Source of the DNA: a virus
Strand: one strand, 5' to 3'
IMG/VR virus record: IMGVR_UViG_3300037042_000622
Coordinates: 1 to 35,602 of that record
DNA length: 35,602 bases
Shown here: in pieces, positions 1-35,602 of the stretch
How positions within the stretch are numbered: position 1 is the stretch's first letter
How the letters are laid out: the number at the start of each line of letters is the position of its first letter
Notes under the pieces: generated by a model
Databases searched by the model: none
What the model was told of the DNA's origin: nothing
The model's input: only the letters and a program-made list of their open reading frames with translations
Position numbers and translations under genes: made by a program

Positions 1-77
1 ACCATTATTGAACGACCAGTTGAATTTGTATAGGTGGTTGATAATGCCCTACTAGCGGTAACATCTGTCCATGACTT

Positions 78-1313
78 TCAAACACCGAATGCGTATGATG
101 CTGTTGTTGCTGTTGCCGCGTTGCCTGAACAAGCCGCAGATGTTCCGCCATTGGCTGGTGCTGAACCTGCTGTGTTTGAATATCCAGCATATCCAACATA
201 ACAAGGGGCATGATAGCCATCATTATAATATCCACGCAAAGACCAATATCCACTTACATCCGCACTCCAAGTTGTTTGGATATTATAAGGGTCATTACTA
301 TCATTACGATATAAACGATAAGCCCCTGGTCTTGCGGCACTTGTCCACATCCCTGTTTGACCTGTAATGCCTGATGCGGCAACGGATGATGCACTTGCCG
401 CGTTACCATCACATATATCTGACCTATATGCTGTGTTTACTAAAACAGCAGTTGCATCTGTTCTTCCAACAGCCCAACCACCTATATGTAAATAAGCCCC
501 ATAAGCATTTTCAATTTGTTGGTCTGTGCCATTTATGCTACTAATTCTAGCAGTTCCACCATTTACATTAGTTGCTGTTGTAGCAGTTGCCGCGTTGCCT
601 GAACAAGCCGCAGATGTGCCAGCACTTGTAATAAACCCAGCACCGTTGGTTAGTTGGTTTGTGTTGGTTACATTGGTTGCGCCAGCCGCTATGCCATCAA
701 GTTTGCTTGCATAAGTGTTAGTCATATACCCATTGACAGATGCCGTTGCAGCAGCCATGCTTATTGCAGGAGTTGCCCCACCACTTGATACTACTGGAGC
801 TGTACCTGTTACAGATGTAACTGTACCAACACTTGCTGTGCCACCTAAACTAACAGATGAGCCATTGATTGTAATGCTTGAATTTACAAGACCTGCGTTA
901 GGCAATCCTGTGCAATTAGTCAATGTACCAGACGCAGGAGTACCTAATACTGGAGTAGTTAGTGTAGGGCTGGTTAAGGTCTTATTTGTGAGTGTTTGTA
1001 CACCATCTATAGTCACGGCTTTATCGGCAGGATAGGTAACAAATACATTCTTTACACCGGCAGAAAAATTAATTAATGCGGTAGTTCCTAAACTATTTGA
1101 TAGAACTGTGTCCCTAGATAGAGTGCCGGCAGCAACCGTACCAATACCAACTTCCCAGTTAACACCATCCGTAATTGAGTAGTATGTTGTATTGGTATTT
1201 CCAATAGCAGATGAAAATGTCTGAAAGCCAGATACAGCACCGCTAAGTGTTAACGTGCCAGTACCTGTGGTAGACGTTGTTTCCTGTACCCTATCCTTGA
1301 CTATAAGAGCCAT
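78..1313 (-). CDS. Tail fibre, allele A (receptor-binding, stop-truncated)
   Basis: Leftward protein of 411 residues. The N-terminal third has a short motif (MALIVKDRVQETTST) typical of phage fibre attachment ends, followed by low-complexity Gly/Ser/Thr/Ala sequence. Near residues 228-245 and at the C-terminus it carries the GTSAACSGNAATATT motif found between modules of many tail fibres. The central module (about 245-390) differs completely from the right-end allele. The TGA at 78-80 replaces a Gly codon of that allele, and the frame stays open beyond it to the window edge with the same sequence (KSWTDVTASRALSTT). The stop is either a genuine truncation or an assembly or strain artefact. It starts 9 bases after the 128-residue tail protein gene, so it belongs to the late operon. 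Confidence 0.8.
   Translation of the reverse strand: MALIVKDRVQETTSTTGTGTLTLSGAVSGFQTFSSAIGNTNTTYYSITDGVNWEVGIGTVAAGTLSRDTVLSNSLGTTALINFSAGVKNVFVTYPADKAVTIDGVQTLTNKTLTSPTLTTPVLGTPASGTLTNCTGLPNAGLVNSSITINGSSVSLGGTASVGTVTSVTGTAPVVSSGGATPAISMAAATASVNGYMTNTYASKLDGIAAGATNVTNTNQLTNGAGFITSAGTSAACSGNAATATTATNVNGGTARISSINGTDQQIENAYGAYLHIGGWAVGRTDATAVLVNTAYRSDICDGNAASASSVAASGITGQTGMWTSAARPGAYRLYRNDSNDPYNIQTTWSADVSGYWSLRGYYNDGYHAPCYVGYAGYSNTAGSAPANGGTSAACSGNAATATTASYAFGV
112..143 (-). repeat. Fibre module-boundary repeat, copy 1
   Basis: A 32-base sequence encoding CSGNAATAT-type residues. It is identical base for base to 586-617 in the same gene and nearly identical to copies in the right-end allele. 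It marks the C-terminal edge of the variable module. Confidence 0.8.
586..617 (-). repeat. Fibre module-boundary repeat, copy 2
   Basis: Exact second copy of the 32-base sequence at 112-143, at the N-terminal edge of the variable module of allele A. The pair could support homologous exchange or deletion of the module between them. Confidence 0.8.
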
Positions 1314-1321
1314 GCTTTATC

Positions 1322-1708
1322 CTAAGATAATGTTACTGAAAGGCTGCCGGAAGCAATTTTGAATATATCGCCATTATCAATTGTTTTAGATGCGTCTAGT
1401 GGAGTATGGTACAAAAGATTGCCACTTGTTGATGCATCCATTAGACCAATCCAGCCTACTGTACCCCATGAAGCCGTAGCTTGTGGGAATGTGCAGTCTG
1501 CGTTAGATAGGCTGACACCATTAGAAGGTGCAGCAAATGTTACGGATGTACGTGCGTAAGAGCCACCAGATACTTCTGTACCTGTATTAGCGTCTGTCGG
1601 ATCACTTGTGTAAAGAGCCACGTAGATTGTTGTTGGTGCTGTGTAAGCTGTAGCTCGTAGCGTTACATTAATTAAAGCATTTTCTAGGTAATTGGACATT
1701 TCTGACAT
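1322..1708 (-). CDS. Conserved phage tail-associated protein (Gp80-like, tentative)
   Basis: 128 residues. After an N-terminal helix it has a beta-rich body with PTTIYVALYTSDPTD, a Gly-Thr-Glu-Val-Ser-Gly turn, YARTSVTFA, and a WGTVGWIGLMDA segment. Similar small beta proteins in many phages sit beside fibre or tail-tip genes, and the pattern recalls the Gp80-like family, though I could not run a profile search. It lies between the adaptor and the fibre genes with gaps of about 10 bases, so it is co-transcribed with them. A small tail or fibre-attachment protein is the likeliest role. Confidence 0.6.
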   Translation of the reverse strand: MSEMSNYLENALINVTLRATAYTAPTTIYVALYTSDPTDANTGTEVSGGSYARTSVTFAAPSNGVSLSNADCTFPQATASWGTVGWIGLMDASTSGNLLYHTPLDASKTIDNGDIFKIASGSLSVTLS

Positions 1709-1718
1709 AATAAATCCT

Positions 1719-2339
1719 TTATCGTGTTGCTATTGAAATTGAAATTGGTGACCCAGCGTACTCGCCTTGATCATCTGATACAGTTAAAGCAGTTACACCT
1801 CGGTCGTATAATGTAGCCCAAGTTTGTAACCTTGCATCATTCATAATATAAGGCTCTGCTTCACCTAAAGCACCATAAAGCAATAAGTCAGGGCAGTTAG
1901 CCATAAATGCATTTGATGCGGTTGTGCTACTTAAAAATGTTGGTGCAGCATAATATAAAAGATTTACTGTGTAGTTACTGTCTGGTACTGGTGACAATTG
2001 AAACTCTTGCGCTAATACTGTGTATTGATGCGGTAGACCAGAGTCAGTAGTACGAGAGTTACGAAATAATGCGCTAGGTGACTGGTATTCTAATGTTGTT
2101 ACTGGATTTGTTGCTAGGTGGATGTCACGCATTTGCAAAAAGTCTGATGGTAACTCAATTGTTGAATCACCTGCCGTTGCAGTTGTTGTCACTACCTTGA
2201 GCATTTGACGAATACGGAGTTCTCTGCGTAAACGTGTTTCAGCAAGCCTGATAAAGTCAGGAATCATTGCCGTTAAATCACTACGAGCTAGGTAGCTGGC
2301 AATCGTAGTCTGTAAATCAGAGTAATTTGTCAATGCCAT
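1719..2339 (-). CDS. Head-tail adaptor protein
   Basis: 206 residues. The N-terminus (ALTNYSDLQTTIASYLARSDL, then PDFIRLAETRLRRELR) is the helical signature of the adaptor family that docks under the portal in SU10-like and P22 gp4-like podoviruses. A beta segment follows (TTATAGDSTIELPSDFLQMR), then a C-terminal helix in PDLLLYGALGEAEPYI. Length and position, two genes after the coat protein, fit the family. Its start touches the stop of the 105-residue gene upstream (shared base 2339), so translation is probably coupled. The role is to build the first ring of the neck after DNA packaging. Confidence 0.75.
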   Translation of the reverse strand: MALTNYSDLQTTIASYLARSDLTAMIPDFIRLAETRLRRELRIRQMLKVVTTTATAGDSTIELPSDFLQMRDIHLATNPVTTLEYQSPSALFRNSRTTDSGLPHQYTVLAQEFQLSPVPDSNYTVNLLYYAAPTFLSSTTASNAFMANCPDLLLYGALGEAEPYIMNDARLQTWATLYDRGVTALTVSDDQGEYAGSPISISIATR

Positions 2340-2656
2340 TATATGCGCCCTGCCCTTGTTCTGAATGCCCTGTTATCTGGGTCGTTTAACCATGCGTTAA
2401 ATCGTTTCTTATCTATTACTGCAAAGCCTCGTGTTATGCCTTGCTTCTCTAATTCTGAAAAAACTGTGAGCGGTATAGATGCTACCTTGTTGCCAAATGC
2501 ATCCTCGCTCCATCTTTTGCGTTCATCTTGAGCAGCGTACTCACGCTTGTTCATCTCAAGTATGCCAGTTATGTCTTGGCTCTTAGCAATGATTAATTCG
2601 TCACCGTTATCTACGAATGACGTGTCTGTAATGCCGTTGGATATTATATTACTCAT
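2339..2656 (-). CDS. Small protein between coat and adaptor genes
   Basis: 105 residues, charged, no recognised family. It has an N-terminal region rich in Asp/Asn and a C-terminal part (PLTVFSELEKQGITRGFAVIDKKRFNAWLNDPDN) predicted as helix and strand. Its ribosome site (GAGG about 4 bases before the ATG) is adequate. The position suggests a head-completion or decoration role, but nothing in the sequence proves it. Confidence 0.6.
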   Translation of the reverse strand: MSNIISNGITDTSFVDNGDELIIAKSQDITGILEMNKREYAAQDERKRWSEDAFGNKVASIPLTVFSELEKQGITRGFAVIDKKRFNAWLNDPDNRAFRTRAGRI

Positions 2657-2670
2657 AAGACCTCATAATG

Positions 2671-2690
2671 GGGGAGAGTTTCCCCTCCCC
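2671..2690 (-). terminator. GC-rich hairpin after the coat gene
   Basis: A perfect 6-bp stem (GGGGAG with CTCCCC) with an 8-base loop lies in the 51-base gap after the coat gene. No U tract follows in the leftward direction. It is more likely an attenuator or an mRNA-stabilising end for the highly expressed coat transcript than a full terminator. Confidence 0.4.
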
Positions 2691-2707
2691 ACATATCTAA
2701 CTAACTA

Positions 2708-3652
2708 TTAAGTTAAGTCAGCGATGATACCGTGTGCTGCTTCGTTCTTAACTTCTAATGTGTACTCTACCAATAGTTGAGTTACATCAGCGTCACCAGT
2801 TTTGGCTAGCTCATTAGTTTGGAATGGGCGTAGGTAAGCTACTGAAGCCATTTCTGGATCTAGTAAGAATGCTACGTCATCATTGTCTGAGTTAGGAATG
2901 AAACGGTTAGGCACGATAGAGATAGTACCAAAGTCAGAAACATACACGTCTGCTGCACCGATGATAGATGCTTGAACATTGCTAGGTACGTCTTTATAAC
3001 GTGTAGCGATGCCGGCAAATGTAGATGCAACTACTTTTTGAGCTGGAGTTACCATCAAGATTGTTGGTGAACCACCGCTTACATAAGCAGCTTGGATAAC
3101 TGTGTTCAAGATAGTTGCTGTGAAAGCACGGTCAGTACCAGTAGTACGAGCAGTAGTACCAGAAGCACCAGCAGAACCACCAGAACCGTTAGAAGTGTTT
3201 GAAGCTAACCATGTTTGTAGACCACCCAAAGTACGAGCAGTAGTAGCGTCACCAGCAGCAGCAACTTGGTTGCTTAATAAGATAGCTTCCATGTCACGTT
3301 TGATTTCGGCAGAAGCCTTAGCCAATTGGTATGCTTTCTCAGATTTACGACCAGCTTTGTTAACTGTTTCCAAAGTGCCAGAAACTTTAACAGTTTTAGC
3401 AGAGATTTGAGTACGGTTACCAATACGAGTAGTAGGTGACAATGTTGCATCAGATGCAGCAGCGCCCTCAACAACAGCGTTAGAAGTGTTTACAGCAGCC
3501 AAGCTGTCTTTTTGCCATTCGTGATATACAGCAGTAGCTGAAGTTTTACCAACAGATGTCATAAATGGAGTATCTGTAGGTGAGATGTTGTAAATAACAT
3601 TAGCCAAGTCTTCACGTTGACCAATGGCGGTATAGGTTTGATATGTTGCCAT
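2708..3652 (-). CDS. Major capsid protein (DUF5309 / SU10-like)
   Basis: 314 residues. The N-terminal arm has YTAIGQREDLANVIYNISP followed by TDTPFMTSVGKTSATAVYHEWQ, the hallmark of the DUF5309/SU10 major capsid family. A Gly/Ser/Thr-rich loop at about 150-170 precedes PTILMVTPAQK, and a C-terminal region ends in VEYTLEVKNEAAHGIIADL. It forms the icosahedral shell in the HK97 fold. It directly follows the scaffold gene with a 9-base gap, and the hairpin at 2671-2690 lies after its stop. Confidence 0.9.
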   Translation of the reverse strand: MATYQTYTAIGQREDLANVIYNISPTDTPFMTSVGKTSATAVYHEWQKDSLAAVNTSNAVVEGAAASDATLSPTTRIGNRTQISAKTVKVSGTLETVNKAGRKSEKAYQLAKASAEIKRDMEAILLSNQVAAAGDATTARTLGGLQTWLASNTSNGSGGSAGASGTTARTTGTDRAFTATILNTVIQAAYVSGGSPTILMVTPAQKVVASTFAGIATRYKDVPSNVQASIIGAADVYVSDFGTISIVPNRFIPNSDNDDVAFLLDPEMASVAYLRPFQTNELAKTGDADVTQLLVEYTLEVKNEAAHGIIADLT

Positions 3653-3661
3653 GATAATTCC

Positions 3662-4627
3662 TTAAATAAAGTTTTCAAAAGCAGAAACCGCATCACGGAT
3701 TTTGCCTGTTTTTTGTAGTTGAGCCATAGCCTTCTTATGCTGGTCAGTATTTGTTGCTGTATTACTGTTACCAGACTTAATAGTCTTAGGCGGTTCACTA
3801 ACCCTCTTGTTTAGTTGAGGCTTAGATTGTTGTAATTTGTCGTACTGCATTGCTTTATACAATGCCATAACGTGCCGAGCATCTCTTACTGCTGATAGCT
3901 CTTGATCTGAGAATCCTAAGTTCTTTGCGAATGAACGCAAGTCTGACCTTAGTGCCTCACCTTTTACTGGATCGCTATATTCTGGTAGTGATTCAGACAA
4001 TACGGCAGCCTGCTGAGATAGATATTGCTGCATTCCTTGCTGTTGCTCGGCTTGTTGCATCTCTGCAATGCGTTGTCTTTCAGCTTGTATTGCGTATAAC
4101 TTCTCTTTGTTCTGCGACATCTCTGCCACTCGTACAGCGTAACCAATTGGATCTGAATCTTTTAAAGACTCTAAATCTTCCTGTGGTTGTTGAGCATTCA
4201 GTAATTGCTCCATTGCTTGCAACCGTTCTGCATAAGCATCACGCATATATTTGGCTTCTTCAATAGCTTTTTGTTCTGCCTCTACTGCTTTGCGTTGCTC
4301 TGCTACTTGTTGCGTTTTTTTGGTATAGTCTGCACCTTGTTGGGCTAGTGACTTTAGTTCAGTTAAGGTTAGTTCCTTCTCTTCGCCACCGACTTTAACT
4401 TGAAACCGTTGTTCGTCTTGGTCTGAGTTAGACTCCTCTGAGCCATCATCATATTGCTCTTCTTGCTGCGCTTGTACCTGCTCATTCTCTTGTTCTGGTT
4501 GCTCGTTTGCTTGCCCTTCTTCGGGTGCTTCGTTTGCGTCCATTAAACCTAAGAATGCGTTTGTTGCTTCATTAATAGTGCCATTACTTTGTGTGTCACT
4601 CCCAGAAGGGTTGGTGTCGGTAGTCAT
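3662..4627 (-). CDS. Capsid scaffolding protein
   Basis: 321 residues, very rich in Glu and Gln. It has an acidic N-terminal third (about 30-75) and a long predicted coiled coil (about 95-210; runs of QQ, EAEQKAIEEAKY, AEMQQAEQQQG). The C-terminal region is basic (KPQLNKRVSEPPK), as expected for the part that binds coat protein. Composition, length and position just before the coat gene match podovirus scaffold proteins, which drive procapsid assembly and are then released. No protease domain is visible. Confidence 0.8.
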   Translation of the reverse strand: MTTDTNPSGSDTQSNGTINEATNAFLGLMDANEAPEEGQANEQPEQENEQVQAQQEEQYDDGSEESNSDQDEQRFQVKVGGEEKELTLTELKSLAQQGADYTKKTQQVAEQRKAVEAEQKAIEEAKYMRDAYAERLQAMEQLLNAQQPQEDLESLKDSDPIGYAVRVAEMSQNKEKLYAIQAERQRIAEMQQAEQQQGMQQYLSQQAAVLSESLPEYSDPVKGEALRSDLRSFAKNLGFSDQELSAVRDARHVMALYKAMQYDKLQQSKPQLNKRVSEPPKTIKSGNSNTATNTDQHKKAMAQLQKTGKIRDAVSAFENFI

Positions 4628-4642
4628 TTAAATCTCCATAAT

Positions 4643-4680
4643 GCTAGTGCGCCTAGCCACGTTTTATAGATACTATAAAA
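4643..4680. other. Two adjacent perfect hairpins before the scaffold gene
   Basis: GCTAG-loop-CTAGC (4643-4657) is followed by an 8-bp palindrome TTTTATAG/CTATAAAA with a 3-base loop (4662-4680) that overlaps the end of the 76-residue gene. The AT-rich one could slow ribosomes or RNase between portal-side and scaffold messages. No U tract of terminator type is present. Confidence 0.35.
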
Positions 4681-4903
4681 TCTTCCAGCGTTTTGCATTA
4701 ATCTTGCGATCATCTGCCATGCCCACTATGTGAGCCATTACTTCACGGATAGCGGTTAGCTTTGTGTAAGCATCTTGTCGCTCATCGTAATCATAAAGCG
4801 GTGAGTTAGCCCACCGTAGCATCTGTAAGTCTTCCATCTCTTTAAACACATCCAAGAAGTTTTGATCTTGGAGCATATTGTTTGCCCACTCTGATTTGGT
4901 CAC
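4673..4903 (-). CDS. Small conserved virion-region protein
   Basis: 76 residues, predicted all-helical (MTKSEWANNMLQDQNFLDVF, then ERQDAYTKLTAIREVMAHI). Small proteins of this type often follow the portal gene in podoviruses, with unknown function. Its start overlaps the end of the 131-residue gene by 4 bases, so the two are translationally coupled. The stop lies inside a hairpin. Confidence 0.6.
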   Translation of the reverse strand: MTKSEWANNMLQDQNFLDVFKEMEDLQMLRWANSPLYDYDERQDAYTKLTAIREVMAHIVGMADDRKINAKRWKIL

Positions 4904-5295
4904 ATGAACCTTCCAGCACCGCTAGATGCTGATTGTGCTGCGCCTTGTCCACCAAGTAAACCGGCACTAGCTTGTGAGTCACCTTGCATACCTTGTGCTA
5001 CCTGATATAACTCTGGGAATAATGCAGCAATATCAATGTAATTGTGTTGCATAGTTGGCTTGCTTGCTGGGCTAACATAGTTAGGTAAATAAGTACGATC
5101 GCTATTAGCTTTTTTACTAGGAGCTTGGTTAAACATGCCCATGCCAATACCTATTTGATTTTGTCTATTTTCTTCTACTACAGGTGCATCTTGATTAATG
5201 TAGTATTGTCCAGTTTCAGAGTCAAAAAATACATTTCCTCCATTAGCCTGTACACCACTTTGAGTGCCTTGATTGCTTTGTGCTGACATTCCCAT
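4900..5295 (-). CDS. Gln/Gly-rich protein after the portal gene
   Basis: 131 residues with low-complexity ends (QSNQGTQSGVQANGG at the start, SAGLLGGQGAAQSASSGAGRF at the end). In between is a short acidic-aromatic motif (VFFDSETGQYYINQDAPV) and MQHNYIDIAALFPELYQ. Not recognised. It sits between portal and scaffold genes with 3-4-base spacing, so a minor virion or assembly role is likely. Confidence 0.55.
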   Translation of the reverse strand: MGMSAQSNQGTQSGVQANGGNVFFDSETGQYYINQDAPVVEENRQNQIGIGMGMFNQAPSKKANSDRTYLPNYVSPASKPTMQHNYIDIAALFPELYQVAQGMQGDSQASAGLLGGQGAAQSASSGAGRFM

Positions 5296-5298
5296 AAT

Positions 5299-7464
5299 TT
5301 AGTCCTCTATACCATATATAGTAGTTGAATCAAAATTATCTACTACATCTTGTGACTCTGCCTTTATACCACCTTTTATCATTTCATTCAAGCTAGTAAT
5401 GGCTGACATAATAGCGTTAAGCTGCTCTGTCTGTAGTTTTCCATCGGTTGCCTGTGACTTCATCTCTAGTTCCATCTGCTTAAGTTGAAGTTCGGCTTCC
5501 TTGATACGGTAGTCACCTTCCATTTTCATTTGCTGTTGTTGCATCTCTAGCTCTTTACGAGCGTTATCTACTTGCATCTGCTCACGGTCTAGTTGCAACT
5601 TAGCTTGGTTAGTTTGTGCGGTCAGTTGAGATTTCTGTTCTTCTACCTTGGCATACAATTGCGCTGCCTCAGACGTTGGATCAGCAGGTGGTTGACTTGC
5701 TTGCTGCAAGATTTGTTGCTCAACCTCTGGTGTAATCTCATTAATAAATGATGTAGTGTCTTTAAAGCCAGCCATCTCAATCATGCGACCAAGAGTGCTG
5801 CGGTATTGCGTTACAGTTACCAATGGGTTGTTAGCACCGTACTTACCGATAATCTCTTCCTGTTTAGCCATAATCATTTGCAACATAGCAATCTGTTCTT
5901 GGCGATTACCGTTACCCAAGCCTACGTTGATTGATACATCGTATAGGTTAGACCATTCACGAGGGTCATAAGATACCCATTTGCCACGCATACGGATTGT
6001 CTTAGCTTGGTTTTGGTATTTGCATAGTAAATGCAAGATGCCACGGAATAATGATTTAACACCTGTTTCAGCAAAGATACGAGCCATTAGCTCTAGCTTA
6101 CCTGCTGACTGTTGCATCATGGCTGCTACGGCTGTTGCTGTAGTGTTCTGAAGCACGTTAGCATCAAGACCTTGCTGTAGGTCACTAACACCAGTACGTT
6201 TAGCCTGTACACCATCCAAGTATTCCATCATTGGGAATGACTGACCGGCTGTGTTCTGTACGTTCAGTTGGTTAACAGCTTGAGCGTTCTTAACACGGAT
6301 AACACCACCGGCAGTAGACGTTAGTAAGTCATCTAGGTTTACTTGACCCTCTACGGCAGTTACTCGTGCGTTATTGGTTAGGTACAAGTTGTCTAGCATT
6401 TGACGCAATATAGTAGACTTGGTTAGTTGCAAGTCCATTGTGCGGTCTGCTAGTGACTGACCAAAGAATTTGTGTGGGATTGGAATTGGGCATACAGAGT
6501 GGAATGGCACGTAGTCACACTCTTCGTTAGATAAGATTGTTTCACCACCAAGGATAACCCTGCGTAGTTCTAGCAAGCCATTATCGTTTGTATCAACCTT
6601 GATATAGCACTCAAATATCTCTACCTCTTCCATTGATAGGTCGCTGGACTGTGTATAGTCTGGCAACTCATCACGACCAAAACGAGCTAGGCGCTCTGGT
6701 GCGTACTCTAAACGGTCATTTGCTGGGATAGTGTCAACAATAGACTTCTCGTAGCCCATAGCAATCAAGTCACCACGAGCAATCATCCTACGGTGTGCTG
6801 TGAATGGTGAGTCCTCAATGGTCTTAGCACGTTTGCTAATTAGGAACTCTTCAGGCGGTACGTTCTCAATGGCGATACGACTCTCATCGTTTATCTTTTG
6901 GATTGTAATGCTATGCGTATTGTAAGGCATACCATCCATGCCAATAACCATGTCAGTCACTTGCTTGGTGATTTCCCACTCGCCAGTCTGCATAATCATG
7001 GCTAGCTCATCGTCAGTCAGCCCTTTGTATTTTTCCTTAATGGTGTCTTTTTTCTCCTCCCAGTAGGCTTTAACAACCCCAACCTTCTGCAGCAAAGCGT
7101 CTTTGAACCAATTATGCAGGATTAAGAAGCCATCGTTGTCTTTATAGAACACCCAGTTTGCCATGTCACTTGCTTGGTCTGCCAGTTCTTCTTCACCATC
7201 TTTAGTAGGCTCAAAGCGTACAGCGTCTTCGCATGACGTGAATACACGGATTAGTTGAGGCAATGCACCGTCTACGGCTTCAGCAACCTCACCGGTAACA
7301 ACTTGGCTGCGACCTTCTACCTCAGTACCGTACTTGTCACGGAAATAGTAGCTCATCGCATCGGCACGAGCTTGAACCGTATCAGACTCTAAGTAGCCAA
7401 TAGCGTTATTAATCTCGTCAGCAACAAGTGCCTTTAATTCTTCTTGATTCATCATACGACCCAT
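5299..7464 (-). CDS. Portal protein (P22-like)
   Basis: 721 residues, close to the 725 of P22 gp1. Residues 1-110 carry the family start: a helix, then RDKYGTEVEGRSQVVTGEV, then ALPQLIRVFTSCEDAVRFEP. The wing and stem follow, including VPPEEFLISKRAKTIEDSPF and FFGQSLADRTMDLQLTKSTI. The C-terminal 130 residues form a Gln/Glu/Lys-rich coiled coil that would make the internal barrel seen in P22. It forms the dodecameric DNA channel at one capsid vertex. The ATG at 7464 precedes two further ATGs at 7455 and 7452, one of which overlaps the terminase stop; any of these may be the true start. Confidence 0.9.
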   Translation of the reverse strand: MGRMMNQEELKALVADEINNAIGYLESDTVQARADAMSYYFRDKYGTEVEGRSQVVTGEVAEAVDGALPQLIRVFTSCEDAVRFEPTKDGEEELADQASDMANWVFYKDNDGFLILHNWFKDALLQKVGVVKAYWEEKKDTIKEKYKGLTDDELAMIMQTGEWEITKQVTDMVIGMDGMPYNTHSITIQKINDESRIAIENVPPEEFLISKRAKTIEDSPFTAHRRMIARGDLIAMGYEKSIVDTIPANDRLEYAPERLARFGRDELPDYTQSSDLSMEEVEIFECYIKVDTNDNGLLELRRVILGGETILSNEECDYVPFHSVCPIPIPHKFFGQSLADRTMDLQLTKSTILRQMLDNLYLTNNARVTAVEGQVNLDDLLTSTAGGVIRVKNAQAVNQLNVQNTAGQSFPMMEYLDGVQAKRTGVSDLQQGLDANVLQNTTATAVAAMMQQSAGKLELMARIFAETGVKSLFRGILHLLCKYQNQAKTIRMRGKWVSYDPREWSNLYDVSINVGLGNGNRQEQIAMLQMIMAKQEEIIGKYGANNPLVTVTQYRSTLGRMIEMAGFKDTTSFINEITPEVEQQILQQASQPPADPTSEAAQLYAKVEEQKSQLTAQTNQAKLQLDREQMQVDNARKELEMQQQQMKMEGDYRIKEAELQLKQMELEMKSQATDGKLQTEQLNAIMSAITSLNEMIKGGIKAESQDVVDNFDSTTIYGIED

Positions 7465-8720
7465 GCCTTATTTTGTTGTAATGGTTTAGACCATGTTGTA
7501 TCTACTTCTACTAACCCTATTGCTAAGTACCTAAACGAGTCTGCAAAGTGTGATGACCAGTCGTGAACTGGCTTATCGTAAAACACGTTCTGCTTCTCGT
7601 TAAACTCTCGCCTGTAATTGCGTAATGCCACAAGACCGTTCTTAGTCCCTTCTATATCAAACCAGCATCTTGGCAACATACGTCTGACTGCTTGAATGCC
7701 ATCCGCTATAGATAGGCTTGGTGCTACTGTTACGTCTAGTCCTGCTTCCATTAAGACCTCTAGTCTACTACGACCTGTGGTCATCTCTCTAACTCTTACA
7801 TCGTGCGGTAATATCTGCTGACCTTTATCGTAATTGTTGTCACGCAACCAACTCACGTAATAATCTAGTCCGACTCCGTGGTTCTCAGTACAATCTATAA
7901 GCTGTATCTCTTTACCCACAATCTGAGCCACAAAGATGCAGGTGGAATCACTTACACCTAAGTCCCAGCTACATACAATCTTAGCCAATGGGTCTTTAGG
8001 AATCTTAGTTACTCTATTCTCGTTATCTGCCTCGGTTAGTAATTTACCGTAGTAACTACCCTCTATTGGAGAGTCAAATGAGCATTGAAATTCCTGTTGA
8101 AACTTATCCTCACCCATCTCGTTCTTAGCACTAGCCAACTCTTGTGGGTCTAGTATGCCAGTATCACTAGCCTTAAACTCTAAGAACTTCCAGCCTTCAG
8201 TAACCTTCGCTCTATCCTTAAACTCTGAAAAGTGATTTTTCCCCTTCGGAGTGCCTATCATGAGGCAAAAACCCTTGCGGTCTGCAAGAGCCGGTCTTAC
8301 TATACTGTTCCAAATTTTTGGGTCTTGGTCACCTATCTCGTCTAGGACTACACCATCAAAGTATTGTCCCCTTAAACTGTCACCATTCTCACTTCCGTAC
8401 AGGCTGATTCGTCTGCCCATAAAGTCTACTCGTAGCTCTGCGATGTTTGCAGTACCACCAAGTGAGCGAGTATATTCTACTAGGTAATCCCATGCGACCC
8501 TTTTAGCCTGTGAGTAAGTTGGTGCAATATAAGCGTAACGAGGATTCTTCTGTTTGTTCTGTAATGCAGAATGGATAAGCTGCACTATTGCGCTTACTGT
8601 TTTTCCCATCCTACGATGTGCTACAGCTACAACAAAACGATTCTCTCGTACTGCCTTGTGTATCTCTTTCTGTGGCAACCTAGGCTTATAGCCCAAGTCA
8701 ATTGGGTTAGTAGTTGTCAT
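7452..8720 (-). CDS. Terminase large subunit
   Basis: 422 residues. ATPase domain: Walker A variant AHRRMGKT (34-41), Walker B DGVVLDEI (122-129, Asp127-Glu128) and coupling motif IGTPKG (155-160). RNase H-like nuclease domain: acidic residues at SWDLG (Asp253), LPHD (Asp307) and HFADSFRY (Asp394). This motor pumps DNA into the procapsid through the portal and cuts the concatemer. It overlaps the small terminase gene by 14 bases and the portal gene by up to 13, showing tight coupling. Confidence 0.95.
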   Translation of the reverse strand: MTTTNPIDLGYKPRLPQKEIHKAVRENRFVVAVAHRRMGKTVSAIVQLIHSALQNKQKNPRYAYIAPTYSQAKRVAWDYLVEYTRSLGGTANIAELRVDFMGRRISLYGSENGDSLRGQYFDGVVLDEIGDQDPKIWNSIVRPALADRKGFCLMIGTPKGKNHFSEFKDRAKVTEGWKFLEFKASDTGILDPQELASAKNEMGEDKFQQEFQCSFDSPIEGSYYGKLLTEADNENRVTKIPKDPLAKIVCSWDLGVSDSTCIFVAQIVGKEIQLIDCTENHGVGLDYYVSWLRDNNYDKGQQILPHDVRVREMTTGRSRLEVLMEAGLDVTVAPSLSIADGIQAVRRMLPRCWFDIEGTKNGLVALRNYRREFNEKQNVFYDKPVHDWSSHFADSFRYLAIGLVEVDTTWSKPLQQNKAWVV

Positions 8721-9009
8721 CTATGCCTGTAACTACTTGTATCACCAATGGTGCATCAGCATCACCGCTTAGCTTGTTCTCTTGCATTGCCTTACCATCT
8801 AATCTATCGCCTATCTCTTTGATAGCATTCATATCGCCATCGGCTGCTTTTTCGTATAAAGCATTAGCAATAGTATGAAGCCTTCTGTAGTCCTCTTGGA
8901 CTGCTAGCTTCCTAATTAAATCTCCCCATATCCTATTGTTTTTACTAGCGTTAGTATGTCCGAGGGGAGCGCCTGCGCCTTTAGGGTTTGTTTCTGTTAT
9001 CTCTGCCAT
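8707..9009 (-). CDS. Terminase small subunit
   Basis: 100 residues. The N-terminal PKGAGAPLGHTNASKNNRIWGD block and the central helices (LHTIANALYEKAADGDMNAIKEIGDRLDGKA) are typical of a common phage small-terminase group that recognises the packaging site. It lies directly upstream of the large subunit. The AAGGAG ribosome site is about 10 bases before the ATG, inside a weak 5-bp hairpin (9016-9020 with 9034-9038) that could modulate its use. Confidence 0.8.
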   Translation of the reverse strand: MAEITETNPKGAGAPLGHTNASKNNRIWGDLIRKLAVQEDYRRLHTIANALYEKAADGDMNAIKEIGDRLDGKAMQENKLSGDADAPLVIQVVTGIDDNY

Positions 9010-9051
9010 GTTTATGTGACTCCTTATAGGTTGGTCACCCAGTTGTTAAAA

Positions 9052-9558
9052 TTAGTATTGCGGTCTTGCCGTTGCTTTCTGTTTACCGTACTTAGCTGAC
9101 ATCTGACGTATCTTGTCTTCGTTCATAATAGACTTAACACGCTTGTCTTCTATTGCTTGCTTAATGCCGGCTAGGTTCTCTTCGTAATCTTTTACTGCAT
9201 CCACTTGGCGGTCTTTGTTGCCAAGCATACCATCTACTAGATATCCACTAAGCTGATAAGCCTTTGCTCTGTTTGCAGCTTCGTCATACGATACTGTAGG
9301 AGAAGTTGCGTACTGATAGCCACCACCGTAATTAATTGCCACATCTAATGGTGTCCGATCATATCGTTGAAATCCTACCTCTGGGTTTTTACTTACTAAC
9401 GAATCACTTAACTCGCTAGGATAGCCACTATGATTCCAATGCTCAATAGGATGTAGTACGGATTGCATCAATGCACCACCGTAACCAGTAGCCAATGTCT
9501 TAGCCTTATCCCATGCTGACATATTGCTAAATATATTGTTATCTAATAGACCAGCCAT
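9052..9558 (-). CDS. Unknown late-operon protein
   Basis: 168 residues, no recognised family. It has an N-terminal MAGLLDNNIF, a Tyr/Gly-rich middle (AINYGGGYQYATSP), and a charged helical C-terminus ending in a basic tail (KYGKQKATARPQY). It starts 3 bases after the stop of the 26-residue membrane peptide gene and has no clear ribosome site of its own, so it probably depends on re-initiation. A virion or packaging accessory role is guessed from position only. Confidence 0.55.
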   Translation of the reverse strand: MAGLLDNNIFSNMSAWDKAKTLATGYGGALMQSVLHPIEHWNHSGYPSELSDSLVSKNPEVGFQRYDRTPLDVAINYGGGYQYATSPTVSYDEAANRAKAYQLSGYLVDGMLGNKDRQVDAVKDYEENLAGIKQAIEDKRVKSIMNEDKIRQMSAKYGKQKATARPQY

Positions 9559-9561
9559 AGT

Positions 9562-9642
9562 TTACCAATGATGTATTGCGTTTATAACGAGTGTAATGTT
9601 AGCGATGACAGCTAATAGGATAATAAACCAATGGTCATTCAT
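9562..9642 (-). CDS. 26-residue single-span membrane peptide
   Basis: Short gene, MNDHWFIILLAVIANI followed by TLVINAIHHW. Nearly the whole peptide is one hydrophobic helix bounded by His/Trp. Its ATG shares bases with the stop of the 51-residue gene (TAATG), and its stop is 3 bases before the next ATG. This start-stop packing supports a real gene despite the length. It might act as a small membrane modulator or holin-like peptide; no homology is claimed. Confidence 0.5.
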   Translation of the reverse strand: MNDHWFIILLAVIANITLVINAIHHW

Positions 9643-9797
9643 TATTTACCTTTGACTTTAGCAGCCTCAGATAGTGCGATGGCAATTGCTTGTTTACGTG
9701 ACTTAACGACTTTACCGCCCTTGCCTGAATGAAGCTCTTTATCCTTCCACTCACCCATGACTTTGCCAATCTTTTCTGCTGCTTTATCTAATCGCAT
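9642..9797 (-). CDS. DUF6496-like small basic protein
   Basis: 51 residues. The arrangement KVMGEWKDKELHSGKGGKVV, then SRKQAIAIALSEA, is the pattern of the DUF6496 family, found in many bacteria and phages with unknown function. It is strongly basic (Lys-rich) and may bind nucleic acid. The start is 2 bases after the Cys-rich gene's stop on the same strand, so it is part of the late operon. Confidence 0.7.
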   Translation of the reverse strand: MRLDKAAEKIGKVMGEWKDKELHSGKGGKVVKSRKQAIAIALSEAAKVKGK

Positions 9798-9799
9798 AA

Positions 9800-10174
9800 T
9801 TAATCCTCTAGTTCAAAGTCTTTACGTTCCCATACGCTGCATAGACGTGAGTTATGGCAGATTAGGTCTAGCTTGTGACACCAGCCACGTTGCGCTTGAC
9901 CATCGTATAAGTCGTATTTATTAAGTGGGATTGCCTCCATTGCTTCAAACATCTCTGGAGTATTGTCGTAGTATTCGCAGTTACCGCATCGTTGACGCTT
10001 GACTTCTGCTGGAGTAATTCGGAACATCTTAGCCATCTTTGCCCAGTACTCGGTATTAGGCAAACTTGGGTTCATAGCTCCAAGAGAATAGTTATCAATG
10101 GCATTCTTGGTGTTGTCAGCAATCTCTTTGGCAGAGCCAATAGTAGTCTTTGTGTCTAACAAACCTTTTGCCAT
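9800..10174 (-). CDS. Cys-rich (metal-binding?) first protein of the late operon
   Basis: 124 residues. The C-terminal half has five cysteines: C63-x2-C66, C99, C106 and C112 (RCGNCEYYD, GWCHKLDLICHNSRLCSVW). This spacing could bind Zn or an Fe-S cluster. Phages with this terminase-portal block often carry a related Cys-rich protein upstream; its function is unknown. AGGGA lies about 6 bases before the ATG. It is the first gene after the control region and would be the first product of a leftward transcript from the promoter at 10326-10354. Confidence 0.65.
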   Translation of the reverse strand: MAKGLLDTKTTIGSAKEIADNTKNAIDNYSLGAMNPSLPNTEYWAKMAKMFRITPAEVKRQRCGNCEYYDNTPEMFEAMEAIPLNKYDLYDGQAQRGWCHKLDLICHNSRLCSVWERKDFELED

Positions 10175-10319
10175 AGTTATTCCCTAAAAAATAGGAGGTT
10201 CTCGCAACTGGACTACCTCGGAGTCCACCCTATCACGTCTGAGGGGCTGTGATTGCTTTCTAGCGATGTACTGTCGCTGGAATAAAAGAGTAATGCAAAA
10301 TCGCACTACTATAAATCGT
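10175..10319 (-). other. Structured 5' leader of the leftward late operon
   Basis: About 145 bases without a credible gene on the minus strand (no ATG). Two hairpins are visible: TGGACT/AGTCCA with a 7-base loop (10209-10227) and AGCGA/TCGCT with a 7-base loop (10262-10278). A GAGGT/ACCTC pairing could compete with the first. It may act in regulation or mRNA stability. Confidence 0.4.
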
Positions 10320-10325
10320 TACGTG

Positions 10326-10354
10326 ACTTTACCATACTTATCAAACTCGGTCAA
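10326..10354 (-). promoter_or_regulatory. Putative leftward late promoter
   Basis: -35 TTGACC, a 17-base spacer and -10 TAAAGT, read on the minus strand. The -35 matches 5 of 6 sigma-70 bases and the -10 matches 4 of 6. It would start transcripts near 10319 towards the Cys-rich, terminase and portal genes. Confidence 0.45.
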
Positions 10355-10408
10355 TATATCACATTTAATGCTTTTCTCTATGGTGTCATGTCTAAAAAAG
10401 AGCATAAT

Positions 10409-10437
10409 TTGTACATATACGCAATGACGTGTATAGA
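10409..10437 (+). promoter_or_regulatory. Putative promoter for pqqA
   Basis: -35 TTGTAC, a 17-base spacer and -10 TATAGA on the plus strand. The predicted start is near 10444, about 17 bases before the ribosome site of pqqA. The match is moderate (3 and 4 of 6), so this is supported mainly by position. Confidence 0.4.
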
Positions 10438-10472
10438 AAACGAGATAATTTAAACATATCAGGAGATTTATC

Positions 10473-10544
10473 ATGTGGACATCACCAGCAGCTACAGAAA
10501 TGCGTTTTGGCTTTGAAGTTACAATGTACGTAATGAACAAGTAA
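10473..10544 (+). CDS. pqqA: PqqA-like PQQ precursor peptide
   Basis: A 23-residue peptide, MWTSPAATEMRFGFEV then TMYVMNK. Length and layout match short PqqA peptides such as that of Klebsiella: N-terminal Met-Trp, Pro5, an EVTxY core and a Lys/Arg end. Glu15 and Tyr19 are present at the family positions. In bacteria these two side chains are joined by the radical-SAM enzyme PqqE with the chaperone PqqD, then processed to PQQ, the cofactor of methanol and other dehydrogenases. A strong AGGAG (10461-10465) lies 7 bases before the ATG. The gene is alone on the plus strand between leftward modules. No pqqB-F gene is in the window, so any function relies on host enzymes. It is probably an auxiliary metabolic gene taken from a host. 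Confidence 0.88.
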   Translation: MWTSPAATEMRFGFEVTMYVMNK

Positions 10545-10559
10545 CATATTTGTTATTAT

Positions 10560-10802
10560 TTACTCCCCAGTCTGGCTATCTGCTAGGCTGGGTTCTTTAG
10601 AGTACTCAAACTCTATCAGCATCTCAATAAAGTGAATTGCCTTCTTTAAATCCTCCAGACCGTTCTTATTCCTATGCCGACAAAGGTACTTGATAGCAGT
10701 AGCCTCTAAGTATGGAATGTTATTGTAATAGCAAAACTCTGCTGGCTGTATTGCAAAGCCTTTGTAGTGATTGCCACCGTGTTGAATGTCTAGTACGCTC
10801 AT
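10560..10802 (-). CDS. DUF3310 family protein
   Basis: 80 residues from the ATG at 10802, which shares bases with the upstream stop (TAATG). The motif GGNHYKGFAIQPAEF followed by AIKYLCRHRNKNGLEDLKKA defines DUF3310, a small helical phage family sometimes linked to nucleotide metabolism, with no proven function. It is the last gene of the leftward early module and ends 15 bases from the convergent pqqA gene. Confidence 0.8.
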   Translation of the reverse strand: MSVLDIQHGGNHYKGFAIQPAEFCYYNNIPYLEATAIKYLCRHRNKNGLEDLKKAIHFIEMLIEFEYSKEPSLADSQTGE

Positions 10803-11404
10803 TACCAATCTACTCCTGACATTGTTGCACCACTTGTGTAGTTCTTAGGTGATTTCATATTAGCCCTGTCTATTGATCGTTGAGTCATGTAAAGACTGCT
10901 TAATTTTCTGTCATCAAAATTAATTACCCTAGCACCTTCTATCGTTGGTGTGTTTTCACTAACCTTGGTTTTGTATTTCTTAGGCGATACATACTCTAGT
11001 GCATCCTCGTAACTCATTAGCTTGGTAGTGACAAAACTATAATACCTACGTGTACCGGTATCGCTAACAACAATGCTTTTCATAAAGCCTCTAGCCATTA
11101 AGCTCTTAATAGTGTTAGACGCAGTATTTTTATCGGCATCTAATTGCTGCTTCATGTCTGTTAGCGTTTTAGGCAATACGCAAAATTCTAGGTAGACGTT
11201 ATATCTAGCAACCATCTCTTTTGCCATCCTATCTAGCTTTGCTTCTTGTTTTGCATAGGATTCTGCTATTCTTTTCTCTCTAAATGCTTGCTCTGCTGCC
11301 TTGGCTTCTTCTTGTGTCTGATAATTACCAATGTGGATAATCTGACATTCTGAATCCCTAGCTGTTACTACCCAAGCATCAACTTTCTTACGAAAGACAA
11401 TCAT
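10802..11404 (-). CDS. Putative winged-helix DNA-binding protein
   Basis: 200 residues. Residues 1-55 look like a small beta-alpha domain (MIVFRKKVDAWVV, then GNYQTQEEAKAAEQAF) resembling the AP2-like or integrase-arm fold in shape only. Residues 75-130 read as a winged helix: CVLPKTLTDMKQQLDADKN, TASNTIKSLMARGFM, a wing TGTRRYYSF. A basic tail follows (SPKNYTSGA). It may be a phage regulator. The start overlaps the YbcO gene stop by 4 bases. Confidence 0.55.
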   Translation of the reverse strand: MIVFRKKVDAWVVTARDSECQIIHIGNYQTQEEAKAAEQAFREKRIAESYAKQEAKLDRMAKEMVARYNVYLEFCVLPKTLTDMKQQLDADKNTASNTIKSLMARGFMKSIVVSDTGTRRYYSFVTTKLMSYEDALEYVSPKKYKTKVSENTPTIEGARVINFDDRKLSSLYMTQRSIDRANMKSPKNYTSGATMSGVDW

Positions 11405-11691
11405 AATAAACCTTTCTCAATTAATCTTAATTGCGTTTCAATAACACCTTCTAGGTGCGATAACTTTAATTCATCTTTAGTATGGTTAGTTCTTACCCTA
11501 CCATCTATCGCATCATGGCATCCAGAGCAACAATACGCACCGTGTAGATCGTTAACCTTTTTTGCAGTACCATGCCCATACCTTATGCCACTTAAATGCG
11601 CCAAAACGGTTGTTTCTGGATTGCCGTTGCAGTAGCCAATAATTCTGACCGTGCAGTTTTCGCCTTTAGCTGACTGTGTAATTTTACTCAT
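11401..11691 (-). CDS. YbcO/DUF1364-type recombination nuclease
   Basis: 96 residues from ATG 11691 (MSKITQSAKGENCTVRI). Conserved parts: GYCNGNPETTVLAHL (Cys21, His32), then DLHGAYCCSGCHDAIDGR (His50, Cys54/55, Cys58, His59-Asp60). This is the DUF1364/YbcO family of lambdoid phages, described as a metal-dependent DNase tied to RecA-dependent recombination. The ATG overlaps the NinB stop by 8 bases. A TTG 9 bases upstream is a less likely start. It pairs with NinB as in lambda's nin region. Confidence 0.8.
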   Translation of the reverse strand: MSKITQSAKGENCTVRIIGYCNGNPETTVLAHLSGIRYGHGTAKKVNDLHGAYCCSGCHDAIDGRVRTNHTKDELKLSHLEGVIETQLRLIEKGLL

Positions 11692-12049
11692 TGAACACAA
11701 ATCCTATAGTGCCAGCCCATATTTCTATGTGACGCTGGTAATCTGCCATCTCAGCAATACTTAGTCTGGTCGTACTCTTAATGACTTCAATCGTTTCACC
11801 ATTGACTACAGACTGACTGCGTAGGAACTTCCAACCCATCAGCTCATGCACCTTGTCCGGTGTTTCACCAATGTAGTCACCTAGTGCGCTGTATAGCTTC
11901 CAGAGCCTACTGTTTTGTTCTATGTTGCGAGTGTGTGACTTGATCGTTACGTTAGCTACATAACCCTGTGATAAATCTAGCGCCTTAATCTTTTCAAATA
12001 AGTAAGGCAAATTGCTTGTACTGATATTAAAGTTTTTAACTTCTTCCAT
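11684..12049 (-). CDS. ninB: NinB/Orf-like recombination mediator
   Basis: 121 residues. The family motifs are visible: HTRNIEQNSRLWKLYSAL (EQNxxxW at 44-50) and IKSTTRLSIAEMADY (STTRLS at 92-97). The end is the usual FVFNE-type terminus. Lambda NinB (Orf) binds single-stranded DNA and SSB and helps load the annealing protein, replacing host RecFOR. Its start overlaps the 64-residue gene upstream by 14 bases. Here it would work with the Sak3 protein and SSB coded in the opposite module. Confidence 0.85.
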   Translation of the reverse strand: MEEVKNFNISTSNLPYLFEKIKALDLSQGYVANVTIKSHTRNIEQNSRLWKLYSALGDYIGETPDKVHELMGWKFLRSQSVVNGETIEVIKSTTRLSIAEMADYQRHIEIWAGTIGFVFNE

Positions 12050-12230
12050 TTTTGAACATATCCTTTATTTTTTGTCGTGACTCATCTGAAGTCGTGACCT
12101 TTACCGTTTCTATTTTGTCTTGCGTTATTTCACCAGTTATTACTCTTGTACCATCTGTTGCTCTAAACTTACCTGTGAACCCAGCAGCTTTCATACGTCT
12201 AATAAATTCGTTACATGTAATTTCAGTCAC
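12036..12230 (-). CDS. Small basic protein upstream of ninB
   Basis: 64 residues, starting at GTG (12230) inside the last codons of the Xre gene. A short N-terminal helix (MTEITCNEFIRRMKAAGF) is followed by beta strands (GTRVITGEI) and a basic helix (RQKIKDMFKNGR). No family recognised. Overlaps on both sides argue that it is expressed with ninB. Confidence 0.55.
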   Translation of the reverse strand: MTEITCNEFIRRMKAAGFTGKFRATDGTRVITGEITQDKIETVKVTTSDESRQKIKDMFKNGRS

Positions 12231-12390
12231 TAAACGTAGCCTTTAATAAAACGTCAATGTAAGCAGGAATCGTAAACTTGCCGGACTCGTACTTAGCAAT
12301 GCTGTCCCTTGTCTTAAATATACGACTGCCAAACTCTTTCTGTGATAATCCTGTCTTGCTGCGAAACTCTTTTAACTCTGTGTGTGTCAT
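12223..12390 (-). CDS. Small Xre/Cro-type helix-turn-helix regulator
   Basis: 55 residues. A helix-turn-helix is plain: LKEFRSKTGLSQKEFGSRIF (helices 1-2) then TRDSIAKYESGKFTIP (recognition helix and tail). It is about the size of lambda Cro and lacks any dimer or cleavage domain. AAGGAT lies 7 bases before the ATG, and a strong promoter (12420-12449) lies just upstream. Probable transcriptional regulator of the early genes, possibly of its own promoter. Confidence 0.8.
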   Translation of the reverse strand: MTHTELKEFRSKTGLSQKEFGSRIFKTRDSIAKYESGKFTIPAYIDVLLKATFSD

Positions 12391-12419
12391 TAATAATCCT
12401 TTCTGTCGTTGATGGAATT

Positions 12420-12449
12420 ATTATATATCACGCTGTATAAAATATGCAA
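12420..12449 (-). promoter_or_regulatory. Sigma-70-like promoter of the xre-ninB segment
   Basis: -35 TTGCAT, an 18-base spacer and a perfect -10 TATAAT, read leftward. The start is expected near 12412, about 22 bases before the xre ATG. It fills the only sizeable gap in this part of the early module. Confidence 0.65.
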
Positions 12450-12611
12450 CTAATCTTTAGCATTTCGTTTAGCTTTCTCTAACGTGTCGTAATAGCCTAA
12501 GTTTTTATTCATTTTACTAAGACCATACTTAACTCCTGTAGGTGAAAAGTATTTAGCTATAGTCCATGCGCCAGAGCTAATGTGGTATTTATCTTGTTCA
12601 GTCCATTTCAT
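12450..12611 (-). CDS. Small conserved phage protein (YHISS...WTIAKY type)
   Basis: 53 residues: MKWTEQDKYHISSGAWTIAK, then YFSPTGVKYGL, then LGYYDTLEKAKRNAKD. The motif with a Tyr-rich strand and a final helix is common in small phage and prophage proteins of unknown role. It starts 6 bases after the PD-(D/E)XK gene stop, and its own stop abuts the -35 of the next promoter. Confidence 0.6.
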   Translation of the reverse strand: MKWTEQDKYHISSGAWTIAKYFSPTGVKYGLSKMNKNLGYYDTLEKAKRNAKD

Positions 12612-12617
12612 ATAAGC

Positions 12618-13043
12618 CTAGTTAAACTCTTTTCCGTAATTAAATAATTTATCTTTTGGCACTAAAAATGCTTTCTTTTTAACTGTGTCACCGTTGCCAA
12701 CAAACTCAACAAAATGCAGCTTCAATAAAAATATGCATTTGATTATGTCTTTTGGTGTTATAGATATAAATTTATCACCATCATAAAATACCCAGTAGTC
12801 TGCTGTAGTAGAAAGTAATCCAGATGGCTTATCGTACATCTCAATTTCAATAACAATGTTTCCTGTGTATTGGCTTTTCTGATCAAATTTAACTTCAATA
12901 GACTTGTGTAGCTCTGGAATCCAAATGTCATAACCCTTAAATTTATTTACTAATGTTGTTGATGGGTATTTTTTTAATAATATGTTTACAAGTTTTTGTT
13001 CTACTGCAATACCAACTTCTAAATCTTCATTAAACGTGTTCAT
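12618..13043 (-). CDS. PD-(D/E)XK nuclease-like protein
   Basis: 141 residues from ATG 13043 (AGGTG about 7 bases upstream). A PD-(D/E)XK core is suggested by Glu15 in the first helix, KGYDIWIP (Asp39) and SIEVKFDQKS (Glu50-Val-Lys52), with a strand-helix pattern around it. Such folds occur in phage resolvases, restriction-like enzymes and host-DNA nucleases; which type is not clear. The start overlaps the helicase-loader-like gene by 14 bases. A GTG at 13052 is an alternative start. Confidence 0.6.
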   Translation of the reverse strand: MNTFNEDLEVGIAVEQKLVNILLKKYPSTTLVNKFKGYDIWIPELHKSIEVKFDQKSQYTGNIVIEIEMYDKPSGLLSTTADYWVFYDGDKFISITPKDIIKCIFLLKLHFVEFVGNGDTVKKKAFLVPKDKLFNYGKEFN

Positions 13044-13506
13044 AGTTTTCACCTACAACCATCTTTGCTGCTGTAACTGAAGTTTCTGGAAAGTTCTGTG
13101 GATTGCGTAAGATTCGTTTAGCCCATGCATGATAGTCGGTTTGCGGCTTTAATCGTTCATGTACATACAAAGCCAGCTTATCAGCGTGAGCCTTATTGCT
13201 TTCGTGGTCTACTGGTGCAGGTAGCGCCTTAAAGTCTTGGATGTTACTTGTCACGCAATGCTTTAAAAACTCATCGCAGTTAGGTGCGTATTGGTATTTA
13301 GCTTCTAACCCAGCTTTAATGCGTTCTGCACTAATGCCAGCAAGTTCTGATGACCATGTAGCCTTTGCGTTTGCAATTCCTACGTCTTCACCGGCATCGT
13401 TTACCTGACCAATCTTAAACTTATCAAAAAAGTTATTTCCAAAACGACCATGCAATCGCATAAAGATACGTTCAACCCATTCTGCTGGTAAATTAAAAGT
13501 CTGCAT
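13030..13506 (-). CDS. Replication protein, helicase-loader-like (lambda P type)
   Basis: 158 residues. The region WVERIFMRLHGRFGNNF, then ATWSSELAGISAERIKAGL and YAPNCDEFLKHC, is the pattern of phage replication proteins of the lambda P group: a helical domain acting with a phage initiator to recruit host DnaB. Downstream is a helical tail (HADKLALYVHERL, then YHAWAKRIL). It overlaps the replisome-organiser gene upstream by 14 bases. The phage has no helicase or polymerase gene in view, so recruitment of host replication proteins is expected. Confidence 0.65.
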   Translation of the reverse strand: MQTFNLPAEWVERIFMRLHGRFGNNFFDKFKIGQVNDAGEDVGIANAKATWSSELAGISAERIKAGLEAKYQYAPNCDEFLKHCVTSNIQDFKALPAPVDHESNKAHADKLALYVHERLKPQTDYHAWAKRILRNPQNFPETSVTAAKMVVGENYEHV

Positions 13507-14269
13507 TATTATCTCCTACTAATTTAATGTGAGCCGTTTGCTCTGCAATGTACTGTGGCTTAAATACTGAAAGAGCTGCATTTAATGTTGACGCTTGCTT
13601 ATCTATACGTCTAGCCTCTTGCCTTCTTACCCAATTGCGCCATGTAGCAAACCAATCTGTCTTTACCGCAGTAGAACCACTTTTACTAATCCAATAGTCT
13701 TTAAATGTATCAGCTACAGATTTAACATTAAGCTCTGGTCGTTCTGTTTGACAGAATTTTATATATTCAACAGGTATTATCCAATCTTGTGAAAGGCGAG
13801 AGCCTTTAGTATTTTGTTTTTTGCTGTCTATAGGTAATAGGGAATCAGTAATAGGGATAAGGGAATCAGCATGACTAGTTCCGTCTTTGTCGTGATTTGT
13901 CACGATAGTTTGTAACTTATTGATATTACTATTGCTTTCATCAAAATCAGGTATTGTACTTCCAGCCTTTCTTTCGTTAGGATGTGGGTTCTGATGTTTC
14001 TCAAAATTAAGTATTTTTATGTAGTTCTGTTCGTTGACATTATAAGTCGTTATAAATCGTGACTGCTCAAGATTAGTAACGATTGCATCAATATCACAAT
14101 TATCGTAAGGCAACAATTGAACCTTTAATCTCTTCGCACGATACTCAATACATCCACGATAGTCCGCAACAGTCCACATTGCTATAAAAGCTAATCTTTC
14201 AATTGGTTTTAATTCAGCAAGGTCTTCATTCTGAAAAAATGCTGGCTTAATATTTCTTGCTCTAGCCAT
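13493..14269 (-). CDS. Replisome organiser-like initiator (winged helix + DnaT-like C-terminus)
   Basis: 258 residues from the ATG at 14269, chosen for its GGAGG 5 bases upstream. The N-terminal winged helix (MARARNIKPAFFQNEDLAEL, ERLAFIAMWTVADYRG, LPYDNCDIDAIVTNLE, YIKILNFEKHQNPHPNE) is widespread in phage replication genes. The C-terminal third (DWIIPVEYIKF, TFKDYWISKSGSTA, DWFATWRNWVRRQ) resembles DnaT-type primosomal domains. It should bind the phage origin. The middle is Asn/Thr/Ser-rich and could contain origin repeats; I see no clear iterons. Confidence 0.75.
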   Translation of the reverse strand: MARARNIKPAFFQNEDLAELKPIERLAFIAMWTVADYRGCIEYRAKRLKVQLLPYDNCDIDAIVTNLEQSRFITTYNVNEQNYIKILNFEKHQNPHPNERKAGSTIPDFDESNSNINKLQTIVTNHDKDGTSHADSLIPITDSLLPIDSKKQNTKGSRLSQDWIIPVEYIKFCQTERPELNVKSVADTFKDYWISKSGSTAVKTDWFATWRNWVRRQEARRIDKQASTLNAALSVFKPQYIAEQTAHIKLVGDNNADF

Positions 14270-14618
14270 GATTGCCTCCATGTATAACATTATTTTCTAG
14301 CACATAATAATGCTCACAATGTGAAACATTATCGCAAATTTCTTTTATGTAATTACATAACCAAAACACTTCATCATCTGTTAACTTAAAAAATTCTCTT
14401 GATGCATTAATTCTGTTGTCTGCATATATTTCATGTAATTCATTTTCAAGTCTATTTGGATTGCTAATCTCTCCATAAAATACAACTTCAAAACTTTGAG
14501 GCATATTTGTTTGTGATGATAGTTCTTTTGCTCTTTGCTGCGGTGACTTTAAAGTATGCCCAACCTTATATAAATTTGGCATAGATGAATTCTTTAATAC
14601 ATATACAAATCCATACAT
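14262..14618 (-). CDS. GIY-YIG superfamily nuclease (T5orf172/Mug113 domain)
   Basis: 118 residues. Features: GFVYVLKNSSMPNLYKVGHT (the GIY-YIG-equivalent strands), Arg29 in SPQQRAKEL, FEVVFYGEISNPNRLENELH (Glu58/Glu60, His62) and REFFKL. This is the T5orf172/Mug113 branch of GIY-YIG nucleases, common in phages and often free-standing. It may be a homing-type or repair nuclease. GGAG lies about 8 bases before the ATG. The candidate RNA at 14632-14714 ends in a U tract just upstream. Confidence 0.8.
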   Translation of the reverse strand: MYGFVYVLKNSSMPNLYKVGHTLKSPQQRAKELSSQTNMPQSFEVVFYGEISNPNRLENELHEIYADNRINASREFFKLTDDEVFWLCNYIKEICDNVSHCEHYYVLENNVIHGGNHG

Positions 14619-14631
14619 ATCTTTGCTCCAT

Positions 14632-14714
14632 AAAAAAAGCCACTAGACAAAACCCTCCAGTTTTTTAGACTGGTTGCAGGACACCGAGTAGGTGCAGGGC
14701 TTTGACTAATGGCT
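14632..14714 (-). ncRNA. Candidate structured RNA with three-way junction and U tract
   Basis: Read leftward, a 19-position outer helix pairs 14696-14714 with 14638-14656, with one true mismatch and two to three G-U pairs. It encloses two hairpins: GCACC/GGTGT (14681-14695, 5-base loop) and CCAGT/ACTGG (14657-14673, 7-base loop). They are separated by 7 bases, with no linker to the outer helix. A run of seven U (14632-14638) follows at once. On the plus strand the wobble pairs would be C-A mismatches, so the minus strand is the likely sense. It could be a stable small RNA with a built-in terminator, or a leader or attenuator for the GIY-YIG gene. It does not match a riboswitch class that I can name. 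Confidence 0.55.
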
Positions 14715-14768
14715 ACTCTAATAACATCGCCTGCAAGCGATAAGCTATACTTTAAACTAACTTTTAAT

Positions 14769-15116
14769 CTATTGCAAGTATTTTGTGATTGCCTCTTTAG
14801 CTTCATCAAATCCGTAGCAGACAACTGTCTTGTAGTTCATTGAACTAGCTGCTGCCATAAACTCTTTTTGCGAGTCAGATACTTTGCCAGCCTTTGCCTT
14901 CATCTCAATAAACATTCCGTGGTACTCACCTTTAGGAATCATTAAGAATAGGTCGCTGACTCCAGCAAGCACTCCCTCTGCCTTTAAATTGACTGCCGTT
15001 ACTATGTGTCGTGACCCACCGTTAGGAATTGCCCACAAGTGATACTTGTATTGCTTGTATTGCATTCTAAACCATGTGATTAGCATTACCTGTTCTTGAT
15101 GTTCTGATACTTTCAT
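14769..15116 (-). CDS. VRR-NUC domain nuclease
   Basis: 115 residues from ATG 15116; a GTG 12 bases upstream is possible. Motifs: SEHQEQVMLITWFR (Glu7), AIPNGGSRH, LKAEGVLAGVSDLFL (Asp55) and GMFIEMKAKAGKVSDSQKEF (Glu71-Met-Lys73, Gln83). This is the compact PD-(D/E)XK type called VRR-NUC, known as a structure-specific nuclease that can cut Holliday junctions in phages. It is the first gene leftward from the divergent control region. Confidence 0.88.
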   Translation of the reverse strand: MKVSEHQEQVMLITWFRMQYKQYKYHLWAIPNGGSRHIVTAVNLKAEGVLAGVSDLFLMIPKGEYHGMFIEMKAKAGKVSDSQKEFMAAASSMNYKTVVCYGFDEAKEAITKYLQ

Positions 15117-15228
15117 AATTATTTTCACTTTATGTATAAATAATGCTTGTATTTATGTTTTATGTATGCCATTATTACACATCGCAGCAAATTATGCGAT
15201 TAACTTAATAGCAACGGTGGAGATAAAA
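15117..15228. promoter_or_regulatory. Divergent early control region with repeated AT-rich boxes
   Basis: This gap separates the leftward and rightward early modules. TTTATGTAT occurs at 15129-15137 and 15159-15167, 30 bases apart (about three helical turns). The first copy is part of a 12-base palindrome TTTAT-GT-ATAAA (15129-15140), which could be an operator. A leftward promoter with TTGCTG as -35 and ATACAT as -10 is conceivable, but no strong match was found on either strand. Confidence 0.4.
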
Positions 15229-15414
15229 ATGACTAGAATAGATGATGGCTTTACAACATATAACGTATTACGCAATAACGGTGTTTATGGTTCTGAAACA
15301 AGTTTAGTTCATACATTTAAAACTAGATTTGATGCTGATTGTTATGCTGAAAATTTAAATAAAAATATTAGCGATGATGAACCAGTATATTTTTTTGTTG
15401 AAGTAGTATATTAA
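15229..15414 (+). CDS. Unknown small protein, first rightward gene
   Basis: 61 residues from ATG 15229, with GGAG about 7 bases upstream. It is Asp/Asn/Tyr-rich, with a beta-like N-terminal half (DDGFTTYNVLRNNGVYG), a helix (TRFDADCYAENLNK) and a final strand (PVYFFVEVVY). No family recognised. It shares an almost identical ribosome-site leader with the next gene. Confidence 0.6.
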   Translation: MTRIDDGFTTYNVLRNNGVYGSETSLVHTFKTRFDADCYAENLNKNISDDEPVYFFVEVVY

Positions 15415-15439
15415 TTAAATAGAAACGGTGGAGATAAAA

Positions 15440-15670
15440 ATGTACACAATCAAATCTACAAAATTCCCAAAACAAAAATGGGACATCTTAGAAAACGGTA
15501 AAGTTGTCAACTCTACCTACAATTCCTACAAACTAGCTTGCGCCTTACTTAACCAATACCAAATGGTTGACAAGGTATACACACGAGTTGCTGAAATAGA
15601 AGCATCAGTTTGCTTGTTTAAAGCTAAATGTGACCGTGAAACAAGGGAGGCTCGCAATGCTACCAGATAA
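15440..15670 (+). CDS. Unknown small protein, second rightward gene
   Basis: 76 residues from ATG 15440. A strand-rich N-terminus (YTIKSTKFPKQKWDILENG) is followed by a helix (SYKLACALLNQYQ) and a charged C-terminal helix ending in Arg. Its leader matches that of the preceding gene, and the overall strand-strand-helix plan is similar, so the two may derive from an old duplication although the residues have diverged. Confidence 0.6.
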   Translation: MYTIKSTKFPKQKWDILENGKVVNSTYNSYKLACALLNQYQMVDKVYTRVAEIEASVCLFKAKCDRETREARNATR

Positions 15671-15797
15671 CTCAGCAGATAACCTACGTGATGACATCCT
15701 TGATTTAATCATCACCGAAATCCAAGCAATGCGTAAAGACTTTGAAGAACTAGAAGCAAGATTAGCTAAACGTGAACAGGAGAATAAAGATGACTGA
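15657..15797 (+). CDS. 46-residue acidic helical protein
   Basis: MLPDNSADNLRDDILDLIITEI followed by a coiled-coil-like stretch (MRKDFEELEARLAKREQ). GGGAGG lies 8 bases before the ATG. It overlaps the previous gene by 14 bases and the next by 8. No family recognised. Confidence 0.55.
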   Translation: MLPDNSADNLRDDILDLIITEIQAMRKDFEELEARLAKREQENKDD

Positions 15798-15906
15798 TTA
15801 CAAAAATTACAAGCCAAAGTTCAACTGGCTGCCAATAGTAGAGGGAGTTTGTTTTGTTTTATCAATCACAATGCTAGCAGTAACATACGCTTTGTTGGTG
15901 GCTTAA
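15790..15906 (+). CDS. 38-residue membrane protein
   Basis: A basic N-terminus (MTDYKNYKPKFNWLP) is followed by one membrane span (VCFVLSITMLAVTYALLV). AGGAG lies about 7 bases before the ATG. The gene overlaps its upstream neighbour and directly abuts the next ATG. Unknown role; an early membrane protein could act on host envelope functions. Confidence 0.5.
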   Translation: MTDYKNYKPKFNWLPIVEGVCFVLSITMLAVTYALLVA

Positions 15907-16026
15907 ATGGAAGACAATCGCCAAGATACAGATTTTATTGATCTAGAAGAATACTTAGAGTACCTACTAGATTGTGCAAATAAAGAATTAAACGAATTAC
16001 GAGGAGATAATAATGTCAGTATTTAA
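15907..16026 (+). CDS. 39-residue acidic protein
   Basis: Rich in Asp/Glu (DNRQDTDFIDLEEYLEYLL), with a C-terminal charged helix. It starts one base after the preceding stop and overlaps the annealing-protein gene by 14 bases, whose ribosome site lies inside it. No family recognised; the tight packing supports expression. Confidence 0.5.
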   Translation: MEDNRQDTDFIDLEEYLEYLLDCANKELNELRGDNNVSI

Positions 16027-16564
16027 AGCACTAAGCGGTATAGATGTAAACCAGCACGTAGAGAAGAAAGGTCAATTCACTTACTTGTCTTGGGCATGGG
16101 CTGTGGCAGAGTTACGCAAGGCATCACCAACGGCTACGTGGGAAGTTATTAAGACAGATGGATTACCGTTCTGTAAGACAGAATGTGGTTACTTTGTTGA
16201 GGTTGCTGTTACGGTAGATGGCATTACATTAAGTCAGATTCATCCGGTTCTGGATAACAACAACAAGACAATTCCAGCGCCAAATGCTTTTCAAATCAAC
16301 ACATCAATACAGCGATGCCTAGTTAAAGCAATTGCGCTACATGGTCTAGGCTTGTATATCTATGCTGGTGAAGATTTGCCTTCTGTAGAACTTGAGTCAG
16401 TAGATGTGTATGTTGATATGATACGCAAAACTAAAACAATGGCAGAGTTGCAAAAAGTGTTTATAGATGTTCGTAATCAAGTTAAAGTTAACTCAGCATA
16501 TACAGCTCCTGTAACAAAAGCAAAAGATGATATGAAAGCATTATTTGAAGGGATGGCAACATGA
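16013..16564 (+). CDS. Single-strand annealing protein, Sak3/DUF1071 type
   Basis: 183 residues. The motif FTYLSWAWAVAELRKASP near the start, with GYFVEVAVTVDGIT and FQINTSIQRCLVKAIALHGLG, is diagnostic of DUF1071 (Sak3), a phage family related to Erf/Rad52-like annealing proteins. The C-terminal 45 residues are a charged tail. It should anneal ssDNA produced by the YqaJ exonuclease two genes downstream. GAGGAG lies about 8 bases before the ATG. Confidence 0.88.
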   Translation: MSVFKALSGIDVNQHVEKKGQFTYLSWAWAVAELRKASPTATWEVIKTDGLPFCKTECGYFVEVAVTVDGITLSQIHPVLDNNNKTIPAPNAFQINTSIQRCLVKAIALHGLGLYIYAGEDLPSVELESVDVYVDMIRKTKTMAELQKVFIDVRNQVKVNSAYTAPVTKAKDDMKALFEGMAT

Positions 16565-16833
16565 TTATAGAAAAAACAAAAGTAACATTATCAGAAAAAG
16601 ATATAGAGGATTTAGTATCTGATGCAGCACGATATAGCTGGTTGCGTGACCATCATGCTAATTATTTACATTCAATTCCTAATTATGATTCAGATGATAT
16701 GGATTGTGGTACAGAGCATATACAGTCAATATTATTTTGTAATGGTAATGGATATGCTTCAGAAATAAATGGTGAAGAATTAGACGAAGCAATTGATAAT
16801 GCAATATTAAAATCAATGAGGATAATGCAATGA
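16561..16833 (+). CDS. Unknown acidic protein in recombination operon
   Basis: 90 residues. DLVSDAARYSWLRDHH and ELDEAIDNAI bracket a Cys/Asp/His-containing middle (DSDDMDCGTEHIQSILF). Phage proteins with a DAARYxWLR start are common beside recombination genes; their function is unknown. It overlaps the annealing-protein stop by 4 bases (ATGA). Confidence 0.65.
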   Translation: MIIEKTKVTLSEKDIEDLVSDAARYSWLRDHHANYLHSIPNYDSDDMDCGTEHIQSILFCNGNGYASEINGEELDEAIDNAILKSMRIMQ

Positions 16834-16967
16834 TTATCAAATCACTATACGGATTAAAGCCACCTAGCCAAAAAGAGATGTCAGACCGTGATGCTAAGGT
16901 TGCCAAGGCTTTAAAAGATTTAGGTCACAAGTGGCTACTTTCAAAACCAATGCCAAGGATTAGATAA
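16830..16967 (+). CDS. 45-residue basic protein
   Basis: MIIKSLYGLKPPSQKEM followed by a Lys-rich helix (DAKVAKALKDLGHKWLLS). It starts at ATGA over the preceding stop and ends at TAATG shared with the exonuclease start. Possibly a small DNA-binding or accessory protein. Confidence 0.5.
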   Translation: MIIKSLYGLKPPSQKEMSDRDAKVAKALKDLGHKWLLSKPMPRIR

Positions 16968-17572
16968 TGCAAGGTACAGCAGAATGGTTTGAATCACGGA
17001 TTGGAAAGGTAACAGCAAGTCGTGTTGCTGATGTATTGGCTACTATTAAGACAGGTGAGTCTGCCAGCCGTAAGAACTACCGCATGGAGCTAGTATGTCA
17101 GCGTCTAACAGGTCAACGTGATGAAGGCTTTACTAACTCACACATGGAGCGAGGTATTGAACTAGAGCCACTAGCCAGAGCAGCGTACGAGTTTAAGCAA
17201 GGTGTCACGGTAACCGAGGTAGGCTTTATTGACCACCCAAGCATTGAAATGTCTGGTGCTAGTCCAGATGGTCTTGTCGGTCTTGATGGTCTAGTAGAGA
17301 TTAAATGCCCTACGGCAGCCAACCACGTAGATACACTATTGTCTGGCAAAGCTCCTAGCAAGTACATACCGCAGATGCAATGGCAGATGGCTTGTACCGG
17401 TGCTAAGTGGTGTGACTTTGTTAGCTACTGTCCAACAGTAGGTGATAACCTAGCATTGTTTGTAGTACGTGTTGAAAGAGATTCAGAGTACATAGATGAA
17501 GTGCAAAATGCAGTAAAATTGTTTTTAACAGAAGTGTCAGATTTAACAACTAAACTAAAGGAACTAAAATGA
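16967..17572 (+). CDS. YqaJ-type (lambda exonuclease family) recombinase
   Basis: 201 residues. Motifs: QGTAEWFESRIGKVTASR, MERGIELEPLAR (Glu67), SGASPDGLVG (Asp101), LVEIKCP (Glu111-Ile-Lys113) and PQMQWQMACTG (Gln140 region). These are the acidic and lysine residues of the lambda-type 5'-3' exonuclease. It degrades one strand of duplex DNA to expose ssDNA for the annealing protein. It overlaps the SSB gene by 4 bases, showing a coupled exonuclease-SSB-annealing unit. Confidence 0.92.
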   Translation: MQGTAEWFESRIGKVTASRVADVLATIKTGESASRKNYRMELVCQRLTGQRDEGFTNSHMERGIELEPLARAAYEFKQGVTVTEVGFIDHPSIEMSGASPDGLVGLDGLVEIKCPTAANHVDTLLSGKAPSKYIPQMQWQMACTGAKWCDFVSYCPTVGDNLALFVVRVERDSEYIDEVQNAVKLFLTEVSDLTTKLKELK

Positions 17573-17949
17573 ATTTATTAGCAGCAACAGGTCGCTTAGG
17601 ACAAGACGCAAAATTAAGTTACACAGCAAACCAAGATGCAATATGCAACTTTTCGCTATCGCTGACCGCAGGATACGGAGAGAAAGCTACAACTACGTGG
17701 TTGAATTGCAACCTATGGGGGAAGCGTGCCGAAATATTAGCGCCAATGCTTCTAAAAGGTACGCAAATAGGCATTACAGGCGAGATTAGCACTCGGTTAT
17801 ATAAAGCCAAGGACGGCACAGAGAAATCAAGCCTAGAGTGCCGTGTTGGTGATGTAACTTTACTGGGTGGCAAATCAGAAGCCGGTGCAGCTAAACCTGC
17901 TAAATCTGTTGACCCAATGGATGCTGTAGAATCAGATATACCATTCTAG
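17569..17949 (+). CDS. ssb: Single-stranded DNA-binding protein
   Basis: 126 residues. OB fold: MNLLAATGRLGQDAKLSY, DAICNFSLSLTAGYGEKAT, WLNCNLWGKRAEIL, LKGTQIGITGEISTRLY. A Gly/Ala/Lys linker leads to the acidic tip DIPF, as in bacterial SSB, which recruits partner proteins. Coupled to the exonuclease by ATGA. A hairpin terminator candidate follows the stop. Confidence 0.93.
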   Translation: MNLLAATGRLGQDAKLSYTANQDAICNFSLSLTAGYGEKATTTWLNCNLWGKRAEILAPMLLKGTQIGITGEISTRLYKAKDGTEKSSLECRVGDVTLLGGKSEAGAAKPAKSVDPMDAVESDIPF

Positions 17950-17953
17950 CGTA

Positions 17954-17993
17954 GAGGTCGTGTTATGAAACTCAAATGGCACGACCTTCTTTT
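17954..17993 (+). terminator. Hairpin terminator candidate after ssb
   Basis: AGGTCGTG (17955-17962) pairs perfectly with CACGACCT (17980-17987), with a 17-base loop, followed by TCTTTT. The U tract is short, so termination may be partial, leaving some readthrough into the following genes. A reading frame from 17965 runs through the hairpin; the better start for the next gene is 18022. Confidence 0.5.
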
Positions 17994-18021
17994 GAAACCA
18001 ATAAATTTATGGAGTTTACCT

Positions 18022-18279
18022 ATGTCTAGCAATCCTGTAACTGGAGATAGCCTAGTATCTAAAATTGGCAGCAAAGAACAAAAAGAAAAATACGATGATG
18101 GCTTTGACCGTATCTTTCGTAAGAAGAAAGACCCAATCTGTAACGTGTGTGGCAAGACTTTAAGTGCAGTTAAAGAGTGTGCATGGACTGGCTGCGAACT
18201 TCATTGGGATGAACACCGTGCCGATATTATCTCCCAAAATGGGAATGATGGTCTGCACTATGAAGCTAACGATAAATGA
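18022..18279 (+). CDS. Putative zinc-binding small protein
   Basis: 85 residues from ATG 18022, chosen because GGAG lies 7 bases upstream and the earlier in-frame ATG lies in the terminator hairpin. A CNVCGK...KECAWTGCELHWDEH stretch holds four Cys and two His, suggesting one zinc site. No family recognised. Confidence 0.6.
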   Translation: MSSNPVTGDSLVSKIGSKEQKEKYDDGFDRIFRKKKDPICNVCGKTLSAVKECAWTGCELHWDEHRADIISQNGNDGLHYEANDK

Positions 18280-18287
18280 GTGACGTT

Positions 18288-18302
18288 TAACGCAATGCGT
18301 TA
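18288..18302. promoter_or_regulatory. Perfect 15-base palindrome
   Basis: TAACGCA-A-TGCGTTA lies between the zinc-binding and the Cys-rich membrane protein genes, just before the latter's ribosome site (AGGAG). It could be an operator or a small hairpin in the leader; no function is proven. Confidence 0.35.
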
Positions 18303-18316
18303 TATAGGAGATTAAT

Positions 18317-18556
18317 ATGCCGTGCAATCAAAACTGTAATCAAGGTCGTAAGTGCAACTGTAATAATAAACCATTAGATAAAGCTATATTTGAAATAGCG
18401 CCTATTCTTATAATCATAATACTAATTTCTTGTATTTGTATGGGTAGCTTTATGATATATGACCTTTTTACAAAGTATACCAAAGGACAAGACTGCGCTG
18501 TAGAGGTTCAATTTAGCGGTGGTGTTAAGGCAACTTATCTTGGCACTTCAGTTTAG
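18317..18556 (+). CDS. Cys-rich N-terminus, single-span membrane protein
   Basis: 79 residues. Residues 1-15 have four Cys (CNQNCNQGRKCNC), a pattern seen in small phage proteins. A long membrane span follows (APILIIIILISCICMGSFMIYDLF), then a beta-like tail (CAVEVQFSGGVKATYLG). AGGAG lies 7 bases before the ATG. Role unknown. Confidence 0.6.
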   Translation: MPCNQNCNQGRKCNCNNKPLDKAIFEIAPILIIIILISCICMGSFMIYDLFTKYTKGQDCAVEVQFSGGVKATYLGTSV

Positions 18557-18606
18557 TCGCTACTATCTTGCAAAGTTGTTCAATAAAGTCGTAATAAGGA
18601 CACATT

Positions 18607-18771
18607 ATGAAAATAGAATTGATAGGTGACATTAAAGATCAGCCAGATGGTAGCGGTATTGCAGAGCTGGATATAGATGAAGAAGGCAAAATGTACTTAA
18701 TGCAGTTAGGTTTTGAGGTTTTGCTTATGCGTGGCATTGAGTCAATGAAAGAAGTAAATCGTGTAAAATAA
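18607..18771 (+). CDS. Small conserved phage protein
   Basis: 54 residues: MKIELIGDIKDQPDGSGIAE, then LDIDEEGKMYLMQLGFEVL and a helical end. The PDGSG(I/T)(A/V)ELDxDEE plan is seen in many small phage proteins of unknown role. AAGGA lies about 7 bases before the ATG. It belongs to the rightward operon. Confidence 0.6.
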   Translation: MKIELIGDIKDQPDGSGIAELDIDEEGKMYLMQLGFEVLLMRGIESMKEVNRVK

Positions 18772-18790
18772 TACACATTTTAGGAGAATT

Positions 18791-18931
18791 ATGTACACGT
18801 TAGACTACATCTTGTGCTACAAAGAGGCTTTTATACTAGGTATTGTGGTAGGTGTAATTATTTCTACATACACTTATAAATATGTATATAATAAACAAAA
18901 ACATAAGGATATGTATGGCAGAAATAGATGA
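18791..18931 (+). CDS. 46-residue membrane protein
   Basis: One membrane span (AFILGIVVGVIISTYTYK) with a basic C-terminal tail (NKQKHKDMYGRNR). TAGGAG lies 5 bases before the ATG. The tail overlaps the first 17 bases of the phosphoesterase gene in another frame. Role unknown. Confidence 0.5.
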   Translation: MYTLDYILCYKEAFILGIVVGVIISTYTYKYVYNKQKHKDMYGRNR

Positions 18932-20075
18932 CAAGTTAGCCCAGTACGCTACCGACAAACAATGGCAGTATTACAGTAAGTCTTGTGAGCTAGGGTCTAA
19001 TCGTGCAGCAGCTAAATTCTTTGGTGTAACTGCTACCGTAGTTGATGTTGCTGTTAGAGGATTAAAGGCTAAAGCAGCAATGGCTGGTTACTCACCTAAC
19101 CATGACATGACTCAAGTAGTACCAGAGCCATTTATAGTTCGCGGTACGTCTACCTTATATAAAGATGGAAAGCCAGTTATCCAATGGCTTAAAACTAGGA
19201 TTGATGATAATAAGATGCAGGAACTTATGCTTCAAGCTGTTGAGGCATTTAAAGAAGAGATACCTCGCATCTCAATGACAGAACCACCATCGTTAGGCAA
19301 TGATAATCTACTTAACTGCTACGTGATTACAGATTACCACATGGGTATGTTAGCTTGGGACGAGGAGTGTGGTGATAATTGGGACGTAAAAATTGCCGAG
19401 CAGTTGATCATTAAGTGGTTTGCTCAAGCAATACAGCAATCGCCTAATGCAAATCAAGCCGTGTTTGCCCAGTTATCAGATTTCCTACACTTTGATGGTA
19501 TGGATGCAGTAACACCAGCATCTAAACATTTGCTAGACGTAGACTCACGATTCTCAAAACTAGTTAGGTCAACCATACGTGTATTGCGTACAGTAATTGA
19601 TATGTTGCTACAGAAACACCAAAAGCTACACATTATCATGGCTGATGCTAACCACGACCCAGTTAGTCAGATTTGGTTGCGTGAATGGTTTAGCGTTATG
19701 TACGAGAATGAGCCAAGAGTAACGGTAGATACGTCACCTAATCCATACAATGCTTATGAGTTTGGTAAGACTGCTTTATTCTTCCATCATGGTCATAAGC
19801 GCAGAGTTCACAATGTCAGCGAGGTATTTGCTGGTCAATTCCGTGAGATGTTTGGTCGCACCAAGTATGCCTATGCCCATACAGGTCATTTGCACCACAT
19901 AGACGTTAAAGAAAACAACTTAATGATAGTGGAGCAACACCGTACATTAGCACCTGCTGATGCCTATTCTGCTCGTGGTGGATGGCTAACTGGTCGTGAT
20001 GCTAAAGTCATAACATACGATAAGCGTTATGGTGAAGTATCTAGGCTTACAATTAATTCAGATATGCTGAAGTAG
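18915..20075 (+). CDS. Metallophosphoesterase (calcineurin-like fold)
   Basis: 386 residues from ATG 18915 (AAGGAT just upstream). The N-terminal 60 residues are helical with a helix-turn-helix look (NRAAAKFFGVTATVVDVAVRGL). The catalytic domain has DYH (Asp140, His142), DFLHFDG (Asp189), MADANHD (Asn246-His247-Asp248), FHHGH (His292) and HTGHLHH (His325, His327): the five-motif metal site of calcineurin-like phosphoesterases. Related phage proteins may act on DNA ends or nucleotides; the substrate is unknown. It is the last large gene of the rightward module. Confidence 0.85.
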   Translation: MAEIDDKLAQYATDKQWQYYSKSCELGSNRAAAKFFGVTATVVDVAVRGLKAKAAMAGYSPNHDMTQVVPEPFIVRGTSTLYKDGKPVIQWLKTRIDDNKMQELMLQAVEAFKEEIPRISMTEPPSLGNDNLLNCYVITDYHMGMLAWDEECGDNWDVKIAEQLIIKWFAQAIQQSPNANQAVFAQLSDFLHFDGMDAVTPASKHLLDVDSRFSKLVRSTIRVLRTVIDMLLQKHQKLHIIMADANHDPVSQIWLREWFSVMYENEPRVTVDTSPNPYNAYEFGKTALFFHHGHKRRVHNVSEVFAGQFREMFGRTKYAYAHTGHLHHIDVKENNLMIVEQHRTLAPADAYSARGGWLTGRDAKVITYDKRYGEVSRLTINSDMLK

Positions 20076-20080
20076 AGCGA

Positions 20081-20101
20081 CATACCTGCGACATTGGTAT
20101 G
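20081..20101 (+). other. Small hairpin after the phosphoesterase gene
   Basis: CATACC/GGTATG with a 9-base loop. No U run follows, so it is not a typical terminator. It lies between the phosphoesterase stop and the next ribosome site. Confidence 0.3.
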
Positions 20102-20117
20102 ATTGAGGGATAATATT

Positions 20118-20297
20118 ATGGCTAATAAAATTGTTATTTATAGCTCTTATAATGATGATACTAATGAATCAAAAATTAAATGGTCTAAAAATTACTTATG
20201 TCTTACTAATGAAGAAAAATTAAAATGTCTTAATGACGTTATTTTTAACTTGCAGCATGAAATAAATATTATTTCGCATATCCAAGAATCTTCATAA
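20118..20297 (+). CDS. Unknown small protein at the convergent end
   Basis: 59 residues from ATG 20118 (AGGGA about 7 bases upstream). MANKIVIYSSYNDDTNES starts with a strand, then a Lys/Asn-rich helix (EEKLKCLNDVIFNLQHEI). Its last 29 bases overlap the end of the leftward 551-residue gene, so the two convergent transcripts meet inside coding DNA. No family recognised. Confidence 0.55.
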   Translation: MANKIVIYSSYNDDTNESKIKWSKNYLCLTNEEKLKCLNDVIFNLQHEINIISHIQESS

Positions 20298-21924
20298 CAT
20301 TGTCTAGTGATTCTTGATCAAAAACTTCGCCTTGGTGTGACATCATCATAGATCTTCTTATGCCATGTTCAGTAGCACCTTTTGCTCTTTTTTCTGCAAA
20401 TAGTTTTCTCCATAAAGCATCATCTGGAACTGATACAATATTTCCACTTGCATCCTCTATTCCTCCAAGTAACCCATTTTCTAATCTTGGTATGCTTGTA
20501 CCATAACTAAAATGATTCATTGCTGGAGTAACTACTTTCCCAGATACGTCAGATTGAAATATTGTTTTCCCAGAAGCTCCAGTATATAAATCTGGCTCTG
20601 ACATAATTATTCGTGTATCTTCATAAGATGGAAATCCTAATTTTTTATATTTATCAAGACCCATTTTTTCAATTATTACTTTTCTTAAATTGCCTGCACT
20701 TGATGTGCTTGTGCCTTGCAATAATTCATTAGCAATATTTTCATCTGTTACACCAGAAAAATTCTTATATGGATATGTAACTTTAACTACACCGGTTTTT
20801 GGATTTTTAACGGTATGTGGAGTGTTTTGTATTTCTATATTTAATTGTCTAATAGCATCTTTTGAAGGATTTAATTTTTTTAACTGACCAATCATTCCTT
20901 GAGCTACATGATGTGAAAAATTAATTCCTTCTGGCGCTAATGATTGATACACACCAAGCACATCTTTACCTGTGTCAGCATATTTTTCAAAGTTATTAAC
21001 TTTTGATTTAGCAGCACTTAACTCACTTCCCCATCCAATATTATTATCAAAGTTTTCTTTAATAAATGGAAATTTATTACCACCTTGCCTTTCAACTTCC
21101 ATTGGCAATTCAGTATATGGATCTACTAATTTATTTCCTGCAATTTGTTGTACTTTCCCACCTGTACGTGCCATATCCCCAGCAACTGGAACTAATATTT
21201 TGTTTAATAAAATTTCAGGATGAATTCCTTTTCTTTCAACAAAAGTATAATGATCTGGACTTACAACATCACCAGTACCACTATATTTAAGCGTTTCCCT
21301 AGTATTAAATGCAGGTATTTGCATACCTTTAGTAAACTTAGTAACTGCTGATTTTTCTGCTGATGTTAATGAATCTAAAGTTCTATTTGGATATAAGATT
21401 TCATGATATGGAATGCCATTAATATTTGGTACAGCATACATATTCATGTCTGGAACAATTTTACCAAGTACACCTGTGCCTGTATCAACTTGCCTTAATG
21501 CCTCTTTACCTAAATACTTAGCACCTTTTACTACACCTTTTGCTGCTGTACCTGCGAATGGTATTGCATTAATTGGGTCTAATAATATGCTTGCTGCATC
21601 TTGTATTCTTTGATCACCTAGTGACATTGATTGATAGTTAGCAGGTGCTTGTGAAACAGTATAGTTTTGTTTTGGTTTAGGAGTAATAGGCTGAAACATT
21701 TTTACAAATGGATCGTTAGATGCTTCTGCACCAATGGCACGAACCGTATTAGGCACGTTAACGTATGCATTATTTGCCATTTGACGCAACTGCGTACCAA
21801 TACTACCTAATATATCAACATTAGATAAAGGATTAGGATTATAGTTAGAGCCATAGTTGATATTGTCACTAGGCTTGCGTTTATTGCCTAGGACTCTATC
21901 TAATTCTTCTTGTGTAATTGCCAT
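20269..21924 (-). CDS. Large unknown phage protein, last late gene
   Basis: 551 residues. Residues 1-100 are Asn/Pro/Gln-rich; a hydrophobic Gly/Ala stretch (about 110-140) follows. The body has conserved-looking blocks: HEILYPNRTLDSLT, VAGDMARTGGKVQQI, LAPEGINFSHHVAQGM, LGFPSYEDTRIIMSEP and SYGTSIPRLENGLLGG. Proteins with this plan recur in phages without a known role. Late position after lysozyme suggests a virion-delivered protein or host-directed effector, but this is only inference. No signal peptide and no obvious catalytic motif. Confidence 0.6.
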   Translation of the reverse strand: MAITQEELDRVLGNKRKPSDNINYGSNYNPNPLSNVDILGSIGTQLRQMANNAYVNVPNTVRAIGAEASNDPFVKMFQPITPKPKQNYTVSQAPANYQSMSLGDQRIQDAASILLDPINAIPFAGTAAKGVVKGAKYLGKEALRQVDTGTGVLGKIVPDMNMYAVPNINGIPYHEILYPNRTLDSLTSAEKSAVTKFTKGMQIPAFNTRETLKYSGTGDVVSPDHYTFVERKGIHPEILLNKILVPVAGDMARTGGKVQQIAGNKLVDPYTELPMEVERQGGNKFPFIKENFDNNIGWGSELSAAKSKVNNFEKYADTGKDVLGVYQSLAPEGINFSHHVAQGMIGQLKKLNPSKDAIRQLNIEIQNTPHTVKNPKTGVVKVTYPYKNFSGVTDENIANELLQGTSTSSAGNLRKVIIEKMGLDKYKKLGFPSYEDTRIIMSEPDLYTGASGKTIFQSDVSGKVVTPAMNHFSYGTSIPRLENGLLGGIEDASGNIVSVPDDALWRKLFAEKRAKGATEHGIRRSMMMSHQGEVFDQESLDNVMKILGYAK

Positions 21925-21927
21925 AAC

Positions 21928-22419
21928 TTATCCTCTAAATAATGCTGCTTCGTCTTTACGTCTGTTATCTAAACCTTTTAAGACCTTGCCACCAGCCTTG
22001 TTATACTTGAGTAGACTTTCAATAGCCGTGATTTTATCCCCACGCAAAAGCGCCTGACGGACGGTTGACCTCTGAAAGCGCCCCATACCAATATTAAAAC
22101 ACAGGCTAAGTACAGCATCGTATTCATTCTGTGAAAGTCGTATAGGTAGATAACGGGCAAGCCCTCGTTCAAATCGTGCGACATCCTTAGCCAATAATGC
22201 GTCAACTTCTTCCTCACTCCATCTGCGATTGTCTTCAGGCTTTAATGCCCATGCTTTACGTCTAGCCATGCCTTCTATGTTAGATGGTATTTTAGCCTGT
22301 TCTGGGTACATTACGCTACCAACACCAATAGTCCAGAGTTTAGCCGGACATTGGTATGGTTTGTATCTCACACCTTCATGGTGCTTCAACATTTTAAATA
22401 GTTCTTTACTTGCCTTCAC
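21928..22419 (-). CDS. Endolysin, GH24 lysozyme
   Basis: 163 residues if started at GTG 22419 (KASKELFKMLKHHEGVRYKP), the usual family start; a TTG at 22446 would add 9 residues. The catalytic plan is Glu15, Cys24 and Thr30 in HHEGVRYKPYQCPAKLWT. Cys stands where T4 lysozyme has Asp20, as in other CPA-type phage lysozymes. The C-terminus has LSQNEYDAVLSLCFNIGMG and GLDNRRKDEAALF. It degrades peptidoglycan. No signal peptide is seen, so release depends on the holin encoded just upstream, which it overlaps by 14 bases. Confidence 0.92.
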   Translation of the reverse strand: MKASKELFKMLKHHEGVRYKPYQCPAKLWTIGVGSVMYPEQAKIPSNIEGMARRKAWALKPEDNRRWSEEEVDALLAKDVARFERGLARYLPIRLSQNEYDAVLSLCFNIGMGRFQRSTVRQALLRGDKITAIESLLKYNKAGGKVLKGLDNRRKDEAALFRG

Positions 22420-22903
22420 GGTGTTTTTCCCATTGACGTGAGCCAAAGTAGAAGCCGATTATACTGGAAACTATAGCCATTTCGTCATCAGAGAATACAA
22501 GGTTCATGGCAGTAGTAAACTCTACACCAGTATAGATTGCCCAAGCAAGACCAGCAATATCAACAAGCACTAGTAAGCCAACAAAGGTAAATGCAATGTA
22601 TGGTCGCACCTTGCCGTTAAGGTCAACAACTGATTGTGATGCCTTGTCCATGATTTTCATGTCATGTGCATATAGCGCCTCACGCTCTTGTGCGTAAGTC
22701 TGCATCTCAACTTCATCTAGCTTAATAGCCTCAATCTTTTCTTGTGATGCAAAGCCAGCAGCAGCCATAGCAGCTTCACGTTCTGTCTGCAAACGAGCCA
22801 TAGCCATCTCATGCTTTTGGTCACCTTTCTGCTGAAAGAAACCTAATAGACTTGGTAAGGCTGAAGAGCCAATACCTAATAGACCTGATATGATTGATAA
22901 CAT
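22406..22903 (-). CDS. Holin-like membrane protein
   Basis: 165 residues. A short hydrophobic N-terminus (MLSIISGLLGIGSSALPSLL) is followed by a long charged helix (about 25-95) and two membrane spans: RPYIAFTFVGLLVLVDIAGLAWAI split by a short loop, and AIVSSIIGFYFGSRQW near the end. The RPY...FW/YFGSR plan is common in phage proteins beside lysozymes and is taken as a holin. AGGAA lies 7 bases before the ATG. Directly upstream of the endolysin. Confidence 0.7.
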   Translation of the reverse strand: MLSIISGLLGIGSSALPSLLGFFQQKGDQKHEMAMARLQTEREAAMAAAGFASQEKIEAIKLDEVEMQTYAQEREALYAHDMKIMDKASQSVVDLNGKVRPYIAFTFVGLLVLVDIAGLAWAIYTGVEFTTAMNLVFSDDEMAIVSSIIGFYFGSRQWEKHREGK

Positions 22904-22905
22904 AA

Positions 22906-23376
22906 TTAATTTCCTAGTGGGTTAGATGTAGCTCGTTTGAGCGATTTAAGTTGTGATTCTATGCCTTCTCTTGTAGCTTTCATCTCTTCACGCACACCCA
23001 TTAAAGATGCTGCCGTTTCACGCACGTTACCGTTAGTGATCGCCTTGGCTTCGTTAGCTGTACCAATGGCATTTGATACCTTCTCTTGCATAGACACCAA
23101 TTGATTTGATGTCGTTACCATAGAGTCTTTAACTGTGTTGACTGACGTTTGTTGTGCAGCCAGTTGAACCTTTAATGCGTTAACCTCTGCCTTTAGTTCT
23201 GCATCGTCATAAGGCTTGTTAGCCTCAATCATTTCAGTCGCAGCTATAACACGGTTGTAGGTCGTTATTCCTACGTAGGCTGTCCCACCTATCGCTGGCA
23301 AGATTATTGAAAGCGTCAGAAATATTGCCTTCACTGATAAGTTGGAGTAAGACTCCTTGATTTCCTCTAAGCTCAT
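22906..23376 (-). CDS. Membrane-anchored coiled-coil protein (spanin-like?)
   Basis: 156 residues. One membrane span (VKAIFLTLSIILPAIGGTAY, about 15-37) is followed by a long coiled coil to the end. This topology recalls inner-membrane spanins, though size and motifs do not prove it. AGGAG lies 7 bases before the ATG. The first 143 bases lie inside the end of the secreted-protein gene in another frame. A lysis or tail-base role is plausible; the next gene is the holin. Confidence 0.55.
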   Translation of the reverse strand: MSLEEIKESYSNLSVKAIFLTLSIILPAIGGTAYVGITTYNRVIAATEMIEANKPYDDAELKAEVNALKVQLAAQQTSVNTVKDSMVTTSNQLVSMQEKVSNAIGTANEAKAITNGNVRETAASLMGVREEMKATREGIESQLKSLKRATSNPLGN

Positions 23377-24649
23377 ACGGTAACTCCTGTTGATATTCCA
23401 TTGCCTCGTTCAACTGAACTTGTTGAATCTGCATTGGTTTGTTTAAAATTTCTAGGCTCATCACTACCCCAAACCCTGGAACTAACGTCTTCCCTGCTGG
23501 CACTTGTGCTGGCGAGGTATTCTGCGTACTCCCTTGCGAGGTAGTCGTTGGCGCACTCACGGCTGGTTGTGATGGTGGTGTACTTGTGCTTCCTGACGAG
23601 GCTGTTGGCGGTGGTGCTGCTGCCGGTGGCGGAGGCGCTTCTGCTGGAGGTGGCGCTTCTGGCGGTGGTGGTGCAGCTTCCGCAGGTACTTCCGGTGGAG
23701 GCTCTGGTGGTGGCTCTGGCGCAGGTGCAATAGGCATTGCTTCCGGCATCGCAGTCGCACTTAAAGGGCTGGCTGGATTTACCGGACTGCTCATGTTTGT
23801 TGGATTCGTTGCGCTCTTTACACAAGCGTCTTGTGATTGCATCCAATCGTTCCATTGCGGTTCGCTGTATGGTGTAGAGCAAGTTGAAACTCTGTTTTCT
23901 GTTATTGAGCCAATGTAACCATCTTGACATGCTAAAGTCCTAGTTTGTGTTGATGAAGAACAGGTTGCCGGATTTGGTGTGCATGAATTTGACACCGTTG
24001 TCCATATACCTTCTACCGGTTGACCGTATGGGTCAGAACACGTATTTGTTTTTGCTTCCTGTATTTGCCCAGAAAAGTTTTGTGGGCAAGCTAATGTTTT
24101 GTTTTCAACGGTTGTTTGGCACGTTGGTGGCGCTGCTTGGCACGACCTTGAGATTTCAAACCATCCGGAGTCAACAGGGCTGCCGTATGGGTCTGGGCAG
24201 TTTTGTTCTCTTTTAAATGTGACCGTGCCGATTTGGTTATCCCCACAGGTTTGCCTTTCTTCTGTTTCTGCACTATAGGTGCAAGATGGAGGATTTGGGC
24301 TACAGTTGTTTGAAGTAGTAATCCAATCTGTAAAACTTTGGCTTTGACATTGATAAGTTCTAGTTTGGTTGACTGCACCAGAATGATTAGGCTGGCAAGC
24401 AAGAGTTTGATTTTCAACACGGTCTGTACAATCTGGAATGACAGGCGCTGACATAAAATCACAAGCTGGGTCATTTGGGCGGTGAGGACACCAAGCAATC
24501 CTAAGAGCTTCTTGGTTATCAATGCCGTTGCATTGCAAATTAGTGACGTAGCCTTCTGGAGAAGGTTTGTAAGAACAGCTCCAAGCATATACATCATTGC
24601 TCCTTAGAATTGTTAGGAATAGGAGTAATAAGAACGAACTCTTTACCAT
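23234..24649 (-). CDS. Secreted protein with four Cys-rich repeats and a proline tract
   Basis: 471 residues from ATG 24649. The signal peptide is KSSFLLLLFLTILRSNDVYA, cut near residue 22. Residues 74-276 form four repeats of about 50 residues, each with the plan C...(V/T)(E/Q)x(Q/K)TLAC...G...C...W...C, resembling thrombospondin type-1-like modules. Residues 305-350 are Pro/Ala/Glu-rich (PEPPPEPPPE, APPPPEAPPP), a likely spacer. The C-terminal 90 residues include MQIQQVQLNEAMEYQQEL and end in PCYSCD. It is probably exported to the periplasm or cell surface; an adhesin, a superinfection factor or a lysis helper are options. Its last 143 bases overlap the next gene. Confidence 0.65.
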   Translation of the reverse strand: MVKSSFLLLLFLTILRSNDVYAWSCSYKPSPEGYVTNLQCNGIDNQEALRIAWCPHRPNDPACDFMSAPVIPDCTDRVENQTLACQPNHSGAVNQTRTYQCQSQSFTDWITTSNNCSPNPPSCTYSAETEERQTCGDNQIGTVTFKREQNCPDPYGSPVDSGWFEISRSCQAAPPTCQTTVENKTLACPQNFSGQIQEAKTNTCSDPYGQPVEGIWTTVSNSCTPNPATCSSSTQTRTLACQDGYIGSITENRVSTCSTPYSEPQWNDWMQSQDACVKSATNPTNMSSPVNPASPLSATAMPEAMPIAPAPEPPPEPPPEVPAEAAPPPPEAPPPAEAPPPPAAAPPPTASSGSTSTPPSQPAVSAPTTTSQGSTQNTSPAQVPAGKTLVPGFGVVMSLEILNKPMQIQQVQLNEAMEYQQELPYELRGNQGVLLQLISEGNISDAFNNLASDRWDSLRRNNDLQPCYSCD

Positions 24650-25061
24650 AAATATCTGCAAACCATTCTGGGTGTAAGTCATACCAAGCCTTTCTTGCTG
24701 CGTCACCAATAGCACCACCTATAGGACAAGGTGAGCCAGACATCTCCATAGCTATCCAATTCTCATGATTAGCTGCACAGGCTAACGATACTGCTGCTAC
24801 CTTTAGACCGCTATCACTTAGGAACTTAGCCCATCGTAATTTAACGCAATTGCTATCTGTTACCATCGTGCCACCGGCTACAGAAAATATCCCACCGTTG
24901 ACAGCACCGCTAATACCAATACTGCAAACATCTTGACTGAAAGCTGACATTGAAGGAGCGACAGCAGAGGACACAGGTTGACCTTTATAATTAATTGTCG
25001 TTTCATCGGCATTAGCTGTAGTTACAAATAATAAAATAAGAAAAAGTAATATATGTTTCAT
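24594..25061 (-). CDS. Secreted conserved phage protein
   Basis: 155 residues with a signal peptide (MKHILLFLILLFVTTANADE, cut near 19). The mature part has INYKGQPVSSAVAPSMSAFS, VCSIGISGAVNGGIFSVAGG, SLACAANHENWIAMEMSGSPC, a pattern seen in proteins near lysis or tail genes of several phages of Proteobacteria. Cysteines may form disulfides. Function unknown. The start shares bases with the previous stop (TAATG). Its end overlaps the next signal-peptide region by 56 bases. Confidence 0.6.
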   Translation of the reverse strand: MKHILLFLILLFVTTANADETTINYKGQPVSSAVAPSMSAFSQDVCSIGISGAVNGGIFSVAGGTMVTDSNCVKLRWAKFLSDSGLKVAAVSLACAANHENWIAMEMSGSPCPIGGAIGDAARKAWYDLHPEWFADIYGKEFVLITPIPNNSKEQ

Positions 25062-25249
25062 TATCCATCCAATTCAGGTCGTTCGTTTATCTGCATTGCT
25101 AAACCATCTACATCTTCAAAGATGCATACCTCGGACAAGTCATCTAAGAATATAACTAGCTCACCATCAAAGATACCTACCTCTTCAATGGTCTTGCCAA
25201 TCATGTGTTCAAAGTAGTCTTGCATTCCAAATAGTTTATGCACCGTCAT
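25061..25249 (-). CDS. Small acidic protein
   Basis: 62 residues from ATG 25249: a helix (TVHKLFGMQDYFEHMIG) then acidic strands (IEEVGIFDGELVIFLDD). It is overlapped at the start by the zinc-ribbon-like gene (stop at 25236) and at the end by the secreted-protein gene. Not recognised. Confidence 0.55.
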   Translation of the reverse strand: MTVHKLFGMQDYFEHMIGKTIEEVGIFDGELVIFLDDLSEVCIFEDVDGLAMQINERPELDG

Positions 25250-25397
25250 AATTAATCCCAATTAAATCGCCAGAATCTAATAGTTCATGTGTTAGCTCGT
25301 CTTCAGCTAGGCAGTTGTCACATACTGTTTCATCACCCTGCTCATTAATAATAAATGCTTGCCGACACTTCTCGCATAATGCAATGCGATTAATCAT
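25236..25397 (-). CDS. Small zinc-ribbon-like protein
   Basis: 53 residues from ATG 25397. Two CxxC pairs (LCEKCRQAF and TVCDNCLAEDE) form a likely zinc ribbon; the rest is acidic (EDELTHELLDSGD). An in-frame upstream extension covers the next gene in another frame and is rejected. It starts 8 bases after the 58-residue gene's stop. Role unknown. Confidence 0.6.
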   Translation of the reverse strand: MINRIALCEKCRQAFIINEQGDETVCDNCLAEDELTHELLDSGDLIGINYDGA

Positions 25398-25405
25398 GAC
25401 TTGTT

Positions 25406-25582
25406 TCACTTTATTACCCAGCCGTGTGCAGCAGCGTAGGCATACAGAAACATACCTAGAGCCACCGATGTGATACCACGTAATGTCCACTTACCAACCG
25501 TAGCAAATTGCTTGTCTAACCACTCGGAAATAGCCTCTTTGAATGCTGCTTTGTGTAATTCTTTTTGTTCTTCTGGAGTCAT
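25406..25582 (-). CDS. 58-residue single-span membrane protein
   Basis: A charged helix (MTPEEQKELHKAAFKEAISEW) and a membrane span (GITSVALGMFLYAYAAAHGW). It lies 9 bases before the ejection-protein stop on the leftward path. The plan, helix then membrane span, is common in small phage proteins near lysis genes; function unknown. Confidence 0.55.
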   Translation of the reverse strand: MTPEEQKELHKAAFKEAISEWLDKQFATVGKWTLRGITSVALGMFLYAYAAAHGWVIK

Positions 25583-25591
25583 GCTAATTCC

Positions 25592-27364
25592 TTATTGTTG
25601 AGATAAAATACCGCCAAGTAAGCCACTTGATGGAGATAAGTATTTTAATTTTTCTTGGTCAATAATGCCTTGGCTAAGAAACCTATTTACATTGCCAGTA
25701 CCAGTCATAGCATTAATAACCGGTGTGCTAGTATAGGCTTTTGTAGCCATGCTAAATGGCAGACTTAATAAAAAGTCAGTAGGTGATGGCACGACAGACC
25801 GAGTAGCAGTACCAGAATCACCAACAAGAGGTTTAAATGCTTGAGCAAATCTAGCAGCATTGTATAAATCCGTATTGTTTTTATTAAACAAGAACCCAGC
25901 TCTATCTTTTTGTTGCAATAATCCTGATAATGCAACACCATTTATATCACCGCTTGATGGATTTATCACACCGCTTCGTTGAGTAAGTAGCATTAAGTTT
26001 CTATATTGATTTCTAGCGTCTGCAAACTCTTGGGCAGTTTTGCCTTTTAGACCTTGCTGCAATATATCATCTACATAATCTTTGACTTTAAATAAAGCTA
26101 AACCTAATTCTCTATCACCAGATTGAGTTGTCATATTATTTGATGCAACACGACCAATTTTGCTAGCTAAATCTTGCGCTTGTTTACCTGTAATTTGATT
26201 TTTAGTTGCATAGTCTAGTAATTTATTAACTAATGGGTTGTTTGCAACAGTAGCAACACCTTCAAACTCATCCTCTATGGCAGCAATCTTATTTAAAAAA
26301 TCATCTGGATTAATTATTCTTGGCTTATCATCTGCAACTAATTTATACACACCGCCTATTCTTTGTTGAGCTTTGCCAAGTAAAGCTGCATCTACTACAT
26401 CAGATTTTTCGCCAATAGCTTTTGCAGCAACACGATTTAAAACAGTTTGATTTTTTGCTTTGATTTCATTGAATGTACCAGAAGTCATTGGTTGTGATTC
26501 TAACTTAGCTTCTAATTGTTGTAATGATTTTGAACCTGTAGCTTGACCAGGTGTTACTTTAAATCCTAGTTGAGTGCCTTTTTTTAATGCTTCTTTTCTT
26601 GATGCATTTAATCCGGCAGATACATCATCTCCAACATATCCATAGTTATAACCACCTCCAACACCTCTAGCTAATGCTTCACCAGATAATTCAGCTTCTG
26701 CTTGACTAGCAGCTTGTTGTCCTAAATTTTGTGTTGCTTGCTGTGTAGGTCTACTTAATACTTTCGTTAAGACATTACCTATTTTTTGACCAACAACACC
26801 ACCGCCAGCACCAATTCCTGTATTTGCTAAACGAGATTCATCACCTGCTGTTGGAGTTAAAAATCCAGTTAATGCCCCCAATGCTGCTGCACCACCATAA
26901 GTATTTGCTCCCGGAATAAATGCTGCTGGCGCTAATCCTAAAACTTGCCCAGTTATATTCCCAGCTTGACCAGCAGTAGTATTTAATAATGGCGCATTTG
27001 CTTTTCTAGAAGCTATAATATCTTGTTCTGTTGGTAAGCCTAAAATATCTGATGCTGTACCACCACGATTACCAGTAATATCTTGACCAAGACCCTTTGA
27101 TGGAGGAGAAACAAATTCCAATCCTTCACGTAATCTTTGACCTAATCCACGACCAATATTTGATAATCCAACACCAACACCAGAAGCAAATCTTTTTCCT
27201 GTTGACATATCTTGTATTGGATTTGCTGGTGCAACATTTTTAGTAGCTGGTGTTTTGATAAATTCTTTTTGTGCATACGCTAACACATCTTTTTCTGATG
27301 CATTATCTGGAGCTGTTATTGTGTAAGTTTCACCAGAAGGTGATGTTATTTCAAATTGCGCCAT
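25592..27364 (-). CDS. Large internal virion / DNA-ejection protein
   Basis: 590 residues from ATG 27364 (AGGTGG upstream). Residues 2-30 (FEITSPSGETYTITAPDNASEKDVLAYAQKEF) match the short leader domain that begins many podovirus internal proteins. A Gly/Ala-rich stretch (about 150-200) suggests a membrane-active part. A helical C-terminal half follows (EFADARNQYRNLMLL, GLLQQKDRAGFLF). P22 gp16-like proteins are ejected ahead of the DNA. Its start overlaps the stop of the upstream ejection gene region by coupling (TAATATG). Confidence 0.65.
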   Translation of the reverse strand: MAQFEITSPSGETYTITAPDNASEKDVLAYAQKEFIKTPATKNVAPANPIQDMSTGKRFASGVGVGLSNIGRGLGQRLREGLEFVSPPSKGLGQDITGNRGGTASDILGLPTEQDIIASRKANAPLLNTTAGQAGNITGQVLGLAPAAFIPGANTYGGAAALGALTGFLTPTAGDESRLANTGIGAGGGVVGQKIGNVLTKVLSRPTQQATQNLGQQAASQAEAELSGEALARGVGGGYNYGYVGDDVSAGLNASRKEALKKGTQLGFKVTPGQATGSKSLQQLEAKLESQPMTSGTFNEIKAKNQTVLNRVAAKAIGEKSDVVDAALLGKAQQRIGGVYKLVADDKPRIINPDDFLNKIAAIEDEFEGVATVANNPLVNKLLDYATKNQITGKQAQDLASKIGRVASNNMTTQSGDRELGLALFKVKDYVDDILQQGLKGKTAQEFADARNQYRNLMLLTQRSGVINPSSGDINGVALSGLLQQKDRAGFLFNKNNTDLYNAARFAQAFKPLVGDSGTATRSVVPSPTDFLLSLPFSMATKAYTSTPVINAMTGTGNVNRFLSQGIIDQEKLKYLSPSSGLLGGILSQQ

Positions 27365-27365
27365 A

Positions 27366-28625
27366 TTATCCACCTACTTTTTTAATTGACCAGCCTTGTT
27401 GTGTCGGTGTAGAACCACCTTTGCCACTTTCTAACAACATACCCTCTTCTGCTACTCTGCGTAATTCTTTTTTCAATAATCTAGTTTCGTAAGTGTCATT
27501 TAATTGTGGGAAATATTTTTTATCTTCTCTTGCAAATTCAGCATCTCCAATAACTGCTCCAGACTCTTTACGCAAATTAGCTGTAATCCAGTTTTCTTTT
27601 AATGCTTCAATTTTTTGTCTATTTTCACCGATACCAGCTTCAGCTATTTCAGAAGTTAATCCAAATGAAGGTATTGACCTTAAAGTTTGTGCAATTCTAC
27701 TTGGATTTCCTACATAATCTTCTAATGTCATTGGTGAGCCATCTTCATTTAATAAAGGCTGTTTTGTAGACTTATCAATCATAGGAACATTAAATTTTTG
27801 AGATGCAAAACTCATTCTTTTGTAAAAATTAGCAGCTTTACCTTGACCTTCAGTTAATGGTTTTTCTTCAAATTTAGGCTCATAAACAGTTGGTTTACCT
27901 GTTGTAGCATCAATGGCAGCCATCCCCGGTTTATTGGGCACATAAATTGCTTTACCATTTTTATCTGTTTGAATAGAATAAGAAGGCTCAGTAGGTTTTG
28001 TAGGTGCTAGTGCTTTAGGAACTTCTCTAATAGTTTGTCCTGTAACAGCATCAACTATTAAAATTTTATTTCCAGCATCAATTTCTTTTGTAGTTCTATC
28101 TTTTGTTTCAGTTCCACCAATTAAAGATACCCCAGTTTCAGTCATTTGATACCTTTGACCTTTATCTGTTGGTAAGCCGTATGCTGTAGTTTGTTCTGGT
28201 GTAAGTATATTAAATGCTTTTTGTGGTTTTAATGACGCAGCAACATATTGTTCTGGAGCAATTTCAGCAGCTAGACGCTCTTTTGGGTCAGCAATGCCAC
28301 TAATCATGTCTTGAACTTTAACATCTCTAGCTTGTTTACGCTGTAAGTCATCAATCTTTTGTTGCATCATGTAGTCTTGCGTGGCAGTATCATAGACACC
28401 TTGTGCGCCTGTCATACCTGCCTGTAGTGATTGACCGATGATACGACCAAGACCTAAGTTTTGATTCTTAGGAGCTGCTAGGTAACCTAAAACAGCATTG
28501 GCGATACCAGTAGTAGCTGCACGACCTTTTAACTTATCTACAGCATCTTGACCGAGCAGACCGCCCAAATACTCTGGTGGTGTTGAACCAAAGCCACTTA
28601 AATAATCTAATAATCCGTTTGCCAT
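27366..28625 (-). CDS. Internal virion / DNA-ejection protein
   Basis: 419 residues. It begins MANGLLDYLSGFGSTPPEY, with Gly/Ala/Leu helices to about 90, then a Gln/Lys-rich region. The middle is Pro/Thr/Lys-rich beta sequence with repeated short units (KGQRYQMTETGVS, KNGKAIYVPNKPG). The C-terminal block NWITANLRKESGAVIGDAEF with KKYFPQLNDTYE occurs in many podovirus ejection proteins. It is packed between two other ejection genes. P22 gp20 is the nearest analogue by position. Confidence 0.65.
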   Translation of the reverse strand: MANGLLDYLSGFGSTPPEYLGGLLGQDAVDKLKGRAATTGIANAVLGYLAAPKNQNLGLGRIIGQSLQAGMTGAQGVYDTATQDYMMQQKIDDLQRKQARDVKVQDMISGIADPKERLAAEIAPEQYVAASLKPQKAFNILTPEQTTAYGLPTDKGQRYQMTETGVSLIGGTETKDRTTKEIDAGNKILIVDAVTGQTIREVPKALAPTKPTEPSYSIQTDKNGKAIYVPNKPGMAAIDATTGKPTVYEPKFEEKPLTEGQGKAANFYKRMSFASQKFNVPMIDKSTKQPLLNEDGSPMTLEDYVGNPSRIAQTLRSIPSFGLTSEIAEAGIGENRQKIEALKENWITANLRKESGAVIGDAEFAREDKKYFPQLNDTYETRLLKKELRRVAEEGMLLESGKGGSTPTQQGWSIKKVGG

Positions 28626-28628
28626 ATA

Positions 28629-29360
28629 TTATCCTATCAAACTAAAGTTTGTTTCTCTACGTTTAGGCAATGTGTAGCCATATTTGCGCAGTTCATCGTA
28701 TATCGCACCAGTAGGTGCTTGACCAACCTCAATACGACCACTTGGAGCTGCTTGCATTGGTGTTGGTTGATACATACTAGCTACCTGTGCTGCACCAGTT
28801 AAATTATCAATAGTGCCGTATTTACCAACAATATCTTTTAAATCACCAAATCTAGTTGCTAAAGTTCCATCTGCTGCTATGCCAGAGTTTCTTGCAAACA
28901 TACCGCCACCACTTGGCATATCATTCATCATGCTTGAATACATAGAATCAACATTTGGAGCTGTTTTTATTACCTCTCCGGTTAATGGGTCAAATGCATT
29001 AGCCATGCCTATTTCGCCAGATAGTTGTTGTGTTGGCATCATAAAATTAGCGCCTCCAACAGTTTCACCTAATGATGAGCCTACTAAACCGTCTGTAGCA
29101 ATAGTAGGAACTGCTAAACTTGCCCCAGTACCAGCAGCACCTGTAGCACCTAATAATCCACTTGCACCTTGTGAACTTGCAGTACCTCCAGCAGCACCAC
29201 CAATACCACCAGCAGCGCCCATCAATCCACCAGTAGCACCACCCATTGCGCCACCTAAAGCAGCGCCCTTTAAAATACCGCCAAGACCTTTGCCTTGCAG
29301 TAATTTTGTGCCACCACCTACGGCAGCACCTATCATCATCGGAACGGCTAATTGACCCAT
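28629..29360 (-). CDS. Gly/Ala-rich DNA-ejection protein (P22 gp7-like by position)
   Basis: 243 residues. Residues 1-80 are a run of Gly/Ala with Leu/Met/Ile (VGGGTKLLQGKGLGGILKG, AALGGAMGGATGGLMGAAGG), typical of the small ejection protein that inserts into the host envelope. The rest is less hydrophobic, with an end PTGAIYDELRKYGYTLPKRRE. It sits in the ejection-gene cluster with 1-3-base spacing. Confidence 0.6.
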   Translation of the reverse strand: MGQLAVPMMIGAAVGGGTKLLQGKGLGGILKGAALGGAMGGATGGLMGAAGGIGGAAGGTASSQGASGLLGATGAAGTGASLAVPTIATDGLVGSSLGETVGGANFMMPTQQLSGEIGMANAFDPLTGEVIKTAPNVDSMYSSMMNDMPSGGGMFARNSGIAADGTLATRFGDLKDIVGKYGTIDNLTGAAQVASMYQPTPMQAAPSGRIEVGQAPTGAIYDELRKYGYTLPKRRETNFSLIG

Positions 29361-29361
29361 A

Positions 29362-30489
29362 CTAAGCTCCCTTTACCTTGCCAACAACGTAGCAGATAGG
29401 TTCTATGATTGCACGGTAGATACGACCTAGTGTGTCACGCTTCTTACCACGCATCTCTTTCCACAAGTCAGCAGTACGATGACGAGCAATATGCTCTGCA
29501 ACACGTTTGACAGCGTTTCTAAGCGCATTTGGTGTACCGTTGAAGGCATAGGCTACGACAGGTAAGAATAATGTGTGATAGCCCTTCTCAATCGTCTTAG
29601 CATTCTTCATGTTAGCAGAATGTTGTAACCAGACAGCTTGACGGAATGAACCAAAGCCATAAGCCTCATTCATTGCGGTACATACTATTTTATTACTACT
29701 TTGTGTGCTTGTAGTAGTAGAACCTTGAGGTGTACCAGATAAATATTGAGCGTATTGATTAAGTTTAGCAGTTGGTAGATTTTGCTCGTAGTTAAAGCGA
29801 TTGATATCTGCCTGTAATGCTGTGTTGGCATAGTCTTCTTGAGCTTGACCAGTTTTAAGCAATTGGTTGATGTCTGTATAATCAGCGTTAGCCAATGCCG
29901 GAGCGCCAGCAACTGCTGCCTCTTGTCTACCACGTTCAGCAGCATAGTTTTGATAAGCTAAGTCACCGTACTTGTTAGCCAATGTATTAGACAATGTGTT
30001 AGCAGCACGATTTTGTAAATCAGCACTTACACCAGAACCATAACGACCAGCCATTGATGCGCCACCTTGAGCAGCTTTAATTGCATCCATGTAGGTTTGT
30101 GTTGCACCTTGTGATGCACCAGCTAGAGCTTGGTTAAAGTATGGATTGTTTTGTAGGTATTGACCGCTAATCACATCTTGTTGCTGTTGTTGCGCTGCCG
30201 GTAGCAATGGATTGCCTGCTATAGCACGATTACCTGCTGCCGTTAAAGCCTGAGTAGTATTAGCAGATGGACTTACATAAGTCTGACCAGCATAATATTG
30301 TGGACTAGATCCTTGGTATAGATTTTTGGCTTCTTGTAAACCATAGCTTACATAAGGCTTGAGTATTGGATCAATGCCAGTTTGTGATGTTGATGAACCA
30401 CCACCGCCACCACCGCCTTCTAAAGTCATGCGTTTGCCTACTGGTTTGAATGCTAACTCTGGCAACATATCTAAGTGATTGTATTTCAT
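29362..30489 (-). CDS. Virion protein, two-part (helical body + conserved C-terminal domain)
   Basis: 375 residues. An N-terminal Gly-rich linker (EGGGGGGGSSTSQ) is followed by a long Ala/Gln/Asn-rich helical region (about 40-260). The C-terminal 110 residues start at VCTAMNEAYGFGSFRQAVWL and contain HSANMKNAKTIEKGYHTLF and ADLWKEMRGKKRDTLGRIYRA, a block seen in several podovirus structural proteins with unknown role. It is the first of four genes in the ejection cluster. Confidence 0.65.
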   Translation of the reverse strand: MKYNHLDMLPELAFKPVGKRMTLEGGGGGGGSSTSQTGIDPILKPYVSYGLQEAKNLYQGSSPQYYAGQTYVSPSANTTQALTAAGNRAIAGNPLLPAAQQQQQDVISGQYLQNNPYFNQALAGASQGATQTYMDAIKAAQGGASMAGRYGSGVSADLQNRAANTLSNTLANKYGDLAYQNYAAERGRQEAAVAGAPALANADYTDINQLLKTGQAQEDYANTALQADINRFNYEQNLPTAKLNQYAQYLSGTPQGSTTTSTQSSNKIVCTAMNEAYGFGSFRQAVWLQHSANMKNAKTIEKGYHTLFLPVVAYAFNGTPNALRNAVKRVAEHIARHRTADLWKEMRGKKRDTLGRIYRAIIEPICYVVGKVKGA

Positions 30490-30498
30490 GTAATGCTC

Positions 30499-30888
30499 CT
30501 AAATGCTTAATTCCCAATTTCTTGGTCTGAATCCTAGTTGTTTTGCTCTCGTTTCCCATCCACTTCTCATAGAAGAAAACGTCACTTTTTTGCAGTTGCC
30601 TTGTTTAGCAATGCTCTTGGCAAACTCAAGTCCAAAGGATAAATCATCAGGGTTGCTTGAATCTAACCATGCTGCCCAAATGTGCATCTCTACACCGTTA
30701 GGCTGTAATACAATAAAACCTTTCTTTTCTGGCAATATCCATAACATAGAGCGTTGCTCGTAGCAGTCGCAATATATGTCCTCTACTAGCCACTCTGAGT
30801 GACCTTTAGCACGAACCTTCTCAAGACCAATGCGAACCCACCACCAGCAATGTCTTAGTTCGTTAGGATGTACATATGAAAAGTCCAT
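30499..30888 (-). CDS. GNAT-like phage protein
   Basis: 129 residues with a Trp-rich N-terminus (ELRHCWWWVRIGLEKV), a strand-helix core (SMLWILPEKKGFIVLQPNG, VEMHIWAAWLD) and a C-terminal GWETRAKQLGFRP that resembles the end of GNAT acetyltransferase folds. Phages often carry such proteins among tail genes. Catalytic activity is uncertain because the usual CoA loop (RxxGxG/A) is not clear. The start shares bases with the preceding stop (TAATG). Confidence 0.55.
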   Translation of the reverse strand: MDFSYVHPNELRHCWWWVRIGLEKVRAKGHSEWLVEDIYCDCYEQRSMLWILPEKKGFIVLQPNGVEMHIWAAWLDSSNPDDLSFGLEFAKSIAKQGNCKKVTFSSMRSGWETRAKQLGFRPRNWELSI

Positions 30889-31196
30889 TATCCCACCACA
30901 ATATAACCGTAAGTTTTATCTGCTGCCGTGTTTGCAGAATGCGTCAGCGTAGCACTACCTTGAGTCTTTGCGCTTACATATAAGTTAGTCATTGCACTTG
31001 CAGCATTAGCAGTCGTAGGCATAAATACAATCACAGAATCATAACCTATACGCTCATCATAAAGCGTTGTAGTTGTAGCACTTGCAACCGCTAAAGTAAC
31101 CGTACCAGTATTATTAGACTTACCTTCAACAAGGTTGTTTACTACCTCGGATATTTCACGAGGAAAAGCACCTGCTGGGTTAAGTTTACGATACAT
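30888..31196 (-). CDS. Small virion protein
   Basis: 102 residues. LNPAGAFPREISEVVNNLVEGKSNNTG at the start and a beta-rich body (TVTLAVASATTTTLYDERI, SVIVFMPTTANAA, THSANTAADKTYGYIVVG). Proteins with this plan are found next to tail-stabilisation genes in podoviruses. Probably a structural or decoration protein. TAATG junctions on both sides indicate coupled translation. Confidence 0.6.
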   Translation of the reverse strand: MYRKLNPAGAFPREISEVVNNLVEGKSNNTGTVTLAVASATTTTLYDERIGYDSVIVFMPTTANAASAMTNLYVSAKTQGSATLTHSANTAADKTYGYIVVG

Positions 31197-32626
31197 TATC
31201 TAGTACCCTGTGGAGATATATCAATATCAATACCAATTGCATTAGACCAGCGATCACCACTAGGAATTACTGATAAACGATGGTACTTTCCGCTACTACG
31301 TAATGATACACGATTCTCACTACTTGCTGCTGTATATGTGCCTAACTGTGGTACTGCACTTAAAAGCATCCTAGATGCTATAGCAACGCTCCCAGAGCCA
31401 TTATCTACTACTGGTCGTGCCAATGTAACTACAGAAGTTGATTCACTTCCTATGTCACCAGTTGTTATTGTTGCGGTAGAGTTAGCCCCAGTAAAAGTAA
31501 CTACCTTAGTATCTCTTGCCCCAGCAAATAAAAACTTGCCACCAGCCCACAATGCATCATCTAAAGATGTAGTCAACGTGTCCATGTTGCCGTATAGGTC
31601 TAAGCCTTCTAGCGTCATACCGGCAGAAGCTGATGATGCCACTACATCTACGTCAGTAGTGCAAGATGACCATTTTTTAACTTGCCAGTTATAGATTAGC
31701 AATGTGTTTTGTGCAAAGTTATCAATAAACTCCCATACGACAATCTTACGAATAGGGTCAATTGTTGATGACATTAAGTTTAATTTAGAAAGGTTTACAT
31801 TTGAATAAAACCACGCATCTACTTTTTGTGTACCAATTGCAGTTACTGTAGAGCCATCGCATGAATAAAATCCATCTGCACCTAAGAAGTAGGTTATGCC
31901 ACCGTATTGAACTACTGAATTACCTTCAGCACACCCAATACCACGACTGATTGTATCAAATTGGAAAAATAATGGTGAGCCAATGTAAGACATACGAACA
32001 ATGGCACGGTCTAGGAATATTAAACCAACCTCACCACCACTTAGACCAGTAATGTTGCCACCATCTGCAATTATTTGAAAATCAGATTGACTTGCGCCAC
32101 CTGCTGTCCAGTTTGACTCATCGTTGATGTTAGACCATTGCACCTTATTTGAATTGCTACCACTATCTAAGTTGGCAGCTACAACAAAATCACGTACTAC
32201 TGTCACATACTTTGCTACTGGTGCGCTTGCATTCAAATCAGCAAATAATGAACTTGATCCTAATGTAAAACTTTGCAATATATTTACGTTATTAGCAGCA
32301 ATAATAGTATCGCCAAACTGAGTAAAATTCCATTTAACAACGGCTGAATAATTACCAGTCTTTGACACGTTATCCATGCTCAAATCTGCGCCATCTAACT
32401 TAAATAACTTAGTAGCACCACCAGCAAATATGTTTGTTGTAGCGCTAAATTTACCAGCAAACACATTGTTAAGGTTTTCACTAGCAGCAGCAGAGTAATC
32501 TACAGCTAATGGGAATGGGTTATAACCTAATGCAGTTGGCACTACGTTTTGTGCAACAGACAAATTCTCAGCTACTCCGGCTAAGTCTGGAGTCCATTCT
32601 GTAAATTCTATGCGTTGCGTAGCCAT
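31196..32626 (-). CDS. Tail/head stabilisation protein (P22 gp10-like)
   Basis: 476 residues from ATG 32626, which overlaps the preceding stop (TAATG). The family start is seen (QRIEFTEWTPDLAGVAENLSVAQNV), then beta-propeller-like repeats (NNVFAGKFSATTNIFAGG, DFVVAANLD, VQWSNINDESNW, GITYFLGADGFYSCDG, KIVVWEF). P22 gp10 closes the neck under the adaptor ring and anchors the tail needle. The length, 476, is close to gp10 (472). Confidence 0.75.
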   Translation of the reverse strand: MATQRIEFTEWTPDLAGVAENLSVAQNVVPTALGYNPFPLAVDYSAAASENLNNVFAGKFSATTNIFAGGATKLFKLDGADLSMDNVSKTGNYSAVVKWNFTQFGDTIIAANNVNILQSFTLGSSSLFADLNASAPVAKYVTVVRDFVVAANLDSGSNSNKVQWSNINDESNWTAGGASQSDFQIIADGGNITGLSGGEVGLIFLDRAIVRMSYIGSPLFFQFDTISRGIGCAEGNSVVQYGGITYFLGADGFYSCDGSTVTAIGTQKVDAWFYSNVNLSKLNLMSSTIDPIRKIVVWEFIDNFAQNTLLIYNWQVKKWSSCTTDVDVVASSASAGMTLEGLDLYGNMDTLTTSLDDALWAGGKFLFAGARDTKVVTFTGANSTATITTGDIGSESTSVVTLARPVVDNGSGSVAIASRMLLSAVPQLGTYTAASSENRVSLRSSGKYHRLSVIPSGDRWSNAIGIDIDISPQGTR

Positions 32627-33375
32627 TAAGCAGTCCGTTGCCACATATAAACTACAACATACGGTTGTAAGTTAGCGTTTGTAGCACTTACACCAGTTGT
32701 ACTATTGGCTACTGTAACACCTGTTGTTGTAGTATTTGTTTTACCACTATTAGTTGAGTTTGGCGGGTTGCCATAACCAGCTAAATTTCTAGCTGCTGCT
32801 CCAGAACTAACAGTACCATAAATAGATCCTTGATAAATATCGTTACCAATATCATGGAAGTGACCTGCATCGGTTACGGTTGCAGTATGGGTATGACTTA
32901 CTACAACTGCATCAGCACTACCACCTGTAGCACCGGCAGTAAATCCAGTCCCAACACCTATTAACACTCTTCCTTCACCAAATGCTACCCATGTACCAAA
33001 GCCAAATAAAGTATTTGGATTAGTAGAAACTGTGGCAGTAAATATGCAACCAACTGGATATATTACCTGTAATGCAGCAGCTATTGCTGTAGTTGTAAAG
33101 GCGGTAGTTGCTACTTGAGTAGTATTAGTTCCGCTAGATGCAGTTGGTGCAGTCGCTACTCCAGTCATTGTTGTAGTACCAGTAACAGATAAGTTACCAC
33201 CTACTGTAAAGTTATCCGCATCTGTACCAGTTTGCTGGTCTTTAACTTGAGCCATCAATTCACGTATAGCATTATTAATACCAGATGGCGCACAACCCTC
33301 GGCAATATCTATGCCACCAATGTCGGTGTTATTTGCTGCCGTAGCACTCCACTCACTTATCTTATTCTTAGCCAT
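32626..33375 (-). CDS. Tail fibre / collar-type protein
   Basis: 249 residues. The N-terminus NKISEWSATAANNTDIGGIDI, with AEGCAPSGINNAIRELMAQVKD, is a common fibre-attachment domain. The C-terminal half is a tail-collar-type domain (VIYPVGCIFTATVSTNPNTL, GFGTWVAFGEGRVLIGVG, HTHTATV, NLQPYVVVYMWQRT). His-x-His pairs may bind metal ions at the tip. It probably attaches to the stabilisation or neck complex and touches the host surface. Coupled to the next gene by TAATG. Confidence 0.8.
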   Translation of the reverse strand: MAKNKISEWSATAANNTDIGGIDIAEGCAPSGINNAIRELMAQVKDQQTGTDADNFTVGGNLSVTGTTTMTGVATAPTASSGTNTTQVATTAFTTTAIAAALQVIYPVGCIFTATVSTNPNTLFGFGTWVAFGEGRVLIGVGTGFTAGATGGSADAVVVSHTHTATVTDAGHFHDIGNDIYQGSIYGTVSSGAAARNLAGYGNPPNSTNSGKTNTTTTGVTVANSTTGVSATNANLQPYVVVYMWQRTA

Positions 33376-33378
33376 AAT

Positions 33379-34155
33379 TTATCCCTTTAAAAGCCATGTA
33401 TTACTATTTGCTGGTATTTCTGTCCATGTATTTGATATTACTGACGTATCTGTCCAAGTATTTGTACTTACTGATACAGGTGTCCAAGTATTACCAGTTA
33501 CAATTGTATCTGTCCAAACATTTTCTGTTACTGGTACTGGATTCCAGTTATCACCTAATTTTGTACCATTTGCGACTACATTTGCTGTTGCTTGTACTTG
33601 ACCATACGCATTCCATATTGCATTTGCGTAAGCGTTTACTAAAGCATAGCCATTAATATGTGCGTCTGCTTTATACTCAACACCACCAAGTGCAGTAACG
33701 ACTGCCGCCCCATTAATTGAACCAGATGAAGTCCTAGTTCTTATTGCATTACCTGTAACAGTTGCGATACCATTAATAGCACCGCTTGATGTTCTTATCC
33801 GGATTGAGTCGGATGTTACAGTTGCATTGCCTAATATTATAGCATTTGCGCTGTAAATTACGCTAGAACCGCTAGAAACGCTCGCTAACGCATTAATACT
33901 TCCACTTGATGTCCTAGTCCTAATCGCATCCGAATTAACTGTTGCAAGCCCATTAATTTGAGCCGAATTTAAACGTATTGCATAAGCATTGGCTGTTACG
34001 TCAGCATTTGCTACTATTGTAGCATTTGCACTACTAATTTGATTGGCATTTGCAGTAACTATTGCATTTGCATCAATACTTGCAGATCCTAATATTAATG
34101 CAGCATTTGCTAGCGCACTAAATGGAGCTTGAGAAAATGCTAAAATTCCAAACAT
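33379..34155 (-). CDS. Repeat-built tail protein (beta-solenoid-like)
   Basis: 258 residues. About 60-180 contain three copies of a unit like (S/A)IR(T/I)RTSSG(S/A)IN(A/G), and the whole region is Ala/Asn/Ile-rich with alternating strands, as in beta-solenoids. The last 60 residues are five repeats of a ten-residue unit with a conserved Trp (NVWTDTIVTG, NTWTPVSVST, NTWTDTSVIS, NTWTEIPANS). The DNA shows matching 30-base repeats at about 33396-33545. Likely a spike or fibre stalk. Confidence 0.65.
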   Translation of the reverse strand: MFGILAFSQAPFSALANAALILGSASIDANAIVTANANQISSANATIVANADVTANAYAIRLNSAQINGLATVNSDAIRTRTSSGSINALASVSSGSSVIYSANAIILGNATVTSDSIRIRTSSGAINGIATVTGNAIRTRTSSGSINGAAVVTALGGVEYKADAHINGYALVNAYANAIWNAYGQVQATANVVANGTKLGDNWNPVPVTENVWTDTIVTGNTWTPVSVSTNTWTDTSVISNTWTEIPANSNTWLLKG

Positions 34156-34511
34156 TAACTATTCCATTGTGATTCTGGTACTGCTGGGAAAGTAATTTCT
34201 CCTGCTACTGGGTTTACTGCATACTGACGAACTGCTAAACGATATGCATCAAACTCATTACCATTAATTAAATGGGGAGTATTTGCAGTATTTCTTACAT
34301 CTGGCTGGTTAACCCAGTCTGTAGCCTGTAATAGGCTTGTCGCAGTTGCTTTATTGTCTTCTGCCGTTGGCGGTGATGGTGGTGGTGGATATGAGCCAGT
34401 TATATTTACATAACCATCATCAATGGCTTTTTGCATATACGGCAATTGTGTTTCATCTGTTTCATCAAAACCAAACACTTCGCCAGTAGATTCATTTTTA
34501 TAATATTTCAT
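34155..34511 (-). CDS. Tail fibre assembly chaperone-like protein
   Basis: 118 residues. MKYYKNESTGEVFGFDETDE with a Pro-rich linker (SYPPPPSPPTAEDNK) and a C-terminal helical part (LQATDWVNQPDVR, FDAYRLAVRQYAVNP, FPAVPESQW) are typical of Tfa/DUF4376-like chaperones that fold the neighbouring fibre. It lies directly after the fibre gene on the leftward path, as expected. Confidence 0.75.
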   Translation of the reverse strand: MKYYKNESTGEVFGFDETDETQLPYMQKAIDDGYVNITGSYPPPPSPPTAEDNKATATSLLQATDWVNQPDVRNTANTPHLINGNEFDAYRLAVRQYAVNPVAGEITFPAVPESQWNS

Positions 34512-34522
34512 AATTTAACCTT

Positions 34523-35602
34523 TTAGCGTAATTCTGCCCATTGGTTTAAAGACATAGTGCCAGTCGGTGCAAAAGCATATGTTGCACCAGAAGGAATAAT
34601 AATACTACTACCTGAGTACACGTTTAAACCCCATCCAGCAATACGACCATAAACTGTTCCGTTTATGCTTACGGTAACATTGAACAGACCATTTGATGCA
34701 CCACCACGAATTGTTAGGAAAACCATTATTGAACGACCAGTTGAATTTGTATAGGTGGTTGATAATGCCCTACTAGCGGTAACATCTGTCCATGACTGTC
34801 CAACACCGATTGCGTTTGATGCTGTTGTTGCTGTTGCTGCGTTGCCTGAACAAGCAGACGATGTTCCTGAAGTTGTAGCGTAATTTACACTAAAGTTTGA
34901 TGGGTTATACACATACATATTTGAACCATCACTACCACCCCATAACCAAGGTGGCTGACCACTTTGCCCTGACCAGTTAAAATTTAAATCTACACCACCA
35001 ACACGATAAGGATATGCACGACCTGCTGTTGATGCGTAAGTAGCCGTTGCTGCATTACCTGTGCATGATGCTGAAGAACCTGAAGTTAAATCACTAACCC
35101 TAGCAGAATCAACCCTTAATCCATAAGTGCTTGAACCATTCCAACCCATTAGACTAGGATATGATGCTGACCAAGCAACAGCCGCATTTGTGTTATTTAC
35201 AGCACTTCCTGTTGGCGATGTTGATGCTGAAGCGTCAAATATAATATGATTATTGCCGTAGTTTTTCCAGCCTAACATATTTGCAACAGCAGATGTTCTT
35301 AATGAAGCCCAGTTTGATTGGTCACCACTTAATGTTGTTGCCGTTGCCGCATTGCCTGAACAAGCCGCAGATGTGCCTGAACTTGTAATAAACCCAGCAC
35401 CGTTGGTTAGCTGGTTTGTGTTAGTTACATTGGTTGCACCAGCCGCTATGCCATCAAGTTTGCTTGCATAAGTGCTAGTCATATACCCATTGACAGATGC
35501 CGTTGCAGCAGCCATGCTTATTGCAGGAGTTGCCCCACCACTTGATACTACTGGAGCTGTACCTGTTACAGATGTAACTGTACCAACACTTGCTGTGCCA
35601 CC
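34523..35602 (-). CDS. Tail fibre, allele B (5' part cut by the window edge)
   Basis: The frame is open to the edge; 359 residues are visible and the start is missing. The N-terminal visible part (GGTASVGTVTSVTG) matches allele A. The middle (about 95-260) is unrelated to allele A and has its own GNAATAT-type boundaries. The C-terminus ends SGATYAFAPTGTMSLNQWAEL. Gly replaces the stop of allele A at the position equal to 78-80. With the first part of allele A the full fibre would be about 500 residues. The chaperone gene follows 11 bases after the stop, so this copy is the intact-end version. Confidence 0.8.
   Translation of the reverse strand, partial: GGTASVGTVTSVTGTAPVVSSGGATPAISMAAATASVNGYMTSTYASKLDGIAAGATNVTNTNQLTNGAGFITSSGTSAACSGNAATATTLSGDQSNWASLRTSAVANMLGWKNYGNNHIIFDASASTSPTGSAVNNTNAAVAWSASYPSLMGWNGSSTYGLRVDSARVSDLTSGSSASCTGNAATATYASTAGRAYPYRVGGVDLNFNWSGQSGQPPWLWGGSDGSNMYVYNPSNFSVNYATTSGTSSACSGNAATATTASNAIGVGQSWTDVTASRALSTTYTNSTGRSIMVFLTIRGGASNGLFNVTVSINGTVYGRIAGWGLNVYSGSSIIIPSGATYAFAPTGTMSLNQWAELR
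34833..34864 (-). repeat. Fibre module-boundary repeat, copy 3
   Basis: Equivalent of 112-143 in allele B with a few differences, all in the same frame (CSGNAATAT). Confidence 0.7.
35343..35374 (-). repeat. Fibre module-boundary repeat, copy 4
   Basis: Differs from 586-617 by one base. It marks the N-terminal edge of the allele B variable module. Confidence 0.75.

Follow-up and report, generated by a model that had tools for sequence, protein, structure and literature searches.

Why should a phage contig begin and end inside what look like two versions of the same fibre gene? The window analysed here, the whole of a 35,602-bp IMG/VR virus record, comes from a freshwater relative of the Methylophilales phage Venkman, and the original prediction held that its two ends carry the N-terminal and C-terminal parts of one fibre gene around unrelated middles. 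Self-comparison of the window bears this out with two direct repeats: positions 1-146 match 34722-34867 (146 bp, 95% identity), and positions 576-845 match 35333-35602 (270 bp, 97% identity). Within these repeats, a 76-bp prefix (1-76 and 34722-34797) and a 127-bp suffix (719-845 and 35476-35602) are exact, and such match lengths are far beyond chance. The middles, 147-575 and 34868-35332 (430-465 bp), are unrelated and can be aligned only with many gaps, so the end overlap as a whole is not a terminal direct repeat. As had also been proposed, neither copy has both flanks: A holds the 5' part with its start codon at 1313, and B holds the 3' part with its stop codon at 34523 and a reading frame that is still open at the contig end. 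In both A and B, the reading frame agrees with that of the shared ends. In other words, the alignment of the ends reveals two fibre variants, here called alleles A and B, within one record (Table 1). Pfam searches with both fibres and sequence searches of the PDB gave no match.

Table 1. Features of the fibre locus and of the recombination genes in the window
Feature	Position	Strand	Basis or remark
Fibre allele A	78..1313	-	start codon at 1313; shared module and A-specific middle; ORF ends at TGA 78-80
N-terminal anchor of allele A (MALIVKDRVQE...)	about 1005-1313	-	part of allele A
Fibre allele B	34523..35602	-	5' part cut by contig end; shared module, B-specific middle, C-terminal tip
Shared 3'-side flank in A	1..146	-	95% to 34722-34867, first 76 bp exact
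Shared 3'-side flank in B	34722..34867	-	direct repeat with the A flank
Shared 5'-side flank in A	576..845	-	97% to 35333-35602; 719-845 exact (127 bp)
Shared 5'-side flank in B	35333..35602	-	35476-35602 is the exact 127-bp overlap where the contig stops
A-specific middle modules	147..575	-	alignment of both copies
B-specific middle modules	34868..35332	-	alignment of both copies
48-bp linker A1	576..623	-	encodes ..TSAACSGNAATAT..
48-bp linker A3	102..149	-	43/48 identical to A1
48-bp linker B1	35333..35380	-	linker comparison
48-bp linker B3	34823..34870	-	linker comparison
In-frame TGA of allele A	78..80	-	within four-transversion cluster (77, 80, 89, 95)
C-terminal C1q-like jelly-roll tip domain of B (predicted)	34523..34822	-	structure prediction and structure comparison
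gp80-type fibre I / head-tail gene	1322..1708	-	PF23140, PDB 8jou; conserved, upstream of fibre
Possible tail fibre assembly gene	34155..34511	-	downstream of fibre; weak match
Sak single-strand annealing protein	16013..16564	+	PF06378; predicted role at linkers
YqaJ exonuclease	16967..17572	+	PF09588
Single-strand binding protein (SSB)	17569..17949	+	PF00436

We consider it highly probable that the window is one circularly assembling phage genome with a single fibre gene, of which two alleles were present in the sample. The DNA would be circularly permuted or concatemeric, and the alleles would have the N-terminal side and the 3' end in common and differ in their middle modules. A de Bruijn assembler working at k = 127 would have left the shared backbone through allele B, re-entered it through allele A, and halted at precisely the 127-mer that brings B back onto A. 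In the simplest reading, the contig is a circle opened at a polymorphic site, where it begins and ends, and both alleles would then co-occur in one population.

The gene order of related phages can be compared with this proposal. The TerL protein of the window is 62% identical to that of Venkman and about 45% identical to those of HTVC010P-type pelagiphages, and the related terminase together with the common structural gene order places the phage among the Venkman/HTVC010P-like podophages. Venkman (EXVC282S) has the same order of portal, scaffold, capsid, tail genes, and fibre, and its fibre anchor is 62% identical to that of the window, although in Venkman one short gene encodes the anchor and another gene the fibre; far closer to the window than Venkman are many relatives in IMG/VR, whose TerL proteins are 85-95% identical to that of the window. 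Mapped on 21 of the longer relatives, the genes form one common circle, with the contig ends at differing places. In these relatives, the gp80 homologue is followed by the fibre locus and then by a homologue of 33379-34155, and the two ends of the window are therefore neighbours.

The lengths of the end overlaps point to the assembler. A k series of 33-127 is a documented setting of the JGI type for metaSPAdes (PMC11584781), and the exact suffix of the window equals the last k-mer length of that recipe; the overlap lengths suggest that the window record was made in this way. Among the relatives, the contig ends of G009 and G018 are perfect 127-bp overlaps, and those of G004 and G011 are 126-bp overlaps adjoining a single SNP. 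In a further relative, G003 (L106 1-298 against the end of L107), the ends overlap in the scaffold gene over 298 bp with three SNPs; the last 127 bp and the first 66 bp of this overlap are exact. The recurrence of these k = 127 signatures agrees with the entry of the assembler from two sides, which had been part of the original prediction, and assemblers are known to stop at variable islands (PMC7468147). It should be mentioned that the overlap in the scaffold gene of G003 is a useful control for circular contigs that end at polymorphic sites. An enrichment of contig ends at the fibre locus was considered and dropped as evidence: five of the 15 contigs that reach the locus have an end in it (0.20 per kb), which does not exceed the rate elsewhere, up to 0.31 per kb.

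Several observations count against the two-allele reading. The left overlap is 76 bp and not 127 bp, and the left end is for this reason taken as a tip that was trimmed or ran into a dead end. Neither middle, used as an exact probe, matched another contig of IMG/VR, from which close records may be absent; the terminal 127-mer belongs to a module widespread in the fibres of other phages, and in allele A a stop codon precedes the shared tip. The common modules are also the starting point for a chimeric join, in which one end would come from another co-occurring phage and would have been joined through modules found in many fibres. Both the 5'-side shared module and the middles do occur in the fibres of other phages, many of which are without the backbone genes of the window. 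On the contrary, each end of the window runs on its own side into backbone genes of this phage group, the 48-bp linkers are shorter than k = 127, and both end overlaps indicate the same locus, so that we regard a chimera as quite improbable.

A tandem pair, with two successive fibre genes in one genome and an assembly broken in the repeats between them, seems to us about equally improbable. The end repeats would likewise break an assembly, and more than one fibre-type gene is present at the locus in several relatives, where smaller and different fibre-type genes stand in a row in place of one long gene (L108-L109 in G004, L116 in G018, L130 in G007, L131 in G008, and L135 in G017). These additional genes are different genes, however, and not copies that carry the same anchor: the N-terminal anchor domain gave one match per locus in all 60 related loci, some of which overlap each other, and the window has a single copy as well. 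A single long fibre gene occupies the locus in six relatives (G002, G003, G005, G009, G011, and G016) and in the closest relative, L233; the anchor MALIVKDRVQE..., or a close variant of it, forms the start of this gene, and one or two small genes lie between the gene and the homologue of 33379-34155. Moreover, G003 has the same overlap pattern at its scaffold gene, a place without a gene pair. On the sequences of these loci, a pair with two anchors is not a habit of this phage group. The synteny of the relatives and the single anchor thus uphold the proposal of a circular or permuted genome with one fibre gene, entered from each side through a different allele.

If the window holds two alleles of one gene, which part of the fibre has been exchanged? 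The last 99 residues of B are modelled as a confident seven-stranded beta domain (mean pLDDT 87). Compared with the PDB, this domain resembles C1q-type domains at low significance, with no match below an E value of 0.001, and it also resembles the ends of many phage tail-fibre models. From these models, the C1q/TNF-like domain at the 3' end is likely to be the fibre tip, and the 3' part that encodes it is common to both alleles as far as A is seen. The original prediction spoke of a swapped receptor-binding module. The swap of an internal middle stands, but its identity as the receptor-binding part is doubtful; the likely tip is shared, and the swapped middle should not yet be given that name. 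The swap may have an effect on adsorption.

The frame of allele A is kept, but a single TGA precedes the tip, and the reading frame runs on through the C-terminal part in B only. All four transversions at the A tip are nonsynonymous, and two of them alter residues that are invariant in 11 homologues; compared with the other differences between the alleles, the cluster is suggestive only (P 0.24 for transversions and 0.08 for nonsynonymous changes). The TGA may reflect a real truncation of allele A, although an error at the contig tip is more likely. That allele A is a real circulating variant without the C1q-like tip, so that tipped and tipless fibres form a maintained polymorphism in one population, is in our view unlikely.

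The borders of the exchange are marked by short repeats. Copies of a 48-bp linker stand where the sequence common to A and B gives way on the 5' side and where it resumes on the 3' side. In other phages, fibre matches start or end near the linkers more often than expected from position (P about 1e-4 for A and for B, in a test that treats match ends as independent, which is only partly true), and in L220 a linker forms the direct junction between a B module and an A module. Most of the phages that share fibre modules have none of the backbone genes of the window near the fibre, and the module pool therefore crosses phage groups. Most likely, the alleles arose by recombination or annealing between the short, imperfect linker repeats that separate the fibre modules, and the Sak/YqaJ/SSB set of the phage would be a plausible agent of the swapping. 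Rad52-like recombinases are known to join short, diverged sequences, side tail fibre regions included (De Paepe et al. 2014, PMC3945230). The window encodes both an annealing protein of this kind, Sak (PF06378), and an exonuclease (PF09588), and the joining of short, diverged sequences by annealing proteins in lambdoid phages, in side tail fibre regions too, is a close likeness to what we propose; the recombination was shown for Red-beta, RecT, and Erf in temperate phages, whereas the part of Sak here is putative.

Programmed variation, by a diversity-generating retroelement or an invertible segment, could also generate fibre alleles. Such systems act on the fibre genes of other phages. For the window, however, this origin is extremely improbable: neither a reverse transcriptase, expected near the variable gene of a retroelement, nor a site-specific recombinase was found among the larger proteins scanned, self-comparison detected no inverted repeats around the locus, and entire modules differ rather than scattered adenine positions. 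We have rejected both retroelement and inversion, as neither the genes, among the proteins scanned, nor the inverted repeats were found.

Variable, mosaic fibres are already well known as biology. Host-recognition genes, tail fibres included, vary among near-identical co-occurring phages in metaviromic islands (Mizuno et al. 2014, PMC3909814; Bellas et al. 2020, PMC7468147), and the window likewise has a variable host-recognition gene region between conserved backbone, although here it was the overlap between the ends of a single contig, and not read recruitment, that disclosed the variation. In the domain shuffling of receptor-binding proteins, shared ends are kept while non-homologous parts are exchanged across distant phages (Smug et al. 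2023, PMC10684548). The fibre locus is alike in its shared ends and exchanged non-homologous parts, whereas its exchange is internal with a recurring linker at the borders, and the examples in that paper are mostly C-terminal. It is most likely that the fibre variation is ordinary shuffling of host-recognition genes, of a known kind, caught in an unusual way through assembly. When the contig of a circular phage overlaps only in the outer parts of its ends, together with one exact overlap of k-mer length, this argues against a terminal repeat or a tandem gene and in favour of a polymorphic site. In turn, the linker repeats offer a concrete and testable route for the exchange of modules among freshwater phages.

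A second fibre-type gene of the window (32626-33375) keeps its N-terminus (MAKNKISEWSATAANNTDIGG...) among relatives, while its C-terminal domains differ (L122 in G005, L126 in G015, and L233). It ends in Gp10_C (PF21939) in the window and in the same C1q-like tip as fibre B in G005 and G015, and both fibre-type genes seem to take their modules from a common pool. Elsewhere in the window, the DNA of 10461-10544, where there is no annotated feature, is 87-91% identical to that of the Methylophilaceae phages P19250A and MEP301 and may be a conserved non-coding element. A 33-bp direct repeat (91%; 15199-15231 and 15410-15442), ending in ATG before two small genes, looks like a duplicated ribosome-binding leader.

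Follow-up and report, generated by a model that had tools for sequence, protein, structure and literature searches.

A pqqA gene with a dedicated upstream element recurs in methylophages and may restock the precursor of host PQQ

The window analyzed here is a virus record of 35.6 kb in which a plus-strand open reading frame (ORF) of only 23 codons appears to encode PqqA, the peptide precursor of the bacterial cofactor PQQ. PQQ is needed for methanol oxidation, and one PqqA is consumed for each PQQ made. The locus raises two questions: whether this ORF is a true pqqA gene and, if it is, what a phage would gain from carrying it. The gene and its immediate surroundings are as follows.

9800..10174, minus strand: upstream neighbor, antisense to pqqA; function unknown, without a match in Pfam or PHROG
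10416..10435, plus strand: short inverted repeat (UAUACGC / GUGUAUA) within the presumed 5' leader; weak evidence
10461..10465, plus strand: Shine-Dalgarno (SD) sequence AGGAG, 7 nt to the pqqA ATG, read from the sequence
10473..10544, plus strand: pqqA, 23 codons then TAA, encoding the 23-aa peptide MWTSPAATEMRFGFEVTMYVMNK
10560..10808, minus strand: downstream neighbor, DUF3310/nucleotide-kinase-like (PF11753, phrog_236), antisense to pqqA
10566..10592, plus strand: terminator-like hairpin (11-bp stem with 7 G-C, then TTCTTT)

Judged from its sequence, pqqA is a genuine gene and a true member of the PqqA family. The ORF and the AGGAG 7 nt before its ATG were confirmed as an earlier sequence-only reading had described them, and the PqqA-type peptide with Glu15 and Tyr19 that it had recognized passed both the Pfam and the TIGRFAM profile for PqqA (PF08042, 37.9 bits, E value of 1.7e-9, cut-off of 21.1; TIGR02107, an NCBIfam "equivalog," 34.4 bits, E value of 1.4e-8, cut-off of 20). 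The length of 23 aa falls within the range of about 22 to 29 aa for PqqA, and the translation contains Glu15 and Tyr19 in the E-x3-Y spacing (i.e., the residues that become PQQ). Clustering with pqqBCDE, a usual though not strictly defining trait of PqqA, was absent from the phage copies examined; hosts, too, keep orphan pqqA genes. A PHROG family search with the window peptide gave no match, consistent with pqqA having been overlooked by phage annotation.

The surrounding signals were compared with those of other viral copies. An SD-like motif was present no more than 18 nt before the start in 150 of 156 viral pqqA genes. Two terminator-like sites were found, against 0.4 in shuffles, and the region 3' of pqqA in relatives has another sequence, yet by eye again presents an inverted repeat and then a T-rich tail. 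Repeats comparable to that at 10416..10435, with a different sequence, were likewise seen by eye at this position in relatives. A structured RNA in the 5' leader was rejected, the window fold being no better than shuffles (z, -0.59). The gene had been placed between the late and early modules; this stands insofar as it sits between packaging and nuclease/recombination genes, and is refined in that the flanking genes are on the minus strand, pqqA being an isolated plus-strand unit antisense to both.

The phage itself was placed by its terminase.

7452..8720, minus strand: large terminase, which groups the phage with Venkman and ctXG6705

This terminase is 62 to 63% identical to those of the OM43 phage Venkman and the spring-water phage ctXG6705, the next-nearest being those of HTVC010P-group pelagiphages (about 45% identity). 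The capsid, portal, and tail proteins of the window likewise match Venkman. From these relatives, we infer that the host is a methylotrophic member of the Methylophilaceae. The distance from pqqA to the terminase start is 1.75 kb, and terminase, recombination, and structural phage genes surround pqqA, so that a metabolic gene of host type lies within a phage genome.

Two other parts of the window are recorded here. Minus-strand ORFs at 78-1313 and 34523-35515 share a near-identical stretch (MAAATASVNGYMT.TYASKLDGIAAGATNVTNTNQLTNGAGFIT), which suggests repeated tail-fiber segments near the opening point of the record. Close to a lysozyme gene (21928-22446), a long ORF rich in proline and cysteine, whose start looks signal-like (23234-24718, minus strand), overlaps a 185-codon ORF in another frame (23373-23930, minus strand); these are possible lysis-related proteins.

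The gene is not confined to this record. A tblastn search of 50,697 phage records with the window peptide matched P19250A, MEP301, Venkman, MEP401, MEP402, four Melnitz strains, and ctXG6705, so that the nearest phage matches were methylophage isolates and one spring-water phage genome. None of the Pelagibacter phages in these records matched, though pelagiphages are the next-nearest terminase group. Matches to "Acinetobacter phage MD-2021a" were set aside as a bacterial pqqABCDE region in a phage-labeled record (CAKLQF020000010.1); the phage label looks wrong because the contig holds a complete pqqABCDE cluster and other chromosomal genes.

All of the OM43 isolates named in the 2023 MEP401 paper (i.e., Venkman, MEP301, Melnitz, and MEP401/402) carry pqqA, and so does P19250A, a freshwater LD28 phage. 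The records of P19250A, MEP301, Venkman, and MEP401/402 have no annotation at the pqqA site. A "hypothetical protein" annotated opposite to the pqqA strand in Melnitz-1 (4961-5056, minus strand) and in ctXG6705 (2067-2195, minus strand) is probably a spurious ORF masking the real pqqA. As the sequence-only reading had anticipated for a gene of fewer than 30 codons, pqqA is easily missed: most methylophage isolate records lack it as an annotated gene. The searched text of the OM43 isolate papers contains no mention of a PQQ gene.

More than 200 IMG/VR contigs, belonging to lineages whose terminases are unrelated, contain pqqA. No recognizable similarity links the terminases of the window/Venkman/ctXG6705 group, MEP301, P19250A, and MEP402 to one another, and Melnitz is classified in the Kyanoviridae; pqqA therefore occurs in at least five lineages. 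A scan of viral contigs with a DNA pattern encoding GFEVTMY returned at least 120 stretches. All 120 that were listed translate to PqqA-like peptides, and 93 of the 120 listed contigs matched reference methylophage proteins. Other PqqA sequence types were represented by few copies, whose contigs also encode phage portal, terminase, or recombination proteins, and a Methylobacterium-type PqqA pattern gave just one viral stretch.

The genomic surroundings of pqqA differ between phage lineages. A tiny gene acquired repeatedly and at different genomic positions could be a passenger, i.e., a copy of a host gene that is frequent owing to the many host pqqA copies and brings the phage no benefit. Purifying selection on pqqA speaks against this. 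When terminase relatives were picked without regard to pqqA, and a locus was counted if it covered 3.5 kb or more upstream of the terminase, 19 of 26 loci contained pqqA, 1.2 to 3.5 kb from the terminase and on the opposite strand in every case. One further relative has the gene elsewhere in the genome, and two more bear the variant MWTSPAATEHRIGFEVTAYIMTR. About three in four covered records of the terminase lineage thus have pqqA, and the expectation of the same peptide in the same place is fulfilled to that extent; about a quarter have no detectable pqqA. Across the terminase-defined set, the mean pN/pS of pqqA was 0.16, indicating purifying selection and satisfying the criterion for a gene maintained by selection. 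Two close terminase relatives (about 90%; L293 and L294, records of 34.9 kb and 27 kb) have no detectable pqqA in the record and would lend themselves to a natural comparison of host range or lifestyle.

The passenger explanation also has to account for the sequence upstream of the gene, where two further features were identified.

10364..10382, plus strand: pqqA-dedicated upstream element TTTAATGCTTTTCTCTATG (consensus TTMATGRTTTTMY..ATG; 20.5 bits)
10403..10408, plus strand: -10-like hexamer CATAAT, exactly 27 nt after TAATGCTTTT; promoter function inferred

An upstream alignment gave a consensus of TTMATGRTTTTMY..ATG-N20-YATAAT that is common to many viral pqqA copies. The spacing of 27 was the commonest (42 of 83 viral upstream regions scored with element and -10). 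With up to one mismatch allowed, the 10-base core was found in 59 of 134 viral pqqA upstream regions, 121 of 5,000 random viral-contig windows, and 1 of 51 host pqqA upstream regions. The window contains a single training-level match, the one at pqqA, and the pattern occurs once in the window, against 0.01 expected; in P19250A and MEP301, the sole training-level match is also at pqqA. We then scanned 2.9 million viral contigs with the element and -10 only, leaving the coding sequence unused. This yielded 111 stretches, 107 of which have pqqA 28 to 158 nt downstream; of the other four, one breaks off within the start of a pqqA, another is too short for a decision, and the last two resemble chance matches. 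Glu15 and Tyr19 were present in all 107 peptides. The regular expression by which PqqA was recognized demanded Glu and Tyr or Phe; two nontruncated stretches failed it, and neither showed pqqA.

Other roles for the element were considered and rejected. It is not a general phage promoter, as 89 of 98 sites scoring 16 bits or more in 1.68 Mb lie upstream of a recognized pqqA, and the remaining nine are mostly cut-off copies or a pqqA variant missed by the regular expression. Nor is it a host regulatory site: the bipartite pattern occurred in none of 31 host-genus genomes, and 100 host-family genomes contained five scattered matches. The two-mismatch host sites that we inspected were in rpmJ, tpiA, and other places (names by reading the translation), none upstream of pqqA, and no recurrent element was found upstream of pqqA in the host genomes scanned. 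A canonical sigma-70 promoter was not found before pqqA on the plus strand. No strong element match was detected in Venkman or ctXG6705; some phage pqqA genes therefore do without it.

Its position is our ground for inferring that the element is a promoter. A regulator common to the element-bearing phages was sought among ORFs of at least 60 aa, and none was found; this result, and the lack of the element at host pqqA genes, may point to an unknown host factor as its reader. Whether Methylophilaceae phages with unrelated terminases have converged on supplying the one consumable of PQQ, driven by a promoter element that is confined to phages (TTMATGRTTTTMYTGATG-N20-TATAAT) and recognized by such a factor, is a question on which we regard the balance as even. 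An element common to phages with unrelated terminases and absent from host pqqA genes, together with the purifying selection, makes the passenger explanation very unlikely. The scan without coding sequence, in leading to pqqA, also bears on the view that so short an ORF is a matter of chance or artifact; together with the profile scores over the cut-offs, the recurrence in phages, and the pN/pS of 0.16, it refutes that view, to which we give practically no credence.

The same 107 peptides bear on what the product does. The alternative raised in the sequence-only reading was a decoy, in which the phage peptide would occupy host PqqD/PqqE and block PQQ synthesis or divert the cell from methanol oxidation. 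The window peptide has the length, the motif, and the Glu15/Tyr19 of host Methylophilaceae PqqA (e.g., MWTTPAATEMRFGFEVTMYVMNK) and differs by one residue (Ser4); by inference, so short a peptide, this near the host substrate, would compete for PqqD/PqqE. A decoy could, however, lose the reacting residues freely, and an intact PqqA should become PQQ. Both residues are kept in all 107 element-found peptides and in all 145 viral copies of 23 aa, the latter set being partly selected on the motif and hence not independent for this purpose. Since every element-found peptide retains the two residues that become PQQ, the decoy is weakened and we hold it to be very unlikely. The conservation in related phages on which the PqqA assignment had been staked is met by these copies and by the pN/pS set.

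Host PqqD/PqqE could also mature the peptide for another end, such as a modified signaling or toxic peptide. Related radical-SAM systems make other peptides, and the N-terminal residues of phage PqqA differ between phages. The positions around the core remain host-like, however, and no extra peptide-processing gene was present among the window neighbors scanned; we think this explanation very improbable.

We consider it probable, though not certain, that a true pqqA is carried as a self-contained mini-unit (i.e., promoter-like element, Shine-Dalgarno sequence, 23 codons, and terminator-like hairpin) by a phage that infects methylotrophic Methylophilaceae, and that it restocks the substrate of host PqqB-E and keeps PQQ and methanol dehydrogenase supplied; expression, processing, and the supply effect are inferred. 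For a transcript, the support is indirect and comes from the conserved element upstream, the SD site, and the hairpin downstream. During infection, PqqA would be made from the phage gene and handed by host PqqD to PqqE, which would link Glu15 to Tyr19, and other host enzymes would then complete PQQ. The enzymes work repeatedly, whereas every PQQ costs one PqqA; it is therefore the peptide that has to be made continually. Phage PqqA would thereby keep PQQ, and hence the energy from methanol dehydrogenase, flowing once the host halts its own production.

The gene content of phages and hosts agrees with this supply reading. None of the 120 listed pqqA-bearing viral contigs contained pqqB, pqqC, pqqD, or pqqE; pqqB-E genes were present in 73 of 119 cellular 8-kb loci. 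Among host-family genomes, 149 of 150 have pqqA, mostly in 2 to 12 copies, and PqqE exceeded the cut-off in 57 of 60, nearly always as a single copy. Given a single PqqE, many pqqA copies, and the consumption of PqqA, a phage with pqqA alone would supply the consumable and borrow the enzymes. The same copy-number pattern has been published (PMC4109929). In small-genome members of the host genus, two pqqA genes lie about 200 bp apart (G112:C3:34472/34672; G083:C1:434248/434447), and the pair in G083 is about 100 kb from pqqE.

Supply, as first proposed from the sequence alone, is thus supported as the best fit, with no PQQ increase shown. PqqA added to a Gluconobacter cell-free extract is described as giving PQQ at 70 to 80% (Wang et al., cited in PMC9851590). 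In Acetobacter, overexpression of pqqAB raised PQQ by only 29%, compared with eightfold for the whole operon, so PqqA is not always limiting (PMC7936290). Also counting against the supply reading are the quarter of covered terminase relatives without detectable pqqA and the several pqqA copies that hosts already have, because of which limitation during infection is an assumption. That PqqA supply limits infection, or PQQ supply phage yield, is inferred, without transcript, peptide, or PQQ data.

The possibility of an earlier report of pqqA in a methylotroph phage had been left open, and one exists: PqqA was reported in a Lake Baikal T4-like virus assigned to Methylophilaceae, one of a pair of populations also encoding methanol dehydrogenase (PMC7678222). 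In that virus (VP_266), PqqA is likewise phage encoded in a Methylophilaceae virus, and the same supply idea was proposed (PMC7678222). VP_266 is a large T4-like virus with methanol dehydrogenase, whereas the window represents a phage of ~36 kb in which pqqA is the sole PQQ-linked gene seen; the window-type pqqA is, moreover, left out of isolate annotations and preceded by a control element shared between phages. P19250A, Venkman, MEP301, MEP401/402, and Melnitz all have the window-type peptide, most of their records without an annotated gene. Compared with host Methylophilaceae pqqA, the window gene is phage carried, lacks pqqB-E, and has a phage-type element (core in 1 of 51 host upstream regions). 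No other report of viral pqqA was found in the literature searched, which did not cover subscription papers (e.g., the P19250A paper). The role of pqqA as an auxiliary metabolic gene in one virus was therefore already known; the breadth of lineages, the miss in isolate annotations, and the dedicated upstream element appear to be new.

Auxiliary genes for energy metabolism are known from other phages, such as psbA in cyanophages and pmoC in phages of methanotrophs. These likewise keep host energy metabolism going; they encode enzyme subunits, whereas pqqA encodes a consumable precursor peptide. The case of pqqA indicates that a metabolic gene of fewer than 30 codons can escape annotation even in well-studied phages, and its specific element gives an entry point for studying the use of a single control signal by unrelated phages. 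Effects on methanol oxidation and burst size can be tested directly in existing phage-host pairs, namely, Venkman or Melnitz on OM43 strain H5P1 and MEP301 on HTCC2181. If the supply reading is true, phages of abundant aquatic methylotrophs would commonly target PQQ supply.

Follow-up and report, generated by a model that had tools for sequence, protein, structure and literature searches.

The antisense immunity RNAs P4 CI and P1 c4 (RF01695) are small structured phage RNAs that lie in the leaders of early operons and control premature termination. The antitermination RNA put, of the HK022 type, which is likewise structured and opens a phage early operon, also influences termination; it suppresses downstream terminators and carries no U tract of its own at its end. 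The fluoride riboswitch has a pseudoknotted domain whose rearrangement is opposed to that of an intrinsic terminator (PMC11077080). The RNA element described here is predicted to be laid out like the fluoride (crcB) and ZTP (pfl) riboswitches, in which a pseudoknotted domain comes first and an overlapping terminator stem competes with it before the gene (PMC11077080, PMC10085676, PMC2864571).

The element lies in a stretch of 35,602 bases (the window) from the IMG/VR virus record IMGVR_UViG_3300037042_000622, in which a portal protein of the SU10 type is also encoded. Since the terminase was 62% identical to that of Methylophilales phage Venkman, a methylotroph is the likely host of this phage. 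The order on the minus strand was VRR-NUC gene, RNA element, GIY-YIG gene and replication initiation gene (Table 1). Across the divergent promoter region, a near-identical leader pair (AACGGTGGAGATAAAAATG) was noticed on the plus strand at 15205-15230 and 15412-15441, each copy located 5' of a small plus-strand gene of unknown function. When the window and 12 related loci (loci and contigs are designated here by L numbers) were compared with Rfam 15, no family was found at gathering score, and a permissive search (E ≤ 10) returned only noise of the miRNA and CRISPR type, in agreement with the first impression that the RNA fits no recognised class. No description of such an RNA was found in the open literature searched.

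Fold and anatomy of the RNA

The preliminary description of this DNA had proposed a three-way junction, with a long outer helix, two hairpins, a 7-nt linker and seven U, and had assigned it to the minus strand on the basis of pairs that become G-U only there. The minus strand did fold in this way. The minimum free energy of 14632-14714 was -37.1 kcal/mol on this strand, whereas dinucleotide shuffles gave -18.6 ± 3.0 (z -6.2, 0/200). The plus strand reached a z of only -2.0 in the same kind of comparison, by which a plus-strand RNA was ruled out. The element first described is therefore real, but its extent had been drawn too short: it begins about 27 nt further 5', and a further hairpin (P0) and two pseudoknots (PK1 and PK2) had been overlooked.

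The complete element comprises about 110 bases (minus strand, 14741-14632) in the order P0 hairpin, K2, P1 5' strand, P2, K1, P3, P1 3' strand and U tract, with the 18-position outer helix P1 enclosing P2 and P3. PK1 is formed by the P0 loop and the P2-P3 linker, and PK2 by the strand 5' of P1 and the P2 loop, so that the loop of each of the two hairpins P0 and P2 pairs with the strand following the other. The 7-nt inverted repeat TTGCAGG/CCTGCAA was also recovered mechanically. Pairing of the A-rich P3 loop with the U tract was considered and ruled out, as L089, L095, L330 and L376 have a GAAA loop instead.

Table 1. Positions in the window of the RNA parts, signals and neighbouring genes (loops in parentheses)
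Feature	Position	Strand	Remarks
VRR-NUC gene	14769..15116	-	PF08774; upstream neighbour of the RNA element, not a constant partner
Sigma-70-like promoter	14749..14777	-	TTGCAA (14777-14772), 17-nt spacer, TAAAGT (14754-14749); 8/12 consensus matches
P0 hairpin	14726..14741	-	AUCGC(UUGCAG)GCGAU; 6-nt loop is the PK1 5' half; helix 98.9% paired (covariation)
K2 strand	14714..14718	-	GAGUA; PK2 5' half, pairs with P2 loop UACUC
P1 outer helix, 5' strand	14696..14713	-	GCCAUUAG-U-CAAAGCCCU, central mismatch; 14/16 pairs with changes on both sides
P2 hairpin	14681..14695	-	GCACC(UACUC)GGUGU; loop is the PK2 3' half; closing G-U pair invariant
Linker C and K1	14674..14680	-	K1 CUGCAA; PK1 3' half, pairs with P0 loop; helix 98.5% paired
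P3 hairpin	14657..14673	-	CCAG(UCUAAAAAA)CUGG; loop A-rich or GAAA in relatives
P1 outer helix, 3' strand	14639..14656	-	with U7, intrinsic-terminator stem
U7 tract	14632..14638	-	predicted terminator; U tract of 5-9 in type A-C relatives
Shine-Dalgarno and ATG of next gene	14616..14631	-	AU-GGAG; 13 nt from U tract to ATG
GIY-YIG / T5orf172 gene	14262..14618	-	Pfam PF13455, PF10544; between leader and replication gene
Replication initiation protein gene	13493..14269	-	phrog_12556, phrog_16167 (replication initiation); presumed target operon

Relatives and covariation

A protein search with VRR-NUC yielded 80 viral loci, 79 of them usable. By hand count, a diverged element followed the VRR-NUC stop in 38 of the 79, and a weak match in L070 raised this figure to 39/79. 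These elements were sorted into type A (the window, L014 and L036), type B and type C. Pattern scans added further contigs, many with other neighbour genes, and two covariance models, whose E-values are rough owing to a short calibration, were also employed: the first, built from 11 sequences, recovered L089, L095/L096 and L105, and the second L106 and L330/L331, together with weak matches in L116 and L359. All of the relatives are metagenomic contigs. A minus-strand match in L149 was discarded because it reads a true element in reverse complement, and L107 and L366 were excluded as weak and differently shaped.

Weak covariance-model matches of similar plan were located at L070:615-719, L107 minus 1538-1643, L116:4234-4342 and L359:5807-5933; in these, an upstream strand pairs with the terminator-stem junction. 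Both pseudoknots were retained, by eye, in L116 and L359, and these two sequences suggest a wider superfamily.

Matches came from 19 records, each with a single copy of the element. Because the TerL proteins of element-bearing records ranged from 94% to 32% identity to that of the window, several giving no TerL match, the RNA is not confined to a single lineage. No tyrosine integrase was found in the seven records tested. Nucleotide searches of 50,697 phage records gave a best E of about 2 for the window element, with no annotated phage, and no match for the type B and C relatives. A search for host copies, which covered 150 genomes from a single methylotroph family and 369 from the class to which it belongs, was insensitive and had no positive control; it returned no match.

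Across dozens of metagenomic phage contigs, all six helices were retained despite heavy sequence divergence, and every helix was backed by compensatory changes. Their absence from homologues, named in the preliminary description as evidence against the element, was clearly not what was observed: in the model-fitted alignment, double changes occurred in 30 of the 40 pairs, 93.5% of the cells were paired, and the covariation score was 0.606, compared with 0.171 after shuffling and at most 0.096 when the alignment was slid. PK1 was represented by 11 distinct haplotypes with 64/66 pairs complementary (shuffled mean 51), and PK2 by 14 five-pair haplotypes with 70/70 pairs (shuffled mean 45), values reached in 0/20000 shuffles in either case; six divergent sequences in these counts were divided into segments by eye, a procedure biased towards pairing. 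Examples of PK1 were UUGCAG/CUGCAA, UUGACG/CGUCAA, UUGGAA/UUCCAA, UUGGCA/UGCCAA and UUGGUC/GACCAA. For PK2, 17 sequence combinations were seen, almost all complementary, such as GAGUA/UACUC, CUAGUA/UACUAG, CGGAUA/UAUCCG, UGGGUA/UACCCA and UGCAGCA/UGCUGCA. In the model-fitted alignment only 68% of PK2 was paired, which probably reflects a model ignorant of PK2 and a shifted P2 loop in type C.

An independent test, not used in defining the structure, was provided by contigs carrying the K1-P3 string CCAACATCCGAAAGGATGAGA. Six were found, two of them already known, and the other four all had P0, PK1 and PK2 (4/4), although the pattern covered K1-P3 only; new PK2 pairs appeared among them (GUAGUA/UACUAC and CACAGUA/UACUGUG). 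Invariant or nearly so were the UUG/CAA half of PK1 (its first pair being G-A in three sequences), the G-U closing pair of P2, the C-G foot of P3 and the U-A top of P1, and the mismatch in the middle of P1 was present in most relatives. Judged from these alignments, a chance origin of the structure is out of the question, and the sequences almost certainly represent a class of structured RNA.

Promoter, neighbouring genes and other leaders

Transcription of the element is predicted to start at or just before P0, with the -35 box of the window falling within the last codons of VRR-NUC. A sigma-70 match at the same position was found in 44 distinct upstream sequences with a summed score of 369, compared with at most 251 in 200 shuffles, and 19 of the 44 scored at least 9/12 against 1.4 expected; the scan required a -10 ending 3-12 nt before P0, a range set after viewing examples, and many of the sequences are related, so these figures are descriptive. 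In nearly all relatives the -10 ended 4-8 nt 5' of P0 (12 in L095). L155 and L162 have TTGACA-17-TATATT, and no good sigma-70 match was found at this position in L105. At the other end, a start codon was located 10-15 nt 3' of the U tract in 44/44, preceded by a Shine-Dalgarno-like sequence in 43/44. The weak and divergent match L070 has no adjacent start codon and no gene directly after it.

The genes so placed belong to several unrelated families, mostly replication initiators, DnaD-like loaders and primosomal or O-like proteins. In some relatives a GIY-YIG, HNH or ABC ATPase-acetyltransferase gene separates the leader from the replication gene; in L045, L046 and L185, the gene directly after the element (about 378 aa) combines an ABC-type ATPase with an acetyltransferase (phrog_11143, unknown function). 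A bond between the RNA and VRR-NUC was ruled out by the different upstream genes of many relatives (L146, L148, L155, L162, L190 and L330 among them), and a bond with one replication protein by the several downstream families and by a search of 80 bacterial loci encoding relatives of the window replication protein, in which no element match was found.

The proposal that the RNA forms a mobile unit with the homing-type GIY-YIG nuclease gene fared poorly. The two adjoin in the window and in L036, but in no other relative examined; in L014, which has the same type A element, the replication gene follows directly, and in nearly all relatives the RNA occurs without the nuclease gene. A protein search of viral contigs with GIY-YIG found nothing. 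RNA and nuclease gene do not travel together, and a mobile unit is extremely improbable; with GIY-YIG after the element in only two phages, this gene is a passenger.

It had also been asked whether the element is absent where its flanking genes are conserved, and this proved partly true. By hand count, the 79 VRR-NUC loci comprised 39 with this RNA (one weak), 33 with a different structured leader and 7 with none of these. Type D (13/79) bears a terminator and a loop-loop complement, GGUCAAG/CUUGACC, that changes to GGACAAG/CUUGUCC; no Rfam match was obtained for it. In the first 135 nt or so after the VRR-NUC stop, type D loci (L009, L010, L013, L019, L020, L022, L025, L029, L030, L040, L042 and L071) show two hairpins with complementary loops, U8, and an equally spaced Shine-Dalgarno and ATG. 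Type E (12/79) is long and branched and lacks a U tract. In type E loci (L011, L028, L047-L049, L051, L056, L057, L060 and L062-L064), it extends about 180 nt after the VRR-NUC stop, with a few compensatory changes and with short open frames that differ among members. Type F, an int-alpA-like RNA, was found in 8/79 (L073-L080). In L074 and L075, the only two tested, the int-alpA model (RF02996) scored 32.5 and 35.3 bits at L074:1673-1738 and L075:5376-5444, the gathering score being 35.8, and these elements are possibly an extension of that family. The distribution of leaders suggests that structured control elements have been exchanged in this slot, which follows VRR-NUC and precedes the replication gene.

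Candidate modes of action and comparison with known systems

Among the functions first proposed, that of an attenuator was the best supported, given the leader placement before genes, the promoter and the terminator. The element is a same-strand leader directly before a gene, with a promoter (by consensus only) upstream, and at the sequence level an intrinsic terminator overlaps the folded domain. In L148, L152, L164 and L181 the gene next upstream is divergent, and the replication genes would therefore have to be transcribed from the leader promoter through the terminator; this context is the strongest argument for control in cis. We consider it somewhat probable that the RNA is a riboswitch-like attenuator leader of the replication operon, in which the pseudoknots oppose the base of the terminator.

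Under this attenuator model, host RNA polymerase would start at the predicted promoter beside P0. Judging by the order of the parts, P0, then P2 with PK2, and then PK1 could form before the P1 3' strand exists, and this strand would then compete for the P1 5' strand. Closure of P1 to its base would create an intrinsic terminator, with a stop at U7 and an RNA of about 105-110 nt. PK2 would tie the strand at the P1 base to the loop at the P1 top and would not be expected to coexist with complete closure of the base; if the pseudoknots held, the polymerase would read into the Shine-Dalgarno and nearby start codon, and the replication initiator would be made. The balance might be set by a ligand, by a phage or host protein, or by transcription speed. 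Termination, competition and the direction of control are all inferred. Duplex energies were -3.0 to -7.5 kcal/mol each for PK1 and PK2 and -7.3 to -12.3 for lower P1, so that the sum of PK1 and PK2 is comparable. K2 abuts the P1 foot and the P2 loop lies beyond the P1 top; in a crude A-form model, PK2 required 2-6 open pairs at the P1 foot, and only 2-4 with free orientation. Attenuation with read-through is favoured because PK1 and PK2 could form before the P1 3' strand, because the energies are comparable and because of the resemblance to the fluoride riboswitch. On the other side, no obvious ligand pocket was seen, nearly all invariant residues being base-paired. Apart from the pseudoknots, no alternative antiterminator helix was conserved, and since P1 alone is very stable, termination might therefore be constitutive.

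The last point leads to an ordinary strong terminator with a promoter, past which a fixed fraction of polymerases would go without any switching. The outer helix and U tract do make a good intrinsic terminator, and apparently unrelated leaders (D, E and the int-alpA-like F) occupy the same slot. A plain terminator, nevertheless, has no need of P0, PK1, PK2, the invariant G-U closing pair or the invariant junction, all of which were kept across TerL identities of 94% to 32% or with no TerL match, and this explanation is distinctly unlikely. The small regulatory RNA of the preliminary description is possible, the element being bracketed by promoter-like sequence and terminator, but is less well supported than an attenuator. 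It would be a free-standing structured RNA of about 105-110 nt, acting in trans through a protein bound to it (host RNA polymerase, a ribonuclease, or a defence or replication protein). The very stable compact fold, the single copy in each matching record and the lack of a following gene in L070 are consistent with it. The start codon that lies so close behind the U tract in each of the 44 sequences, always on the same strand and before unrelated genes, would be needless in trans; moreover, base-pairing with a target is unlikely, as there is almost no unpaired conserved sequence and the pseudoknot sequences vary freely. A role in trans is, on this evidence, rather unlikely.

If the attenuator reading is extended, the RNA could be a new riboswitch class that senses a molecule or a state of the infected cell and gates DNA replication in lytic aquatic phages, as one of several exchangeable switch classes (A-C, D, E and int-alpA-like). 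We regard this extension as tentative. The constant place before replication genes in several TerL lineages suggests an RNA-gated onset of replication in abundant aquatic phages, and with at least three other structured RNAs in the slot, exchangeable RNA control of phage replication is a testable idea.

Among the described systems, the int-alpA RNA (RF02996) occupies the same slot, from VRR-NUC to the replication gene, in the related phages L073-L080, but does not match the window element, and homology is not evident. The P4 CI and P1 c4 RNAs differ in that the window RNA has no Rfam match to them and its loops pair within the RNA, and the put RNA is set apart, by description, by the U tract in which the window RNA ends. 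There was no covariance-model match to the Rfam family of either the fluoride (crcB) or the ZTP (pfl) riboswitch. Unlike in these two, the outer helix of a three-way junction, one that carries two reciprocal loop-strand pseudoknots, serves as the terminator stem of the window RNA. This RNA family, absent from Rfam, presents an unusual architecture, in which reciprocal loop-strand pairing is wrapped around the terminator helix.
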